Shown: in pieces, positions 1 through 64,000 of the stretch
Numbering within the stretch: position 1 is the stretch's first letter
How the letters are laid out: every line of letters starts with the position of its first letter
Program-made: the position numbers and the translations under genes
Assembly (NCBI RefSeq): GCF_000949635.1
Contig: NZ_BAFN01000001.1
Location: forward strand, 3,779,052 to 3,843,051
Direction: 5' to 3'
Source of the DNA: Candidatus Brocadia sinica JPN1
Lineage (GTDB): Bacteria; Planctomycetota; Brocadiia; Brocadiales; Brocadiaceae
DNA length: 64,000 nt
Notes under the pieces: model-generated
Told to the model about the DNA's origin: nothing
Seen by the model: the letters and a program-made list of their open reading frames with translations, nothing else
The model's database searches: none

Positions 1-598
1 CTGTAGTGTTAGAGTCCAGGTCGTTTAATTCGGTTGCCGTAGTTGCCGCTGTGCTACTTTCGGTAAGGGCGCTGGACATTATCAATACCTCGGCTGTGGA
101 GCTTAATGCCGATGCATCAAGATTGCCGGTAATGTATGCCTTTGATGTAGCCTTACCGGAAACGGTTGAATCATAAGGTATGGAGATTTCTTTACCGTTT
201 GTATCTAATACCTTATAGCCTGTATTTGAATCAACGAGATAATTGTCTTCATCAGTAGAAAATGCTCCTACCCTTGTAAAAAAATCCTTGCTGCCTCCGT
301 TAACGACAAAAAATCCCTCTCCCTGTATGGCGAGGTCAAATACGTTATTGGTGCTTTCTAATGTTCCCTGACTGAAGTTTGATGTAATGCTGGCGAATTT
401 TACACCCTTTCCTACTTGCATCGGGTTACCGTTAGTTCCAATTGCTATAGTTTGACTTAGCAGGTCAGAAAATAATAACCTTGAGGATTTGTATCCGTAA
501 GTATTGATATTTGCCAGGTTATTTCCTATGATGTCCAACATGTTTTGATGTGCACGAATACCTGACACGCCTGAATATAATGCACCGCCGAGACCCAT
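1..598 (-). CDS. flgE: Flagellar hook protein FlgE, N-terminal part (runs off left edge)
   Basis: Translating the minus strand from the ATG at 598 gives an open frame to the window edge. It starts MGLGGALYSGVSGIRAHQNM and continues with NNLANINTYGYKSSR and FDLAIQGEGFFVV, the conserved N-terminal segments of the hook/rod/basal-body family; the C-terminus lies outside the window. FlgE polymerises into the hook that joins the rod to the filament. An AAAGGAG ribosome-binding site lies just upstream of the ATG, 18 bases after the flgD stop, so it is the third gene of a fliK-flgD-flgE run. FlgE is preferred over FlgF/FlgG because of the flgD neighbour, but without the C-terminus this is not absolute. 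Confidence 0.9.
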   Translation of the reverse strand, partial: MGLGGALYSGVSGIRAHQNMLDIIGNNLANINTYGYKSSRLLFSDLLSQTIAIGTNGNPMQVGKGVKFASITSNFSQGTLESTNNVFDLAIQGEGFFVVNGGSKDFFTRVGAFSTDEDNYLVDSNTGYKVLDTNGKEISIPYDSTVSGKATSKAYITGNLDASALSSTAEVLIMSSALTESSTAATTATELNDLDSNTT

Positions 599-615
599 AA
601 TGTCGCTCCTTTCAG

Positions 616-1083
616 TTATTTTTTATCAAGTGATTTAGATTGAATGCTTGATAATGTTGATGTTTTTGTTATTGACGCCTCACTGACTTCTATGAGATTC
701 GAGATGGAGACAGATTCTCCATTAACAATGAAAGACACCGTTCCGTCTTTTTCAAGTTTTACACCTTCTACGACACCCGTTTGTGTTTCATTGCTGTTCC
801 CTTTACTATCACTGCTGTATGTGATAGTTTTGCCAATAAACGTGCTGGCCATGGAGATTTGATCCAGCTGCAGTGATGCCGTATCGATACTGGTCAGACT
901 TGAAAGATATCCTGTCTGCTGTTGTTCTTGTTCCAATGCACTGAATTGTGCTAATTGAGACATGAATTCAGAATTGTCAGTTGGGTCTAATGGATTTTGA
1001 TGTTGCAATTGAGTTACAAAGAGCGTCAGAAAATTATCCATACTGATTTCTGAACTCAGGCTTGAAGTACTTGATGTGCCCAT
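616..1083 (-). CDS. flgD: Flagellar hook assembly scaffold FlgD (short form)
   Basis: A 155-residue protein with the diagnostic FlgD N-terminal block at about residues 15-53 ([19 protein letters not shown], then [11 protein letters not shown]). FlgD caps the growing hook and lets FlgE subunits assemble beneath it, outside the cell after flagellar type III export. Typical FlgD proteins of 220-240 residues have C-terminal FlgD-Ig/tudor domains. This one keeps only the N-terminal region plus a short tail with a [20 protein letters not shown] strand pattern, so it is a minimal form rather than an obvious truncation. It sits 11 bases downstream of fliK and 17 bases upstream of flgE, so the three are probably co-transcribed. 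Confidence 0.93.
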
Positions 1084-1094
1084 GTTTTGCCTCC

Positions 1095-2861
1095 TTAAAT
1101 AATGTAGTCAACCATTAAATTAGACGTGTTTATACTGACTTCTGTTTTCAGGTTATTGCTTACATTTCTTTCATTATCGGATTGGCCTCCGTTTTGGTCT
1201 TCCTGTCTCTTTACCTGATAATGCGGGTCGTTTGATTCAGAATTTTCTGAAGATTTTTGTTTGTGTGCATCGTTATTTTGTATGTATACTTCTAATTTAT
1301 GGATTTCCACGCCATTGGCTGCCACTGATTCTTTAAGGCGATGAGCATTGTTTTCTATGGCAGCCTTGACTTCTGCATTCTCCACAAAAATCTTTGCCTC
1401 GATTTCATCATTTTCTTCGGTAAAGTGGATTTTTACACTGCCCAGTTCTGGCGGGGTCAGGTGCAACTTGATTTCGGATCTATCGCCGTGGTTTATCAGG
1501 CTGATTTTTTGAAAGAGTTGGTCCATAATATTGTACGGAAGCTCTGCAGCTGCAGTGGGATTTCCATGAAAGGTGTTACTTACATGATCTTTGTGGCCTT
1601 CTAGGGAAGCTGTATTTTGTGAGAAGTTTAATGCGTTTGACGGTATGCCATCGGTTGTTGTTTGCGTATCCAGGGAAAAGCGATACCTGCTATGATTTTT
1701 TTGTATTGGTGTATCAAATGTCAAAGGGTAGGAAGCGCTTTGTTTCTGTGCAAAGTTGTCATTTAAGTTCCATTCCTCATTTGCTTGAAGAGTGCCTGGA
1801 AGGTCATGGTCAGAAGGTATCTTACTGATTATTGTTGAAAGGCCATTTTCTCTCTTTTTTTTTGTTCCATTGATTTGGCTGTTTATTTCAGGCATGGGAG
1901 TATTTAGCTTGTTTTCTGGAGAAACATTTTGAGCTAGTGATTTAAATACAGCAGGTAATTTCTTGATATGAAATGCATTATCTGAGTCTGCAAATTCTGT
2001 CTCTTGTATTACAACGGGGATGAATTGATCCAATTTTTGTAAATTCTTAAGATTTATGGATGCATTTAACCCAACATCTTCGATGTTCCGGTTTGTGTTT
2101 CTGTCAGTTAGATTTTGCATAATGGGCATTTCTGTTTTGAGCATAAAACCCGAACTATTTAGGTTAATGAGTGGATTGTTTTTTTGCATATCAATTTCCT
2201 GCAGTTTCCCTCCGAAAAAGGGGAATGGAGAGAAATTTTGAGGATTGATATCGGGGATGAAAGGATTGTGAATATTTGCATTCACATCAAACTTGACTGC
2301 GCCATCTTTCAAAGACGGATTTTGACTAAAATTTTGAAGAGCCGTTTCTGTGTGTTCAATAAATGTCCCTGGCAGAATATCTGCAGAAAGGATAGTGTCT
2401 AATATTTGTGTCCCTGAGGGATTCAGTTCAAATCCTTTTTCACCTTTCTTTGTTACAGAGGAGGAATCATCAGTTTCTCCTCCGAAAGGGCTGTGTATAT
2501 CGGGATTTTTTGCGTTTCTTTGTGGGCTACCATTTACAAGTGTTTCATGGAACAAAGATGAGTTTATCTCATGAATATTCTCTTGTAATAGTTTCTTTGT
2601 ACCCGATTCTGTGACGGGATGATTTGTCTTTTGTTGGTTAACTGCATCCCGGTCAGTGCGATTGATCATCTGTTGACCAAGTATTTCCTGGAATGGAATA
2701 CTTTCAGGATGATTCTCAGCATCTTTTTCACCGATTTCTGATTGAACAGAATCTGTGTTCGCTACATAAGAACTGGAATTATTCGTAATTGGGCGAATTC
2801 CGGTAAACAAATTCCCGAATAAATCATTTTGGCTGGATAGTTCTATGGCTGTTTCTAACAT
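1095..2861 (-). CDS. fliK: Flagellar hook-length control protein FliK
   Basis: Start taken at the ATG at 2861, which has an AGAGGAAAT ribosome-binding site; a longer frame to a TTG at 2921 lacks one. The 588-residue product has a long, poorly conserved Asn/Gln/Ser-rich N-terminal region and a C-terminal domain with the FliK signature around the segment [17 protein letters not shown], followed by [18 protein letters not shown]. FliK is secreted during hook growth and acts as a molecular ruler that switches export from hook to filament substrates. The variable central region is normal for the family. Operon with flgD and flgE downstream. Confidence 0.9.
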
Positions 2862-3225
2862 AGTGATTTCCTCTTCATGAGAATCGTGATGGTTCAATAA
2901 TTTTGATTTGTAATTGAGCAACGCATATGCCTGTTTATTATGACGGAGAGATGAAATTGATGATGAAGATTTGTCTAACTTTCAATATACTGGCTAGTTA
3001 TAAATGTCAATAAAGGCGAAATATTTATTGAGAGAATGTTTTGCTGAGTTACCGGAGGCATGATTTCCGAATACTTTTTTCCTTGTGATGTGTAATGTTT
3101 TCCGTGTTCTAAATAAATTAAGCCTTTGGCGGTTTTTATAGCAGTAGGGGCAGGGCGCGCTTTGCCACTACAACATTAAAATTCCTATTCTGTTCGTTTC
3201 TCAATGGCGATTGCGGGTTGTGGGG
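2862..3225. other. Intergenic region upstream of fliK
   Basis: This 364-base stretch between fliK and the lipoprotein gene has no convincing coding frame on either strand and no clear terminator. It should hold the promoter of the fliK-flgD-flgE operon (minus strand), but I cannot point to a certain -35/-10 or sigma-28/54 site. Confidence 0.4.
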
Positions 3226-3849
3226 TCAGTGTTGGAGTGTTTCTGTTATCTGATTAGCTACAAATTGAGAGTAGCGCCTCATAGAAAGCAAAATAAGTTT
3301 CCAGCCGTATAGGGCGTTTTTTTGATGTGTGCTCTCAAAGTAGTGCTTTACAAGTTCTGCAACCTCGTTTTCATTGCTGTCAAAAACGCCGTCAGCGCTC
3401 CAGACGACGTCTCCGGTGTCTGTGGAGATCATACCTACTTTGACACCAAGTAACATAGGTTCATAAGGACGATAGTGGGTTATATTTCCAAATACGATGG
3501 CATCTGCATCATAGTTCTTCCTCAAGGTCAAAAGGGTGGACAAATGAATACTGCCTTTATCCCATATCCCATGTTCAGCAATCAATGCAGTAGTGTTTTC
3601 TGGTGGTACAATGACCTCAAAACTCCCTATTTTTCGTAATTCTACTGCAAACGCCTCCGTTACCTCATCTATGATAGCTTCGCGGTCTACATTGTATTCG
3701 AATGGTAAAAGTAATACGCGACGTATAGGTATTTTTTTATATTCATCCGTTTTGTTATAATTAAGGCATGAAGAGTGATATTTCGGTGCACTTGAACAGC
3801 CCCCGACTACAAATAAGCATAGAATAAGGATACTCAGTGTGAATTTCAT
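3226..3849 (-). CDS. Outer-membrane-type lipoprotein, CsgG/TolB-N-like fold suspected
   Basis: A 207-residue protein with a lipoprotein signal peptide (hydrophobic residues 4-16, lipobox VVGGC, Cys18). The mature part reads VLLLPFEYNVDR..., then alternates helices and strands with ADAIVFGNITHYRPYEP and ISTDTGDVVWSADG. That pattern (a strand giving a 'fix my level' greeting, a helix, a 'DAIVFGxI' strand, then 'DTGxVVW') is seen in CsgG/DUF799/TolB-N type lipoproteins. Start supported by GGAG eight bases upstream. It follows a coiled-coil lipoprotein gene by 30 bases, so the two probably form an operon. Function unknown; a cell-envelope role, possibly linked to the neighbouring flagellar genes, is only inference. 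Confidence 0.75.
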   Translation of the reverse strand: MKFTLSILILCLFVVGGCSSAPKYHSSCLNYNKTDEYKKIPIRRVLLLPFEYNVDREAIIDEVTEAFAVELRKIGSFEVIVPPENTTALIAEHGIWDKGSIHLSTLLTLRKNYDADAIVFGNITHYRPYEPMLLGVKVGMISTDTGDVVWSADGVFDSNENEVAELVKHYFESTHQKNALYGWKLILLSMRRYSQFVANQITETLQH

Positions 3850-3879
3850 CAGATAACTCCATGTCCTTCAAAAAGAGAT

Positions 3880-4437
3880 TCATTGGGGATTTTGTGGTTT
3901 TTGTTTCTTCTTTTCAACCAATTGTTCTATCTTCAGACCAATGAGTTCCTGTTTTGCCTTTGTTTCTTCAATTTGTGCCTTTGTTAATTCCAGGGTTAAC
4001 TCCCTAATCTTTTTTTCATAGGGTTCTTGACTTTGTTCTAGTTGCTTACCTATTTTTTCGTTTTCTATAATAAGTTGCTGGGTGGCTTCTAATTGTTTTT
4101 TCAGTTCTTCTAGTTCTGTCTCAAATGCTGTTTTTATTGTCTTTTCGCTTTCCAGATCTCTTTCAAGTGTGGCAATCTTTTCCTGAGATAACGACAGGGC
4201 CTTCCTTGTTTGTTCAAATTGGTCGAGCAAAGAGGTCTTTTTATTTTCCTCACCGGTATCAATATTTACCGTTGCGCCGCTGGCTAAATAACCCTTGCTT
4301 TTCGGCGGTGATACGATTTCTCCTGAAAAACTATCAGTTGTACAAGGTTTTTTACTTTCTTTTTTCATAAAAGATTCGCAACCGAGCGTCATCAAAACAA
4401 ATACAAAGAAAGGAATCAAAGGCACAATTTTTCCCAT
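3880..4437 (-). CDS. Coiled-coil lipoprotein of unknown function
   Basis: Start chosen at the ATG at 4437 because it is preceded by a GGGTGGGA site and begins the signal peptide MGKIVPLIPFFVFVLMTLGC, whose Cys20 is a lipobox cysteine; a longer frame to 4515 would bury this signal. After a short linker, residues about 65-180 are almost entirely Glu/Lys/Gln/Leu heptad-like sequence, predicting one long coiled coil, and the tail is Lys/Gln/Pro-rich. It should be lipid-anchored in the envelope. Not assignable to a named family. It is followed closely by the second lipoprotein gene. Confidence 0.7.
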   Translation of the reverse strand: MGKIVPLIPFFVFVLMTLGCESFMKKESKKPCTTDSFSGEIVSPPKSKGYLASGATVNIDTGEENKKTSLLDQFEQTRKALSLSQEKIATLERDLESEKTIKTAFETELEELKKQLEATQQLIIENEKIGKQLEQSQEPYEKKIRELTLELTKAQIEETKAKQELIGLKIEQLVEKKKQKPQNPQ

Positions 4438-4630
4438 ATCCCACCCTTTCCCCAGTGAATGTTTAAAATTACAACTTGTGATGTGGTGACACATTTTGGA
4501 TTTATGAAAATACATCGCAATGTTTTTTTCGCTTAGGTATTTGCAAAATATCTACTTGTGCTTGTTTTGAACTGATTCAAAGCTGTTTTATATCAGATTT
4601 TATGAAGCAAACATTATACCACTCAAACGA

Positions 4631-5335
4631 TTATAATTGAAGCTGTGTATGCATAGCGAGGAGGTTTTTAAAAGATCTGGTCGTTTGAATAATATTGTCA
4701 TTGCAAATAATTGCAGAGCAGATTGCCACGCAGTACCCTCCGGCATGTAATATTTCACCAATATTATCAAGGTTGATGGCGCCTATAGCAACAAAGGGGA
4801 TAGTAATCTCCCTTTTTACCTGTTTTAAATAATCGAGACCTACCGGAGGCTCAAAGCTCTTTGTTGTAGTCGAAAAGATAGGGCCAACGCCGATATAATC
4901 AGCGCCTTCTTGTTGAGCTTTTCGAGCCTGAACTATTGTATGAGTAGAGATGCCTAAAATTTTGTCAGAGCCAATGATTTTGCGTGCACGGTGAGTATCC
5001 ATGTCGGACTGTCCGATATGCAACCCGTCTGCATCAACTTTTTTAGCGATTTCAGCACGGTCATTTACAATGAAAATAGTTTTCGACCGGTGGGTTACTT
5101 TTTTAAATTCCCTGGCTAGGATAAGGAATTCACTGTCAGACATCGTCTTTTCCCGTAATTGTACTGCATCTGCACCACCCTGAATAACATCCTCCAGTAT
5201 TTCCAGCACGGGTTTTTTAGCAAGATTGGAACTTATTATAACGTATAATCTTACGCCTGAAAATTTTGTAAAAAGCCTTGTTTTATTATCTTTACCGTCG
5301 ACAGTGGGCTCAACCATAAATGTATTGACACTCAT
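4631..5335 (-). CDS. thiE: Thiamine-phosphate synthase ThiE
   Basis: Joins HMP-pyrophosphate and HET-phosphate to thiamine phosphate in the cytoplasm. The 234-residue product is a TIM barrel with the family signatures GGADAVQLREK (about residues 54-64), FIVNDRAEIAKKVDADGLHIGQSDM, ILGISTHT, and ADYIGVGPIFSTTTK followed by the phosphate-binding IPFVAIGAINLDNIGEI. The N-terminal ~28 residues extend beyond usual ThiE, so the start may be internal. No TPP-riboswitch signature is evident upstream. No other thiamine gene is in the window. Confidence 0.94.
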   Translation of the reverse strand: MSVNTFMVEPTVDGKDNKTRLFTKFSGVRLYVIISSNLAKKPVLEILEDVIQGGADAVQLREKTMSDSEFLILAREFKKVTHRSKTIFIVNDRAEIAKKVDADGLHIGQSDMDTHRARKIIGSDKILGISTHTIVQARKAQQEGADYIGVGPIFSTTTKSFEPPVGLDYLKQVKREITIPFVAIGAINLDNIGEILHAGGYCVAICSAIICNDNIIQTTRSFKNLLAMHTQLQL

Positions 5336-5709
5336 TCAATGTTTGATATAATTTTTACTGTTATGTGTTTCCTACCAATAGATGTTATTCGACAAACCGA
5401 AACGAACCCTCGGCTCACAAAAGGGCGATAACAATATGACGCAAAAACGCGTGTCCAATCCAGGTTGCCCGTAAATGGAAATATTACCGATAAACCTTTG
5501 AGGAGAAACCCTGTGCTACAGGTTATTTTTGAGCCAGTCCTTTTTAAAGATAAGAATTTATATATTTTATTTTAATTTTTTATTAAAGTAAATACAAGTT
5601 TTAGAAATAGCTCATCAGGGTAACAACCAAAACTCCTCCTTTCATGAGAATGAAAATGAATGAAAATGAGTGAAAAACTTGTATCAGAAAAGAGATAGGT
5701 AGTAAAGAA
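5336..5709. other. Divergent intergenic region between thiE and purF
   Basis: This 374-base region separates two divergently transcribed genes and must hold both promoters. A hairpin at about 5504-5520 (AACCCTGT/ACAGGTT) followed by a short T-run looks like a weak plus-strand terminator, and the 60 bases after it are strongly AT-rich. I recognise no known purine riboswitch or PurR-box pair. Confidence 0.35.
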
Positions 5710-7103
5710 ATGTCGGATGTAAAAGAATACTGTGGGTTGTTTGGAATTTATGGGTGTGAAGATGCGGCAGAGAGGGTTTATTATGGTTTATATTCTTTGC
5801 AACATCGGGGGGAAGAAAGCGCCGGAATTGCCTCAACGGATGGGAAGGACATCATCTGTCATAAAGGAATGGGGCTTGTTAGTGAAGTAATAAAGCCGCC
5901 GATGCTCAAATCTTTAAAAAACCCAATTGCTATCGGACATGTGCGATATTCGACCATTGGTTCCAGCAATATAGGTAATGCACAACCCTTAGTGGTAGAT
6001 TATTATAAGGGGAAAGTTGCCGTTGCCCATAACGGACAGCTGACCAATGCAAAAAGATTGCGCGAGGAATTTGAGGCCAACGGTTCGATATTCCATACCA
6101 CCTCTGACACCGAAGTCATTGTGCATCTCATGGCAAAGCCTTTACACATGATGCAAAAAAATTTGTCTCTCCTACTGCAGCAATTACGAGGGTCCTTTTC
6201 ATTATTGTTTTTGACTCCGGACGAGATGGTGGGGGTGCGTGACCCCCATGGTTTCAGACCATTGGCGTTGGGAAGGTTGAACGATGGCTATGTAATGGCC
6301 TCCGAAACCTGTGCCATGGACCAGGTGGGGGCAGAATATATTCGGGATATCAATCCGGGTGAGGCGGTTTATATTGATAAAGACGGGATTCGAAGCGAAT
6401 ATTATTGCTCCCAGAAATATATTAAACCTGCCTTTTGTGTATTTGAACTGGTATACTTTTCAAGACCCGACAGCAAAATCTATGGCGAAAGCGTGCACCT
6501 ATTTCGCAAGAAATTGGGGGCCAAACTCGCCGAGGAATCACCTGTCGATGCCGATGTGGTTATTTCTGTTCCTGAAGGGGGGAATTCTGCAGCAATCGGA
6601 TATTCTCATGCCTCAGGAATACCCTTTGATAGGGGGTTTATCCGTAACCATTACGTGGGTCGGACTTTTATTTTGCCTGAGCAGGACCGGCGACACCGCA
6701 TCGTGGAGCTTAAACTAAATGCCTTAAAAGAAACGGTGGAAGGGAAACGGGTTATTGTTATCGATGACTCCATTGTAAGAGGGACGACGTCAAAGTCACG
6801 GTTTGGGTTATTGCGGAAGGCTGGAGCAAAGGAGATCCATGTCAGGATCAGTTGCCCGCCGCATCGGTATCCCTGTTATTACGGAATCGATTTCCAAAAA
6901 AAGGGGAACTTATTGCGGCTAATCGCACATCAGAAGAAATTCGACAATTTTTAAACGTCGAGAGTCTCAGTTATCTTAGTGTTGAGGGGATGATGAGTTG
7001 TACGACGCAGCCTCGACAACACTTCTGCAACGCCTGTTTTACCAGTCACTATCCAACCCCCATTGATGAGGATACAAAGAAACTTACAGAAAGAAAACAA
7101 TAA
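5710..7103 (+). CDS. purF: Amidophosphoribosyltransferase PurF, reading frame broken near the 3' end
   Basis: First enzyme of purine synthesis (PRPP + glutamine to phosphoribosylamine). MSDVKEYCGLFGIYG places the catalytic N-terminal nucleophile Cys at position 8 after a short propeptide; the Ntn-glutaminase domain is followed by the PRTase domain with the PRPP loop VIVIDDSIVRGTT. The first frame ends at 6954, but from about 6903 the correct C-terminus (GELIAANRTSEEIRQFL ... FCNACFTSHYP) continues in the -1 frame to 7103. In clostridial/Bacillus-type PurF the [4Fe-4S] ligands include the final CxxC, so the break separates the cluster cysteines. The switch point is an A AAA AAG heptamer. Either a one-base sequencing/assembly error, a real mutation, or -1 frameshifting explains it. 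Confidence 0.9.
6897..6903 (+). other. A AAA AAG slippery heptamer at the purF frame break
   Basis: In the upstream frame the codons are CAA AAA AAG GGG. A -1 slip on the A AAA AAG heptamer (the same heptamer used in E. coli dnaX) resumes at GGG GAA CTT and gives exactly the conserved PurF C-terminus. I see no strong stem-loop downstream (only a 4-bp TGCG/CGCA stem) and no obvious internal Shine-Dalgarno stimulator, which weakens the programmed explanation. Confidence 0.35.
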
Positions 7104-7158
7104 GAAAAGTGTATTTTTCAGAAAATAAGATGAATTTAATAGAACGTTAAACGAATAA

Positions 7159-8145
7159 ATGCTTATCAACCCCCTTTACCTCATAAAAGGTATTGTAGGT
7201 AGAACCTTTTATATCATCCCTCAACGACCGGAACGTATCCAGATCGAAATTACGAACCGCTGCAACTATACGTGTGGTATGTGTCCCCGCGAATCCTTTA
7301 ACCTACCGGAAAAAGACATCCCACTCGCCCTTTTTCAGAAAATCATCGACAGGATTGAATTCCACTATAACATTACCCTTACCGGATGGGGGGAGCCTCT
7401 ATTGCATCCGGCATTGATGGATATGATTGTTTATACAAAGGGGAAAGGACATGATGTAGGTGTAACAACCAACGGTTTGTTGTTGGCTTCATTTGTTGAA
7501 AAATTTATAGAAACATTAGACAAATTAACTGTTTCATTGGACAGTATAGAGGATGGCAACCAGGTCACAGATGGTCATCCATCCAATAAGGTTGTGCAAA
7601 AGAACATTGAATCCCTCATGAAATATCGGGGCGGTAAAACAAGGCCGTCCGTTACCATTCAAATAACCATGCATGACAAACGGCAGTGTCTGGATACCAT
7701 TAGATTTGCCGGAGAAGTGGGAGCAGATCGCGTATATTTAGTGCGATTAAACAACCCTTTAGGTAATAGTGATTTTAAGAGACCCAGCTTGGAAGAAGAA
7801 TTGGAGATTTATAAAGAGGCTGAAGAAATAGCAAAAAAATATGGATTACAGGTCGACAACAACTACACGGCCTTTGACAATGGTTTACTTCGGTTATTAT
7901 ACAAAAGACTACGTCCCATTATGTATCGTTTTGATAAATACTGCCCAAAACCCTATGACTATTTGTATATTAACATCGATGGCAAGGCAACCCCATGCTG
8001 CGATCTTCCCCGCTATGAGGTGGGTAACATATTAAAGCAAAGTATTGATGAAATCTGGCACGGTGAGAATATGCACTATTTCCGCGAACATCAGAATGAT
8101 GTTTGTGGTAATTGCGATGCATTAAGGCTGAAGCACTTGAATTAA
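7159..8145 (+). CDS. Radical SAM protein with SPASM-type C-terminus
   Basis: A 328-residue radical SAM enzyme. The CxxxCxxC cluster motif is at Cys35, Cys39, Cys42 (NRCNYTCGMC), followed by the glycine-rich GWGEPLLHP strand. The C-terminal part has a SPASM-like auxiliary cluster region: the Cys of YCPKPYDYLYINIDG, CCDL, then DEIWHGENMHYFREHQ and CGNC. Such proteins modify peptides or small molecules by 5'-deoxyadenosyl radical chemistry; the substrate here is not evident. It begins 55 bases after purF. Its 3' half (from 7614) is repeated exactly at 15136-15650, with divergence only in the last few codons (KHLN here versus KHINIG there). Confidence 0.87.
   Translation: MLINPLYLIKGIVGRTFYIIPQRPERIQIEITNRCNYTCGMCPRESFNLPEKDIPLALFQKIIDRIEFHYNITLTGWGEPLLHPALMDMIVYTKGKGHDVGVTTNGLLLASFVEKFIETLDKLTVSLDSIEDGNQVTDGHPSNKVVQKNIESLMKYRGGKTRPSVTIQITMHDKRQCLDTIRFAGEVGADRVYLVRLNNPLGNSDFKRPSLEEELEIYKEAEEIAKKYGLQVDNNYTAFDNGLLRLLYKRLRPIMYRFDKYCPKPYDYLYINIDGKATPCCDLPRYEVGNILKQSIDEIWHGENMHYFREHQNDVCGNCDALRLKHLN
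7614..8128 (+). repeat. Copy 1 of an exact ~515-bp direct duplication (3' half of the radical SAM gene)
   Basis: Line-by-line comparison shows 7614-8128 identical to 15136-15650 (constant offset 7522). The match starts abruptly at CCTCATGAAATATCGG and ends at GCATTAAGG. The two copies flank a 7-kb accessory block. Confidence 0.9.
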
Positions 8146-8191
8146 AAATGAAAATTCCCGAAGAACAAATGATTGCGAATAACGATAAATT

Positions 8192-8389
8192 ATGATTAAA
8201 GATAAGATGCTTTTAGAAAAATTTGAGTGGGATTTGATAAAGCGAAACAAGCCCGATTATCAACGAAATATGGAAATCTTTGAGGGAATGTACAAGGAGG
8301 CAGTCTATCTTAAAGCACTTCCCGCGAAATATCCGCTGGAAGGGATTCAGGTTGATATTAAAATTGCACGAGTAATCAATAGTGTTTAA
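8192..8389 (+). CDS. Small protein encoded with a nucleotidyltransferase (possible antitoxin-like partner)
   Basis: A 65-residue, Lys/Glu-rich protein (contains MLLEKFEWDLIKRNKPDYQRN). Its stop (TAA at 8387-8389) overlaps the GTG start of the downstream nucleotidyltransferase gene at 8382, so the two are translationally coupled. An alternative start is the ATG at 8207. I do not recognise a family. Small acidic/basic genes in front of AbiEii-like nucleotidyltransferases are often antitoxin or accessory subunits, which is the only basis for the suggested role. Confidence 0.55.
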   Translation: MIKDKMLLEKFEWDLIKRNKPDYQRNMEIFEGMYKEAVYLKALPAKYPLEGIQVDIKIARVINSV

Positions 8390-8933
8390 GGAACTTATTG
8401 AACGAATTGCTATAAGTTTGGAGAAGGAAGAGATTCCTTACATGATCATTGGAGGGCAGGCGGTTCTTTATTATGGTGAGCCGAGATTTACAAAAGATAT
8501 AGATATAACTCTTGGTGTTGATTCTGACGTCCTCGGGAAAGTTCTGGTTCTTGTAAATACTCTGAACCTTAGCGTTCTGGTGAATGACATTGAGGATTTT
8601 GTGAAGAAAACAATGGTTTTACCATCCCAGGATGTTCCTTCAGGTATACGGGTTGATTTTATATTTTCGCATTCAGATTATGAAAGGCAGGCTATAGAAA
8701 GGGCAAAGAAGGTAATGTTTGGTGAAACCTTTGTAAGGTTTGCCTCTCTTGAGGATCTTGTTATTCATAAGATTATTGCTGGCAGGCCAAGAGATATAGA
8801 AGATGTTAGCTCAATTCTTTTAAAAAACCCTGAATATGATTACCATTATATTGCAGACTGGTTAAAAAAGTTTGATGATTCTCTCAGCGAAAACTTCTTG
8901 GAAACATTCAAGAAATTGGTCGCTGGTATGTAA
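8382..8933 (+). CDS. AbiEii/DUF6036-like nucleotidyltransferase
   Basis: A 183-residue protein starting at GTG inside the upstream stop region. Residues 17-45 (IPYMIIGGQAVLYYGEPRFTKDIDITL) give the polymerase-beta-type nucleotidyltransferase signature GG..hhxhG with the DxD metal pair (DID), followed by RVDFIFSH (third acidic residue) and LEDLVIHKIIAGRPRDIEDV, a motif shared with AbiEii and related toxin families. It probably transfers a nucleotide to a target in a toxin-antitoxin-like setting; target and activity are unknown. Lies in the repeat-flanked accessory block. Confidence 0.8.
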   Translation: MFKELIERIAISLEKEEIPYMIIGGQAVLYYGEPRFTKDIDITLGVDSDVLGKVLVLVNTLNLSVLVNDIEDFVKKTMVLPSQDVPSGIRVDFIFSHSDYERQAIERAKKVMFGETFVRFASLEDLVIHKIIAGRPRDIEDVSSILLKNPEYDYHYIADWLKKFDDSLSENFLETFKKLVAGM

Positions 8934-9082
8934 TTTAATCTATGGCTTGATGGCTATGGAAAATATTGAAAGGCGTGCGGTAGATGTTGTTATGATCACT
9001 TCCGAATTTAACAAGATTTACAGGACAAATAGTGAGGATCGGGTGGCACTGACAAACCCTATTCCTGTATGTTTTTAACAGG

Positions 9083-9123
9083 GATTGTTTTGTCCGTGTT
9101 TGGCAAATAAGTCCATGGATTTC
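9083..9123 (+). repeat. Partial copy of an interspersed palindromic repeat
   Basis: The sequence TTGTTTTGTCCGTGTTTGGC followed by AAATAAGTCCATGGATTTC closely matches 15795-15840 and shares its TTTGTCCGTG core with 11116-11126. Here only one palindrome arm remains. This suggests a dispersed repeat family in the genome. Confidence 0.55.
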
Positions 9124-9204
9124 ATAAAAAAATAAGATTTTGCTTGACATCGAATTGCAAATAAATAAGGTAAAATGCTCCATCCAGACAGAAGAAGTAG
9201 CACG

Positions 9205-9338
9205 ATAAAGGCAAACCTTGGGTGATCAGGGGACGCAAAGTAACAGGGTCTTTATCTGTACAAAGAAGTACGGATAAAAATGAAATTTTCATACGTATAC
9301 GGAAATAACGTATCCCTAAGACAGCCTTACTACCAAAG
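9205..9338 (+). promoter_or_regulatory. Cyclic-di-GMP-I (GEMM-I) type riboswitch, copy 1
   Basis: The consensus blocks appear in order: AAAGGCAAACC, a P2 stem CCTTGG-GTGA-TCAGGG closed by a GNRA tetraloop, GGACGCAAAG, GGGTCTTTA, a variable arm with its own hairpin (TATCTGTAC/GTACGGATA), then AAGACAGCCTTACTACCAAAG. The 3' GCCTTACT part also forms the 5' arm of an intrinsic terminator (9324-9376), so ligand binding would compete with termination. The G that I align with the ligand-contacting G20 is present. The next gene is the LuxR-type regulator at 9483. Confidence 0.85.
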
Positions 9339-9377
9339 ATGTTTTACATGGATGTCTTTTGCAGTAAGGCTTTTTTA
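9324..9377 (+). terminator. Intrinsic terminator of riboswitch 1
   Basis: GCCTTACT (9324-9331) pairs with AGTAAGGC (9363-9370), followed immediately by six T. The 5' arm lies inside the riboswitch aptamer, giving a classic switch expression platform. Confidence 0.8.
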
Positions 9378-9428
9378 TTTCCCACGGACAGAGGCTCGCA
9401 TGAATGGTCTGATGAGCATGAATACGTT

Positions 9429-9451
9429 CATCCTGAGCTTGTCGAAGGATG
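9429..9451. repeat. REP-like palindrome (CATCCT...AGGATG)
   Basis: CATCCTGAGCTTG followed by TCGAAGGATG forms a hairpin. This element is common between genes of many bacteria. It sits between the riboswitch terminator and the LuxR-type gene. Confidence 0.6.
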
Positions 9452-9482
9452 AGTTGCCGACAATCATTTGAGGGGAAAAACG

Positions 9483-10104
9483 ATGACAGCAAGAATATCG
9501 ATCTGTTGTTGTAACAATCTTTTTGGAGAGGGCGTTAAACGATTAATACAAAGAAGACGGTCCTGGAATCGATTGCACGATTAACGTCTCTAGTCAGAAA
9601 GAAGTGATAAATGCAAAACCAGATATCCTCATTACTGATTTTCATGCCCTCTCAAGCATGTCTCTTGACACCCTCTTCAAACACACGATAGGTATTCTGC
9701 TCTTGTGGACGGGTTGTCTTCCCCGGCTGGAAGATGAAAATCTCCTGGGGTTTATCTCACAAGGGCTTATTGGTGTCTTATCTACCGAATCCAACCCCCC
9801 AGAGTTAAGGAAGGCAATAAAGAGTGTTGCCTCAGGTGAGCTCTGGTTCAACCGGAAGAAACTCAAAGACATTCTCTCCTGTGTGAAAAATGTCGCAGGG
9901 GAAATACACCAGCTTACCGGGAAAGAGAGAGACGTAGTTAAAATGATCTGTAAGGGTCACCGGAACAAGGAAATTATGAAACGCTTGAATATGACCGAAC
10001 AATCCGTGAAAAAACACCTGAACAATATCTATAAAAAGGCAGGGATTACCGACAGGCTACAACTAGCCCTTTACGCTATCAGACATTGGTCCTCTTCCAT
10101 ATAA
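9483..10104 (+). CDS. LuxR/NarL-type response regulator, frameshifted near its 5' end
   Basis: The ATG at 9483 has a GAGGGG ribosome-binding site and starts a receiver-like frame (MTARISICCCNNLFGEGVKRLIQ) that hits a stop at 9582. Skipping one A in the AAA run near 9550-9552 joins it to the open frame that continues EDGPGIDCTIN ... KPDILITDFHALSS and ends at 10104. Residues about 120-185 are a GerE/LuxR helix-turn-helix: LTGKERDVVKMICKGHRNKEI, then MTEQSVKKHLNNIYKKAGI. The ILITD aspartate corresponds to a receiver phosphorylation site, but other receiver acidic residues are poorly kept. A truncated form could start at the GTG at 9604. It is downstream of riboswitch 1. Confidence 0.75.
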
Positions 10105-10530
10105 TATAGCAAACGAAAAATAGTTTACCTTTTTGGTAAACCAAAAACTTTGTAAAGGTAAACCTTTGTTCCTTTGACTTTCCCTTCCCTTAGTAATATC
10201 ATTCGAATAAACTACACTTGCTTGTTCCCAAACCAAGTGCTGAACTTGTTGAAGCATCCGTTTCCGCTTCCGCTTGTTTCCGCTTGTTCCCAAACTCCAG
10301 TTTGGGAACACAATTGCAGAGAAACTGAGTTTCTCGTTCATTACAAAACGTTTCGGTTCAGGCTACAAGCCTGAACCAGCACAGAGCGAGCAGTTAAAAA
10401 ATTAATTTTGCAATTTGCATTCTTCAATTTTCATCTTACGCTTCCGGCTCGTTCTGGTTAGAAATAACGGATGGGAAATTCCCCCTTATCTAGGGGGTGA
10501 GGGGGTTGTTACAAAGAAGCAAAACATACG
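10105..10530. repeat. Intergenic palindrome cluster
   Basis: This gene-free stretch is made largely of palindromes: GTTCCCAAAC-tcca-GTTTGGGAAC (10286-10309), GAAACT-g-AGTTTC near 10321, GGTTCAGGCT-aca-AGCCTGAACC (10355-10377), and a CCCCCTTATCTAGGGGG hairpin near 10480. It also has short direct repeats of TTCCGCTT around 10260-10287. These look like REP-type elements; no coding frame is credible. Confidence 0.65.
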
Positions 10531-10665
10531 ATAAATGCAAACCCTGGGTGATCAGGGGACGAAAAGAAAAGGGTCTTTAACAAACACGGATTGTATGTAG
10601 AGACGCTCCCGATGGGACGTCTCATCCCAAAGACAGCCTTACAAAAGACAGCCTTATTGCCGAAG
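10531..10665 (+). promoter_or_regulatory. Cyclic-di-GMP-I-like riboswitch, copy 2 (degenerate)
   Basis: Same architecture as the other two copies: ATAAATGCAAACC, P2 stem CCCTGG-GTGA-TCAGGG with GNRA loop, GGGGACGAAAAG, GGGTCTTTA, a variable arm with GAGACG/CGTCTC, then AAGACAGCCTTATTGCCGAAG. A duplicated AAAGACAGCCTTAC fragment precedes the last block. Two normally constant positions differ: the GG of GGCAAACC is TG, and GACGCAAAG is GACGAAAAG, so ligand binding may be weakened or altered. It lies about 70 bases upstream of the large surface protein gene. Confidence 0.7.
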
Positions 10666-10733
10666 ATTTTTTTGAGAATATCTTTACAGTAAATTTTTTC
10701 ATTTCATACCACAAGTAAAAGGAGGAAGCAAAA

Positions 10734-13700
10734 ATGAAGAGAAATATGCTGGGATTTTATTTGTTGATGTCGTGTTTGTTTTTAATACTGGGAAATTGTT
10801 CCAGCGTGAGACATGGTAATGTAGTTCCGACACAAGGGCACGACGAAGGTATTCGTCAGAATCAGAAACAGATAGATAGTGTAACGGAAGTAAAGGTGCA
10901 GAAAAACTATGGCAAGTTGCCTTTGTATTTCATCCAGAATGACGGACAGATGGATGAAAAGGTACAGTTTTATGAGAAGGGCAGTGGGCATGCGACATTT
11001 TTTACGAAGCGAGATGTATCTCTGTCCTTAGTTGGCGGTCAGCAGTCATCGGTCAGGAAGGGTGGTAGTGCGGGGCTTCATCCCAAGCAAGATACAGGGT
11101 GGCACGGACAAACTGGTTTGTCCGTGTCTCTTGCAAATCCGCAATCCTCAAACCAGAAACCCGAGGTTTCAACTTGCAACTCTCCACTGATACCGCCTCA
11201 ACTCATAAAACTTATTCCGTTAAGTGCCAACAACAATCCCGAAATAATTGCAGAGGGATTGCAGGAGGGCAAGGTCAATTATTTCATTGGCAACGACCCG
11301 AAGAAGTGGAAGTCTAATATCCCCACGTACAAGACAGTTGTCTACAAAGGCATTTATAACAATATCGACATGAAATTTTATGGGAATAACCGGCAGATGG
11401 AATATGATATCGTAGTCAAACCCGGTGCAAGTCCATCCCGTGTGCAATTTTCATATCATGGTATAGAGGGATTGCAAGTTACTGAAGACGGAGACCTTGA
11501 AATTAGTCTCAAAGATGACAAGATCATCCAGAAAAGACCGTATGTGTATCAGGAAATAGACGGGAAAAGAGTCGAAAGGGACGGAAAGTTTAGGGTTTTG
11601 AGTTCAGAGTTAGGAATTCCACCTCAAAATCCAAAGTCTAAATCCAAAGTCCGAAATCGTAAATTCATCTATGGTTTTCAGGTTGCTTCTTATGACAAAC
11701 GATACCCCCTTGTCATAGATCCTGTCCTTGAATATTCCACGTATCTGGGTGGAAGTGGTAATGATCATGGTATTCACATGGCAATAGACGGCCTTGGCAA
11801 TGCCTATGTGACAGGATATACTCAGTCTACGGACTTTCCTACGGCCTCCGCATACCGGGGAAGTAATGCAGGAGGCTATGATGCCTTTGTCACGAAGATT
11901 AGCGCATCTGGGGATGCCCTGATTTATTCCACGTATTTGGGCGGAAGTTCTTATGATTATGGTCGTGGCATAGCGGTAGACGGCTCTGGTAATGCCTATG
12001 TGTCTGGAGAAACTAATTCTTCGAACTTTCCCACGGCATCCGCTTACCAAGCAACTAATGCAGGAGGCTTTGATGCCTTTGTCACGAAAATTAGCGCTTC
12101 CGGGGATATCCTGATTTATTCCACATATCTGGGGGGAAGTTCTCAAGATATTCATTATGGAGGCGTAGCTGTGGACGGCCTTGGCAATGCCTATGTGACA
12201 GGATATACTCAGTCTACGGACTTTCCTACGGCCTCCGCATACCAGGGAAGTAATGTAGGGGGCTATGATACCTTTGTCACGAAGATTAGCGTATCCGGAG
12301 TACCCTGGTTTATTCCACGTATCTGGGCGGAGGTTTTGATGATGTAAGCGAACGTATAGCAGTGGATGGTTCTGGCAATGCCTATGTGTCGGGATATACT
12401 TCATCTATGAACTTTCCAACGGCCTCCGCATACCAGGGAAGTAATGCAGGAGGTGATGATGCCTTTGTCACGAAGATTAGCGTATCTGGGGGTGCCCTCG
12501 TTTATTCCACGTATTTGGGTGGAAGTGGTAACGATCTAGGTATTGGCATAGCAGTGGATAGCCTTGGTAATGCCTATGTGACAGGATATACTCAGTCTAC
12601 GGACTTTCCCACGGCCTCCGCTTACCAAGGAAGTAATGCAGGAACCTTTGATGCCTTTGTCACGAAGATTAGTGCTTCCGGGGATAACCTGATTTATTCC
12701 ACATATCTAGGCGGAGGTGGTAATGATTATGGTTTTGGAATGGTGGTAGACGGCTCTGGTAATGCCTATGTGATGGGACGAACTGATTCCACGGACTTTC
12801 CTACTACGGTCTCAGCATACCAGGATACTAATGCAGGAAGCCTTGATGCCTTTGTCACGAAGATACGCCTGAATGCCACACCTACCGCCAATGCCGGTAC
12901 AGATCAGACAGTGGATGAACTGACTATGGTTACATTGGACGGATCGGGTAGTAATGACCCGGACGGCGATCCCTTGACGTATACCTGGGTACAGCTAGCA
13001 GGCACACCGGTTAGCCTGAATCTCAGTAACCCCGTTCATCCCACCTTTACAGCGCCCAATGTGCCCCGTGGAGGTGAAACCCTTACCTTCCAGCTCACCG
13101 TCAGCGATGGATGCTTAACCAGCGACGATTCGGTGAATATTACTATTAAGGATGTAAACCATCCTCCCGTCGTCGATGCCGGACTTGACCAGGCTGTGCA
13201 GGAAGGAAGCCCAGTGACGCTGGATGGCTCAAACAGCTACGATCCTGACAGCGACAGTCTCACTTACAGTTGGGTACAAACCGCAGGCACAGGGGTGACT
13301 CTGTCCGATCCAGTCGGTACACAAACATCATTTACCGCACCTCTTGTTGGCCAGGCAGGGGAGACCCTTACCTTTGAATTAACGGTGAGCGATGGGCTTT
13401 CTGACGGAACCGACACGGTGAATGTGATTGTTGAAAACGTCAATCATTGTCCAACTGCGGACGCTGGGGATGATCAAACGAGAGACGAAGGCAGTCAGGT
13501 AACGCTAAATGGCATAGAAAGCAGCGACCCGGATAGTGATACGCTCACCTACACCTGGACGCAAGTGAGTGGCATACCTGTTACCCTGTCTGATGCCCAT
13601 AGCCCCAATCCGACCTTTGTAGCCCCGCCAGTAAGCCAGAGGAGAAGAACTGGTATTCCGGCTCGTTGTGAATGACGGCTTGTGTGTCAGTGCATATGAT

Positions 13701-14111
13701 GAAGTGACCATTACGATATTAGACTTGAACGGTCTACCCGCGTGTGACCTTGCCCAGGCGAGCCCTGGATTGATCTGGCCGCCGAACCACAAGCTCGTAG
13801 AGGTGGGGATTACGGGAGTAACTGACCCGGATAACAATCAGGTGACCATTACCATAACCGGGGTGACTCAGGATGAACCGGTCGATGGACTTGGTGATGG
13901 CGATACAAGTCCGGACGCGGTAATCCAGGGCGATAAGGTGCTCCTGCGGGCCGAACGATCGGGAAACGGTAATGGAAGGGTCTACCGGATCACCTTCACG
14001 GCCGATGACGGCGCTGGTGGAAGTTGTACCGGAACCGTTAACGTATGTGTTCCCCACAGTAGCCAGTCAGAGTGTATAGACGACGGCCAGAATTACAATT
14101 CTCTACAATAA
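10734..14111 (+). CDS. Large lipoprotein with SBBP beta-propeller repeats and PKD-type domains, two frameshifts
   Basis: Start ATG at 10734 follows AAAGGAGGAAG. The N-terminus has a lipobox (LILGNC, Cys22) and the domain usually preceding SBBP repeats (LPLYFIQNDGQMDEKV ... VNYFIGNDPKKWKS ... YKGIYNNIDMKFYG). Six ~64-residue SBBP repeats (YSTYLGGS..D.G.GIAVDGxGNAYVTG) follow, then three PKD/REJ-like modules (ANAGTDQTVDE ... DGSGSNDPDGDPLTYTW) and a C-terminal WPPNHKLVEVGI ... DEPVDGLGDGDTSPDA domain. The frame breaks near 12300 (one base missing) and near 13637 (one extra or two missing bases), giving open pieces 10734-12347, 12362-13675, 13668-14111. Joined it is about 1,120 residues. Likely a cell-surface adhesin or structural protein under riboswitch control; whether it is a pseudogene depends on the read quality. 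Confidence 0.8.
11103..11126. repeat. Perfect palindrome inside the surface-protein gene
   Basis: CACGGACAAAC (11103-11113), a TG loop and GTTTGTCCGTG (11116-11126) form a perfect 11-bp stem. A related element is at 15780-15804. Here it is read in frame as part of the N-terminal region (GWHGQTGLSVSL), where family members show no conserved sequence, which suggests an in-frame insertion. Confidence 0.7.
11733..12870 (+). repeat. Six tandem ~192-bp coding repeats
   Basis: Units begin TATTCCACGTATCTGGG or similar at about 11733, 11925, 12117, 12312, 12504 and 12696 (spacing 192, 192, 195, 192, 192). Long segments such as GATGCCTTTGTCACGAAGAT and ACAGGATATACTCAGTC recur almost unchanged. Such nucleotide-level similarity allows repeat gain and loss by recombination. 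Confidence 0.85.
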
Positions 14112-14786
14112 CGAAGGATTATGATGCCCAGGAGATTGTATGTCCATGTATTCTAATGTTATTGTTGAGGTAGAGAATTCATAATGCAACGCAGCTGCAA
14201 CCAAAATAACCACCCCTCTTTCCCCTCCTTCGCAAGGAGGGGATAAAGGGGAGGTAAAAAAACTTTCCAAAAAAAGAAATTTTTATACAGTAATACTATA
14301 AGAAAATTCGACAATGTATGGCCAAAAGGTTAGAATCTTTCAAAATTGCAAATAGCATCTTTACCTGTCATTTCGAAGGAGCAGAGCGACTGATAAATCC
14401 TCAGATTCCTCTTCCTCGGCTTGTGCCCGGAATGACATAAAGGAAGGCAATTGGATTGAGGCACGAAACCCCATGAATATAAGGTGAAGAGAGACAATCC
14501 CCTAGCCCCCTTTGAGAAGGGGGATTTTGCCAATCTTTTGGGGGAAGGCCACGCAGGGTATTTCCAGAGAGGATGACTTCTCGCCGAAGAAAGTTACCTC
14601 ACGCGGGTTTGGACTTCTGCGTGAACGCTCAGCCGAACGGTTTACAACCCGAACCCCTTCGTTTGATGATTGCAAATGGGTTTATTTCCATACATAGAGC
14701 GAAAATCCTGGACAGAGGCACAGCTTAGGTTGGGGCACGAAACCAAACAGTTTTTAATGCTATGGGCGTTGGATGTTGGGCTTCGC
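14112..14786. repeat. Intergenic region rich in REP-like palindromes
   Basis: No gene is supported in these 675 bases. Visible elements: CCCCTCCTT-cgc-AAGGAGGGG (14222-14242), CCCCCTTT-gag-AAGGGGG (14506-14523), and a long imperfect palindrome with TGTCATTTCGAAGGAG ... CCGGAATGACA around 14368-14437. These are typical dispersed bacterial repeats and mark a rearranged region. Confidence 0.6.
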
Positions 14787-14965
14787 TTACGTCCTACCCA
14801 TCCTTATTCTATATCCCAGTTTTGATAATACGACAAGCCTTCCCTTGAAGGTATCGGCATGGTAGTTTTTAAAGAGGTTATCTATGGCAAAAAGGATATC
14901 CTCTAACATTTGAGAAGATGCGATATAAGAGAGGGGAATATGTTCTCATCCGCAAGGAATCTCAA
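14787..14965 (-). pseudogene. DUF5615-type PIN-like toxin remnant
   Basis: The minus strand directly after the DUF433 gene starts (TTG at 14965, overlapping the DUF433 stop) with LRFLADENIFPSLISHLL, the N-terminus of DUF5615 proteins, and then stops. A second in-frame piece downstream reads EDILFAIDNLFKNYHADTFKG RLVVLSKLGYR, matching their C-terminus, ending at 14787. The middle is missing, so an internal deletion has killed the gene. DUF5615 genes normally follow DUF433 genes as a toxin-antitoxin-like pair, which is the arrangement here. Confidence 0.65.
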
Positions 14966-15134
14966 TGTTGTGCTGCCTCTTTAAATGGGATATATTCTTG
15001 ATCCTTAATAAGTGAAGCGACATAATGCAAACATTGTTTTATATCGTCTTTTGTTATCTGTGGATAATAATCCCTTATAATGTCATCGGGTGTTAAACCA
15101 GATTCAAGAAGTTCGATAATGATATATACCATAA
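14962..15134 (-). pseudogene. DUF433 antitoxin-like gene, 5' end removed at the duplication junction
   Basis: The minus strand encodes RIMVYIIIELLESGLTPDDII followed by YYPQITKDDIKQCLHYVASLI, the core of DUF433 proteins (usually GxPxIxGTRIxVxxIxxLL...). The first ~25 residues, including the GTR loop, are replaced by antisense radical SAM sequence from 15135 on. The gene is thus truncated exactly where the 515-bp duplication starts. An open frame continues into the duplicated DNA up to 15180, but that N-terminus is not native. Confidence 0.75.
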
Positions 15135-15135
15135 T

Positions 15136-15673
15136 CCTCATGAAATATCGGGGCGGTAAAACAAGGCCGTCCGTTACCATTCAAATAACCATGCATGACA
15201 AACGGCAGTGTCTGGATACCATTAGATTTGCCGGAGAAGTGGGAGCAGATCGCGTATATTTAGTGCGATTAAACAACCCTTTAGGTAATAGTGATTTTAA
15301 GAGACCCAGCTTGGAAGAAGAATTGGAGATTTATAAAGAGGCTGAAGAAATAGCAAAAAAATATGGATTACAGGTCGACAACAACTACACGGCCTTTGAC
15401 AATGGTTTACTTCGGTTATTATACAAAAGACTACGTCCCATTATGTATCGTTTTGATAAATACTGCCCAAAACCCTATGACTATTTGTATATTAACATCG
15501 ATGGCAAGGCAACCCCATGCTGCGATCTTCCCCGCTATGAGGTGGGTAACATATTAAAGCAAAGTATTGATGAAATCTGGCACGGTGAGAATATGCACTA
15601 TTTCCGCGAACATCAGAATGATGTTTGTGGTAATTGCGATGCATTAAGGTTGAAACATATCAATATTGGTTAA
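15136..15673 (+). pseudogene. Second, truncated copy of the radical SAM gene (SPASM half only)
   Basis: Identical to 7614-8128 through 15650, then continues with a different end (KHINIG, stop at 15671-15673). It contains the C-terminal cysteines but not the CxxxCxxC radical SAM motif, so it cannot be a working enzyme on its own. An ATG at 15140 keeps the frame open. The identity is at nucleotide level, so the event is very recent, gene conversion acts, or the assembly is wrong at this place. Confidence 0.85.
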
Positions 15674-15896
15674 GTGGCTAAAGAGCTAAATGGTTGGATG
15701 GTTGTCGCAGGAGAAATATTTTACGGTTAACTGTAATTAATATTTGACAAGAATCACAGGGGAAACAGGGAGGATAGTGTGGCACGGACGAACTTGTTTT
15801 GTCCGTGTTTGGCAAAATAAGCACATGGACTTCGTGGAAAGATTTTATTAATTCCCCAATGTCTAGATAAGACTATGGTACTTGTTTATTAACAAA
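15674..15896. repeat. Intergenic region with interspersed palindromic repeat
   Basis: Positions 15778-15805 (GTGGCACGGACGAACTT, then GTTTTGTCCGTG) form an imperfect hairpin related to 11103-11126. The following TTTGGCAAAATAAG and CATGGACTTCG match 9100-9123. No coding frame is supported. Confidence 0.6.
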
Positions 15897-17528
15897 TCAC
15901 GTGCTTAGCTCTGTATTAATACGATTGATTTCTTTGGATGTTGCCAGTACAAATACGATGTCCTGCTTTTTTAGGACAGTATCGCCTTTGGCAGGAATAA
16001 TACGATTTTCTCGTATTATTGAGATGATCAAGGCAGCGGGTGGCAAGGTTAATTCGCGTATTTTCTTTCCATCGATACGTGACGTATCCGGGATTTGGAT
16101 TTCAAAGACATCGAAATCACTTTTTCGCATCGTAATTAACTCAATCGAATGCATCGCTTTTGGACGAGCGGGCATGGATAATCTCAATTTCGTCGCCACC
16201 CACCTCATGGTAGTCCCTTGTAATAAGCAGGATAAAAATACTGCAAAAAAGACGATGTTAAAGATATGGTGATTCTTATCAATGCCGTAGGCGGCCGGAT
16301 ATGTGGCCAGCACGATGGGCACAGCCCCCTTTATTCCTCCCCATATAATGAATAGTTTTTCCTTGAATCTGAATTTGAAAGGCCATGTACAGACGAATAT
16401 TACTATTGGACGAGCGGCAAAGATCATGAGCAGCGTAATCAGTAATCCTTCTTTCCAAACAGGTATAAGGCTTTTGGGGAACACCAATACTCCTAATAAC
16501 AAAAACAGCGCCATATTACTAAAGGTAGAAATACCTTCAATAAAAGAGCCAACGCCACGCCGATAGACAAAATCTGAGTTGCCAAGCCAATATCCTGCGA
16601 AAAATACGGCGATAATTCCGTTTGAGTGAATACTATCTGCAAAGCCGAACGCAAGCAGACTCACGGCGATACTCATCACATGGTAGTAACCTCTGTTCTC
16701 AACCTCTAATTTATCGAATAATTGACTGCCGATCTTCCCAATAATCCATCCAATCCCGATTCCTCCCCCAAGCTGCCATGCGAGGTTTATTAGGAAGAAG
16801 GGCACATTTTTGGTTTGGCCGGTAATTATTTGAATCGTGACTACGGTCAAAAGGATTGCCATGGGATCATTGGTAGCTGATTCGACCTCCAGAGTAGTGG
16901 AGACGTGTTTTTTGACTGATTGTTGTCTGAATATCGTGAAAACTGCAGCGGCATCGGTTGAGGAAATGATGCAACCGATCAGGAAGGAGTAGAGCAAGCT
17001 GAACGAGGTAACATAATAAATTAATAATCCAAGAGTCGCGGCAGTGAGCACTATGCCGAATGTCGCCAGGGTTAATGCCGGACCAAAAACAAATCGAAGA
17101 GCCTCCCTTCGGGTACGAAATCCTCCCTCAAATATAATAAATATCAAGGCAATATTGGTAATTTTTTGGGCCAGGATGGCATCATCAAAATAAATGAGAT
17201 TGAGTGCGTCACTCCCAATAATCATCCCACTTCCTAAGAAAAGTAGTAGGACTGGAATACCCAATTTTGACGTGAGCTTGGTAGCGTATGTTGCGGCGAT
17301 TAGTAATAAAGCGATGAGAAAAAACACAAACGCCTCTCCAAAATATAATATCACAATCTGGAATTTACCCGCTCCCTGTGAACGGTAATCAAGTCGGAAA
17401 TACAATGTCGGACTATAATCTTCCAGCCATATAACAGGTATTTTATCTTTATTCTGTAAATTGTCAGTAAGATAATAATTTAAAGAACAAAAGCAGGAAT
17501 ATTTTACGGTGGAATGAAAATTTAGCAC
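15897..17528 (-). CDS. CPA1-family K+/H+ antiporter (CvrA/NhaP2-like) with C-terminal TrkA-C domain
   Basis: Inner-membrane cation/proton antiporter. About 12 hydrophobic segments carry family motifs: LGIPVLLLFLGSGMIIG, the IFEGGFRT segment, GCIISSTDAAAVF, LEVESATNDPMAI (the ND pair of the ion site) and WGGIKGAVPIVLA. After the membrane part (about residue 440) a RCK_C/TrkA-C domain follows (SRIDGKKIRELTLPPAALIISI ... GDTVLKKQDIVFVL), as in NhaP2. The frame opens at GTG 17528, overlapping the ruvC stop; NhaP2 homology starts only near residue 58, so a downstream GTG around 17354 is a possible true start. Transcribed with ruvC. Confidence 0.9.
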   Translation of the reverse strand: MLNFHSTVKYSCFCSLNYYLTDNLQNKDKIPVIWLEDYSPTLYFRLDYRSQGAGKFQIVILYFGEAFVFFLIALLLIAATYATKLTSKLGIPVLLLFLGSGMIIGSDALNLIYFDDAILAQKITNIALIFIIFEGGFRTRREALRFVFGPALTLATFGIVLTAATLGLLIYYVTSFSLLYSFLIGCIISSTDAAAVFTIFRQQSVKKHVSTTLEVESATNDPMAILLTVVTIQIITGQTKNVPFFLINLAWQLGGGIGIGWIIGKIGSQLFDKLEVENRGYYHVMSIAVSLLAFGFADSIHSNGIIAVFFAGYWLGNSDFVYRRGVGSFIEGISTFSNMALFLLLGVLVFPKSLIPVWKEGLLITLLMIFAARPIVIFVCTWPFKFRFKEKLFIIWGGIKGAVPIVLATYPAAYGIDKNHHIFNIVFFAVFLSCLLQGTTMRWVATKLRLSMPARPKAMHSIELITMRKSDFDVFEIQIPDTSRIDGKKIRELTLPPAALIISIIRENRIIPAKGDTVLKKQDIVFVLATSKEINRINTELST

Positions 17529-17995
17529 CTGAGATTGTGGCTATGACAAATTGCAATGGCAAGGGCATCTGAGGCATCTCTTGGCTCCGGAATTTCAGGC
17601 AAGTTAAGAATAATTTTTACCATTTCCTGTACCTGTTCCTTTTGTGCATTTCCATTCCCTACAACCGCCTTCTTGATAACCGTGGCAGCGTATTCGGCGA
17701 TAGGAATGTTTGCCGATGCCGCACACAAGAATACAATGCCCCTTCCTTCACCAATTTTTATTGCCGACTTGATATTTTTACTGTAGAAAACCTCTTCGAC
17801 AGCCATCTCATCAGGTTGATGTTTCGATATAATATCCATAATTTTGCCATGGATTGTCTGCAGTCGTTGTGGAAAGGTTTGGTTTTTGTTGACTTTTATA
17901 GAACCATATTCGATGGCGACTATCTTTGATCCTGCTATTTCTATCACACCATAACCAGCGACTTGTGTGCCCGGATCAATTCCAAGGATTTTCAT
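17522..17995 (-). CDS. ruvC: Holliday junction resolvase RuvC
   Basis: Endonuclease that cuts Holliday junctions symmetrically with RuvAB. Start at ATG 17995 gives MKILGIDPGTQVAGYGVIE, the canonical N-terminus with the first catalytic Asp (Asp7); further acidic residues are in PDEMAVEEVFYSKN and in PRDASDALAIAICH near the end. At 157 residues it has normal RuvC length. A longer frame back to 18127 adds non-homologous sequence and is not used. Its stop overlaps the GTG of the antiporter frame. No ruvA or ruvB is in the window. Confidence 0.94.
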   Translation of the reverse strand: MKILGIDPGTQVAGYGVIEIAGSKIVAIEYGSIKVNKNQTFPQRLQTIHGKIMDIISKHQPDEMAVEEVFYSKNIKSAIKIGEGRGIVFLCAASANIPIAEYAATVIKKAVVGNGNAQKEQVQEMVKIILNLPEIPEPRDASDALAIAICHSHNLRC

Positions 17996-18219
17996 ATGTA
18001 TTTTGTTGTTTTGTAGATGTATTCTGTAAGCCAATACCTGAACGGTTTGGGAATATACCCTATTCCTGCGGACCATTTCAGATATTATAGAAGTTTTTTT
18101 GATTGTCAATAAGAAATCTTTATACAATCTTTAATGTTTTTATTTGAATTTTTGCATTTTGATTTTTCATTTTTCCCCTATATAATAGAGTCCTTTATTT
18201 TCCAATTTCAATAATTCCG

Positions 18220-19140
18220 ATGCCGAATATAAACCTGTCTGTCAATTTATGCAATATTAAATTAGCCAATCCTACTGTCTTGGCATCAGGTATATTGGGC
18301 ACTACGAAGGCATTGCTGAAAAGAGTGGCAGAGAATGGCGCAGGCGCCGTAACGATTAAATCTATCAGCTTTGAACCCCGGGAAGGGCATAAAAACCCTA
18401 CCGTTATCACCTTTGAGGCAGGCATGCTGAATGCGGTGGGCTATTCGAATCCTGGTGTTAATGTGGCTGCCACGGAATTTTCTAACCTTCAGGATATAAA
18501 CGCACCGGTGATTGCAAGTGTCATCGGCACACGGAAAGAGGATTTTGCACGAGTTGTCGAAGGTCTTTCCGGATCAAAATTTTCAGCCATCGAAATACCC
18601 CTCTCCTGCCCGCATACTCCAGGGTTTGGGCTTCTCGCGGGGCAGGGAACCCCTGAGGCTACGTATGCGATAACTTCCGAAGTGAGAAAAGTGACCAAGT
18701 TACCCATAATCGTTAAACTATCTCCCAATATTCCGGAGCTCTGTACGATTGCAAAGGCAGCCGAAGATGCCGGTGCAAATGCCATCACGGCAGTAAACTC
18801 TATGGGGCCAGGCATGATCATCAATATAGAGGCACAAAAACCTGTTTTGAGTTTTATGGTGGGTGGCGTTACGGGCGATGCCTTACGGCCGATTGCCGTG
18901 CGATGCGTGTATGATTTGTACAAGGCTATAAAAATTCCCATTATCGGAGTAGGGGGTATCTCTACCGGAAGGCATGCCATTGAGATGATGATGGCAGGGG
19001 CGTCTGCAGTAGGAATCGGAACTGGGGTTTATTATCGTGGTATCGATGTTTTTAAAAAGGTATGCGAAGAAATAATTCAATGGATGCAAGAAAATGGTTT
19101 TGACAACATCAATAATATTGTAGGTATTGCCCATGATTGA
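18220..19140 (+). CDS. pyrD: Dihydroorotate dehydrogenase B catalytic subunit PyrD
   Basis: Class 1B FMN enzyme oxidising dihydroorotate to orotate in pyrimidine synthesis, working with PyrK and NAD+. The 306-residue TIM barrel shows LANPTVLASGILG, NAVGYSNPGV, IEIPLSCPHTPGFG with the class 1 catalytic base Cys, LPIIVKLSPN, ITAVNSMGPGM and the phosphate-binding IIGVGGISTGRHAIEMMMAGASAVGIGT. The stop overlaps the pyrK start by 8 bases, so the two subunits are translationally coupled. No clear Shine-Dalgarno before the ATG. Confidence 0.95.
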   Translation: MPNINLSVNLCNIKLANPTVLASGILGTTKALLKRVAENGAGAVTIKSISFEPREGHKNPTVITFEAGMLNAVGYSNPGVNVAATEFSNLQDINAPVIASVIGTRKEDFARVVEGLSGSKFSAIEIPLSCPHTPGFGLLAGQGTPEATYAITSEVRKVTKLPIIVKLSPNIPELCTIAKAAEDAGANAITAVNSMGPGMIINIEAQKPVLSFMVGGVTGDALRPIAVRCVYDLYKAIKIPIIGVGGISTGRHAIEMMMAGASAVGIGTGVYYRGIDVFKKVCEEIIQWMQENGFDNINNIVGIAHD

Positions 19141-19906
19141 ACAGCCAGGGATGGTAAAAATTTGCGATATTGTAGAGGAATCCCCAAGCGTAAAGACCTT
19201 TTTTTTCAAATGCAATCTGCATTTTGATCCAGGGCAATTTATTATGGTCTGGATACCACTTCTTGATGAAAAGCCATTCACCATATCGTATATTCAAAAT
19301 GGCCTTGCAGGTATCTCTGTTTTAAGATGTGGGGCATTTACCATGTCGCTTCATAAGAGAAAAGTGGGGGATATCATTGGGATACGCGGTCCCTATGGCA
19401 AAGGATTTCATTTGCAAACAAACTTGAACTCGTGCGTAGTAGGGGGCGGCATTGGAATGGCATCACTGACAACTCTTGTGGATAGATTAAGTGGCGCAAC
19501 TATTATACAGGGGGCAAGGACTTCATCAGAAATAATCTATCAAAAACGTTTTCCTCAAATGAAGTTGTGTACCGAAGATGGCACTGCCGGTTTTAAGGGA
19601 ACAACCGTCGATTTACTATCAGAATTAGTCAAAAAACAACACTTCCATAAGGTCTATTCCTGCGGGCCTGAGAAGATGATGTATAAGGTGGTTGAATTAT
19701 GTAAAAACCACGGTATCGACTGCGAAGTATCTTTAGATAGGTACATGAAATGCGGTTTTGGCGTATGCGGTCAATGTGACTGCAGTGGTCAGCGGGTATG
19801 TATTGACGGCCCTGTTTTTACTTCAACAGAGTTAAGCAAGATGGAAGACTTTGGCAAGATAACCATATTGAAAACGGGGGAAAGGGTTACTGTGCGTAAT
19901 CGGTAG
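19133..19906 (+). CDS. pyrK: Dihydroorotate dehydrogenase B electron transfer subunit PyrK
   Basis: FAD and [2Fe-2S] subunit that passes electrons from PyrD to NAD+. The ATG at 19133 is preferred over a TTG at 19127. The ferredoxin-reductase-like part has KPFTISY (FAD), GPYGKGF and the nucleotide-binding VVGGGIGMASL. The C-terminal cysteine cluster KCGFGVCGQCDCSGQRVC (about residues 207-224) binds the iron-sulfur centre. At 257 residues it has normal length. Confidence 0.95.
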   Translation: MIEQPGMVKICDIVEESPSVKTFFFKCNLHFDPGQFIMVWIPLLDEKPFTISYIQNGLAGISVLRCGAFTMSLHKRKVGDIIGIRGPYGKGFHLQTNLNSCVVGGGIGMASLTTLVDRLSGATIIQGARTSSEIIYQKRFPQMKLCTEDGTAGFKGTTVDLLSELVKKQHFHKVYSCGPEKMMYKVVELCKNHGIDCEVSLDRYMKCGFGVCGQCDCSGQRVCIDGPVFTSTELSKMEDFGKITILKTGERVTVRNR

Positions 19907-20114
19907 TGTAGTTGGTCGTTTCTTGTTAGCTCTGTATTTTTGGCAATTTGTATTGATAATCCTGATCCGAACGAGTCGGAGGGGAAATGTAGGCGAGGCT
20001 TTATCCTTGCGTTTATTGCAGGAAAACAAACCGAAAGGATTTCCGGCACATGGTACCGGCAAAATATTTTTCTGAAGACACAAAATAAAGCTGAAAACTA
20101 AAGATTTAAAGTCT

Positions 20115-21365
20115 ATGCGGCTTAAAAATTTAATTATGGAGGAAATAAAGAAAAAAGGAAAAATCTCCTTTGCAGAGTTTATGCACATGGTATTGTATCA
20201 TTCGCAGTACGGTTATTATAACTCAGACAAGGAACGAATAGGGAAATTTGGAGATTACTACACAAGTCCAACTGTTCACGCGATGTTTGGAGAACTCATT
20301 GCAAAACAACTGGAAGAGATGTGGAAGATCATGGGGAAAGGGGAGTTCACCATTGTTGAGATGGGCGCCAACAGGGGATGGTTGTGTCACGATATTATTC
20401 AATGTATTAAGAAAGAATATCCGGGATTTTATGATAATTTTCATTACATCATTGTAGAATCAAATCCTTACGCAAGGGAAAAACAAAAGTGGCTTTTGGG
20501 CTCTGTTGATTGCAGATCATCCTTTATTCTGGCTTCCCAAGCAAGGGACAAAGGAGCTTCAAACCAAGAGACTTACCGGACTCTCCCGGATAAAGAAGTA
20601 GTAAAAAATCCTTTGTCTGACAGATTGGATGAAAAGGTTTCGTGGCATACATACGGCGAAAATGGATTTTCTTTCGGCAAGATTCAGGGATGTTTTTTAT
20701 CCAACGAATTTGTTGATGCCTTGCCTGTCCACCGCCTAAAGGTAAAAAATAAGATTTTAAAAGAGGTATATGTGGGTTATAATGCAACAAATTTTTATGA
20801 AATAGATGACGAGGTATCCGAACCAGCGTTAAGAGATTATCTGAAAACCAACAGAATATATCTAAAAGAAGGCCAGGAATATGAGATAAATTTAGGCGCT
20901 GTAGAGTGGCTAAGGCATGTTTCAGAAAAATTATATAAAGGATTTGTCATAACGATTGATTATGGCGATACAACAGATGGACTATGTTGTGGAAACAATG
21001 CCGGAGGCACCGTAAGGTGTTATTATAAACATAATGTCAACCGGGATTACTATGAACGAATGGGGGAACAAGACATTACTGTCCATGTGGATTTTACGAA
21101 CTTGATGAATGCTGGGCGGCTAGTGGGATTAGAGGTTACAGGTTTTACAAAACAATCCCATTATTTAGTTGCCCTGGGCATTCTGGAAAAATTGAATAAT
21201 ACAAGTAACGATCTTGAGACGAGATTAAAAATGAAAAGTCTTCTCCATCCTGAGGGGATGGGTGAAATCTTCAAGGTATTAATCCAGCATAAAAATATTG
21301 AAAATCCTCACTTGACCAGTTTAAGACCGTTACAGTCAATAACAATAACAATGGGTAACAGGTAA
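20115..21365 (+). CDS. MidA/NDUFAF7-family SAM-dependent methyltransferase
   Basis: A 416-residue class I methyltransferase of the DUF185 family. Motifs: ISFAEFMHMVLYHSQYGYY at the N-terminus, FGDYYTSPTVHAMFGELIAKQLEEMW, FTIVEMGANRGWLCHDII (SAM-binding; usual form is GxGxG, here GANRG), GCFLSNEFVDALPVHRL and the late FVITIDYGDT. The mitochondrial relative methylates an arginine of complex I subunit NDUFS2; bacterial targets are less certain. About 60 residues (165-215) form an insert compared with shorter members. Lies between pyrK and the dehydrogenase cluster. Confidence 0.88.
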   Translation: MRLKNLIMEEIKKKGKISFAEFMHMVLYHSQYGYYNSDKERIGKFGDYYTSPTVHAMFGELIAKQLEEMWKIMGKGEFTIVEMGANRGWLCHDIIQCIKKEYPGFYDNFHYIIVESNPYAREKQKWLLGSVDCRSSFILASQARDKGASNQETYRTLPDKEVVKNPLSDRLDEKVSWHTYGENGFSFGKIQGCFLSNEFVDALPVHRLKVKNKILKEVYVGYNATNFYEIDDEVSEPALRDYLKTNRIYLKEGQEYEINLGAVEWLRHVSEKLYKGFVITIDYGDTTDGLCCGNNAGGTVRCYYKHNVNRDYYERMGEQDITVHVDFTNLMNAGRLVGLEVTGFTKQSHYLVALGILEKLNNTSNDLETRLKMKSLLHPEGMGEIFKVLIQHKNIENPHLTSLRPLQSITITMGNR

Positions 21366-21484
21366 CCACGGAAAGACACGGAATATCACAAAAAAGGATA
21401 GCATAGTCAGAAGCAAATCAGGATCGGTGGAATTCTGGGAGTTCTAGTGGTGAACAATATTTATTTTCAAGGAAAGGGGGATGT

Positions 21485-21730
21485 ATGAAAATAGGTCGCA
21501 CAGCGGAACCTGCCACCATAATGGAAGTGCTTATGGAGGCGATTAAGCGGGAACAGGAGTCATATGACTATTACTACCGTGCGGCGTTGCAGGCGGCAAA
21601 GCCTGCGACACGCAAAATGCTGTTAAACCTGGCGGATTGGGAAAAAGGACACATAGACGAGCTGACCAACCATGTAATGGAGCTAAAGGCCCAGATGGAG
21701 ATCGACCGGGCAATTACTGGTGGCCTGTAA
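21485..21730 (+). CDS. Small ferritin-like (rubrerythrin-type) four-helix protein
   Basis: An 81-residue protein with GGAAAGGGG upstream. It contains EAIKREQESYDYYYRAA and LADWEKGHIDELTNHV, i.e. the ExxxE and ExxH-type iron-ligand pattern of rubrerythrin-like helices, but only one helix pair, so it would need to dimerise to form a four-helix di-iron site. No rubredoxin domain. It directly precedes the E1-alpha gene (84 bases). An oxygen- or peroxide-handling role near an oxygen-sensitive lipoate/Fe-S pathway is conceivable but not shown. Confidence 0.7.
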   Translation: MKIGRTAEPATIMEVLMEAIKREQESYDYYYRAALQAAKPATRKMLLNLADWEKGHIDELTNHVMELKAQMEIDRAITGGL

Positions 21731-21814
21731 TCACTTGATAACTTAACCGCAGTCTACAGGACGATCCAGGAAGATATTTAGAGTCAAAAATGCAAATTTA
21801 AGGCAGACACAACC

Positions 21815-22792
21815 ATGGATATTAAGCGAGAGGATTTACTGCAGTTATACTATTATTTACAATTGACACGAAGACTGGAAGACCGTGTTACATCGCTCTA
21901 TCATCAGGGAAGGATCTTGGGGGGGGCATGGACGAGTAACGGTACGGAGGCCGTCTCCGTAGGGTATGGTTATGCCCTTGAAAAGAACGATATCGCAGCC
22001 CCGTATTTTCGGGATATGGGAGTCTTCCTAATTCGGGGGATTTCGGCAAAACGCATTATGGCCCAGTACATGGGTAAAAAGACGGGTGTTACTGGTGGCA
22101 AAGAGGGCAATGTTCACGTTGGGGATTTAAACTTCGGTGTTTTAGGTTTTCCCAGCCATCTGGCAGATAATTATCCCGTGGGAGCGGGTGCTGCCCTTGC
22201 CTTTAAAATACGAGGTGAAAAGAGGGTCGTAGCGGCATGTACCGGAGATGGAGGTACGAGTCGTGGTGATTTCCATGAGGGAATGAATTTTGCCTCTGCA
22301 AGAAAATTGCCTATCGTTTTTATCTGCAATAACAACCAGTATGCCTATTCTACTCCATTAAAACTACAGATGGCAATTAAGGACATCGCTGAACGTGCCC
22401 TGGCTTACGCCATACCAGGTAAGATTGTAGATGGGAATAATGTCGTGGAGGTTTACAAGGCCGCGAAGGAGGCCTATGAGATTGCTAGGAATGGCGGAGG
22501 TCCTACCTTTATAGAATGCAAGACTATGAGGATGCATGGTCATTCAGAGCATGACAGCGCCAGATACGTCCCGAGAGAACTTCTGGAGGAATGGAAGAAA
22601 AAGGATCCTATCTTACATATGGAAAAATATTTGATGGAAAACGGTATTGCCAAAAAAGAAGAAATGGACAGCATTGAGTCAAGCGTAAAGAAAGAGATAG
22701 AAGAGGCCGAGTCATTTGCAGAAGAAAGTCCGTATCCCAGTCCGGAAGATGGTTTAAATGGTGTTTACGCAACACCATTAGGAGAGGAGTAG
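21815..22792 (+). CDS. pdhA: 2-oxoacid dehydrogenase E1 component, alpha subunit (PdhA/AcoA-like)
   Basis: Thiamine-diphosphate subunit that decarboxylates a 2-oxoacid, probably pyruvate. Visible are YHQGRILGGAWTSNGTEAVSVG, the phosphorylation-loop-like YRDMG equivalent YFRDMGVFL, and the ThDP motif CTGDGGTSRGDFHEGMNFA ... VFICNNNQYAYSTP (GDG...NN). Length 325 is normal for the heterotetrameric E1 type. Followed within bases by E1-beta and then E2, with lipB and lipA downstream, so cofactor supply and enzyme are co-located. Acetoin dehydrogenase is an alternative; no E3 gene is present. Confidence 0.9.
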   Translation: MDIKREDLLQLYYYLQLTRRLEDRVTSLYHQGRILGGAWTSNGTEAVSVGYGYALEKNDIAAPYFRDMGVFLIRGISAKRIMAQYMGKKTGVTGGKEGNVHVGDLNFGVLGFPSHLADNYPVGAGAALAFKIRGEKRVVAACTGDGGTSRGDFHEGMNFASARKLPIVFICNNNQYAYSTPLKLQMAIKDIAERALAYAIPGKIVDGNNVVEVYKAAKEAYEIARNGGGPTFIECKTMRMHGHSEHDSARYVPRELLEEWKKKDPILHMEKYLMENGIAKKEEMDSIESSVKKEIEEAESFAEESPYPSPEDGLNGVYATPLGEE

Positions 22793-22797
22793 TGGAT

Positions 22798-23772
22798 ATG
22801 AAAGAGGTTACCTATCTTGAGGCGATCAAAGAGGCAATGGATGAAGAAATGACACGAGACCCCACGGTATTTATTTTGGGTGAAGATGTGGGGGTTTATG
22901 GCGGTGCATTTCGTGCAACTGAAGGCTTTTTTGAAAAGTATGGAGAATGGCGCGTCCTGGATACGCCATTATCCGAATCCGGTTTTACCGGAGCCGCCAT
23001 TGGCGCAGCGCTTGTGGGTATGCGTCCCATTGTGGAGATGCAGTTTGCCGATTTTATCTCCTGTGCGTTTGATCAACTGGTAAATGTGGCTGCAAAGAAT
23101 CATTATCGATGGGGGGCAGCGACACCCATTGTTGTGCGGGCGCCCTTTGGTGGAAATATACATGGTGGAGCATTTCATTCACAATGTATTGAGGGATTCT
23201 TTTTTAATGTGCCAGGACTAAAAATCGTTGCGCCTTCCACAGCGTACGATGCTAAAGGATTACTAAAGGCTGCTATTCGTGATAATGACCCTGTTATTTA
23301 TTGTGAGCATAAATATCTTTACAGGCGCATTAAAGATTCCATTCCTGAAGAAGATTATATCGTCCCGATAGGAAAGGCTCGCATTGCTTTGGAAGGCAGA
23401 GATATATCGGTTATTACATACGGGGCAATGGTTCACACTGCTCTTGAGGCGGCACAGGTACTGAAAGAAAATGGAGTCTCCTGCGAAATTGTTGACTTAA
23501 GAACCATCCTACCATTGGACAAAAAATCAATCTTTAATACCGTAAAAAAGACAAACAAAGTTGTTGTCTTGCATGAACAGACCAAAACGGGTGGTGTCGG
23601 GGCTGAGGTCTCTGCCTTAATTAATGAATATTGTTTTGACTATCTGGATGGCCCCATTATCCGGATTGCTGCTCAGGATACCCCGGTACCGTATAGTGCA
23701 CAGATGGAAGAAGCCTTTATTCCACAGCCGAAGAATGTTATTTCTGCTGTAGAAAAATTGATGCGTTATTAA
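22798..23772 (+). CDS. pdhB: 2-oxoacid dehydrogenase E1 component, beta subunit
   Basis: Partner of the alpha subunit in the E1 heterotetramer. Start ATG at 22798 lies 8 bases after GGAGAGGAG; a GTG at 22792 overlaps the pdhA stop. Typical motifs: VFILGEDVGVYGGAFRATEGF, RVLDTPLSESGFTGAAIGAAL, RAPFGGNIHGGAFHSQCIE, KIVAPSTAYDAKGLLKAAIRDNDPVIYCEHKYLY and the transketolase C-terminal EIVDLRTILPLD. Full length (324 residues). The tight spacing argues for translational coupling with pdhA. Confidence 0.93.
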   Translation: MKEVTYLEAIKEAMDEEMTRDPTVFILGEDVGVYGGAFRATEGFFEKYGEWRVLDTPLSESGFTGAAIGAALVGMRPIVEMQFADFISCAFDQLVNVAAKNHYRWGAATPIVVRAPFGGNIHGGAFHSQCIEGFFFNVPGLKIVAPSTAYDAKGLLKAAIRDNDPVIYCEHKYLYRRIKDSIPEEDYIVPIGKARIALEGRDISVITYGAMVHTALEAAQVLKENGVSCEIVDLRTILPLDKKSIFNTVKKTNKVVVLHEQTKTGGVGAEVSALINEYCFDYLDGPIIRIAAQDTPVPYSAQMEEAFIPQPKNVISAVEKLMRY

Positions 23773-23884
23773 TTCCTGTCTTATCGGTACATATTTAGTA
23801 AATAATTTTTTGCTTTATGATTTACGATTTAAAATTATGAAATTTTTGAACTTATAATTTATCCAGGTTTGGAGGCTTTAAAAT

Positions 23885-25132
23885 ATGCCTGTTAATGTGA
23901 TTATGCCACAGATGGGTGAGAGTGTAGCGGAAGGGACTATTTCTAAGTGGCTTGTGCGCGAAGGTGATCGGATTGAAAAGGAACAATCCATTGTGGAAAT
24001 CAGCACAGATAAAATTGACACCGAGGTGCCATCTCCTGTTACGGGTATTTTGAAAAAGATTCTCTATCCGGAGGGCAAGACACTGCCGGTACAGACAGTG
24101 ATTGCTCAAATTGAAGCCGCTGAAATAAAGGAAGGTGTGAGTGCCTCTCCGGAGAAGCCGGGAGTTACTGCAAAGGTTGAAAAGGTTGAGGTCGCAAAAG
24201 AAATTGAAAAGAGTGAAGAGATAGAAAAAAGGTATTCCCCTCTGGTAAGGAGATTGGCTAAAGAATATAATGTTAATTTAGAATCGATAAAGGGTACTGG
24301 TGAAGGGGGGAGGGTTACGAAAAAGGACGTTATGGATTACGTGGCTTCAAAACCAGGTATTGTTACACCCCCGGCAGAGGCTGAAAAGAAGATTTCGGTG
24401 AGGGAAGTACTTCTCCCATTTAGTCCAAAAAGAAAAATCACCGCCGATAGGATGGTACAGAGTAAGTTGACAGCCGCCCATGTGACAACCGTATTTGAGG
24501 TTGATATGACTAAGGTTGCAAAGTATCGCGAGCGAAATCAAGATACTATGAAGAGAGAGGGTATCCACCTTACCTATCTTCCATTTATAACCCTTGCTGC
24601 TGCTCGTTCCCTCAAAGAGTATACTATAGTGAACGCCTCATGGACGGATGAAGGCATTATTCAGAAAAACTATGTTAACATCGGGATTGCAGTATCCCTT
24701 GAAGATGGACTGCTCGTCCCTGTAATAAGGGATGCGGACAAAAAAAACTTGTTGCAATTAGCCAAGGATATCCAGGATATTGCCTTGCGTGCACGTACAA
24801 AAAAATTAAAACCGGAAGAAGTTCAGGGGGGTACATTTACCATCACAAATTACGGTCTCAATGGTAGCCTATTGGGAACACCCATTATATTATTACCGCA
24901 GGTAGCGATATTGGGCATGGGAGCTGTCGTAAAAAGACCGGTTGTAATAGATGATGCAATTGCAATTCGGTACATGATGTATCTTAGCCTTTCATTTGAT
25001 CATCGGGTTATGGATGGGGCCAATGCCGATATGTTTCTTTGTAAAGTAAAAGAGATTCTGGAAGGATGGGAGGTTTCAACTTATGAGGCGAAGAAGTCTT
25101 CTCCTCCAACAGGATATGGTGGAGTATGGTAA
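23885..25132 (+). CDS. pdhC: Dihydrolipoamide acyltransferase (E2 component)
   Basis: E2 core of the 2-oxoacid dehydrogenase complex. One N-terminal lipoyl domain with the lipoylated Lys in ISTDKIDTEVPSP (about Lys43), a charged linker, a peripheral-subunit-binding domain SPLVRRLAKEYNVNLESIKG TGEGGRVTKKDV, then the catalytic domain ending with SFDHRVMDGANADMFL, in which the HRxxDG motif carries the active-site His. Length 415. Its 3' end overlaps the lipB reading frame by 50 bases. GGAG ribosome-binding site upstream. Confidence 0.93.
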   Translation: MPVNVIMPQMGESVAEGTISKWLVREGDRIEKEQSIVEISTDKIDTEVPSPVTGILKKILYPEGKTLPVQTVIAQIEAAEIKEGVSASPEKPGVTAKVEKVEVAKEIEKSEEIEKRYSPLVRRLAKEYNVNLESIKGTGEGGRVTKKDVMDYVASKPGIVTPPAEAEKKISVREVLLPFSPKRKITADRMVQSKLTAAHVTTVFEVDMTKVAKYRERNQDTMKREGIHLTYLPFITLAAARSLKEYTIVNASWTDEGIIQKNYVNIGIAVSLEDGLLVPVIRDADKKNLLQLAKDIQDIALRARTKKLKPEEVQGGTFTITNYGLNGSLLGTPIILLPQVAILGMGAVVKRPVVIDDAIAIRYMMYLSLSFDHRVMDGANADMFLCKVKEILEGWEVSTYEAKKSSPPTGYGGVW

Positions 25133-25817
25133 GGCCTGGGAATTTCAAAAGGCGCTGCTTGAGGCAAGAATTTCTAACAAGATAGAAGATTGCCTTGTAT
25201 TGCTTCAGCATCCACCTACCTTTACCTTCGGCCGCAGATACAAAGAGGCCAACTTGATATCGAATAAGGAATATTACGTGGGGAATGGTTTTGCCGTGTA
25301 CAAAACTGATCGGGGTGGGTTGGCTACTTATCATGGTCCTGGTCAGGTTGTTGGCTATCCGGTCATAAAAATGGATTCCTACACGAAGGATTATTATCAA
25401 TATCTGCGGATGCTGGAAGATGTAATGATAAGGGCGTTATCTGAATTTGGTATTACTGCCAAACGAAGTGAGGGATACACAGGGGTTTGGATAAATAAGG
25501 CAAAGATCGGGTTTATAGGTGTTCGGATTGCATTGGGTTATACTATGCATGGATTTTCTCTTAATGTGAACAATGATTTATCACCTTTCAATTTTATTAT
25601 TCCTTGTGGAATTCAAGGGGTGAGGATTACTTCTATTCAGGAATTAGTAAACGAGAATATAAAAATTGAAGAGGTCTGTCATAAACTTGCGAATCATTAT
25701 GCGAATGTATTTCAGGTACAGATGATACCTATCCAGATGAAGGTGATGACACAGAGGATTGGGTTTACGAAAAATTTATGTGAATATATAAATGAAGGCG
25801 AAAGTGACAATTCATAA
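25083..25817 (+). CDS. lipB: Octanoyltransferase LipB
   Basis: Transfers octanoyl from acyl carrier protein to lipoyl domains, the first step of lipoate synthesis. Motifs: LQHPPTFTFGRR, DRGGLATYHGPGQVVGYPV, the catalytic Lys in NKAKIGFIGVRI and the catalytic Cys in IPCGIQGVRITS. 244 residues. The ATG at 25083 lies within the 3' end of the E2 gene, and homology to LipB begins soon after it, so the 50-base overlap is probably real. Substrate (E2) and modifying enzyme are thus in one transcription unit. Confidence 0.93.
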   Translation: MRRRSLLLQQDMVEYGKAWEFQKALLEARISNKIEDCLVLLQHPPTFTFGRRYKEANLISNKEYYVGNGFAVYKTDRGGLATYHGPGQVVGYPVIKMDSYTKDYYQYLRMLEDVMIRALSEFGITAKRSEGYTGVWINKAKIGFIGVRIALGYTMHGFSLNVNNDLSPFNFIIPCGIQGVRITSIQELVNENIKIEEVCHKLANHYANVFQVQMIPIQMKVMTQRIGFTKNLCEYINEGESDNS

Positions 25818-25832
25818 GATATCATTATTGTT

Positions 25833-26672
25833 ATGGTTAAACTAGAAGATACAAATACAAAAAATAACCGAAATGAGATCCTTGAAGAAGGCATAAAAAA
25901 GGGTATCTTTGGCAGTATAAAAGGCAGAGAAATAGACCGTGTGGATTATGACCGATGGATGGGAGGGCCCCGCGGACCGGAAAAGATAACTTTTAAAGAT
26001 GGAAGCGCCGTAATATTTAAGTGCGATATCAGGCATTACTGGATGGCAGACAATCCTGATACTGCAATCCGGGAAGCGATTGTGTATCAGATCGACAAGG
26101 TCGTAGGACTTGGATTGGTGCCTAAAACAATGGTAATTGACGATACGGTTGGCAACGTGCGATATGATGGCTCAGTTCAGGAGTGGATTAAGGATGCGAG
26201 AGATGGCTATCAGATAGAGAAATTTACGAATGAAGAGAGGAAAGATTTTGAACGACTAAAGGTCTTTGATTTCGTAATTGGGAATAGCGACAGGCACCTG
26301 GGAAATGTATTGTTCACCGGCGATGATAAGTTGCATGCTATAGATAACAATGCGTGTCTCATTATCGATAAAAATGAGGATATTTTGTCATTTTCAGATT
26401 CGGTAATAATTTTCTTTAGCAGAAATGTTATTCACGATATGCGACATATCGTGGAATTAATAGAAAGGTTTTATGCAAACAAAGATACGATATTAAATTT
26501 AATAGATAAGTACATACACGATAATACAGAACTCGCTAAAGTAATGGTGGAATCCAGAATTAATTATTTATATAACATGTTGAAAAGAGACAAACCATTT
26601 CCCCGAAAATATAGAGAGTGGAGAAAAGGGTTGGAAGAGGAAGTGCAAAATATATTGAGAAGAAAAAAATAA
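25833..26672 (+). CDS. Kinase-fold protein (PI3K/PI4K-like or SCO1664-like)
   Basis: A 279-residue protein. After an N-terminal region with GPEKITFKDGSAVIFKCD (nucleotide-binding strand with the Lys of VIFKC), it has VFDFVIGNSDRHLGNVLF and KLHAIDNNACLI. The DRHxxN and AIDN pattern is the catalytic and metal-binding loop of the PI3/4-kinase-like fold, also seen in HipA-type and FAM20-like kinases. It sits between lipB (15 bases upstream) and lipA, which is not a usual neighbour. Target unknown; protein, lipid or small-molecule phosphorylation are all possible. Confidence 0.7.
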   Translation: MVKLEDTNTKNNRNEILEEGIKKGIFGSIKGREIDRVDYDRWMGGPRGPEKITFKDGSAVIFKCDIRHYWMADNPDTAIREAIVYQIDKVVGLGLVPKTMVIDDTVGNVRYDGSVQEWIKDARDGYQIEKFTNEERKDFERLKVFDFVIGNSDRHLGNVLFTGDDKLHAIDNNACLIIDKNEDILSFSDSVIIFFSRNVIHDMRHIVELIERFYANKDTILNLIDKYIHDNTELAKVMVESRINYLYNMLKRDKPFPRKYREWRKGLEEEVQNILRRKK

Positions 26673-26753
26673 CTCACTATTCAAATGTCAAAATCGGCAT
26701 TCTTTGGTGGTGTACGTAGTAAGAATCATAAATTATAAATTATAAATTGTACT

Positions 26754-27605
26754 ATGCGTCCAAAGTGGCTAAGGGTAAAGTTACCAGCAGGAAGAAATTA
26801 CCATGAGATAAAAGGTGTTCTGCGGGAGAAACGACTTCACACTGTATGCGAGGAAGCAATATGTCCAAATATCGGAGAATGTTTTGAAAAACGAACCGCG
26901 ACATTTTTAATACTTGGTGACACCTGTACCAGACAGTGTGGATTTTGTGCTGTGAAGAAGGGCAGCCCCTCTGGGGTAGATAGGGAGGAACCCCGTCGAA
27001 TCGCTGAAGCTGTTAAACAGATAGAATTAAAATACATCGTAATTACCTCTGTAACAAGGGACGATCTTTCCGATGGTGGTGCATCAGCCTATGCAGAAAC
27101 AATCAAATGTATTCGAGAACAAGTGAAAGATTGCAAAATAGAAGTTTTGATACCTGATTTTGGCGGGGTTTCAATAGCATTGGAAACAGTAATCAACGCC
27201 AGACCAGACGTATTAAATCACAATATAGAAACGATACCTCGCCTTTATCCACAAGTGAGACCTATGGCCAGTTATGAACGCTCCCTGGAATTATTAAAGA
27301 ATGCACGCGAGAAAAATCCTTTTTTAACAACAAAATCCGGGCTTATGGTGGGTTTAGGTGAAAAATGGGATGAGATAATCAATGCCATGCATGATATAAG
27401 GAATGCAGGGTGTGATATGCTCACCATTGGTCAGTATCTGAGTCCAAAGAGAAACGCCTTACTGATCGAGCGTTATTATACCGCCGATGAATTTGAACTG
27501 TTGCAGTTAGAAGGGGAGAGATTAGGATTTCATCACATAGAATCGGGACCACTGGTTCGGAGTTCCTACCATGCAAAGATGCAATCAGATAACATTCTTG
27601 CCTGA
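26754..27605 (+). CDS. lipA: Lipoyl synthase LipA
   Basis: Radical SAM enzyme inserting two sulfurs into octanoyl-lipoyl domains. The auxiliary cluster motif CxxxxCxxxxxC is at Cys32, Cys37, Cys43 and the radical SAM CxxxCxxC at Cys58, Cys62, Cys65 (CTRQCGFC). The C-terminal RSSYHA motif, whose Ser ligates the auxiliary cluster, is present. 283 residues, normal length. Completes the lipB-lipA pathway behind the E2 gene. Three ATAAATT repeats lie just upstream of the start. Confidence 0.96.
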   Translation: MRPKWLRVKLPAGRNYHEIKGVLREKRLHTVCEEAICPNIGECFEKRTATFLILGDTCTRQCGFCAVKKGSPSGVDREEPRRIAEAVKQIELKYIVITSVTRDDLSDGGASAYAETIKCIREQVKDCKIEVLIPDFGGVSIALETVINARPDVLNHNIETIPRLYPQVRPMASYERSLELLKNAREKNPFLTTKSGLMVGLGEKWDEIINAMHDIRNAGCDMLTIGQYLSPKRNALLIERYYTADEFELLQLEGERLGFHHIESGPLVRSSYHAKMQSDNILA

Positions 27606-27734
27606 TAAAGGAATTTTGTATATCGGGTACTCATTTTTGATCTCAAATATTTTCATATTTGACCGATAATGTCATGATAAAATAAAACAAATATTTGGGG
27701 TGGTTGTTTTTTGATGTGCTGGATTTAATGGGAA

Positions 27735-28640
27735 ATGACAACGATGAAAGAAGGTGATTTATACAGAAGTTTGTTGGATAGTCTCTCTGGTGGAATATAT
27801 GTTGTCGATCAGAATAGGGTAATTACTTATGGTAATAAAGGTGCAGAAACGCTTACCGGTTATAAGAACTCCGAGATGGTGGGCAAGTGTTGTAGAGGGA
27901 ATATTCTGATGTATGTGGATGAACAGGGGAGGGACGTTTGTGAGAAAGAATGCATGGCTGCAGAATCAGTCGTTGATGGACGCTCACGGAGTATGGAGGT
28001 GTATGTCCGGCATAAAGATGGCTATCGGATGCCTGTGTTAGTGCGCACGTCACCGATCAGGAATTTAAATGGACAGGTTATAGGCGCTGTTGAGGAACTT
28101 TGCGATAATTCTTCGACGGTTGAGTTTGTTCATAAGATTGAGGAACTTGAAAAGTGCGTCTTACTTGACCCTCTCACAGGACTAATGAAAAGACGTGGAT
28201 TGGAAATGAACCTGCGGTCTGTTTTTAGTGTGATGCATAGACATGGTTGGTCATATGGGATTTTTTTCGTGGATATCGATGAATTTAAAAGAATAAATGA
28301 TGTCTACGGCGATAACATCGGGGATAATGTACTGAAGATGGTGGCAAAGACTCTGCTGAATAGTGTGAGAGCCTCGGATATGGTAGGTCGATGGGGTGGT
28401 GAGGAGCTTATGGTAATTGCTGCCAATGTTGGTGAGGATCACCTGTATAAAATTGCAAATAAGATACGTATTTTAATAGGGCAATCAGGTTTTTCCGTTG
28501 GAGCTGAGAGCGTTCGTGTTACAGTTTCTGTCTGTGCAACCATGGTACAACCAGATGATTCTGTGGATACGTTGCTTAAAAGAATAAACCGTTTAATGGA
28601 GCACTGCAAGGTTTCTGGCAAGAATTGTGTATCGGTATAG
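27735..28640 (+). CDS. PAS-GGDEF diguanylate cyclase
   Basis: A 301-residue cytoplasmic protein: PAS domain at about residues 10-125 (LLDSLSGGIYVVDQNRVITYGNKGAE), then a GGDEF domain from about 140. The active-site motif is GGEEL (221-225), an accepted GGEEF variant, and the product-inhibition RxxD site is RASD (212-215), so it is probably an active, feedback-inhibited producer of c-di-GMP. The PAS domain contains an odd cluster of cysteines (KCCRG, CEKEC). It matters here because three c-di-GMP-I-like riboswitches are in the same window. Confidence 0.92.
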   Translation: MTTMKEGDLYRSLLDSLSGGIYVVDQNRVITYGNKGAETLTGYKNSEMVGKCCRGNILMYVDEQGRDVCEKECMAAESVVDGRSRSMEVYVRHKDGYRMPVLVRTSPIRNLNGQVIGAVEELCDNSSTVEFVHKIEELEKCVLLDPLTGLMKRRGLEMNLRSVFSVMHRHGWSYGIFFVDIDEFKRINDVYGDNIGDNVLKMVAKTLLNSVRASDMVGRWGGEELMVIAANVGEDHLYKIANKIRILIGQSGFSVGAESVRVTVSVCATMVQPDDSVDTLLKRINRLMEHCKVSGKNCVSV

Positions 28641-28684
28641 CCGGATGAATAAATGAAACCAGAAGATATTGCGAATATTTCATT

Positions 28685-29359
28685 TTATGGTAACAATTCC
28701 TTGGGAATACTAATATCGGTTATGATAATCTTCCCCGTATGAACCGGTCCGTTTCCCAAATAAAAACCCCTTTTACTTGCTGCAAAGGTTACGGTTTTTG
28801 TAGCCTTCATGGCGGCACCCAGAATGTTGCCATTATTACAGTCAAGCCCTGAAGGTATATCCACAGATACAATGGGTTTATTCAGGTTATTAACACCCTC
28901 GATGAGTGTTTTAAATGGTTGCCGTACCTCTCCCGAAAGTCCTGTTCCAAACAATGCGTCGATGATGATGTCATAACTGCCCAATTCTTTTAGGACACTT
29001 GCTATTTCTGTAATACCAAGTATTTCTCTAATGGGAATTTTCATAGGCAGGAGTATTTGTAGGTTTGTGCCGGCATCTCCATCCTTTAAGATGTCCGAGA
29101 TATTTGCAACGAGAAAGACATCCACGGGAACGTGATGGTTATGAAGATGTCTCGCTACGACATACCCATCGCCACCGTTATTTCCTTTTCCACATAGAAT
29201 GGCTACTTTTGTCCGCTGAGGATCATCTGTCATTTTTAATACCTCCTCAGCCACATTCCTTCCGGCATTTTCCATGAGGATAAGGCCAGGAATTTTATAT
29301 TCTTCAATGGCCTTTCTATCTAATTCCCTCATTTCTTCACGAGTTAATGACTCTTTCAC
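28685..29359 (-). CDS. nnrE: NAD(P)H-hydrate epimerase (YjeF N-terminal domain only)
   Basis: Repairs hydrated NAD(P)H by epimerising it. The 224-residue protein shows the YjeF_N pattern: LTREEMRELDRKAIEEYKIPGLILMENAGRNVA, ILCGKGNNGGDGYVVARHL, YDIIIDALFGTGLSGEVR and VSVDIPSGLDCNNG. The C-terminal ADP-dependent dehydratase domain often fused in bacteria is absent and no separate nnrD is visible here. Convergent with the diguanylate cyclase gene. Confidence 0.92.
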   Translation of the reverse strand: MKESLTREEMRELDRKAIEEYKIPGLILMENAGRNVAEEVLKMTDDPQRTKVAILCGKGNNGGDGYVVARHLHNHHVPVDVFLVANISDILKDGDAGTNLQILLPMKIPIREILGITEIASVLKELGSYDIIIDALFGTGLSGEVRQPFKTLIEGVNNLNKPIVSVDIPSGLDCNNGNILGAAMKATKTVTFAASKRGFYLGNGPVHTGKIIITDISIPKELLP

Positions 29360-29684
29360 GTCAACAAATCCTCAAGATATTAATTATTAAAATCCGATTT
29401 CAATACGAGATGTTACCAGCGACAGATATTTTCCCTAAACTTCTGTGGCAACCCTAGGTATATTAATACTGTTTACTCTATATTATGGGGGATATGTGCT
29501 ACTTTATAATGTATTTTGTTCGATTCGTCTATCATAAATTTCTTTATATTTTTTGTTTGATAGATTATTATAGTATTATCTTGTAAATACTTCTTTTTTG
29601 AATCATTTGATTGTTTTTGTTTTTTGACTCGTTTTTCCACTTTGAAAGAGATGTTCATTATAGAGGAGTGAAAATATTTATCTC
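29360..29684. other. AT-rich intergenic region
   Basis: Divergent region between nnrE and the adhesin-E-like gene. It is very AT-rich; a 61-codon minus-strand frame at 29473-29658 is Lys/Asn/Ile-rich and looks like chance. Promoters for both flanking genes must lie here. Confidence 0.35.
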
Positions 29685-30089
29685 ATGAAAATATCAATCA
29701 AGTATTTTGCCTTATCATCTCTACTGCTGGGTATTTTTTTCTTTTCTCTCACTGTTAGTGCCAAAGAGGTGAAATGGAAATATTATGCTACTGGTGAAGA
29801 CCGTACAAAGCATTATTATGATCCAGAAAGTGTCGTACATATTTCTGGTAATATTGTTAGGGTATGGGAGAGAACAGTTACTTCTGAGGCATCAACTTCT
29901 CTAACGAAAGAATTAAAGACTTTTCGGGAAATGGATTGTTCCCGACGAAGGTATCGTGTTCTTGAAATGCATGTAGAGTTTAAAGATGGAAGTGAAAAGG
30001 AGCAGTCTTTTTCTAATCCTCGATGGATGGATATTACGCAAAATACGTGGTTAGATACTCTTTATGAGATTTTCTGTAAGGGAAAATAA
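29685..30089 (+). CDS. Exported protein of the surface-adhesin E type
   Basis: A 134-residue protein with a signal peptide (residues 1-26, LTVSA cleavage). The mature part has WKYYATGEDRTKHYYDPESV, NIVRVWERTV and MDCSRRRYRVLEM, the pattern of the small adhesin-E-like family (a Trp-rich strand, YYDP, VRVW, C-RR-). A second Cys near the end (IFCKG) could pair with the first as a disulfide. Function is unknown beyond probable periplasmic or surface location. Confidence 0.7.
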   Translation: MKISIKYFALSSLLLGIFFFSLTVSAKEVKWKYYATGEDRTKHYYDPESVVHISGNIVRVWERTVTSEASTSLTKELKTFREMDCSRRRYRVLEMHVEFKDGSEKEQSFSNPRWMDITQNTWLDTLYEIFCKGK

Positions 30090-30206
30090 AAATTTATAAT
30101 AAGTTCGTTTGTTTATATCAGAAGTTCACCACAACCAAAACACACAAGTATGGAGCATATGAGTGGTTAGCGCTGTTTTGCCGATAAATATGCGGTCACT
30201 AATATA

Positions 30207-30621
30207 TTGTTATTGTTTAATTTTATGCTTGATAAAGAAGGCCTCTATGCATTGGGTGTATTGCCAGAATCGGTGGAATTTCAGGAGGGATTGTCAGTGG
30301 GAGCGGTCTGGAGTGTGTACCGGATGGCAAAGGAATTAGGGATAGAGGAGGCATTGGGGAAGATTTTGAGGGGTAGCTGGCGTTGTGGCAGATATGGAGA
30401 AATACCTTGAGAAGGAGAATTGTTATCTGGGAGAGCATCCGGGGGTATCGGTAACGAAGGCGCTGGATGTGGCAAGGGAAAGGCTCAAGAAACTGAAGCT
30501 TGAGACGTGGGTACAGATAAAAGAGGAAGGTCTTAAACAATTGGCGACCATTTGTTCTGTGGAAGTGCAGGTGAAAGGACAAAAGGCACATTGTCAGAAG
30601 ATATTTTCCAGATGTCAATAA
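30207..30621 (+). pseudogene. Transposase remnant (IS1634-like N-terminal region suspected)
   Basis: Two overlapping short frames: 30207-30410 with LYALGVLPESVEFQEGLSVG AVWSVYRMAKELGIEEALG, and 30385-30621 with Lys/Glu-rich sequence. The first resembles the N-terminal region of IS1634/IS4-type transposases (a hydrophobic strand, 'GAVWxxYxxAxELGI'), but no DDE residues remain. I see no terminal inverted repeats. Assignment is tentative. Confidence 0.4.
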
Positions 30622-30662
30622 TTATACGAAATAAACATGGTATTTAAGAAACAGGATTTCCC

Positions 30663-32192
30663 ATGGAATACATAGTTCTCAACGGTAATGACCTTACCTT
30701 CGATCAATTCATGAAAGGGGTGAGGAATGGGTACCAGGTAATGCTGAGCGATGCAGCCGAGGTAAGGGTGATGAAGGCGCGTGAAACTATACAGTGTGCA
30801 TTAAACTCTAAACGGATTATTTATGGACTGACTACCGGTTTTGGTGCCCTGAGCGATGTGGTTATTTCAAAAGAACAAACAAAACAATTGCAAAAGAATA
30901 TATTGATGAGTCATGCGGCTGGCGTGGGAAACTTTTTGGACGAAGAAACTACAAAAGCTACTCTGCTTCTCAAAATTAACGATTTTGCGAAGGGTCATGC
31001 AGGGATCAAACCAGAGACATTAAGGACGCTTGTAGAGATGTTGAATAAGGGTGTCTATCCTCTGATGCCCGAAAAAGGTTCTGTTGGCGCCAGCGGCGAT
31101 TTGGCTCCTCTTGCCCACATGGCTTTGGTTTTGGTTGGGCAGGGACAGGCCCTTTTTAAAGGTAGGATTTTCAGTGGAAAGACTGCTATGGAAGAGGCGG
31201 GCATTCAGTTAGTTGATCTTGATGCAGGGGAGGGATTGGCCCTCATAAATGGAACACAGGTCATGACGGCCATAGGGGCCATCACGGTCTGTGATGCCGT
31301 GAATTTGCTTAAGGCGGCCGATATAGCTGCTGGGATGAGTTTAGAGGTCTTGCTGGCATCTAATGTTGAACTGGACAAGAAGATCCATGATGTAAGACCC
31401 CATCCTGGCCAGATTATCAGTGCGGATAATCTTCGGCGCATTATCCAAAACAGTGAGATCGTTTCGTCGCATAAGGATTGTTCTCGCGTGCAGGATGCCT
31501 ATTCCATACGATGCTCTCCGCAAGTGCATGGAGCCTCTCTAAATGCCCTTCATTATGCAAGGCGGGTTCTGGAAATTGAGATGAATGCGGCGACTGATAA
31601 CCCTTTGATTTTCTCGGATACAGACCAGATTATATCAGGCGGAAACTTTCACGGTCAGCCAGTGGCGCTGGCGCTGGATTTTCTTGCCATTGGCCTGTCA
31701 GAGATAGCCAATATCTCGGAGAGGCGCACCGAACGGCTGGTAAACCCTCAACTGAGCGGCTTGCCTGCATTTCTTATAAAAGACGCCGGCCTCAATTCTG
31801 GTTTTATGATAGCACAATACACGGCTGCGGCCCTCGTTTCTGAGAACAAGGTACTTGCCCATCCAGCCAGCGTTGACTCTATTCCTACGTCTGCCAACAA
31901 GGAAGACCATGTAAGCATGGGGGCAATTGCCGCGAGGAAATGTCGGGAGGTGCTGAAAAATGCCGAACAGGTGATTTCCATTGAATTGCTGTGTGCTGCC
32001 CAGGCTATGGATCTGTTTACCAATCTCAAGGCGGGTGCAGGAACTATGGAGGCATACCGTCTTATTAGAAAGCACATTTCTCACATGGAACAAGACCGCA
32101 TCTTGTCCGATGATATAAATACGATGTATAAACTGATACACGAGGGCAAAATCCTGAACGCAGTGGAAAGTAAGATCGGCCCGTTAAATTAA
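30663..32192 (+). CDS. hutH: Histidine ammonia-lyase (aromatic amino acid lyase family)
   Basis: Deaminates histidine to urocanate. The 509-residue protein has the MIO-forming Ala-Ser-Gly in GSVGASGDLAPLAHMAL, YGLTTGFGALSDVVISKEQ, ILMSHAAGVG, NGTQVMTA, QDAYSIRCSPQVHG and FHGQPVALALDFLAIG. The SHAAGVG segment argues for histidine rather than tyrosine or phenylalanine as substrate, but selectivity should not be taken as certain. No other hut gene is nearby, which is unusual for a histidine degradation route; a stand-alone role is possible. Confidence 0.88.
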   Translation: MEYIVLNGNDLTFDQFMKGVRNGYQVMLSDAAEVRVMKARETIQCALNSKRIIYGLTTGFGALSDVVISKEQTKQLQKNILMSHAAGVGNFLDEETTKATLLLKINDFAKGHAGIKPETLRTLVEMLNKGVYPLMPEKGSVGASGDLAPLAHMALVLVGQGQALFKGRIFSGKTAMEEAGIQLVDLDAGEGLALINGTQVMTAIGAITVCDAVNLLKAADIAAGMSLEVLLASNVELDKKIHDVRPHPGQIISADNLRRIIQNSEIVSSHKDCSRVQDAYSIRCSPQVHGASLNALHYARRVLEIEMNAATDNPLIFSDTDQIISGGNFHGQPVALALDFLAIGLSEIANISERRTERLVNPQLSGLPAFLIKDAGLNSGFMIAQYTAAALVSENKVLAHPASVDSIPTSANKEDHVSMGAIAARKCREVLKNAEQVISIELLCAAQAMDLFTNLKAGAGTMEAYRLIRKHISHMEQDRILSDDINTMYKLIHEGKILNAVESKIGPLN

Positions 32193-32326
32193 AAAATGCA
32201 AAGGTGTATGAGAATTGAATGATGGATGATGGAATTTGAGAAAGAGGACATTCCTGCGGTTTCTCAATAATTTTAGGAACTAACTAGCTGTGAAAATTTG
32301 TGTCCGAATATAATGCGGGAGGTATG

Positions 32327-32986
32327 ATGAAAATTATTTCTTTTGGCGACATTCATGAAGATACCAGTAATCTTGTAAAGATAAAATCTGATCTGGAAAC
32401 GGCTGACTTGATTGTGGTTTCGGGAGACTTGACAAATTGTCATGGAAAGGCCGAGACGAAAAAAGTACTTGATGCTGTAAAAAAATATAACAAACATTTG
32501 CTTGTACAATATGGAAATATGGACAAGCCGGAGGTGGATGGTTATTTAGCCAAAGAAGGGATAAACCTGCATGGAAATGGCTATATGTTTGGAGATATTG
32601 GCATATTTGGCTGTGGTGGTTCAAGTCCAACACCCTTTCATACACCATCAGAAATTAGTGAGGCGGATATCGAAAGGTTCTTAACAAACGGTTATAACAA
32701 GATAAAAGATGCAAAGTGGAAGGTCATGGTCTGTCACACACCACCCAGGGATACAGCAACTGATATTGTTCGAAGTGGTATGCATGTAGGGAGTCAAACG
32801 GTCAGGGACTTTATCATAAAATATAAGCCCCATGTCTGTATATCGGGCCATATCCATGAATCGAGGGCAAAGGACAAAATCGGTGATACCGTTGTATTAA
32901 ACGCAGGCATGTTCAGGGATGGGTGGTATATCGAGGTTGTTATTGATAAAGGCAACTTATCTGCGGCGCTGAAATCCGTGGCCTGA
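32327..32986 (+). CDS. Calcineurin-like metallophosphoesterase
   Basis: Start chosen at the second of two adjacent ATGs because GGGAGG lies 4 bases upstream. The product (MKIISFGDIHEDTSNLVKI) has the di-metal motifs GDIHE, VVSGDLTN, YGNMD, VCHTPP and SGHIHES in order, a compact 220-residue phosphoesterase of the YfcE/MJ0936 type. Substrate unknown. Confidence 0.85.
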   Translation: MKIISFGDIHEDTSNLVKIKSDLETADLIVVSGDLTNCHGKAETKKVLDAVKKYNKHLLVQYGNMDKPEVDGYLAKEGINLHGNGYMFGDIGIFGCGGSSPTPFHTPSEISEADIERFLTNGYNKIKDAKWKVMVCHTPPRDTATDIVRSGMHVGSQTVRDFIIKYKPHVCISGHIHESRAKDKIGDTVVLNAGMFRDGWYIEVVIDKGNLSAALKSVA

Positions 32987-33051
32987 GTCAGAAGCTTGGG
33001 GATGAGACTGATGAGACGTGTGTTTATTTATGCTAATTCGTGGCCGAATAA

Positions 33052-34128
33052 TTACGGTTCAAGTATCTTGTAGTACAAATCCCTCTGCCTTGCCCTATAT
33101 CCAACATCGTTGATGAGTGATTCTATTTCCTCTTTATCCATCTGATAGCTTACCCCCGCTGCCCTAACCACATTTTCTTCTATCATTGTACTGCCCATGT
33201 CATTAGCGCCAAATTTTAATGAGAGTTGGGCGATTTTTGCCCCTTGTGTGACCCATGATGTTTGAATATTTGGGAAATTATCTAAATAGAGACGTGCAAT
33301 GGCAAGGGTTCTTAAATAATCATAACTTCCGATTAATGCTGTATCCAATTGGGTATTTTTTTGCTGAAATGTCCAGGCGATAAAGGCGGTAAATCCGTCC
33401 GTTTCATCTTGGAGTTTCCGGATTTTATCCAGGTGTTCGATACGCTCCCCTATGGTTTCAACATGGCCAAACATCATAGTTGCTGTGGTTTTCATGTCAA
33501 GTTTGTGCGCCTCACGCATGACATCAAGCCACTCCTGTGCTGTACATTTATTTGGACTCAGAAGCCTGCGGCATCGCTCCACCAGAATTTCCGCACCGCC
33601 GCCAGGGATCGAATCGAGTCCTGCCGTTTTGAGCTTTTGTATGACGTTGCGGACAGGGGTATCATTTAACTTTGAAAAATGTACAATTTCCGGAGGCGAG
33701 AAGGCATGGATGTGGACATCGTATCTTGTCTTAATAGATTGCAACAGGTCTATATAGAAATCCAATTTCAATGACGGATGCAGCCCACCCTGCATAAGGA
33801 TTTGCTTACCACCCAGGGCTAAGGTTTCTTCGATTTTTTTGAATAATGAATCTTTTGGGATGATATAGCCGTCGCTGTGTTCAATATCTCTATAAAAGGC
33901 ACAGAATTTACAACCCGATGTGCAGATGTTGGTGTAATTAATATTCCGGTCGATGATATAAGTCCGGTAATTTTCCGGATGCTTTTTCTTACAGACTTCA
34001 TCAGCCACCATCCCCAGGATGGTAATATCTTTAAGAGAGAACAGCCTTATACACGCCTCAGGAGACAATCTCTCGCTGTTAAGTGATTTTTCAAGGATAT
34101 CTTTAATCTTACCGGATAGAATGGACAT
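33052..34128 (-). CDS. mqnC: Dehypoxanthine futalosine cyclase MqnC
   Basis: Radical SAM enzyme of the futalosine route to menaquinone. The 358-residue protein has YIIDRNINYTNICTSGCKFCAFYR with Cys69, Cys73, Cys76 as cluster ligands, then QGGLHPSLKLDFYIDLL, HAFSPPEI, IPGGGAEIL, TATMMFGH and AWTFQQKNT, all as in MqnC rather than its paralogue MqnE. Located just downstream of mqnA on the same strand. mqnE, mqnB and mqnD are not in the window. Confidence 0.93.
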   Translation of the reverse strand: MSILSGKIKDILEKSLNSERLSPEACIRLFSLKDITILGMVADEVCKKKHPENYRTYIIDRNINYTNICTSGCKFCAFYRDIEHSDGYIIPKDSLFKKIEETLALGGKQILMQGGLHPSLKLDFYIDLLQSIKTRYDVHIHAFSPPEIVHFSKLNDTPVRNVIQKLKTAGLDSIPGGGAEILVERCRRLLSPNKCTAQEWLDVMREAHKLDMKTTATMMFGHVETIGERIEHLDKIRKLQDETDGFTAFIAWTFQQKNTQLDTALIGSYDYLRTLAIARLYLDNFPNIQTSWVTQGAKIAQLSLKFGANDMGSTMIEENVVRAAGVSYQMDKEEIESLINDVGYRARQRDLYYKILEP

Positions 34129-34170
34129 TGTAGTCCCCTAAATAAAAACATGTTGATATTTAAAAAATGG

Positions 34171-34965
34171 TCAGGAGTCATTGAAAACAATCTCTGCACC
34201 TTTGGGGACGAGTCCTGAAGACATCGCATACTGATAAAATGTTTGAAGACCCTTTATTTCTTCTTTGCCCAAATTATAACGAATGGAGTTTGTCAGATAG
34301 TTCAAACATCTCTGTTCTGTTAATTGAAGGCGATGCGATTCAGTAACAGCTAGTTTCCTCACGGACCGAATACCGGCCTCCTTTGCATTTTTTAACAGTT
34401 TGTTTATGCCCGGTATGCGACGGTCTCTTTTCACAACCCAGACGGCATAGACAAAGGGAAGCCCAGTAAATTCAAACCATGCTTGCCCCAAATCCAGGGT
34501 GACGTATTCATTGTCGATGACCTTCATGGCATTATCTCCAATGATGAGGGCTGCATCCGTATCGGTGCGGGAAATATCATATTCCTTGTTCCATTGTGTG
34601 TATTGAGGTGAAAGGTGATATTGTTCCTTCAGGATGATTCTGGTAAGTGCGCAAGAGGTTAAAGAACTTTTGTCTAAGGCAGCAACGCGTATATTGTGTA
34701 TCGGGACTTTTGAAAATATCTTTACGCTCTCAACTGCCCCGCACGAAGATATAGAAATATTAGGAATGATAGCATAATCGCCGCTCCTGAAATATTCTAT
34801 GGAAGGGATGATGGCCACATCGATCTGATCATTGTTCAGCATTGTGGGAAGAAGAGAGGGTACTTCAAATAATAATTCAACCGCGTTTGTTTGCTGGTTT
34901 AATCCATAAATCAATGGCTTGGCGTTCATGTAAGGGACGACACCAAGCCTGAGTTTTTTCGTCAT
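34171..34965 (-). CDS. mqnA: Chorismate dehydratase MqnA
   Basis: Converts chorismate to 3-enolpyruvylbenzoate, entry to the futalosine pathway. The 264-residue protein has a periplasmic-binding-protein-like fold with LRLGVVPYMNAKPLIYGL, VAIIPSIEYFRSGDYAIIPNISISSCGAVESV, ALDKSSLTS, ALIIGDNAM and LGQAWFEFTGLPFVYAVW. Forms an operon with mqnC (42-base gap). It implies menaquinone as quinone, in line with the NrfHA system further on. Confidence 0.93.
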   Translation of the reverse strand: MTKKLRLGVVPYMNAKPLIYGLNQQTNAVELLFEVPSLLPTMLNNDQIDVAIIPSIEYFRSGDYAIIPNISISSCGAVESVKIFSKVPIHNIRVAALDKSSLTSCALTRIILKEQYHLSPQYTQWNKEYDISRTDTDAALIIGDNAMKVIDNEYVTLDLGQAWFEFTGLPFVYAVWVVKRDRRIPGINKLLKNAKEAGIRSVRKLAVTESHRLQLTEQRCLNYLTNSIRYNLGKEEIKGLQTFYQYAMSSGLVPKGAEIVFNDS

Positions 34966-35120
34966 GACACTCTAAATGCTCTTGCCTAAATCAAACTTCT
35001 TGTATAGACTATGATTTTATAAAAGTGTAAATAATTAATTTTATATGACTTTTCTTCATTCTTCAATAAAGAATTATGGTAACCTTCACGAATTGCTTTA
35101 TTATTGAAAGGAATAGAGGT

Positions 35121-35879
35121 ATGAATAATGGAAATGGATTTTATAAGACTGGTTTATTAAAAGGGTTCATTGCATGTGCACTTGTTGCGTTAATCACCTG
35201 TGGTATTACAGTACACAAGTATGTCTACGCAGAGGGACAGACAAAATATAGTAAGGATTTTTTTGACAAGGCAGAGCCAATTAAGGTGAAAGATCCCTTA
35301 GCCAGTATGCTCGGCGCAATGGAAAAAGGGGAGGTGTTTGTTTATACGTATGCCGATGCGGTGAAATTTGCGGGACACTCCTGTCCAGCCGTTGCCGGTG
35401 CCTATAAGTCTACGCAGATTGCATTAAAGGCTTTATACGGTGATGAAATACCGGTAAGGGGAAACATAAGGGTTACCTTTCAAGGAGGTATTGATCACAA
35501 GGTAAATGGTCCGATATCACAGATAGTAACTATGATAACGGGTGCCGCTACGGAGGGCGGATTTAAGGGATTTGGGCCTGTTGGAAAATATGAAAGACGT
35601 AATTTGATGACCTTTGATAAGGACCATACACCCGATCCTATAGCAACTTGTGCTATAACATTTCAAAGAATTGACAATGGAAAAAAGATAGAGGTAATGT
35701 ATTGTGTTGAACATGTACCAGGCAGCGAACGCATGGATAAACTGACACCTCTTGTACTTTCTGGCAAGGCATCTGAGGATGAATCGAAGGAATTTGGTAA
35801 CTTGTGGCAGGAGCGTGTCAAAACAATTCTCCTGAACCCACCCAAAGGGACATTTATCGTAAAAGAGGTCAAGGAGTAA
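35121..35879 (+). CDS. Exported FmdE-like protein
   Basis: Start ATG at 35121 (AGGAATAGAGGT upstream) gives a 252-residue protein with an N-terminal hydrophobic segment (residues 14-35) ending near VYAEG, probably a signal peptide or anchor. The sequence KFAGHSCPAVAGAYKSTQIA resembles the GHxCPG...G core of FmdE-domain proteins, followed by GGIDHKVNGPISQIVTMITGA. Cysteines at the GHSCP site and in IATCAITF and VMYCVEHV could bind metal. No known pathway assignment; it is followed by a small soluble and a small membrane protein, possibly one operon. Confidence 0.65.
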   Translation: MNNGNGFYKTGLLKGFIACALVALITCGITVHKYVYAEGQTKYSKDFFDKAEPIKVKDPLASMLGAMEKGEVFVYTYADAVKFAGHSCPAVAGAYKSTQIALKALYGDEIPVRGNIRVTFQGGIDHKVNGPISQIVTMITGAATEGGFKGFGPVGKYERRNLMTFDKDHTPDPIATCAITFQRIDNGKKIEVMYCVEHVPGSERMDKLTPLVLSGKASEDESKEFGNLWQERVKTILLNPPKGTFIVKEVKE

Positions 35880-35935
35880 TTGCAGAAGCCTTCTGTTGAG
35901 AAATTGGAGTGAAATAATAAAGAGGGTGAATTTCT

Positions 35936-36118
35936 ATGCCGTTTTATAACGACGATGGATCAGAGATCAATCCTGACTCAGTGCCAAAACCGAGTCTGTG
36001 TGTGTCCTATAAAAAGGATGATGATCCAAGGAAGGTGATCCTCTGTCTCTTGACCAGGGCAGACCAGCAAGATCAGGCTGAATTTAAGTGCTTTGCATAT
36101 GTCCCCAGGAAAAAGTAG
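35936..36118 (+). CDS. Small conserved-looking Cys-containing protein
   Basis: A 60-residue protein (MPFYNDDGSEINPD...) with three cysteines and AGAGGGTGA upstream. Lies 57 bases after the FmdE-like gene; its last 20 bases overlap the next small gene. Family not recognised. Confidence 0.5.
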   Translation: MPFYNDDGSEINPDSVPKPSLCVSYKKDDDPRKVILCLLTRADQQDQAEFKCFAYVPRKK

Positions 36119-36350
36119 TGAAAATCCGATCCTCAGAACACTTATTGCAGGGTTAGCCGGAGGAGCAGTTTTAAATCTTGCTATGTTGTTAACGTTCTGT
36201 TTGATTGGATTTGGCTGGAGCGGAGGCGGAATACTCCTTGATCCGTCAGTACAACGCCAAAAGCTTATTGCGGTATGGACGCAGATTGAACCACTACCCC
36301 TCGTGGTTTCTCGTCCGGGTCCAATCATCATCGGACTCATGCTATACTGA
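36099..36350 (+). CDS. Small membrane protein
   Basis: An 83-residue protein from the ATG at 36099 with a strong hydrophobic segment IAGLAGGAVLNLAMLLTFCLIGFGW and a second short hydrophobic end (PIIIGLMLY). The abrupt end within the second hydrophobic stretch suggests that a transmembrane helix has been cut off. Overlaps the previous gene by 20 bases. Confidence 0.5.
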   Translation: MSPGKSSENPILRTLIAGLAGGAVLNLAMLLTFCLIGFGWSGGGILLDPSVQRQKLIAVWTQIEPLPLVVSRPGPIIIGLMLY

Positions 36351-36362
36351 GAAGTATCTGAT

Positions 36363-37781
36363 TTAATACACCCTCAAGAGATTGGTAGATCCCGGTTTCC
36401 AGACGGGGACGCCACCAGTGATGGCTAATGTTTCTCCCTCGCTAATATAACCGGCCTGCTTGGCGGCTTCGATACCCTTTTTCATCATGTCATCGGTGTT
36501 TTGCATAGATTCAGTAAGTATGGGGATGACGCCCCATACCAGTGCAAGTCTTCTGTAGGTATGGGGTGACGGCGTAACGGCAAGGATGAGCTGTTTTGGC
36601 CTATATTTGGAAACAAACCGTGCGGTACCTCCTGTTTGAGTGCAGGTAATAATGGCTTTTATATGAAGGTCGTCAGCGATCTGACAGGTCGCGCTGCTTA
36701 TAGCATCGGGAATTATGACAGGAGCACCAGGAGTCCGTTTTGCTTCAAAATCGGTTTTTCTCACTAATCCCGGCTCTACTTCTCTGGCAATTTTCGATAA
36801 CATACGTACAGACTCGATGGGATAGCGTCCTTTGGCCGTTTCTTCTGAGAGCATGACTGCATCGCTTCCATCGAAAATGGCGTTGGCTACGTCGGTAACT
36901 TCTGCACGGGTAGGTCTGTAATTGCTGATCATGGATTCTAGCATTTGTGTGGCGGTAATGACTGGTTTGCAATGGCTGTTGGCAATGCAAATGATCTTCT
37001 TTTGAACAAGAGGGATCCTTTCCAAGGGTATTTCTACTCCTAAGTCTCCCCTGGCGACCATAATGGCGTCTGCGGTTTTTATAATTTCCTCAAGATGATT
37101 GAGTGCTTCATGTTTCTCAATCTTGGCGATGACAGGTATATCTTTATTTTTCTCATGGATAAGTTCCTTAAGTTGTGAGATATCGTCCACGTTTTTAACA
37201 AAAGACAGTGCTACATAATCCACATCGTGCTCAATTCCAAAGTCGAGGTCTTTCTTGTCTTTTTCTGTAAGGGAAGGTATCGGTAGGCTTCTTGTTGGTA
37301 TGTTGATTCCCTTTCTGGCACTCAATATGCCTCCAACAATAACCTGACAAAGAATATTAGTTTTATCTTTATGAACGACCTTTAATTCAATCTCTCCATC
37401 ACAAAGTAAGATAGTATCTCCGGCAAAAACATGATCGGGTAAAAGCGGGTAGCTAACAGATGCTATCCGTTCATTTCCTTCCAAAACCTTATTTGTAAGT
37501 GTAAACAAGTCATTGGTTTTTACTGTAATGGATTCTTTATAGAACGTTCCTGTCCTGATTTTTGGGCCTGATAAATCCTGGATAATTGCAACTGGTCTTT
37601 TTAACTGTGTAGAAATGAGACGTATATTTTTAATATTATCTTCATGGTCTGATAATGCGCCATGAGAAAAATTTAACCTCGCAACATTCATGCCTGCATG
37701 TATCAGTTCCTCAATCATGGATGGGGAATTACAAGCGGGTCCAATAGTGCAAACAATCTTTGTCTTGGAGAGAGTATTCAT
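36363..37781 (-). CDS. pyk: Pyruvate kinase
   Basis: Last step of glycolysis, PEP + ADP to pyruvate + ATP. The 472-residue protein starts TLSKTKIVCTIGPACNSP and has MNVARLNFSHG, QDLSGPKIRTG, the catalytic IPVIAKIEKHEALNHL segment, AIMVARGDLGVEIP and KPVITATQMLESMI. The C-terminal regulatory domain (ISEGETLAITGGVPVWKPGSTNLLRVY) is complete. Single gene, convergent with the small membrane protein gene. Confidence 0.96.
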   Translation of the reverse strand: MNTLSKTKIVCTIGPACNSPSMIEELIHAGMNVARLNFSHGALSDHEDNIKNIRLISTQLKRPVAIIQDLSGPKIRTGTFYKESITVKTNDLFTLTNKVLEGNERIASVSYPLLPDHVFAGDTILLCDGEIELKVVHKDKTNILCQVIVGGILSARKGINIPTRSLPIPSLTEKDKKDLDFGIEHDVDYVALSFVKNVDDISQLKELIHEKNKDIPVIAKIEKHEALNHLEEIIKTADAIMVARGDLGVEIPLERIPLVQKKIICIANSHCKPVITATQMLESMISNYRPTRAEVTDVANAIFDGSDAVMLSEETAKGRYPIESVRMLSKIAREVEPGLVRKTDFEAKRTPGAPVIIPDAISSATCQIADDLHIKAIITCTQTGGTARFVSKYRPKQLILAVTPSPHTYRRLALVWGVIPILTESMQNTDDMMKKGIEAAKQAGYISEGETLAITGGVPVWKPGSTNLLRVY

Positions 37782-37875
37782 TATTTAAGTTGTATTTCTA
37801 AGGTTTTCTTTTTAACAGTACTCTTTTAGTTTTTCAGTCTTTTCGTAGAAAATTTTTCTGACAGTGCTTAATTTT

Positions 37876-38064
37876 ATGTCGTATCTATATTGTCCCTGAG
37901 TATAGAAACATATCAAAATTGGTAAAAATATACAAGAATCAAATTGTCTTGGATACTTCGAAATTATCGATAGAGTTTGGGAAGGCGAAAAAAAAGATAA
38001 AACACGCTAATACTTGGTTAAAAAAACCGAATTCAAAAACTTAATTTTATTGACATCATAAAAT
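37876..38064 (+). repeat. Degenerate copy of the right-end flank of the integrated element
   Basis: Aligning 37876-37955 with 48364-48442 without gaps gives about 70% identity by eye (both start ATGTCGTA and contain ACATATCAAAA). Both regions end about 160 bases later with the same 20-base block (TTTTATTGACATCATAAAAT; 38045-38064 and 48520-48539). The right copy supplies the -35 of tRNA-Glu. The left copy lies outside the integrase end, suggesting an older integration or a duplicated target. Confidence 0.6.
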
Positions 38065-38120
38065 GGATAATTTCTTAAATAACCGGTAGTAAATGACATA
38101 CACAAATTAACCTTGCCTCG

Positions 38121-38141
38121 TGTCGTACCTTCTCTGAACCT
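38121..38141 (+). other. Candidate attL core
   Basis: The 21-base block TGTCGTAC-C-TTCTCTGAACCT ends at the integrase stop codon and matches 48365-48385 except for one C/T difference. A short direct repeat touching the integrase 3' end and repeated at the other end of the phage-like gene block is the expected signature of att sites. Confidence 0.6.
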
Positions 38142-39304
38142 TACGCTTGCGCCGCCAAAGGTAAAACGGCCTTTTCACCCATGCCTAAAACATGGTCTGT
38201 TAGTGCCTGTACCGCTCTTTTCTTGCTATCAAGACCGGTATGTGAATATCGTTGCAACATACCCAAACTTGAATGCCCTGTCATACCTTGCACCACAACG
38301 GCGCCAACTCCAAGTTCACTTTGTAGTAAACTGCTAAAGGTATGTCTCAGGCCGTGAAACGTAAAATCACGGATGCCAATTGACTGAAACAGCAAACTAA
38401 ATCTGTGGCTATGTGCATTTGCAATACGCTTTGTGACCTCCCTGGTCTCAAATAGCCAGTCTTCCTGGCATCTTTCTTTGTACCGTAGCAACTCGCCAAT
38501 CAAATAAGCTGAAATCGGTATTGTTAATGCCTTTCCTGTCTTGCTCTGAACAAACGCTATTAGTCCTTTGGTAAAGTCAATATCCGTCCATTTTAAGCGT
38601 AATACCTCGTTTATCCTCATGCCTGTAAAGAGTCCCACCAGCACCATGAGACGATCTTTGCCTTGCAGTTTATCAAGCAATAAGCCTATTCCCTCGGAAG
38701 ATAACACCCGCTCATGTTTTTTTGGTATTTTCAACTTCTTAACCTCGCTGCATGGGTTCCTATCGATAACACCCGCTTTTATGGCCGTGTTAAACAGATG
38801 GGAAAATACAGTAATATTATCGTTTATACTGCCATCCGATACTTTATCTTTTTCCCTTCTATCAACCCGGAATTTCTCAATGATAAATGGAGTAATCTTA
38901 TCAAGCCGATAATCGCCCAGATGTTTTACCAAAATATTTATGTTTGCTCTTTTTGTATCCTGTGTACTTTCTTTAGCCCCTCTATATAATTCAAGGTATG
39001 TCTTGGAGTATTCCCCCAGAGTAGGAATGACTTTCTTCTTTGGCAGATTCAGCTTGCCCCGCTCACGGTCACCAATAAACATAGCCAGCCTTCTTTCTGC
39101 ATCCGCCCTGCTTCGTATATCTTTAAAGGTAAGGCTTTGCCATTTCTTTGTATCGTCAAAAAATTCAATTGCCCAATGACCGCAAACCCGGTATTGACCA
39201 TTGAGTTTATTAAGCGGCCTATCCCCAGGACAATGCTTTCCCTGTCTACCGTTACAAGGAATAGGCTTGCATTGTGGGAAATATTTACGAAATCGAACAG
39301 CCAT
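38141..39304 (-). CDS. int: Tyrosine-type site-specific integrase
   Basis: A 387-residue integrase. N-terminal Cys-rich stretch (residues 10-35), an arm/SAM-like core-binding domain (YLELYRGAKESTQDTKRANINIL), then the catalytic domain with the first Arg in TGMRINEVLRLKWTDID, HGLRHTFSS (HxxR) and the nucleophile Tyr in GHSSLGMLQRYSH. It ends at the candidate attL, the usual position. The ATG at 39303 is preceded by AAAGGACGG and by a hairpin with T-run at 39330-39375, so expression may be attenuated. Confidence 0.93.
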   Translation of the reverse strand: MAVRFRKYFPQCKPIPCNGRQGKHCPGDRPLNKLNGQYRVCGHWAIEFFDDTKKWQSLTFKDIRSRADAERRLAMFIGDRERGKLNLPKKKVIPTLGEYSKTYLELYRGAKESTQDTKRANINILVKHLGDYRLDKITPFIIEKFRVDRREKDKVSDGSINDNITVFSHLFNTAIKAGVIDRNPCSEVKKLKIPKKHERVLSSEGIGLLLDKLQGKDRLMVLVGLFTGMRINEVLRLKWTDIDFTKGLIAFVQSKTGKALTIPISAYLIGELLRYKERCQEDWLFETREVTKRIANAHSHRFSLLFQSIGIRDFTFHGLRHTFSSLLQSELGVGAVVVQGMTGHSSLGMLQRYSHTGLDSKKRAVQALTDHVLGMGEKAVLPLAAQA

Positions 39305-39329
39305 GTTTCACCGTCCTTTCAAATAAAAA

Positions 39330-39375
39330 AGGCAGTAGACCAAGTATGGGACAGCATACCCGGCCACTGCCTTTG
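39330..39375 (-). terminator. Hairpin terminator/attenuator in the integrase leader
   Basis: Read on the minus strand, AAAGGCAGT pairs with ACTGCCTTT across an inner GTATG/CATAC hairpin and is followed by a T-run, all about 25 bases before the integrase ATG. Either it ends the upstream transcript or it attenuates int. Confidence 0.65.
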
Positions 39376-39531
39376 ATTGCCTGATCTCTCAGGCATATAC
39401 CTATAAGCGTCTGTCCACGCTGGTATAATTTGAGTACGTACTAACGTATCTTTAAATTACTGTCAAGTCTTTTTATCTATTCCTTTTTCTTTTGACCTGT
39501 TTTAGTAAAATTGGTATTATCTAGTAAGAAT

Positions 39532-39735
39532 ATGACAGAGAAACAAAGGTCTAACCTTGCTAAATTCTTTTATGATATCGCAAAGATTGACTTTGCCGCT
39601 CTGGTAGTAGCTCAATTTACGAATCCTTTGAACATAAGACTTTGGACATTATTTTTAGGTATAATTTCAACCGCTATTCCACTTTTAATAGCATATAGCC
39701 TGGATAGAAAGGAAAAAGACAATGACAGGTCTTGA
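39532..39735 (+). CDS. Small membrane protein (DUF6722-like)
   Basis: A 67-residue protein from the ATG at 39532 (MTEKQRSNLAKFFYDIAKID) with two hydrophobic stretches (FAALVVAQF and LWTLFLGIISTAIPLLIAYSL) and a charged C-terminus. The MTEKQRxNLAKFFYDIAK start resembles DUF6722 proteins found in phage-like contexts. It is one of only two plus-strand genes in the element. Confidence 0.55.
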   Translation: MTEKQRSNLAKFFYDIAKIDFAALVVAQFTNPLNIRLWTLFLGIISTAIPLLIAYSLDRKEKDNDRS

Positions 39736-39823
39736 AATTGTATATCTTATAGTAATAGCATCGTGTCTGATTTTTTATGCCTGGTTTAAATACACTGAGA
39801 AGCATTCTAAGCATACGCATTAG
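39722..39823 (+). CDS. Very small transmembrane protein
   Basis: 33 codons (MTGLEIVYLIVIASCLIFYA followed by WFKYTEKHSKHTH). AAAGGA sits 8 bases upstream and it overlaps the end of the preceding gene by 14 bases. One transmembrane helix and a His-rich basic tail. Confidence 0.45.
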   Translation: MTGLEIVYLIVIASCLIFYAWFKYTEKHSKHTH

Positions 39824-39915
39824 TGCCACTGTAACCCCGTCCAGATCATCCAGCATATTGCTCTGGTTACCTCAAAGCCCATTATCCAAAATAAAAAATC
39901 ATTGAAATAGTTCAT
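39820..39915 (-). CDS. Very small hydrophobic protein coupled to the methylase gene
   Basis: 31 codons (MNYFNDFLFWIMGFEVTRAI...). Its ATG overlaps the dam-like stop as ATGA, the same coupling seen at other genes of this element. Rich in Trp and Phe. Overlaps the convergent tiny gene by 4 bases. Evidence is the coupling only. Confidence 0.35.
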   Translation of the reverse strand: MNYFNDFLFWIMGFEVTRAICWMIWTGLQWH

Positions 39916-40769
39916 TGGTTAAACTCCCGTTCAAAATTCGTCCAAAGGCATTCCACAGTCTTTGGCTTTGATTCCCCTGTTGATTTATGGCTACCCTTGA
40001 AGCTTGAATACTCATGCCGATGCCAGCCCCGGTACAATTCATCGTATAGGCTGTTCTGGTAGTGCGTGATCATTACTTTACCCTTTATGCCGTGAAGTAG
40101 CCCTGCAAGGGTACGGTGGTCATCCTGGCCAAAGGAATCCTTGCCGTAATAGTGTTCTGAATTCAGATAGGGGGGATCGCAATAAAACAGGGTAGTTTCT
40201 GAATCATACCGCTTGATACATTCGGCATAAGGCAGGTTCTCGATAGTAACGTTCCGTAGCCTTCTGGCTATATCGTCAAAGGTATCAATAGCCGTCCTGA
40301 AGCTCTGTGCTGGATTCCTGCCAGTGGTAGAAGGCACAGCAAAGCCACCCCGCTTCTGGTCACCTGAAAAGCATGTCCTGTTAAGATAAAACCACTGTGC
40401 GGATGCTTCCACAGGATCGCCAGGGATGCTGCATTGTTTCCACTGAGTCCTTAACTCTTGCCATAGGTTTCGGGAATAAGGCATATAGTCTAAAAGGTTA
40501 GTCAACATTTGGCATTTCCCCGGTTCCTGGATAATCTTGAAGAAGTTTACCAGGTGATTATCTATATCGTTGATTACTTCTACCTGGGAAGGTGTCTTGC
40601 TAAAGAGTAAATGTCCAGCCCCGCAAAAGGGTTCACAATAAAGTGTATGCTCCGGTATCTTTTCGGACAGCCAGCCAGCTAAAAGACCTTTACCGCCGAT
40701 CCTGGCTAGTGGTGAACGTAAGTTTTTTGTTGCTGATATTGTCATAGTTTTTTTCGATATGTTATACAC
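39912..40769 (-). CDS. D12-class N6-adenine DNA methyltransferase (Dam-like)
   Basis: A 285-residue MTase. SPLARIGGKGLLAGWL and YCEPFCGAGHLLF form the SAM-binding motif, DNHLVNFFKIIQ is a typical follow-up, and TLFYCDPPYL carries the catalytic DPPY. It methylates adenine N6, probably in a short site such as GATC. Start overlaps the stop of the Spo11-like gene by 8 bases, so the two are coupled. No cognate restriction enzyme is visible; protection from host or helper nucleases, or control of replication, are possible roles. Confidence 0.9.
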   Translation of the reverse strand: MYNISKKTMTISATKNLRSPLARIGGKGLLAGWLSEKIPEHTLYCEPFCGAGHLLFSKTPSQVEVINDIDNHLVNFFKIIQEPGKCQMLTNLLDYMPYSRNLWQELRTQWKQCSIPGDPVEASAQWFYLNRTCFSGDQKRGGFAVPSTTGRNPAQSFRTAIDTFDDIARRLRNVTIENLPYAECIKRYDSETTLFYCDPPYLNSEHYYGKDSFGQDDHRTLAGLLHGIKGKVMITHYQNSLYDELYRGWHRHEYSSFKGSHKSTGESKPKTVECLWTNFEREFNQ

Positions 40770-41664
40770 TATTTCCTACAAACTCAGATACTCTGTTTTT
40801 AAGATTGTTTAACAAGTCTAACTCGCCTTTATATTTTTCCACTTCACTGTTAAAAGCTTCAATATCAAGCTCGCCTTCGATAGCATCTTTAATTTTTGAT
40901 TCAAGAATGTCTGGCCGTAATGCGTCCAGTTCAACGGCAACCTCTCCGAAGGCCAAAACGTGTTTCTTCGCCCTTGTGTCTGTATATTTCAGAGCGTCTG
41001 GATTATGTGGCAGTTTATATGTATGAATGTCCTCTTGAATCAACGCAACCCTTTTAAACTCAATTCCACTAACTCCAAGTTCATCGCTTAAGGTAGTTTT
41101 CATCGCATCCAGCATTTCAACGCCCGAAGGGTCGAAGTCGCCAAAATATAAAACTAACGGCTGTTTGTCTTGTTTAACCGACAAACGCTCTCTGAAATCG
41201 TTTTGAAAACTAATTGAAGAAAACCCTTTGCAAACTACCACCGGAACACAATACCACCTGGCAACACGGGTAAAAATAGAGCTTAATGCGTCCTTCTCAA
41301 TCCATAACTCAGGGTATTTCTCTTGCGATTGCAGAAGATTCCGCTTATACCTGCTTAAAAAACAATCAAGCTCCTGAGTTACAAACTGGTCTTTATCACT
41401 AAAGCCTGTATTATCGTGAAAAACCCTTGTTCTATCTTCCATATCATCCCAGGAAATATAGCCGTTAATCCTTGCCCATTTCAAGCATTGAGAAAGCATA
41501 GTGTATTCACTTACTTTGTTTTCAATATATCCTTTACTTACGAATTGATAGTAAATTTGTCGCAGAGTTAGAGGTTTATAATCTGCAAGCTCGTCAAGAA
41601 TCTGTATAGCCTTGTTTAACTTGTCAAACTGCTTCTCCGTCCACTTCCATTCACGCCTTGCCAT
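40762..41664 (-). CDS. Spo11/TopoVI-A-like (Topo mini-A type) TOPRIM protein
   Basis: A 300-residue protein with two parts. Residues 35-60 (KPLTLRQIYYQFVSKGYI) match the winged-helix 5Y-CAP motif of TopoVI-A/Spo11, where RxxYY holds the DNA-cleaving Tyr. Residues 118-180 are a TOPRIM fold: ELWIEKDALSSIF (catalytic Glu), VVVCKGFSS and LVLYFGDFDPSGVEM (DxDxxG). No B (GHKL ATPase) subunit gene is near, as in the A-only 'mini-A' relatives found in mobile elements. It may nick or break DNA for replication or recombination. GGAGGG ribosome-binding site; overlaps the methylase gene. Confidence 0.78.
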   Translation of the reverse strand: MARREWKWTEKQFDKLNKAIQILDELADYKPLTLRQIYYQFVSKGYIENKVSEYTMLSQCLKWARINGYISWDDMEDRTRVFHDNTGFSDKDQFVTQELDCFLSRYKRNLLQSQEKYPELWIEKDALSSIFTRVARWYCVPVVVCKGFSSISFQNDFRERLSVKQDKQPLVLYFGDFDPSGVEMLDAMKTTLSDELGVSGIEFKRVALIQEDIHTYKLPHNPDALKYTDTRAKKHVLAFGEVAVELDALRPDILESKIKDAIEGELDIEAFNSEVEKYKGELDLLNNLKNRVSEFVGNSV

Positions 41665-41727
41665 ATTTTTATCTTCCCTCCTGAATATTACTAATAGGGG
41701 ATTTTATCGCTGTTATTGCTGTCATTG

Positions 41728-42081
41728 CTAAACTAAAGCCTCCGAATCGTTTTTAGATGCCAAAACCATATCGTGAGTTCTTTGTTTTCTGTAAAATTCC
41801 AGCCCTTTAAGACTAGGTTTTTGGTTTCCTATACCTTTTCGCTTAAGATTCGTTCCCATACGGTAAGAATGCAAATAATAAAGCCTGTCTTCAAAGAGTA
41901 ATTTCCCTGTACACTCTTTAACCTCTTGTCGTGTTTCCACACAATCAAGGCAATGTGCTTTAATACGTTTTGGAGGGGATAAGGACACGTCTTTTAACTT
42001 GCAAACTTTGCTTATGCAATCTACCGTTTTACAATTACTGCACCATCTACACTCCAACCTTATTGATCTCGCTGGTGTCAT
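41728..42081 (-). CDS. Cys-rich zinc-binding phage-type protein
   Basis: A 117-residue protein whose N-terminal two thirds hold about 9 cysteines (CRWCSNC, DCISKVCKL, HCLDCVE, ECTGK), suggesting two zinc-ribbon knots. Its ATG overlaps the stop of the HTH gene as ATGA. The pattern CxxC-x(n)-CxxC followed by 'YxLHSYRMG' is met in other phage and satellite proteins of unknown role. Confidence 0.65.
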   Translation of the reverse strand: MTPARSIRLECRWCSNCKTVDCISKVCKLKDVSLSPPKRIKAHCLDCVETRQEVKECTGKLLFEDRLYYLHSYRMGTNLKRKGIGNQKPSLKGLEFYRKQRTHDMVLASKNDSEALV

Positions 42082-42290
42082 GATTGTGCCTCCTGTCGGT
42101 TCTGGTTGATAAACGCTTCCAGGTCGGACAGTTTAAACCTGTTCAATCGCCCGATCTTTACCACCGGAATTGCCCTCCTCATAGTCATATCGTAAAGCGT
42201 GCTTTTTTGAATTCCTAAAAGCTTAGATGCTTCGTCCATACCCAACAACCGAAGTTCATTTCCCGTGTCCACAATTTTTAATTCTGACAT
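42078..42290 (-). CDS. Excisionase/AlpA-type helix-turn-helix protein
   Basis: A 70-residue MerR-like HTH_17 protein: LLGMDEASKLLGIQKSTLYDMTMRRAIPVVKIGRLNRFKLSDLEAFI. This is the standard fold of excisionases and AlpA regulators, which bend DNA at att sites or switch on satellite genes. GAATG start after GGAGGGCAAAG. Located mid-element and coupled to the Cys-rich gene. Confidence 0.88.
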   Translation of the reverse strand: MSELKIVDTGNELRLLGMDEASKLLGIQKSTLYDMTMRRAIPVVKIGRLNRFKLSDLEAFINQNRQEAQS

Positions 42291-42337
42291 TCTTTGCCCT
42301 CCATTGATTCGCTAAAAAGGATTTTTTCTTTATCCGC

Positions 42338-42532
42338 TTAGACTCCCGCCGTTACCACTAGGACGTTATCACCGTCCGAATAATGTTTTTCAAAGCAATC
42401 CTGGCACAGACAAACACATTGATCTTCCGGGATGCAGTAAAGTTTATTTGACGGTTTCAGCTCCTCGCATAGGTAACACACGAAATGGTTTTTGAAAAAC
42501 ACGATTTTACTTAAGTCTTTATCTTGCTTCAT
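42338..42532 (-). CDS. Small zinc-finger-like protein
   Basis: 64 residues with CYLCEE and CLCQDCFEKHY, i.e. two CxxC pairs that could bind one zinc. Its ATG overlaps the small terminase stop as ATGA. No named family. Confidence 0.6.
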   Translation of the reverse strand: MKQDKDLSKIVFFKNHFVCYLCEELKPSNKLYCIPEDQCVCLCQDCFEKHYSDGDNVLVVTAGV

Positions 42533-43011
42533 TTAGCACCCCCTGGTTTTTGGTTCCTCAATTTAACCCCCTGTAGAAAAAAGTCTAATTCGTCTGGTTC
42601 GTTCTTCTTTATCTCAATTCCCATCCTAGCTCGACTCTCAACGGATAGCCCCAATTGTTTTCCAGCTTCAATTAAGGTCTTTTGGAGTTCCCGTAAAGCG
42701 TTTACAGTCGGATTGATTTTAGGTAACCCTGAATCACTCATAAGCGTATATCCCTCAGCCCGCAACTTCTCACTGCACTTAATTAAGTGGGAATAACAGT
42801 CGCAGAATGCCGATAATAGCTCTACATCAAAGGACAGGTTTGCATCGGCCATAACCGCCGTAACACGCTCCCAGGTCTTTTTGCCGATATCATCCAACCA
42901 TGAAGGTGGTTCAGGCTTTGCCGTTACTTCGGGTAAATCAACGACCTCTTTTGCCCTGTCTTGACGATACGTCCCTTGCATCGCCTTCAATTTATCCGGT
43001 TTCCTACGCAT
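42529..43011 (-). CDS. terS: Phage terminase small subunit (P27 family)
   Basis: Start at ATG 43011 after TAGGAGG; a longer frame to 43059 lacks a site. The 160-residue protein has MRRKPDKLKAMQGTYRQDR, PEPPSWLDDIGKKTWERV, and SGLPKINPTVNALRELQKTLIEAGKQLGLS, the organisation of P27-type small terminases (N-terminal HTH-like, 'W' helix, 'NPxxxxLRxxxxxxxxxxxxLGLSP' tail). TerS recognises pac/cos DNA. With no large subunit here, it would have to act with a helper phage's TerL. Confidence 0.85.
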   Translation of the reverse strand: MRRKPDKLKAMQGTYRQDRAKEVVDLPEVTAKPEPPSWLDDIGKKTWERVTAVMADANLSFDVELLSAFCDCYSHLIKCSEKLRAEGYTLMSDSGLPKINPTVNALRELQKTLIEAGKQLGLSVESRARMGIEIKKNEPDELDFFLQGVKLRNQKPGGAK

Positions 43012-43114
43012 AAATCCTCCTACTAGAAAAAAGTTTGAAAACATTGGCAACGAATGCACACGACTGCAACACGCTACACAAGTCTAACCCTGTGGGGATT
43101 TTAGGGGGGTTAGG

Positions 43115-43207
43115 GGGGTGTCAACATGATGTCCCCTTTTGTCACAAAAAGATATGGTCTGCCAGAAATCTGACAAACCAGGGGTGTCAACATGATGTCC
43201 CCTTTTG
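43115..43207 (+). repeat. Two 27-bp direct repeats in a G-rich region before terS
   Basis: GGGGTGTCAACATGATGTCC followed by CCTTTTG occurs at 43115-43141 and 43181-43207, 66 bases apart, with no mismatch. Just upstream (43094-43119) are G4, G6 and G6 runs. Possible roles: regulatory site, packaging (pac/cos) site, or iterons. Confidence 0.75.
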
Positions 43208-43232
43208 CCCCACAAAGACTTAGAGCAATTTT

Positions 43233-43454
43233 TCACTGAGTTTTAACTACTCCCTTTTGGAGTATCTTTATCATAGCTTCGATAAATTTGGGCGAAAAGG
43301 TAACGCCTTTTTTCGTTGGCAAATAATTCCCATCGTCGCCCTGGAAGAATGTCCGAATATCGACATATTTACGCCCTTTGTATTCTTTTGCACTGATAAC
43401 AATTTTGTCCGTTTCGCTTTTGACGATCTCACCAAGCATTACGCCTTCCACCAC
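43233..43454 (-). CDS. PC4/YdbC-like ssDNA-binding protein
   Basis: A 73-residue protein starting at GTG 43454 (GGAGG six bases upstream). GEIVKSETDKIVISAKEYKGRKYVDIRTFF, then a GxxxPTKKGVTFSPKFI helix, is the transcriptional coactivator p15 (PC4) fold, which binds single-stranded DNA. In this context a role in replication or late transcription is likely. Confidence 0.82.
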   Translation of the reverse strand: MVEGVMLGEIVKSETDKIVISAKEYKGRKYVDIRTFFQGDDGNYLPTKKGVTFSPKFIEAMIKILQKGVVKTQ

Positions 43455-43474
43455 ATTTACCCTCCAAAAAGTTT

Positions 43475-43948
43475 TTAAGAGTTAACCAAGTAAGGTTTTA
43501 TTCGTTCCAAATACTCATGCTGTTTTCTCAAAAAATGGTATAGAAGTCCTTCGACCATATCCGCTACTAGTCCCGAATTGTCTGCAAAAAAAACGTGTAT
43601 CCCATATTTCGAACTCAATGCCTGCAAGCTTCCGACAACCGATGCCGCTGTGATTGCACTTCTCCACCCGCCTTTGTAAATATTCGTAAGTGATGATTCA
43701 ATAACCAAAGCTGAATACTCATATGCCCGCATACGTTGGATTTCATTCATGAATCTTTCACGGCCAACCCCCAACGATCCTAGCAAGTCTGATAAACTTT
43801 TACGCTCAATCGTCACCTTATCCGTAAAATGTTTCAAACTGTAATCCCCGGTTGAGAGTCCCATAACCTCCACTGTTGCGTTTTTAAACACCAAAGGGTT
43901 TTGTTCTCGTGTATCTTGGATAATGACCAAATCTGATTTTTTTATCAT
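43475..43948 (-). CDS. ERCC4-domain nuclease
   Basis: A 157-residue protein with the XPF/Mus81-type nuclease core: VIIQDTREQNPLVF, GLSTGDYSL, VTIERKSLSDLLGSL (ERKxxxD) and RERFMNEIQRMRAYEYSALVIE. Such phage nucleases cut branched or flap DNA. It follows the 129-residue gene by 29 bases and precedes the PC4 gene by 20, so these form one early operon with the primase. Confidence 0.88.
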   Translation of the reverse strand: MIKKSDLVIIQDTREQNPLVFKNATVEVMGLSTGDYSLKHFTDKVTIERKSLSDLLGSLGVGRERFMNEIQRMRAYEYSALVIESSLTNIYKGGWRSAITAASVVGSLQALSSKYGIHVFFADNSGLVADMVEGLLYHFLRKQHEYLERIKPYLVNS

Positions 43949-43977
43949 TTAGAGAAAATCAAAGTGCAAAAATGCTT

Positions 43978-44367
43978 TCAATTGCAATAGATAGATTTAT
44001 ATTTTTCAATCAGATCACACCTGCCAAGTTCTTTTAAGGTGGTGCATACGGATTGACCGCCCGGCTTCCAATAATGATATTTAGGATCACTATTGAAGGG
44101 GATGACCAGCACACCTGAGTAGGTAACATACGGTTTAGTCTGGTCTGGTTCACAATTCTCACCCATAATCGCCATTCGTTCGGATAGTTCATAACCTGTG
44201 ATTTGTGGTTCTTGTTGCTGTTTAGGTTCACCTATCGGTTTAATCTTGCCCTGCTGAGTTAACTTTGCCGCTTCTTTTTCTGCCTCTGACCTACACATAC
44301 CGCCATCAAATTGCATAATAGTCGCCCTTTCTTCATGAAAATCACGTTCAATTTCTGAAAAGCCCAC
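43978..44367 (-). CDS. Phage-type protein of unknown function
   Basis: 129 residues. The N-terminus has HEERATIMQFDGGMCRSEAEKEAAKL, a pattern (E-ERxxIMxFDGG-xRxxAE) repeatedly found in phage replication-module proteins; the C-terminus has KYHYWKPGGQSVCTTLKELG. Sits directly upstream of the ERCC4 nuclease gene. Confidence 0.6.
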   Translation of the reverse strand: MGFSEIERDFHEERATIMQFDGGMCRSEAEKEAAKLTQQGKIKPIGEPKQQQEPQITGYELSERMAIMGENCEPDQTKPYVTYSGVLVIPFNSDPKYHYWKPGGQSVCTTLKELGRCDLIEKYKSIYCN

Positions 44368-44386
44368 CTAGAAATGTTTCTAAACT

Positions 44387-44580
44387 CGTTTTGTTTTGTG
44401 TTCCATTCTTTTTCGTTTTGTTTTTATTTGCTATCATTTGTATTGATTTCTTTAATATTTTGCACCTGAGATTCCGTACCTTTGAGTACCCTTGTACCCT
44501 ATTTTCCCTAAAATCCCCTATGCGAAGCGTACTATAGAAAAGTTATAGGAAATTGGTCGTTATGGGTACTTATGGGTACT
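44387..44580. other. Candidate replication origin of the element
   Basis: Directly 3' of the primase gene. A ~70-base T-rich tract (44387-44460) is followed by five GTACC/GGTAC cores: CGTACC at 44475, AGTACCC at 44485, TGTACCC at 44493, and two ATGGGTACTT units at 44561 and 44571. AT-rich DNA plus iterons beside the Rep/primase gene is the layout of satellite origins such as those of SaPIs. Confidence 0.45.
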
Positions 44581-46789
44581 ACTTTTCAATTTTGAGGCCG
44601 ATGCCCTTCCAACAATTTCCACCAGACTTTACTCGTTCCAAGCCTCGCTCTGTCAAACGTAACCCAAAACTGCGTTGACTTAATATGTATTCGCCGCCCG
44701 CTTCACACCAATTTTTATATGCTCCGTACAAGTCGCTTGCTTTTGATTTAACTTCAGGCGTCAAAATACAGCATTCAGCCAAGAAAGCTCCAATGACGTC
44801 CATTTCTTCACGGTAATGGTTTGTTGCGTTCTGGACTTCTTCAGGCGTCTGCAATCCGCCTCTTCGCCACTCAAGGGAACCCTGAACTGCCCAAGCCAAA
44901 ATGCCGGGAAATTCCTTTGTGAACATTTCCATGACTTTGGATTTCAGAATTCGTTTTTCCTTTGGGATTTTGACGTTGAAAGGAATTAGTTTGATACGCC
45001 TCCAAATAGCATGATCCGTTCCTTTAATATTTGGTTTATGGTTACAGGCCAGCCAAAGCTTAAATTCTGGTTTGAAGTCAAAAAATTCACCGTACAAGAA
45101 CCGTGCTGTTATCGTATCACCACCAGTTAGTTGCTTGACCAGCACCTCAGCAAGCCGCCGTTCACCTTCAGTCTCGACAGCCGATATAAAACGACGCCCT
45201 TGCATCCTCGCAATGTCATTTCTAGTACCGCCGTCATTCTTCTTGGTTAGGAACGTCTCGAAATCCGCTGCTTGTGCATAGTCGCCAAGCAGTGTTGAAA
45301 TAGCATCAATAAACGAACTTTTCCCATTTTCGCCAAGCCCATATGGTAGGAAAAGGCACTGTTCTGAAGTGTCCCCCGTTAGTGAATAACCTACCGCCCG
45401 TTGAATAAACCGAATAAGGTCGTAGTTCCAATTGAATATCATTTCCAGGAATTCAAGCCACTGTGGACATTGTGCCGCCGGATCGTATTCAACCCGGATG
45501 ATCTTGGTTATGAAGTCTTTAGGATCATGCGGTTTTAAATCCCCCGTTCTCAAATCAATCGTTCCGTTCAGGCAATTTAAAAGATATGGATTTGTGTCAA
45601 GCTCGTCAGGCTGAATTGGGATTTCTTCCTCACTTTCGGCAAGTGAAACCATAGCCGTTATCTTATCTTTCCCCTGGCTTTTAGCTCCCCACTTTCCCAG
45701 CCTCTTGCTTATATCGGGGTCGCTAGCCAGGTAAGCCTCCTGATAAATATTATGCACGGTCTTTTTCGCTAATCTTAAAATTTGCCCATTGTTATCGATA
45801 CTCCACGTCTTACCATCCCACGTTAACCACTTTTTCCGGGCATAATAATAACGAATCACGTCGCCATGTTGCGAAACCAGCCGTTTTGCATTACCCAAAT
45901 CTGTGCAGTTAAAAACTTTTGGTTTATTTGTTTCTGGCTGATTCACCGATGCTGCTTCCCCTTTATCTGGCATCCATTCAGGAGCATTTTGAACGAGTTC
46001 AATCAGCTTTTCTTTGTTGTTGCCTGGTATTTTTGACCAGTCAAGCACGTCCTCAGCTTCAGAGAGTCCCGGCAATTCAACAACCCTCAATTCCCCGACC
46101 TTGCCGTGTAATACGCTGGCTATCTTTGAAGCATATTCCCGGCCTGGTTTGTCACTATCTGGAAGGATAACCACCTTTTCCAGCTTGGAGAGTATTTCAA
46201 TATGTTCATTCTTGATAGGTGAATTAGCTCCAGAATCAAGACAGGTAGCAACCAGCCCCCAAGAGTTTAGAAGGTCGGCTTTTGCTTCACCTTCGACAAT
46301 GAAGCAATATTTCGACTTTGTAATCTGTGGTAAGTTGTAAGGCGCAGGATCACAGCCCCTACCCATTGCCCACCTATCGCCCTCCAAGTGTTTGAAAACG
46401 AATTCCTTTCGCTTTCCATTACGCCCAGGTTCCAACCGTTCCTTAAGATAAAGAACATTGCTCGCTTCATCCATGTATTTGAAAGTGGCTACAACTTTTG
46501 GCTTAATATCCGATTCGACAATCCCAGCTATTTTCCCGATTTCTCTTAGTGCTGTCGGAAAATCAACATCCTTAAACCTTTGGTAGAATGTGAATATATC
46601 CCCTTTAGCGTCACAGGAAAAACACCTGAATAACCCTGATTCAACATTCACGGAGAGAGACGGATTTGTATCATCATGGAAGGGACACAGCCCCAGTGCT
46701 TCGGGTTTACCGTTGACCTCCAGGGAAGGGATTAGTTCCTGGTAAAATTTTGACTTGTCCAGCCGATTAAGAATTTCTGTCTTATTCAT
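44579..46789 (-). CDS. Primase/helicase (CHC2 zinc finger + Toprim + D5/SF3 helicase)
   Basis: A 736-residue replication protein. Residues 25-70 carry a CHC2 zinc finger (LCPFHDDTNPSLSV ... FRCFSCDAKGD), followed by a Toprim domain (YCFIVEGEAKADLL ... VVILPDSDKPGREYA), a D5_N region (NPYLLNCLNGTIDLRTGDLKPH) and an SF3 helicase with Walker A GLGENGKSSF, Walker B-type FKLWLACNHKPN and the arginine-finger region WRRIKLIPF. This P4 alpha-like architecture starts replication and unwinds the origin. ATG overlaps the upstream 44-codon gene by 8 bases. Confidence 0.92.
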   Translation of the reverse strand: MNKTEILNRLDKSKFYQELIPSLEVNGKPEALGLCPFHDDTNPSLSVNVESGLFRCFSCDAKGDIFTFYQRFKDVDFPTALREIGKIAGIVESDIKPKVVATFKYMDEASNVLYLKERLEPGRNGKRKEFVFKHLEGDRWAMGRGCDPAPYNLPQITKSKYCFIVEGEAKADLLNSWGLVATCLDSGANSPIKNEHIEILSKLEKVVILPDSDKPGREYASKIASVLHGKVGELRVVELPGLSEAEDVLDWSKIPGNNKEKLIELVQNAPEWMPDKGEAASVNQPETNKPKVFNCTDLGNAKRLVSQHGDVIRYYYARKKWLTWDGKTWSIDNNGQILRLAKKTVHNIYQEAYLASDPDISKRLGKWGAKSQGKDKITAMVSLAESEEEIPIQPDELDTNPYLLNCLNGTIDLRTGDLKPHDPKDFITKIIRVEYDPAAQCPQWLEFLEMIFNWNYDLIRFIQRAVGYSLTGDTSEQCLFLPYGLGENGKSSFIDAISTLLGDYAQAADFETFLTKKNDGGTRNDIARMQGRRFISAVETEGERRLAEVLVKQLTGGDTITARFLYGEFFDFKPEFKLWLACNHKPNIKGTDHAIWRRIKLIPFNVKIPKEKRILKSKVMEMFTKEFPGILAWAVQGSLEWRRGGLQTPEEVQNATNHYREEMDVIGAFLAECCILTPEVKSKASDLYGAYKNWCEAGGEYILSQRSFGLRLTERGLERVKSGGNCWKGIGLKIEK

Positions 46790-46916
46790 TTAGCGCCTTA
46801 ATAATGAAAGTACAAGCATTAACGATCCGTGATCGATTTTTCGTGAAAGGCTTCCCAGCGATCTCGTTTTTGTAACCTGCCAGTAATTTACGCAAGAGTT
46901 TTTGGCTTTTCTTCAT
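46782..46916 (-). CDS. Small basic protein upstream of the primase
   Basis: 44 residues (MKKSQKLLRKLLAGYKNEIA...), with a good AAAGGA site 5 bases before the ATG at 46916. The stop overlaps the primase ATG, so it is a coupled leader gene or a small basic regulator. No recognised family. Confidence 0.5.
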   Translation of the reverse strand: MKKSQKLLRKLLAGYKNEIAGKPFTKNRSRIVNACTFIIKALNE

Positions 46917-46917
46917 T

Positions 46918-47082
46918 TTATCCTTTCGTTGTGGTCGGACTCCCTGCTCTCGTTTTCAACACAAGGTCAATGCCTTGACGGACAATTTCGGAAATCGGTT
47001 TACCTTCTTTTATAGAGATATGTTTAAGTTCCCGGTATGTAGAGAACGCCAGTATTAGGTTAAATGTTTTCGTTGGTACCAT
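46918..47082 (-). CDS. Small ribbon-helix-helix-like DNA-binding protein
   Basis: Start ATG 47082 after TAGGAG; a longer frame exists. The 54-residue product has KTFNLILAFSTYRELKHISIKEGKPISEIVRQGIDLVL, a CopG/Arc-type strand then two helices (..SISEIVRxGIDLxL). Probably an autorepressor of the replication operon. It follows a strong minus-strand terminator at 47100-47137. Confidence 0.7.
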   Translation of the reverse strand: MVPTKTFNLILAFSTYRELKHISIKEGKPISEIVRQGIDLVLKTRAGSPTTTKG

Positions 47083-47099
47083 TTTTAGACTCCTATAAA

Positions 47100-47137
47100 A
47101 CAAAAAGCTCCGCGACAAACACTTGTCATCGCGGAGC
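47100..47137 (-). terminator. Intrinsic terminator upstream of the RHH gene
   Basis: Minus strand: AGCTCCGCGATGA ... TTGTCGCGGAGCT with 10-11 paired bases followed by TTTTTG. It separates the coiled-coil gene from the replication operon or attenuates it. Confidence 0.75.
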
Positions 47138-47225
47138 TAAATATACCCCCAACTGTATTATGATTGCAAAATGGGGAGTTTTTGGGGAGTAAAACTTTTC
47201 AGTATTTAAGCGGGTTTCAGGTCAA

Positions 47226-47915
47226 TCATGGGAAGTCTTTTGGGGAGTTTTTGGGGAGTTTGATATTTATGGAAGACGTGTATTTTTTATCGCCAAGACT
47301 CACGATTAAATCTTTTTGAAGTGCTTCCTTGCATAGCTTGTTAATTGCGTTTTTCTCTTTTTCAAATGGCTGTCTTTCCTTTTTGGATAAAGTTGTTTTA
47401 CTCATTGTATCGATACCATAGTGGTAAGTTAAAATGTACTGTAGTTCTAGGAATTTTTCGCTTCCTGTCTCTCTAATCATAAACCTCAAAAGGTCTGCGC
47501 GAGACGGTTGAAACCTTATTGTTTCCTCGCCTATGTGCAACGTATTTGCATTATCTAGCAAGTAGCTATTTCCTTGTGTGTCTTCCGTAGTGTTTGTTGT
47601 TGTTTCATTAAGGATAATCTTATTCAACTTGTCTTCTCTAGACCTTGCCAGAATTCCCAATTCTCTGTTGTATTCTTCCAGTTGGTCGCAAACGGTAGGA
47701 AAGTTTAGAAGTGGTGAGCTCAATTCCTTAAGCTTGCTTAATAGCTTTTCTTCGGTCGCAGAGAGAATAACGTCACTTACGGGTATCTCGTCATATTTGT
47801 CTAACGTTTGCTGTAAACTGTGGATTTCATACATAACTTCAAGAGATTTGATTTCCCCTTGAATTCCTTTAATTTCTTCGTCCAATAACCTTACTTCGTC
47901 ACTTGTATTTCCCAT
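47226..47915 (-). CDS. Coiled-coil protein of unknown function
   Basis: 229 residues with CAGGAGG ribosome-binding site. Residues 5-105 are mainly Glu/Lys/Leu helices (DEEIKGIQGEIKSLEVMYEI; LEEYNRELGILARSREDKL), the centre is Thr/Asn-rich, and the C-terminal third (PFEKEKNAINKLCKEALQKDLI) may be a winged-helix. No known family. Separated from the replication operon by a terminator. Confidence 0.55.
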   Translation of the reverse strand: MGNTSDEVRLLDEEIKGIQGEIKSLEVMYEIHSLQQTLDKYDEIPVSDVILSATEEKLLSKLKELSSPLLNFPTVCDQLEEYNRELGILARSREDKLNKIILNETTTNTTEDTQGNSYLLDNANTLHIGEETIRFQPSRADLLRFMIRETGSEKFLELQYILTYHYGIDTMSKTTLSKKERQPFEKEKNAINKLCKEALQKDLIVSLGDKKYTSSINIKLPKNSPKDFP

Positions 47916-48105
47916 CGGATACCTCCTGAAGTAATCCCCCCTGGAAAGTAGAATTAAGGGCAGGCCGTCCAGGACAACGGCTTTTCGCTGATCAGGCTAT
48001 CCCTTAGTTGTTAATTTAACCGCTAAAATCACGGTGTTTAATAAGCAAATTGCCACTTGGACACGCTTCATTGACCTTACCCACGTGGAAACCCTTCGGA
48101 ATCAT

Positions 48106-48121
48106 TTCTAGACGTCTAGAA
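48106..48121. promoter_or_regulatory. 16-bp perfect palindrome, operator candidate
   Basis: TTCTAGAC|GTCTAGAA is a perfect palindrome in the intergenic region before the coiled-coil gene. Its position fits a dimeric repressor site for one of the element's regulators. Confidence 0.45.
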
Positions 48122-48128
48122 TGCGTTT

Positions 48129-48326
48129 CTAATAGGCAATTCTACCGTGCTCTTTGGTCTTCCAATCCTTATCATAGATCGTGATATATCCGTTTTCAAT
48201 AACCACATGCTCTTTGATCTTGCCCTGGGTGTCATAAATATCAATCGTCTTGCGTTCCTGTCTAGACCCGGTGACGGTTCCACATCCGGCTATTAAAAGG
48301 CAAAGAATTATTGCGGTTCGCTTCAT
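48129..48326 (-). CDS. Small lipoprotein
   Basis: 65 residues with a lipoprotein signal (MKRTAIILCLLIAGC, Cys15) and a repeated YDTQGKIKEH / YDKDWKTKEHG motif. Last gene before attR. Cargo of the element, perhaps altering the cell surface; function not known. Confidence 0.65.
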   Translation of the reverse strand: MKRTAIILCLLIAGCGTVTGSRQERKTIDIYDTQGKIKEHVVIENGYITIYDKDWKTKEHGRIAY

Positions 48327-48364
48327 GGTGAACCCTCAGTTACATGATCATTACATGAAACTTA

Positions 48365-48385
48365 TGTCGTACTTTCTCTGAACCT
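48365..48385 (+). other. Candidate attR core
   Basis: TGTCGTAC-T-TTCTCTGAACCT, 20 of 21 bases identical with 38121-38141. It lies 223 bases upstream of tRNA-Glu, so integration would be in the tRNA's upstream region rather than inside the tRNA. Confidence 0.6.
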
Positions 48386-48524
48386 AATCATAAAAACATA
48401 TCAAAAATGGTCGAAAGAAACAAGAGATAAAATCGACTTGAAAACCCTGTAAATACTGGTAGAATCAAAGGAAATCAGAAAATATCAAAACACTTAGAAA
48501 TCTAGCAAAAAAGGTTAATTTTTA

Positions 48525-48553
48525 TTGACATCATAAAATAAATATAGTATTTT
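48525..48553 (+). promoter_or_regulatory. Probable promoter of tRNA-Glu
   Basis: TTGACA (48525-48530), 17-base spacer, TATTTT (48548-48553). The -35 hexamer lies in the block that is repeated at 38045-38064. Confidence 0.6.
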
Positions 48554-48608
48554 CTATAAGCGCAATTTGTAAGAATTTGCATATTCTTATTTTCCTTGCA
48601 TATATAAT

Positions 48609-48681
48609 GCCCCCATCGTCTAGCGGCCCAGGATGCCAGGTTCTCAGCCTGGAGACAGGGGTTCAAATCCCCTTGGGGGTA
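48609..48681 (+). tRNA. tRNA-Glu (anticodon CTC)
   Basis: Folds as a cloverleaf: acceptor GCCCCCA with TGGGGGT, anticodon stem CCAGG/CCTGG around TTCTCAG (anticodon CTC), T-arm AGGGG-TTCAAAT-CCCCT. CCA is not encoded. Next to the right end of the integrated element. Confidence 0.93.
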
Positions 48682-48809
48682 CTTTAGCGGCAGCTGAAAA
48701 TGCAATGGAAATCTCCCTGCAATCATGCATAAAGTGTTTCACGCTTTTTATAACATTCAATTTGGAATCCCAAACCCAATGCCACTTTGCGAATCAAAGG
48801 AGACGATAG

Positions 48810-49343
48810 ATGTATAAAAGGATTTGGAAAACAAAACGTGCGTCCTTCAAAGTATTTTTGTTATCAATTTCAGTTTTATTTTTGTTTTCACTGCAGTCGG
48901 AGGTATTTGGTAAAACAGGTAAAGGATCCCGGTGGAATATTCGAGGATATGCCATAAAAAACGTTGCTATTAGTAAAAATACCAAATCGGACTTTTTGGT
49001 AGTGATGGGGGCATTCGCCACATCAGATGAACCTACAGCAGAACCCATACCTCTTAAATATGAATATCCAACGTTCAGCAGATTTTATGTGGGAATTGTT
49101 ATCGTCAATAATAGCAACAGAGACAAGGATGTGACAGTCACCTTTGAGCTTTCCGGCATCAGGAGCGGAAAAGAAGATGCGGAGTTTACCATTCCCAGAG
49201 AAAGCACATTTTTGGCATATATTGATGACACACTTGGCAGGCCAGGTTTTTATACATACAAGGTGGGTGTTAAGAACTCGGGAAGTTCGAAGATCACGTT
49301 GATGATGGAAGATAGTGATGATATTAATGATGAGACTGAATAG
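48810..49343 (+). CDS. Exported protein of unknown function
   Basis: 177 residues with a signal peptide (FKVFLLSISVLFLFSLQSEV FG). The mature part is beta-rich (FYVGIVIVNNSNRDKDVTVTFELSG), like a small immunoglobulin-type sandwich, with an acidic tail. AAAGGAGACGATAG ribosome-binding site. It precedes the polyferredoxin-TPR gene by about 50 bases and may be part of that unit. Confidence 0.65.
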   Translation: MYKRIWKTKRASFKVFLLSISVLFLFSLQSEVFGKTGKGSRWNIRGYAIKNVAISKNTKSDFLVVMGAFATSDEPTAEPIPLKYEYPTFSRFYVGIVIVNNSNRDKDVTVTFELSGIRSGKEDAEFTIPRESTFLAYIDDTLGRPGFYTYKVGVKNSGSSKITLMMEDSDDINDETE

Positions 49344-49393
49344 TCTTATCATCGTTTATAAGTACGGATAATTATGTCGCTCAAGCTGTGACT

Positions 49394-50914
49394 ATGAACG
49401 TCAATAAGAAAAGATTCTTAGTCCTGTTTTTGATAAACGTATTAATCGCTGTCCATGTCATTCTATGGTATAAATTTGGCTATCAAAAAGTCGGGACATT
49501 TAGTTTGAATGGAATTGTTAGCCTTTTCGGAATGGGCTTGCTAAATTCCGCGGCTGCATTTTTCATTTTTGTAATATTTCTAACGATCTTTTTTGGGAGG
49601 CTATTTTGCGGGTGGGGATGTCACTTTGCCTTCTTTCAGGAACTTGCCTTAAAAATTCTTCATAAAGTTGGAATAAATCCGCAAATCATCCACTCCAAAG
49701 CAAGTATCATCCAATACGTCTTTCTTCTGAAAACATTAATGGTAATTTTTGAATTTTGGTTTATTTACGGTTATCCCCAGTTTCGCATAGGATTCAATGA
49801 TACGCAGGTAATGACCGTAGATCTTCCAAGAAATCCTTTCATTATCGTATCCTTTATCGTATTTGATGCCTTTCTGTTTATCTATCTTCTGGGATCGAGG
49901 GCATTTTGTAGATACGTGTGCCCTTGGGCACCCATGCTTGCGTTCTTTGATAATTTCAGTTTCTGGCGTATTCGAAAGGTTAATGAGTGCAAGGGCTGTC
50001 TGATCTGTACCAGGAGTTGCACTATGGGAATCCCGGTGCATGAGGAGATTGCTCAGCACAATGCTGTCGTAAATACAAATTGTATTCGCTGCCTTGCCTG
50101 TAAAAATGCCTGTCCAAATGGTACGTTGAGTTACCGATGGGGGTTAAATGTGATTTCAATTACCCGTCGAATTGAATGGTTGATTCCCAGGCAAGGTAAT
50201 TATGGCTGGTATTGCGACTTTTTCCTTATCTTCTGTGGATTAATTGTTGCGTATTACACCCAAAAGTGGCTGGGGAGTTTTCAGACATTTCTTGGCGCTG
50301 CATGGGGGTTATGCCTGGGTATTTTCATTATGAGATACTTAGAGCGTAAGCACGTACCTATGTCAGAAATTATCCAACAAAAAAGAAAGTTTTTGACCGT
50401 GGGTTTGATAACCTTATCAACGCTTGTTTGGTGCTGGGCAACAAATACCCCGCCTGACATCCGTTTCTTATTGAGGGGAAACAGGGCCTTTGATTTAATG
50501 GAATATGACAGGGCCATTGCAATTTACAATCAGGCAATTAATGAATATCCCTCCAATTATGAGATTAGAGCCGCTCTTGCGCTGGCGTATAAACAGAAGG
50601 GCGATTTTAGTCGTGCAATAACAGAATATAAGATACTCATAAATAGTAATCCCGAAAATGCGGCACTTCACAATAATTTGGGAACAGTTTATTACAGGAA
50701 TGAAAATTACGATTTAGCTATTGAGCAATACAAGAAGTCTATTCAAATAGATGAACAACTAATGGCCGCGTATGGTAATCTTGGTTTGGTATTTTTAAAA
50801 AAAGGGAATGTTAAGGAGGCTATTCCCTTTCTCAGAAAAGTCTTTCAAAATGAAGAAGATGTGGTAAAATGCATTGATATGTTATATAAACCCAATCAGG
50901 AACAAACCGGATAG
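49394..50914 (+). CDS. NapH/NosR-type membrane polyferredoxin fused to TPR repeats
   Basis: About 506 residues. The N-terminal part has four to five transmembrane segments with the CGWGCHFAFFQ and CRYVCPWAPM motifs of NapH/CcoG/RdxA proteins, and two [4Fe-4S] motifs, CKGCLICTRSCTMGIPV and CIRCLACKNACPNGT. After two further hydrophobic segments, residues about 365-500 form three to four TPR repeats (RAFDLMEYDRAIAIYNQAI, AALALAYKQKGDFSRAITEY, NLGTVYYRNENYDLAIEQY). NapH-type proteins pass quinol electrons to periplasmic reductases; the TPR tail is an unusual fusion that may dock partners. GTG 49388 is an alternative start. Confidence 0.85.
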   Translation: MNVNKKRFLVLFLINVLIAVHVILWYKFGYQKVGTFSLNGIVSLFGMGLLNSAAAFFIFVIFLTIFFGRLFCGWGCHFAFFQELALKILHKVGINPQIIHSKASIIQYVFLLKTLMVIFEFWFIYGYPQFRIGFNDTQVMTVDLPRNPFIIVSFIVFDAFLFIYLLGSRAFCRYVCPWAPMLAFFDNFSFWRIRKVNECKGCLICTRSCTMGIPVHEEIAQHNAVVNTNCIRCLACKNACPNGTLSYRWGLNVISITRRIEWLIPRQGNYGWYCDFFLIFCGLIVAYYTQKWLGSFQTFLGAAWGLCLGIFIMRYLERKHVPMSEIIQQKRKFLTVGLITLSTLVWCWATNTPPDIRFLLRGNRAFDLMEYDRAIAIYNQAINEYPSNYEIRAALALAYKQKGDFSRAITEYKILINSNPENAALHNNLGTVYYRNENYDLAIEQYKKSIQIDEQLMAAYGNLGLVFLKKGNVKEAIPFLRKVFQNEEDVVKCIDMLYKPNQEQTG

Positions 50915-50929
50915 AAAGAGAGGGGCGTT

Positions 50930-51226
50930 ATGGAAAATGTTTATACGTGTGAGACATGTGGTTTGGTAACGACAAATAAAGGTCACCTTTGTAATCCAGT
51001 ACCCGCCAAGAAGGTTGTTAGTTGCAAATTTTGCGGTACAGTAACTGGTGATCCCCGGCACGTATGTGCACCTCAGATCGTTAATTTAAAGTACATCTGT
51101 GATTCATGTGGTCGGCTTGCCTCCAAACGCGACATGCTTTGCCGTCCATCGGCTATACCAAAACAAAAGAAGGCAGTCAAGAAGGCCGTTTCAAAAAAAG
51201 TAGGAAAATCTAAAAAATCAAAATAG
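50930..51226 (+). CDS. Triple zinc-ribbon protein with Lys-rich tail
   Basis: 98 residues after GAGAGGGG. Three repeats of a CxxCG(x)n-C pattern (CETCGLVTTNKGHLC, CKFCGTVTGDPRHVC, CDSCGRLASKRDMLC) and a tail KKAVKKAVSKKVGKSKKSK like histone H1-type or bacterial nucleoid proteins. Probably binds nucleic acid; not in a family I can name. 15 bases after the polyferredoxin gene. Confidence 0.65.
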   Translation: MENVYTCETCGLVTTNKGHLCNPVPAKKVVSCKFCGTVTGDPRHVCAPQIVNLKYICDSCGRLASKRDMLCRPSAIPKQKKAVKKAVSKKVGKSKKSK

Positions 51227-51368
51227 GTAAGTCGTATTTTATATAGGCGCAGCTTTTTTGCATAGCGTAAAACTGAAATACACGCAGAGACGGCATCGTA
51301 GATCTAATCCAAAAATTTATCTATAAGTATAAAGTGAAAGGGGGGGGGCGATCATGCAGCTGCTTTAG

Positions 51369-51446
<78 letters not shown>

Positions 51447-51666
51447 TTGATGAATTTAGTACTGTTCACATCAATTCAAGTTTACGTATTATACGTTTTA
51501 TATATTGAAATACAAGGAAAAACAATAATTTTTCATGAAAATTCTGGTGTATTATAAAGCGGGAAGAATGGTGAAACATCAGTGTAAATATTTTTGTAAG
51601 GGTTAAACTGGTAAGGCCATATTTTCCGGCAGGTTAGGTCGATTTACGGCTTTGTAATATTTTCCT

Positions 51667-51735
51667 TGACATAGAACGTTATAAGATTAAAATAATTGCT
51701 AAATAAAAGCTATTTTCAATAAATCATAGTATACT
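51667..51735 (+). promoter_or_regulatory. Possible promoters upstream of riboswitch 3
   Basis: TTGACA with a 16-base spacer and TAAAAT lies about 50 bases upstream of the aptamer. TATACT at 51730-51735, six bases before the aptamer, is the better-placed -10 but lacks a good -35. Confidence 0.35.
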
Positions 51736-51740
51736 TTCAG

Positions 51741-51842
51741 ATAAAGGCAAACCCTGGGTAACCAGGGGACGCAAAGTAAAGGATCTTTAAAATATTTTCC
51801 TGCTATGACAGGAAAAATATAAAGACAGCCTTACTGCCGAAG
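51741..51842 (+). promoter_or_regulatory. Cyclic-di-GMP-I (GEMM-I) type riboswitch, copy 3
   Basis: Best match of the three: ATAAAGGCAAACC, P2 stem CCCTGG-GTAA-CCAGGG with GNRA loop, GGACGCAAAG, GGATCTTTA, a perfect variable hairpin (ATATTTTCCTG/CAGGAAAAATAT), AAAGACAGCCTTACTGCCGAAG. The 3' block is shared with a long terminator-like hairpin. The downstream gene (51987) codes a zinc-ribbon protein. Confidence 0.88.
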
Positions 51843-51880
51843 ATGTTTCATAGAATATCTTTGCAGTAAGGCTGTCTTTG
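51821..51880 (+). terminator. Expression-platform hairpin of riboswitch 3
   Basis: AAAGACAGCCTTACTGC (51821-51837) pairs perfectly over 17 bases with GCAGTAAGGCTGTCTTT (51863-51879). The T-run after it is short (TTTG TTTG), so it may terminate or only sequester. Confidence 0.75.
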
Positions 51881-51986
51881 TTTGTGGATTGAATATGTCA
51901 AAATATAAATATTTGGAACAATATTGTACAGAGTTTTGTTTTGTAAATCGATTGTAATTTACTTTTCCTAACCTTTTGAGGAGTTC

Positions 51987-52256
51987 ATGATGAGTGTCCA
52001 GCATAAAGAAAAATCAAAGCGTAAAACCTTAAAAAAATACAATGAAAAAAACCTTTCTCTAAAAAATGTCTATACTGACAAGGCGGAAAGAAGTTGTCTC
52101 ATGTGTGGGAAAAAATTTATTAGCAGGGGCCCTCACAACAGGCGATGTCCAAAGTGCAACCAGAAGATAGATCAGGCAGCAGAAAACACGTTCTACATGC
52201 CGACAATATATAATAACGATGGCAGTCCTACAGGAGATTTTGCACCAGTCGGTTAA
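51987..52256 (+). CDS. Small zinc-ribbon protein under riboswitch control
   Basis: 89 residues with GAGGAG upstream. N-terminus is Lys-rich (KEKSKRKTLKKYNEKN), followed by a single zinc ribbon CLMCGKKF ... RRCPKCNQK, then a short tail. Together this suggests a DNA- or RNA-binding regulator. It lies about 110 bases downstream of riboswitch 3 and is followed by a good terminator, so it is a monocistronic riboswitch target. An ATG at 51990 is an equally possible start. Confidence 0.7.
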   Translation: MMSVQHKEKSKRKTLKKYNEKNLSLKNVYTDKAERSCLMCGKKFISRGPHNRRCPKCNQKIDQAAENTFYMPTIYNNDGSPTGDFAPVG

Positions 52257-52295
52257 GGGATAGCAGAAGCCTTAATTGCTGTTCGAAAGGGGTTG

Positions 52296-52325
52296 GGTAA
52301 TGGATGTTACCTAACCCTTTTTTGT
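52296..52325 (+). terminator. Intrinsic terminator
   Basis: GGGTTGGGTAA-tggatg-TTACCTAACCC followed by TTTTTT, downstream of the zinc-ribbon gene. Confidence 0.8.
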
Positions 52326-52359
52326 TATCGCCTATTTAGAATTTTACTATTACCTTTTT

Positions 52360-53247
52360 ATGATGAAGCAATTGAATCCTGTACAGACACATGCGCGAGA
52401 AATATTTTATGCAGGACTACGAGCGGTAGAGACTGACGTTTGTATGCGCAGGCATATTTGTCTCGCAGGTGGTTTCCTGAAAATGGGGAAAATGGTGTAT
52501 TATCTTAATACTTATAAGGATATTTATGTCGTTGGATTTGGCAAGGTTAGTGGTTTCATGGCTGTAACGCTTGAAGAATTGCTGGGGGAAAGGATAAAGG
52601 CGGGTATTGTTAATGTACGATATGGTTATGATGCTCCATGCAGGATTGTCAAAATTAATATGGCAGGGCATCCGATTCCGGACGAGTCAGGGATAAAAGG
52701 CACAATTGAAATCATTCATCTTTTAAGAGATGCAAGGGAAAGCGATCCTGTCATATGTCTGATCTCTGGAGGTGGGTCGGCTTTATTTGAGTTGCCGTAC
52801 GGAAGCATGTTTCGCAGGTAAAAGGAGGGCGTTTAGTAAAAATGTGTAAGGCTAAGATCGCATCACTAATATTATCAGATGTAGTGGATAATCAACTTGA
52901 TACCATTGCATCTGGACTGATATCGCCAGACCACAGCACCTTTTTAGATTGTGAAAAGATTTTGAAGAAGTATAAATTGTTTCACAGAATTCCCGTAGCA
53001 AATCGAGATTAACGGATTGGAAAATACGGTTGTTCTCAGCGCGGGTACTGATGGTATAGACGGAAACACGGATGCTGCCGGGGCCATTGCAGATGGTGTT
53101 ACCGTTACGCGTGCAAAGAGATTAGCATCCAGAAGCATATCTTGACGATAATAATTCGTATTCGTTTTTAAAGGGTTGAATGACCAGATCGTTACTGGCC
53201 CAACAAAAACAAACGTGATGGATATTATGCTATTGCTTGTCAAATAA
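52360..53247 (+). pseudogene. Glycerate 2-kinase (GckA/MOFRL family), heavily decayed
   Basis: The intact start encodes an open frame to 52821 with IYVVGFGKVSGFMAVTLEEL, AGHPIPDESGIKGTIEII and VICLISGGGSALFELP, the N-terminal glycerate kinase domain. After it, pieces in different frames match later parts of the family: LILSDVVDNQLDTIASGLISP (near 52868), TVVLSAGTDGIDGNTDAAGAI (near 53025), NNSYSFLK and TGPTKTNVMDI at the end (stop at 53247). Total length is about 890 bases against the usual ~1,300, so frameshifts and at least two deletions have inactivated it. Its former reaction is glycerate + ATP to 2-phosphoglycerate. Confidence 0.8.
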
Positions 53248-53348
53248 ATCAGATTATTTTCTTGCGCTTTTACCAAAAAAGTAGTTAATAATCTTTCACA
53301 GCACAAAAAATTCAGTGTATTCACACCAACTCAAAAATGTGAGGAACG

Positions 53349-53819
53349 ATGAGAATTCTGTCGGGTTTAAATTTATGCATTATTTTCCTGTGTTGTTGTG
53401 TGGGAATATTTATCGGTTTATGCGGATACACATTTTACTATGCAAATGGGGCATCCTATCTATCGAACGATCCGAAGGCTTGCGTTAACTGCCATATCAT
53501 GCGTGAACAATATGATGGATGGCAAAAAGCGAGTCATCATGCCGTTGCAACATGCAACGATTGCCATATACCACATGAGTTCGTGCCAAAATATATCACA
53601 AAACTAAAAAACGGTTTCTGGCATTCGAAGGGTTTTACCTTGCAGGATTTCAGTGAGCCAATTCGGATCCTGTCAAAAAACCGTGCCATTTTACAAAAGA
53701 ATTGTCTGTATTGCCACGGGGAGTTCGTGAGCGAGATAGCTACTCACCCGGGCAACGATAGGCAAATGTTGGATTGTATCCATTGTCACAGCAGCGTCGG
53801 TCACGGTCCGTCGCGCTAG
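53349..53819 (+). CDS. nrfH: Tetraheme cytochrome c NrfH (NapC/NirT family)
   Basis: Membrane-bound quinol dehydrogenase subunit feeding NrfA. The 156-residue protein has one N-terminal transmembrane helix (residues 8-30) and four CxxCH motifs: CVNCHIM (45-51, with the Met two residues after His that is typical of NrfH haem 1), CNDCH (69-73), CLYCH (119-123), CIHCH (143-147). Immediately followed by nrfA. GAGGAACG ribosome-binding site. Uses menaquinol, consistent with mqnA/mqnC. Confidence 0.93.
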   Translation: MRILSGLNLCIIFLCCCVGIFIGLCGYTFYYANGASYLSNDPKACVNCHIMREQYDGWQKASHHAVATCNDCHIPHEFVPKYITKLKNGFWHSKGFTLQDFSEPIRILSKNRAILQKNCLYCHGEFVSEIATHPGNDRQMLDCIHCHSSVGHGPSR

Positions 53820-53838
53820 ATTGAGGAGAAACAAAGCC

Positions 53839-55305
53839 ATGAATCGTCAATCGCCAGTTCATTTTCGAGCTAGTACGAAGATTTTCTATCTGCTAATAAT
53901 TGTTGTAGTTGCAGTTGCAACGGTGGGAGTTATTCTTCTGTTAAAAAACGTTACCCGGCGCAAAGAAGAGGCGAAGCAGCATGTATTTCGCGTGGTGGAA
54001 GTGACTGAGGATACCGTTGACCCTGTTATCTGGGGTAAAAATTACCCGCGTCAATACGATGGTTATCGCCGGACAGTCGATACAGAACGGACCAGACACG
54101 GTGGAAGTGATGCCTTCAATAAGCTTGAAGAAGACCCGCACTGGCGTGAAATCTTTAAAGGCTATGCCTTTGGTGTGGATTATCGTGAGGATCGGGGCCA
54201 TGCCTACATGCTCTCTGATCAGGATATAACGGAACGGATTAAAATTGTCAAACAACCGGGCGCATGTCTGCATTGTCATTCATCTGTCCTGCCTGCTTAC
54301 CGGGAGGCTGGCATTCAGGCAGGTATACCTGCGGATAAAGCACATCGGCAAGAGCAAATTATGAAAGGTTTTGAAATAGTCTGTGCCATGCCATATGATG
54401 AGGCGCGCAAGATGGTCTCCCATCCTGTCTCCTGTATTGATTGCCATGATCCGGAGACCATGCAATTACGCGTTACCAGGCCTGCCTTTCTCAATGCGAT
54501 TCGAGAGTTAGCCAGATCGGATTATCCATTACCCCATTTACCCAGCATTGAACGCTGGCGTAAAGAAGGGCGTAAAGCTGAGTATGATGTTAATGTGATG
54601 GCGACACGACAGGAGATGCGTTCATTTGCCTGTGGCCAATGCCATGTTGAGTATTACTTTAAAGGCGAAGGGAAACTCTTAACGTATCCCTGGCAAAAAG
54701 GTATGAGGGTAGACCAGATCGAAGGCTATTATGATGAAACGGGCTTTAAAGATTGGACTCACAAAGCTACCGGTGCGCCGGTACTCAAAGCCCAGCATCC
54801 TGAATTTGAAATGTGGAGTCAGGGGATTCATGCCCGTAGCGGTGTGGCATGTGCGGACTGCCATATGCCTTACAAACGGGACGGAGCAATCAAAATCAGC
54901 GACCACAATGTGCGCAGTCCGTTATTGAACGTTTCCAATGCATGTCAAACCTGTCATCATTTTAGCGAATCGGAACTTAAGTCGCGTGTTGAATTGATTC
55001 AGGACCGCACAAGAGACTTAATGGTTCGTGCTGAGGTCGCGGTGGTTGCCCTTATTCATGATGTACAACGGGCGCAAGAATCTGGTATACCTGAGGAACA
55101 ATTGAAAGCGGCGCAAACCTTACACCGTAAGGCGCAGTGGCGACTGGACTTTGTGGCAGCAGAAAATTCAATGGGTTTCCACGCTCCACAAGAAGCCGCA
55201 CGTATACTGGGTGAAGCAATTGATTATGCGCGGCAAGGGCAGCTTGAGATACTGAAATTACAAACTACGGCAACAGCAAAAGATAAACCTGTAAAGGCCA
55301 ACTGA
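53839..55305 (+). CDS. nrfA: Pentaheme cytochrome c nitrite reductase NrfA with CxxCH at haem 1
   Basis: Reduces nitrite to ammonium with six electrons. Start ATG 53839 after GAGGAG; a TTG at 53821 is less likely. The N-terminal hydrophobic helix has no clear cleavage site and may anchor the protein. Five haem motifs: CLHCH (143-147), CIDCH (199-203), CGQCH (265-269), CADCH (338-342), CQTCH (369-373). The classical enzyme has CxxCK at haem 1, giving a Lys ligand to the catalytic haem; here it is CxxCH, as in some other NrfA lineages. Other landmarks are kept: DPHWREIFKGYAFGVDYREDRGHAYML, QHPEFEMWSQGIHARSGVACADCHMPY and AENSMGFHAPQEAARIL. Function in nitrite ammonification or detoxification is likely. 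Confidence 0.92.
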   Translation: MNRQSPVHFRASTKIFYLLIIVVVAVATVGVILLLKNVTRRKEEAKQHVFRVVEVTEDTVDPVIWGKNYPRQYDGYRRTVDTERTRHGGSDAFNKLEEDPHWREIFKGYAFGVDYREDRGHAYMLSDQDITERIKIVKQPGACLHCHSSVLPAYREAGIQAGIPADKAHRQEQIMKGFEIVCAMPYDEARKMVSHPVSCIDCHDPETMQLRVTRPAFLNAIRELARSDYPLPHLPSIERWRKEGRKAEYDVNVMATRQEMRSFACGQCHVEYYFKGEGKLLTYPWQKGMRVDQIEGYYDETGFKDWTHKATGAPVLKAQHPEFEMWSQGIHARSGVACADCHMPYKRDGAIKISDHNVRSPLLNVSNACQTCHHFSESELKSRVELIQDRTRDLMVRAEVAVVALIHDVQRAQESGIPEEQLKAAQTLHRKAQWRLDFVAAENSMGFHAPQEAARILGEAIDYARQGQLEILKLQTTATAKDKPVKAN

Positions 55306-55419
55306 CAGAGAGATAAAATCCGTCTTGCCAATATTATCAGCCATTGCAGGTATATTTTTAAAACATGAATATAGTTCTTTGCCATTTTACCGTTCCTTAG
55401 CGTTAAAATATTAACCATT

Positions 55420-55779
55420 CTATAGTCTTTTAATTCTTGGGAGTTCCTTATCTGATATGCATTTTTGGGATGACTTAACTTTTCCCTGAAACGTGACTAT
55501 CTCTTTCAGGAAATCATCCAGATCAATTTTTATTTTTATCCCTTCCAATTTTTTTAAAAGTTTAATGCCTTTTTCGAGAAGTCTTGAAGTTCCGATATAA
55601 TTTTTCCGTTTGTAGTGATGGAGTGCTACCGCAACCATGATCAATCCTTGAATGAAATATTTTTCGGGTGAGTTTTCAATACCACGCCATTGATCTTCCC
55701 ATGTTTCATGGGCTTCGAAATAATTCCCTTCATTGAAGAATTTGATGCCTTCCTCAAATTTATCCATGTCTATATTCAT
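55420..55779 (-). CDS. DUF309 family protein
   Basis: 119 residues with GIKFFNEGNYFEAHETWEDQW and KYFIQGLIMVAVALHHYKRKNYIG, the two conserved helix blocks of DUF309 (FNxGxYFEAHExWE, QGLI-hAxxxxH). An all-helical protein of unknown function. Sits 74 bases downstream of purM on the same strand. Confidence 0.88.
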   Translation of the reverse strand: MNIDMDKFEEGIKFFNEGNYFEAHETWEDQWRGIENSPEKYFIQGLIMVAVALHHYKRKNYIGTSRLLEKGIKLLKKLEGIKIKIDLDDFLKEIVTFQGKVKSSQKCISDKELPRIKRL

Positions 55780-55853
55780 AACTGTTACCGTGTTAAAACT
55801 TTTTTCCCAATTTTGTTGTGGCTATGCCACGTTAAGGTATTGAGTAAATTCTT

Positions 55854-56933
55854 TCATACAATGTGTACAATCCTATCTCCTCTCGTAACTTCACCAATAA
55901 CCATTCCTGGTTCTTTTGCATGTCTAAGATCATCTAAGAGAGTTTCGGCATCTGATTTGGATACCATCAATACCATCCCAATACCCATGTTAAATACACG
56001 AAGCATTTCCTGATCATTAACGCCACCTACATTCTGGATGATGTCAAATATCTTCGGAACGTCCCATCTATTTCTTTCCAGCTGAACAGCACAACCTTCC
56101 GGTAAGATACGAGGTATATTTTCCAGGAGCCCGCCCCCTGTAATATGAGCCATCCCCTTTACGATCTTCTTAGTCTTATGTTTATTCAACACTTTCAAAA
56201 TCGATTTCACGTAGATTTTAGTTGGTTTTATCAATTCTGCTCCCAGGGTAGTATTCAATCCGTATTTACTAAGACTCTGGGTTGTTTTCATCTTTGCTTT
56301 GTCAAAGAAAACCTTTCTTACAAGAGAAAACCCATTGCTGTGGATACCGCTCGAACTTAAACCTATCACCATATCTCCGGGTTTTATTGTTTTGCCATTG
56401 ATAATCTTGTCCTTTTCAACGACACCAACCACAAAACCTGCGATGTCATATTCGCTATCATGATAAAACCCTGGCATTTCTGGTGTTTCACCGCCAATGA
56501 GGGCGCAACCTGACTGGCGACATCCTTCTGCAATACCATCTATTACTTCGTGCAGGACCTTCGGTACAATCTTGCTACTTGCCAGATAATCCAGGAGAAA
56601 TAGGGGCTCTGCCCCCAATACAATGATGTCATTTACACACATGGCCACAAGATCGATTCCGATGGTATCGTGTTTATTCATCATAAAGGCAATTTTTAAT
56701 TTGGTACCCACACCGTCGGTGGAGGAGACGAGTACGGGTTGGCGATATTTCTTAAGTCGAGAATTTAGCGCAAATAGTCCGCCAAATCCATCAGGATTTT
56801 CAATTACCCTCGGACTGAAGGTCGTTTTCATTTTTGAGTAAATATCTGTGGTAAATTGACCTTTTGTGTCAATATCAACACCAGCATCTCTGTAAGAAAG
56901 TCCCTTTGTTGTTTTCTTGGTTTTTTTTGTCAT
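55854..56933 (-). CDS. purM: Phosphoribosylformylglycinamidine cyclo-ligase PurM
   Basis: AIR synthetase of purine synthesis (ATP-dependent ring closure). 359 residues with [59 protein letters not shown]-type block ([14 protein letters not shown]), [34 protein letters not shown] and [16 protein letters not shown]. Complete. Only other purine gene in the window besides the broken purF, 49 kb away. Confidence 0.96.
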   Translation of the reverse strand: [359 protein letters not shown]

Positions 56934-56982
56934 AAGTTGTCCTTCGTAAAGTAAGGCAGACAGCCGTTCACTCTTATCATAA

Positions 56983-58038
56983 TTAAATTAATATTTTTTT
57001 CTCTGTGTCCTCTGTATCTTTGTAGTTTGTTTTTTCCTTCCACGAAGGCTTTATTGAACCCACCCTGCCTTTACAAAAACCCAGACACATGCCAAATACA
57101 TACGCAAACTCACGTACGAGGGGTAAAACTGCAAGCACAGGTAATGTTTTTAACGATGCACGATCTCTATTTCTAGCCATAACGACGGCACCTAATGGAA
57201 CGTAAATGAGTGTCAATAAATTTAATAAAAGTAAGAAGATCAAACCTGGCACGAAATACATGCGTATTCCATACGGTATCGTTACCAGAAATGTTAAGAG
57301 GCTTAGAAAAAGCGCCATGAATAACATAGGTCGTATCCATAGTTTTATATTAAATGGCATTTGTTCACGAAATTTCAGGCCCATTGCATATCCCCAGTAA
57401 AACTTTCTCCTCCAGATACCTGACCATGTATCTGGATATTGGGTACTCACAATATTGTTGGGATCATAAACAACCGTACCTACCCTCCGTAATTTCCATC
57501 CTAACTCAGAATCCTCACTCCACCATGAATTTTCGTTAAAACCTCCTAAATCTAATAGTGCATTTCTACGAATAGCTGAATTTACGCCAGACAGCTTATT
57601 GGGCACAAGCGACTTCCTAAAGACCCCATTCAATATTTGATCCAGGACACTCGTCGCATTTGCCAATGGTTTATCCTTGTTATGAGACTGATAAGCTCCA
57701 CCTACTGCAATGACACCTTGTCGTTTAAAATGTGATTTAAACCTTTGTAACCAATCAGCGGGTACAACTGTATCGGCATCCGTTGTGATAATAATGTCAC
57801 CTGTAGCCTTTTGCAACCCGGAGTTCAGGGCAGCAGCCCTTCCGCCGTTTTTTTTCCGCCTGGCCAAAATTACCCCTTTATCCAAAAATCTCTCTACAGA
57901 CTGAACAGTACTATCAGTCGAGGCATCGTCAATAACAATGATTTCCTTATCGCCGTAAGTAAGCGAAGTGAGGGAATTGAGACAGGATGAGATGGGTTGT
58001 TCTTCATTGTATGCAGGAACGAGGATGGAAAATTTCAT
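56983..58038 (-). CDS. Family 2 glycosyltransferase with membrane C-terminus
   Basis: Start ATG 58038 (MKFSILVPAYNEEQPISSCL). GT-A fold: the nucleotide-binding VPAYNEE, EIIVIDDASTDST, RKKNGGRAAALNSGL, TTDADTVVP (DxD), and a QxxRW-like WRRKFYWG block, followed by two to three transmembrane helices (residues 240-305). Probably makes a surface or secreted polysaccharide. 26 bases upstream lie REP-like repeats. Confidence 0.85.
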   Translation of the reverse strand: MKFSILVPAYNEEQPISSCLNSLTSLTYGDKEIIVIDDASTDSTVQSVERFLDKGVILARRKKNGGRAAALNSGLQKATGDIIITTDADTVVPADWLQRFKSHFKRQGVIAVGGAYQSHNKDKPLANATSVLDQILNGVFRKSLVPNKLSGVNSAIRRNALLDLGGFNENSWWSEDSELGWKLRRVGTVVYDPNNIVSTQYPDTWSGIWRRKFYWGYAMGLKFREQMPFNIKLWIRPMLFMALFLSLLTFLVTIPYGIRMYFVPGLIFLLLLNLLTLIYVPLGAVVMARNRDRASLKTLPVLAVLPLVREFAYVFGMCLGFCKGRVGSIKPSWKEKTNYKDTEDTEKKILI

Positions 58039-58044
58039 CAAAAA

Positions 58045-58083
58045 TCCCCTCACCCTAGCCCTCTCCCCTTGTGGGAGAGGGAA
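58045..58083. repeat. REP-like palindrome
   Basis: CCCTCACCCTAGCCCTCTCC followed by CCTTGTGGGAGAGGG, with stem CTCTCCC (58061-58067) / GGGAGAG (58073-58079). This repeat type is common between genes in many bacteria. Confidence 0.6.
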
Positions 58084-58207
58084 TTTTTTCTCTATCTTTG
58101 GAACTGTCCAGAAAGCTCAGGATTCCCCTCGTTTGACGTGAGGAGTGCAGGGGAGGATGAAAAATATGTATACTTTTTTGGGAGTTGTTGTACATAAAAT
58201 CATGTCT

Positions 58208-59629
58208 CTAAAAGAGCTTTCTGAAGATGGCCTTTAAGGAATCCAGGGAACCTAATCGCCGTATGTTTTTCAGAATAAAACGGGGCGTTAAAAAAAATTC
58301 AAAATTGGCACGTCGTACGGCATTTTCTAAGTCAGCCTTGCCAAGATGAGGATAGGCGATATTGGCCTCCTTTGCTACATTGACAGGCTTATAATCTCCA
58401 TAAACAAAGAGTTTGTTTTCTTTGGCAATTTTATAAAATTCCGTACCGGGGAAAGGGTTGGCGATATTATACATGACCTGGTCAACCTTCAGCCGTTTGA
58501 CCTCTTCCCTGTTCTTTTTTATGGTGTCCATTGTCTCCAGTGGAGATGCGCCAAACATGATATTGATCTTTGCATTAATACCGTATTTCTTGACCAATTT
58601 TATGGCTTCTTCATTCTTCCTGACATCAATGTCTTTCCTGACATAATCCAGTATCTCTTGATTAAATGATTCAACGCCGAGATCGATAAACTTGCAATGT
58701 GCCTCCGCCATGGCCTTCACAATAGGCTCATTTAGATGATCTGACCTTGCAGAGCAACCCCACACGATACCCAGGTCTTTGATTCCTTCACATATTTTTA
58801 CAGTTCGTTCTTCTCCCCATACAAACTGGTCATCCTGAATATTTGCAGCCTTGTAACCTTGAGATTTTAGCAATTTGAATTCTTCGATAATATTTTCAGG
58901 TGACCGCTTTCTCACTGGTGGTTTCCTACCAACATGGTGTTTGTATTCAAGTTCCCGCGAGAAGCTTAAAGAAGATGGAACACAATAGATACACCGATAC
59001 GAGCAACCCCTTGATGTACAAACAGCCGTAAAGGGCCTTTTTCCTAGCTTCGGATTATAATAGGCATCCCTTTCTTCCAGGAGGTGTCTGGTTGGAAAGG
59101 GGATCGCATCCAGGTCTTCTATCGGTTCCCTGTTAACATTATGAATGATTTCATCATTGTTTCTAAAAGAGACGCTTTCTATACCTCTAATATTTGATTT
59201 TGCCTCTAAGGCCTTCACGAGCTCAAGCATGGTATATTCTGGTTCACCTCTGACAACATAGGTGTCTTCATCTATAACAAATTCTCCAGGTCTGTCGGAT
59301 GGTGCAGGGCCAAAAAATACGATTGGTACCTTCCCTCTTATCTCGCGAATATCCATGAGTGCCTGCATATCGGTTTTTTGAGAGAGATTAACAGAATAGA
59401 AGCAATATACATCACTTAAATCTTCCTTCAAAAATGTGAGAAAGTGTCCCCTATCCCACTTTTTGATTGTCGTTTCAATGTATTTAACTTTATAACCCTC
59501 CTTTTCCAGGATGGCGGCAGCACTCAGGAGAAAGATGTTTGGGACATAATAGAGCAAATAGGCACAACCGGCAACCCGTTCAGGAATATTTCCATCAATG
59601 GGTGGTGGTACGAGAAAGGTAATTTTCAT
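58208..59629 (-). CDS. Cobalamin-binding radical SAM protein (BchE/HpnJ-like)
   Basis: 473 residues: an N-terminal B12-binding Rossmann-like region (PPPIDGNIPERVAGC ... VPIVFFGPAPSDRPGEFV) and a radical SAM domain with Cys209, Cys213, Cys216 (CSYRCIYC), then DQFVWGEERTV, SARSDHL, FIDLGVESFNQEILDYVRKD and NIMFGASPLETMDT. Such enzymes methylate or rearrange lipids, antibiotics or tetrapyrroles. With a glycosyltransferase in front it might act on an envelope lipid; no specific substrate can be given. Confidence 0.82.
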   Translation of the reverse strand: MKITFLVPPPIDGNIPERVAGCAYLLYYVPNIFLLSAAAILEKEGYKVKYIETTIKKWDRGHFLTFLKEDLSDVYCFYSVNLSQKTDMQALMDIREIRGKVPIVFFGPAPSDRPGEFVIDEDTYVVRGEPEYTMLELVKALEAKSNIRGIESVSFRNNDEIIHNVNREPIEDLDAIPFPTRHLLEERDAYYNPKLGKRPFTAVCTSRGCSYRCIYCVPSSLSFSRELEYKHHVGRKPPVRKRSPENIIEEFKLLKSQGYKAANIQDDQFVWGEERTVKICEGIKDLGIVWGCSARSDHLNEPIVKAMAEAHCKFIDLGVESFNQEILDYVRKDIDVRKNEEAIKLVKKYGINAKINIMFGASPLETMDTIKKNREEVKRLKVDQVMYNIANPFPGTEFYKIAKENKLFVYGDYKPVNVAKEANIAYPHLGKADLENAVRRANFEFFLTPRFILKNIRRLGSLDSLKAIFRKLF

Positions 59630-60290
59630 AAGATATATTTCGTTAAATTTCAGTAATTATTTCTACAGATGCTTTTAATGCTTATACTCAGAGATGGAGT
59701 AACTAACAATAATATTCGAAAATTCTTCAATAAGTTTAAGGTTCATTTAAAACCCCAGACACAAGTTGCGTAGCATAAAGAATGTTGGGCTTCACTTTCA
59801 GACTGGGCCAAATGGGCAATTTCACCCTATTTCGTGAGATTTATTCCCTACTTTATGAGCTAAAAAGCGACAAAACAAGTGCAAAAAATGGCAATTTATA
59901 ACAGTTCTTACCCACTTTTGAAGCAAAAAAGTTCATTTGATCCACTCTGTTCGTTTAACCCAACCTTATTAATTATTCGCTTTATCTAAGATCTTTTTCA
60001 GACACATTTTAATACTTCTAAAACAATCATCATACTGTATTTAGCAAACATTTCGTACATCAATTCTACATATTTGAGAATTACGTTAGTATTTGCATGG
60101 GTAAAGTGGAATTATAAACGCATACGATATGGAGACGAATATTTTTTATTGAACATTTTCGTTTTTTCCTTAAAGGATTTAATTTGAAATATACCACGAA
60201 AGGCTTATTTTTACAAGGCAAAATGACTACGAAGTATAGGAAGTGAACTTCGCGCAGAATGCGAAATTATGAGGCCATAAATAAATCTTT
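59630..60290. other. AT-rich intergenic region without recognised features
   Basis: 661 bases between the radical SAM gene and the triheme cytochrome gene. No coding frame with a plausible start, no tRNA, and no strong hairpin. It could contain promoters or an unidentified small RNA. Confidence 0.4.
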
Positions 60291-61007
60291 TCAAGACCCC
60301 TGCGTCTTTACAAGCAGATCAACGATGAGATTGAATTCATCACTGCTGAACCAGTCTTTTTGAAACTTTTGCCTGGCCAGCACACGCATATCTACAACAC
60401 AATCTTCCCAACCCTTCCTGGATTTTCGCTCTAACAGGATCCTGCCCACTTCATGACATACAAGGCATTTTTCCACCATGATCTGAGCAGCTACATCATC
60501 TCGCATCATTTTCCCCCTTTCGGTAAGGTACTCTGTAAGGATCGGAATGTCTTCATCCAGGAATAATTCAGGTGCATTGTCGCGCATCCGCAATATAGTT
60601 TCCTGCCACTCTTCTCTTGTCTTGTTTTGCTTCAAAACTCTGTTTACTGTATGACACCTTGTACACCGGTCAATAAAAAGTACTTGGACGTCAGCGTATT
60701 TTTTCGTTTGAGATGTTGCAACTATCGTATCCTTTCTTCCATTAACGATTTCATCAATTATCAGTGCGCCCTCCTCTGCTGTAATCCATAACGGGTTTTT
60801 TCCCATCATCCGAGTGATACAAATTCTCCATTCATTTTTAGTTTTAGGTTCCGCGAATACTCGCTCAAGTGTATGGCATTTTGAGCATTTTTCTTCATAT
60901 AAAAATTGTGATGCCTTATATTGAAATTTTTCATGGATTTCCTGCGCTTGGCCATAGCTCAAGGAAGATGCTAGACATACTATTAATAACGACAAAAAAT
61001 ACTTCAT
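60291..61007 (-). CDS. Triheme cytochrome c with three tandem haem repeats
   Basis: ATG 61007 (AAAGG upstream) gives a 238-residue exported protein (signal peptide ending SSLSYGQAQ). Three repeats of about 70 residues each hold one CxxCH: CSKCHTLERVF, CTRCHTVNRVL, CLVCHEVGRIL, each followed by a K(T/S)RxxW-type segment (KTKNEWRICI, KTREEWQETI, KSRKGWEDCV) and a D/E-rich helix. This CxxCH-V-x-R-h-L repeat occurs in periplasmic electron carriers. Probably shuttles electrons to a periplasmic reductase; partner unknown. Confidence 0.85.
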   Translation of the reverse strand: MKYFLSLLIVCLASSLSYGQAQEIHEKFQYKASQFLYEEKCSKCHTLERVFAEPKTKNEWRICITRMMGKNPLWITAEEGALIIDEIVNGRKDTIVATSQTKKYADVQVLFIDRCTRCHTVNRVLKQNKTREEWQETILRMRDNAPELFLDEDIPILTEYLTERGKMMRDDVAAQIMVEKCLVCHEVGRILLERKSRKGWEDCVVDMRVLARQKFQKDWFSSDEFNLIVDLLVKTQGS

Positions 61008-61281
61008 TATCAAACCTTTACCGCTCTTAATGGATTTTCAATGGCAATATAGTATAAAAATAATACGCTTTTTTGTTAGCTCAAAGACCTTACCACCATG
61101 CGTACCAGATTTTTCAAAGTAATAACTCTTTTTACTGTAAATATAAGCCCTTCAGGGAATATTCGCAAGATAAAACTGAGTTTGTTACTGAATGAACAGT
61201 AAATATTTTTATAGTTTTTTATTGACCTCATGAAAATATATTTTTATAAAAGAGTTGTATAGGCTTAATTGTATATATACC

Positions 61282-61386
61282 GTGATATTGCTGGATGGAG
61301 ATAAGTGGGTTGTGAGAGATAGCGGGGACAGTACAAATGGAATTGGGGGAAAAAGAATTGGGCTTTTACGGAGGGTTTATGAATAG
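61282..61386 (+). pseudogene. FHA-domain fragment
   Basis: The 34 codons from GTG 61282 read LLDGDKWVVRDSGDSTNGIG followed by GKRIGLL, the STNG-containing C-terminal part of a forkhead-associated domain. The N-terminal half is missing. The end overlaps the next gene's start. Probably a remnant left from a deletion. Confidence 0.5.
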
Positions 61387-61972
61387 ACTAACGATATCTT
61401 TGGCCCTGATGTTATGTATTTTATGTCTTGGATGTAAGACAATTTCCACGAGTGTGATAGACGTAGCCTTAGATATTTCTTCTCGTGATATAAAGACCGT
61501 GGCCGTGATGCGCTTTGATGATAAAATTATCCAGGACAAGGCAGTGAATGGTTTTTTCATAAAAACAATGAGTAATCCGGATGCAGGAGAGATACTTGCG
61601 GATTTAATGGTTAGTGAGTTATCAGGATGGGATAAATTTGAAATTTTACCGCGCTCAGAGGTCAAGGGTAAGATAAGGAGCGGAGGTGACGTGGAGTCGG
61701 AACTGGTCAGGCAGAGGGATTACAAAGCCCTGGGAAAGATATTGAAGGTGGATGCAGTGGTTATTGGTAAGATACATGCCTTTGACTTATCAAGTATGCC
61801 GGTCTACGAACGGGGAGTTGTGTCTTTTACGGCAGAATGCATTGATACACAAAATGGGAAGGTTCTGTGGTCTTTAGAAGCGAATGAAACTGCGCCATAT
61901 AAGGACGAAATTGAAGTAGCAAGCAAGGTCATCAGGGAAGTGGTCGAAAGACTGAAAAAAGAGACAGAATAA
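61379..61972 (+). CDS. CsgG/TolB-N-like lipoprotein
   Basis: ATG 61379 after GGAGGG gives a 197-residue lipoprotein (MNRLTISLALMLCILCLGC; Cys19). The mature part has VAVMRFDDKI, GEILADLMVSELSGWDKFEILPRSEV, KALGKILKVDAVVIGKI and IDTQNGKVLWSLEA, the order of motifs in CsgG-like lipoproteins. It has a similar layout to the lipoprotein at 3226, but the sequences are not closely alike. Probably in the outer membrane. Confidence 0.8.
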   Translation: MNRLTISLALMLCILCLGCKTISTSVIDVALDISSRDIKTVAVMRFDDKIIQDKAVNGFFIKTMSNPDAGEILADLMVSELSGWDKFEILPRSEVKGKIRSGGDVESELVRQRDYKALGKILKVDAVVIGKIHAFDLSSMPVYERGVVSFTAECIDTQNGKVLWSLEANETAPYKDEIEVASKVIREVVERLKKETE

Positions 61973-61973
61973 G

Positions 61974-62000
61974 GTAGAGACGTATTGCATACGTCTCTAC
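61974..62000. repeat. Perfect 12-bp palindrome after the lipoprotein gene
   Basis: GTAGAGACGTAT (61974-61985), TGC, ATACGTCTCTAC (61989-62000). A related GAGACG/CGTCTC hairpin is in riboswitch 2 (10600-10624). No T-run follows, so it is more a dispersed repeat than a terminator, although it could stabilise transcripts. Confidence 0.6.
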
Positions 62001-62011
62001 AGATATGGTAT

Positions 62012-62173
62012 TCATTTTTTTGCACATTTGCAAACGACACCCTCTTTAACTTCTGTATTGCAATTTCCGCATCGGAAACAGTATTTTTCCTCATCCCAAT
62101 ATGTTTTCAGCGTATGGCTTTCATCAAAAAATATTCCTTTTGGGTTCTTACTCCAGTGCCCGACTCTTTTCAT
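62012..62173 (-). CDS. Small zinc-ribbon protein
   Basis: 53 residues with AAAGGAG upstream of the ATG at 62173. Sequence includes YCFRCGNCNTEVKEGVVCKC, i.e. CxxCxxC and CxC cysteines in a ribbon. Downstream of the response regulator on the same strand (19 bases), so part of the same operon. Family unknown. Confidence 0.6.
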   Translation of the reverse strand: MKRVGHWSKNPKGIFFDESHTLKTYWDEEKYCFRCGNCNTEVKEGVVCKCAKK

Positions 62174-62191
62174 TGCATTTCTCCTTTCTCA

Positions 62192-62560
62192 TTATTTGTG
62201 GTTTTCCAGTCTTTTTGATATCTCAGCTAAAAGTTTTTCTTTATTAAACGGTTTTTCCAAAAATGAGACATTTCCTAACGCCTGAAAGCACCGGTACGTT
62301 TTTTCATCAAGTGCTGAGGCCATAATAATAGGCACTTCTCTGTACCGGCTGTCTTTTCTCAGCATCGCAAAAACTCTGTCACCGGTAATCCCTTCCATCA
62401 AAATATCCAGGATTATCAAATCATATTTTTTTTCCTTCGTTTTTTTCAACCCCTCATCCGCATTTGAAGCAAGGGTAACGGCAAATTGTTCCCCTTGCAA
62501 CATGTCCTGATAAAATTCCTGCATTTCCAGGTCGTCTTCCATGATTAATAACTCTTTCAT
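62192..62560 (-). CDS. Single-domain response regulator (CheY-like)
   Basis: 122 residues, receiver domain only. Acidic pocket Asp9-Asp10 (MEDD), phosphoacceptor Asp52 (LIILDILM), Thr/Ser and Lys103 (FLEKPF) are present. It follows the histidine kinase gene by 138 bases and is its likely phosphoacceptor. No output domain. Confidence 0.93.
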   Translation of the reverse strand: MKELLIMEDDLEMQEFYQDMLQGEQFAVTLASNADEGLKKTKEKKYDLIILDILMEGITGDRVFAMLRKDSRYREVPIIMASALDEKTYRCFQALGNVSFLEKPFNKEKLLAEISKRLENHK

Positions 62561-62697
62561 TCTTCTCCAACTCCTTTGAAAAAATTTTTATACGTGTATG
62601 GTGCAAACGAAATTTTCTGCACTGTTTTTATCTCCGGGCAGAAGGGGCGTCGATGCCGGATTTCAATATTCATATTTTTTATCACATCTCTGTTTTC

Positions 62698-64000
62698 TTA
62701 TTGTGCAGTCATTCCAGGCTGATTCATAGAACCTGATTTATGTTCTGCAGTTATTGGTAAGGTAAATTTGAACCGCGACCCCTTTCCCTTTCCTTCAGAC
62801 TCAACCCAAATCCTGCCCTTATGTATCTGTACAATATTTTTGCAGATAGCAAGACCGATTCCTGATCCATATGCTGAAGGTATTTCTTTATAAAATTTTT
62901 CGAATACCCGTTTTTTTGTTTCGTCATCCAATCCCTTGCCTGTGTCTTCTACCGTTAATTCTATGGCATCCGGGAGTACCCTTGCTGATATGCTGATTTT
63001 CCCATGTTCTGTGAACTTTATGGCGTTATCCACCAGGTGGATTATCAGGCGATACATCTTATCCCGGTCTGCATGAATAACGGGAATATCGGAAGGTAGC
63101 CGGTGAATGAGAGCATTCCCTTTTTTACCGGCAGTATCTGCCATTTCGTTAATAATTTGTTTCACCAGGTCAATGAGTGAAACATCGGATAATTTTAATG
63201 GCTCCATTCCCGATTCTAATTTGGATATATCAAGGATATTTTTGATGCTGTTTTTCAGACGATTGACATTGTTTCTCAGGATATCTTGAATTTGAAATCC
63301 CCTTGCAAACATACTGGTATTTCCTGTCTTCATAGAACGTTCAAACATATCAATAGCCATTTCAATCTTTGCAACAGGGGTCTTTAGCTCGTGTGTGACA
63401 TCGCGAATCAGAGTATCTTTCAATTCATCCAATTTTTTCCTCTCCGTGATGTCGCGACAAAAACCTTCGATGCCAATGACGTTATCCCCTTCCTTAATGG
63501 GAAGCACTTCGATGGATAACCATATCATCTGCCCCTGTTTATGAATAACCCGAAACTCAAGATCCATCAGACTATTTTTTAATCCATGTAATATCTGGAG
63601 GATTTCATGCTGTACCCTTTCCTTATCCTCATCATGACATAAGGAGAGTCCATAGCCACGGTTGTTATAAAACTGATCTACGGAGTATCCTGTGATCTTT
63701 TCCACCGAGGGACTCATGAGAGAAAACTCTCCGTTCCTTGTACACTCAAAAATAATATCCGGAGAACTCTCGATAACTGTTCTGTATTTTTCCTCTGCTT
63801 CTTTAATCTTATTAAATAACCGAGTATTCTCAATTGCCATAGATAACTGAGGGGCAATTTGTGAGAAAAAATTGATATGCTTCTTTGAATAATAGTCCCT
63901 TCGTTTGCTCCCAAAATTTACACTGCCTATTACGTTTCCTTTATACTCAAGTGGGTATCCAAGCCTTGAACGGATTCCTTCTTTAAACAATACGGTATCA
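62698..64000 (-). CDS. GAF-PAS sensor histidine kinase, N-terminus outside window
   Basis: The minus-strand frame is open to the window edge (DTVLFKEGIRS precedes a TTG at 63990), so the N-terminus lies beyond. Visible: the end of a GAF domain (IGSVNFGSKRRDYYSKKHINF), a PAS/PAC domain (SPDIIFECTRNGEFSLMSPS ... GFCRDITERK), the HisKA phosphoacceptor in RDVTHELKTPVAKIEMAI, and the HATPase with N-box HLVDNAIKF, G1 VEDTGKGL, F-box FEKFYKE and G2 GSGIGLAI. It probably phosphorylates the downstream receiver. Confidence 0.92.
   Translation of the reverse strand, partial: DTVLFKEGIRSRLGYPLEYKGNVIGSVNFGSKRRDYYSKKHINFFSQIAPQLSMAIENTRLFNKIKEAEEKYRTVIESSPDIIFECTRNGEFSLMSPSVEKITGYSVDQFYNNRGYGLSLCHDEDKERVQHEILQILHGLKNSLMDLEFRVIHKQGQMIWLSIEVLPIKEGDNVIGIEGFCRDITERKKLDELKDTLIRDVTHELKTPVAKIEMAIDMFERSMKTGNTSMFARGFQIQDILRNNVNRLKNSIKNILDISKLESGMEPLKLSDVSLIDLVKQIINEMADTAGKKGNALIHRLPSDIPVIHADRDKMYRLIIHLVDNAIKFTEHGKISISARVLPDAIELTVEDTGKGLDDETKKRVFEKFYKEIPSAYGSGIGLAICKNIVQIHKGRIWVESEGKGKGSRFKFTLPITAEHKSGSMNQPGMTAQ

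Follow-up and report, generated by a model that had tools for sequence, protein, structure and literature searches.

The window analyzed here, a 64,000-nucleotide stretch of DNA (G000:C1:3779052-3843051) within a 4.08-Mb host genome, carries an island that we interpret, with a probability of roughly 0.8, as an integrative phage satellite of 10.5 kb, measured between its 20-bp outer repeats. The island was compared across the host and 58 relatives (59 genomes, some of the relative genomes being fragmentary); G-codes denote genomes, with G000 the host, and L-codes denote the loci or islands compared. The host genome contains two copies of the hydrazine synthase alpha gene (G000:C1:674830 and 2801105, identical scores), indicating that the host is an anammox bacterium, probably of the order Brocadiales, and narrowing the "probably a planctomycete" of the initial annotation.

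The features of the island are collected in Table 1. The core genes all lie on the minus strand, as determined from the ORF list and from Pfam and PHROG profile searches. These searches bear out the integrase, excisionase-like HTH protein, primase/helicase and small terminase that had been proposed from the letters of the DNA, and family searches likewise recover the additional set of Dam, Spo11-like, ERCC4 and PC4-like genes. The integrase, Dam and ERCC4 genes are under purifying selection, with dN/dS values of 0.12-0.27 for Dam and about 0.07 for ERCC4 in the comparison with L027. The Spo11-like protein displays the motifs TLRQIYY, LWIEKD and YFGDFDPSG (read by eye; a putative subfamily), and a search by sequence found no solved structure for it; it resembles Topo Mini-A, as outlined where PMC8185306 cites Takahashi 2020, in being a Topo-VI-A/Spo11-like protein carried by a mobile element. 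Several small island proteins have no family match. The two 38-bp repeats upstream of terS may serve for packaging, as an origin or as an operator; folding of the DNA there gave no support for a strongly structured site (DNA fold z-score -1.04).

Table 1. Features of the island and its borders, in window coordinates.
Feature	Position	Strand	Evidence or remark
Diverged island right-end copy	37874..38044	+	aligns to island right ends
attL	38045..38064	+	TTTTATTGACATCATAAAAT; 20-bp exact direct repeat shared with 48520-48539
Left subterminal 21-bp repeat	38121..38141	+	counterparts in L022, L065, L067, L069, L165, L027, L170
Tyrosine integrase	38141..39304	-	PF00589 5.7e-26, phrog_1 3e-67
Dam-type adenine methyltransferase	39912..40769	-	PF02086 5.9e-31; family core gene
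Spo11/Topo VI-A-like protein (Topo Mini-A-like)	40762..41664	-	phrog_6247 3.7e-60
C5, Cys-rich protein	41728..42081	-	conserved in eight islands; no Pfam match
AlpA-like excisionase/activator (HTH_17)	42078..42290	-	PF12728 4e-12, phrog_66 2.8e-8
Small Cys-rich protein	42338..42532	-	ORF only
Terminase small subunit, P27/Terminase_4 type	42529..43059	-	PF05119 1.1e-16, phrog_83 4.5e-31
Two 38-bp direct repeats, 92% identical	43115..43218		directly upstream of terS
PC4-like ssDNA-binding protein	43233..43454	-	PF02229 3.4e-15
ERCC4-type nuclease	43475..43948	-	PF02732 9.4e-13
Family protein C3	43978..44367	-	present in ten islands (island comparison)
CHC2-Toprim-D5 (SF3) primase/helicase	44579..46789	-	D5_N 1e-38, CHC2 1.4e-16
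Ribbon-helix-helix regulator	46918..47118	-	RHH_3 0.0012, below cut-off; in nine islands
Coiled-coil-like protein	47226..47915	-	no family match
Small lipoprotein-like ORF, accessory	48129..48326	-	ORF
Right subterminal 21-bp repeat	48365..48385	+	counterparts in the same sister islands
attR	48520..48539	+	within tRNA-Glu promoter (-35 TTGACA at 48525, promoter scan)
tRNA-Glu (ctc)	48609..48682	+	intact host gene; its promoter is the insertion target

The ends of the island required a revision of the initial annotation, which had taken the 21-bp repeats as the insertion boundaries. These repeats are present and nearly identical (20/21 positions), but they are subterminal: the exact 20-bp repeat is found farther out, at a distance of 56 bp from the left motif and 134 bp from the right one. 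The offsets, the flank homology and the sister islands together rule out the 21-bp repeats as att sites; the left one is likely an integrase/excisionase arm site. The same layout of the ends is found in seven other islands (L022, L065, L067, L069, L165, L027 and L170), where exact direct repeats of 17-61 bp, evaluated against a null of shuffled flanks only, lie outside the same subterminal motif, 50-83 bp beyond it on the left and 78-135 bp beyond it on the right; the sequences of these outer repeats vary by site. In the longest of them (L022, L065), part of the repeat is probably the right end of an adjacent island in tandem, and the diverged right-end copy in Table 1 is, from its alignment, probably a scar that such a neighbour left beside the window island. 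A 128-bp sequence beside the right repeat was also considered as a dispersed host repeat; its position within the base-exact insert of L027 favors reading it instead as the right end of the islands, in which case its many solo copies would be island remnants.

The tRNA-Glu gene lies next to the island, as had been noted, but it is not itself the target: insertion into the tRNA is ruled out, since att lies in the promoter upstream (TTGACA at 48525 and TATTTT ending at 48553 in the promoter scan) and the tRNA is intact. Right-flank homology starts at window positions 48512-48517, at attR, in most other genomes of the genus, and the promoter site is uninterrupted in 10/10 of them. The pyk-side flank does not adjoin the tRNA-Glu side in those genomes, and thus what the comparison establishes for the window island itself is its right boundary and an empty promoter site only. 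A base-exact empty allele is provided by the L027 site in G009, where the two flanks are joined and share exactly the 19-bp repeat; this site is also empty in G003 and G006, and in G004 it holds a different island. The search for empty sites in relatives that had been proposed as a check was thus successful, and, judged from these sites, the island family is shown to be mobile. In addition, the DNA of C14 is identical in L025:11353-11910 and L027:10864-11421, two islands 0.9 Mb apart in the host genome, indicating recent exchange.

The host genome contains at least seven related islands or remnants, located near 78-98 kb, 418-438 kb, 2378 kb, 2595 kb, 2756 kb, 3580 kb (a remnant) and 3683 kb, and more occur in the relatives. 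The set of genes that recurs in this family comprises the ribbon-helix-helix regulator, primase/helicase, C3, ERCC4 or PC4, AlpA, C5, Dam and integrase, with TerS in several islands. Integrase, AlpA and primase follow the same order in many sister islands. The type of TerS varies: it is P27 in the window island and Nu1 in six others (L023, L024, L025, L027, L066 and L165), and a clear TerS is missing from several islands. The host also harbours a mobile element of a second type (G000:C1:3534900-3550400, from L094 14916 to L095 10381), with an integrase, a small HTH protein, a sigma-factor-like protein (phrog_351), two further tyrosine recombinases, an 878-aa primase, an AlpA-like protein and a tape-measure-like protein; partial parallels to it are L097 (G025) and L105 (G026).

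Searches of ORFs, Pfam and PHROG detected no large terminase, portal, capsid, tail or lysis gene in the window island, in agreement with the initial annotation. Large terminase or capsid genes in related copies had been named as evidence for a decayed prophage; no TerL, portal or capsid gene was recognized in more than 12 homologous islands, and the three TerL families searched (PF03354, PF05876 and PF03237) gave no match in the whole host genome. One sister island (L021:9429-11287) encodes two related proteins, one of them weakly similar to a DNA ejection protein (phrog_4287, 2.6e-10), so that virion-like genes are not entirely missing from the family. In a distant element (L079:4001-6058, G049:C179) a P27-type TerS adjoins a tape-measure-like protein; AlpA and integrase are present there and no TerL was seen. 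A P27-type TerS occurs in just one other of the 59 genomes, as a distant match. The resident prophage with a P27-type TerS/TerL pair that had been suggested as a helper was not found in the host or the 58 relatives, nor was a helper phage for this type of TerS found in the host, the relatives or IMG/VR; short-pattern scans of IMG/VR gave no viral relatives of the window TerS, Spo11-like protein or Dam.

The sister islands with Nu1-type TerS offer a more direct view of packaging. In G025, a relative within the same family, there is a lambda-like prophage (L096, G025:C25:36000-55999) with a full head module: a TerS that matches the Nu1 type of the islands, TerL, portal, protease, a scaffold-like protein, a decoration protein and the major capsid protein. 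The closest viral contig in IMG/VR, L190, has the same order of head genes. The C-terminal half of the Nu1-type TerS is 46% identical between island and phage, and its N-terminal, DNA-binding half 15%; among the islands, the corresponding values are 54% and 47%. Lambda Nu1 contacts DNA through its N-terminal half and TerL through its C-terminal half. The sister TerS therefore fits what is expected of a packaging hijacker. In all six sister islands with Nu1-type TerS, terS is adjoined by C9, a gene absent from the window island, whose product has a C-terminal motif resembling the tail of Nu3-type phage scaffolds. All matches of the C9 profile above threshold were Nu3-type scaffolds (4/4 among 1089 proteins, 1/1 among 959), and the scaffold of the G025 prophage has a match in a phage protein annotated with a Nu3 scaffolding domain. 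The tail of C9 is presumed to bind capsid; together, TerS and C9 show the pattern that a hijack of packaging and capsids would be expected to leave. Sister islands (L027:12165, L066:8145 and L165:7178) also have a conserved motif, approximately TTTTGTACGGGG...ACCGCAG, in the interval between C9 and terS; it is a candidate cos/pac site or operator, and was not found upstream of the prophage TerS.

We compared the island with known satellites. Like the Gram-negative PICIs EcCICFT073 and PmCI172 (PMC6092414), it has int, an AlpA-type activator, a primase/replication module, an optional terS and its own att, in a group from which few prophages are known; the likeness is one of gene content, read from family-level HMM matches. 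Two further PICI features are found: a conserved order of the integrase, replication module and master regulator across many sister islands, and a window island free of structural and lytic genes. However, PICIs measure about 12-15 kb (PMC6092414), which exceeds the 10.5 kb of the island, and the island differs from them in its CHC2-Toprim-D5 primase and its Dam, ERCC4, PC4 and Topo-VI-A-like genes; capsid-forming genes, as in cf-PICIs, were not found with Pfam or PHROG. With the PICMIs of Vibrionaceae it shares the int-alpA-primase core, the small size and an AlpA of the HTH_17 family, but PICMIs integrate at fis and have no terS or capsid-redirecting gene (PMC10803314), whereas the island lies at the tRNA-Glu promoter with a TerS, and some of its sisters have the scaffold-tail gene. 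Sister C9 recalls the SaPI capsid redirectors CpmB/Rcm in sharing mainly a C-terminal motif with a phage scaffold, the counterpart for CpmB being the scaffold of 80-alpha (PMC12409344); unlike CpmB, it is related to scaffolds of the lambda Nu3 type, and the window island does not carry it. P4-like satellites resemble the island in having an integrase, an AlpA/Vis-like regulator, an SF3 primase-helicase and no virion genes. The P4 markers sid, psu, delta and ash were absent from the Pfam and PHROG matches, where a distant version could hide among the small proteins of no family. To our knowledge P4 has no TerS, which distinguishes it from the island. The filing as a PICI or P4-type element is unsupported, the size being below the PICI norm and no P4 marker gene having been recognized, and we propose no membership among the PICMIs or cf-PICIs either. 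What does hold is the broader functional class of phage satellite, a mobile element without virion genes and with a gene, here terS, that would redirect packaging.

Other explanations must be weighed against this one. A self-replicating integrative element that never enters phage particles, with the TerS-like protein acting as a DNA-binding regulator only, would account for the lack of a known helper for the P27 TerS and for the islands without clear TerS. We consider it improbable: a mere regulator would not be expected from a sister TerS that keeps the C-terminal half of the phage protein, diverges in the DNA-binding half and adjoins a protein with a phage scaffold tail, and a Pfam search of the window island revealed no relaxase or conjugation gene. 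The phage-type genes, the ejection-like protein of L021 and the TerS with tape-measure-like protein of L079 would also be compatible with a decayed prophage in which int, a regulator, the replication genes and terS outlasted the structural genes. Decay is nevertheless very improbable, given that the gene set recurs with exact att repeats in at least seven host islands and in relatives, that the core genes are undamaged and evolve under purifying selection, and that the three TerL families are absent from the host genome. The methyltransferase, the accessory DNA enzymes and PADLOC methyltransferase matches might suggest a transposon-like or defence island that does not move by itself, a reading that is hardly credible beside an integrase, exactly repeated att sites and empty alleles; PADLOC recognized no complete defence system.

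We therefore return to the phage satellite as the preferred explanation. The proposal of a helper-dependent element rather than a prophage is well supported for the island family by the lack of TerL and capsid genes, the sister TerS and scaffold genes, and the empty sites; that the window island itself depends on a helper is inferred from its membership in this family. In the mechanism that we envisage, the integrase and the AlpA-type excisionase/activator would insert and remove the island at the 20-bp site in the tRNA-Glu promoter, and the primase/SF3 helicase and accessory DNA enzymes would replicate it. Induction by a helper would be followed by packaging in helper capsids: during infection, an island TerS may engage the TerL of the helper and steer packaging to satellite DNA, and the P27-type TerS of the window island may do likewise for a different helper.

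In the open-access literature searched, we found no description of satellites from anammox bacteria and almost nothing on their phages. On balance we favor the view that these islands form an undescribed anammox satellite family, which exchanges TerS modules (P27, Nu1 and perhaps further types) within one conserved framework of genes and so exploits unrelated helpers, employs TerS chimeras with a phage C-terminal half and a DNA-binding half of their own as well as a mimic of the Nu3 scaffold tail, and integrates at targets like the promoter of tRNA-Glu. If this is true, slow-growing and industrially important anammox bacteria carry many satellites per genome and must therefore meet helper phages often; the TerS chimeras and the scaffold-tail gene point to the kind of phage that is exploited, as represented by the G025 prophage and the IMG/VR contig.
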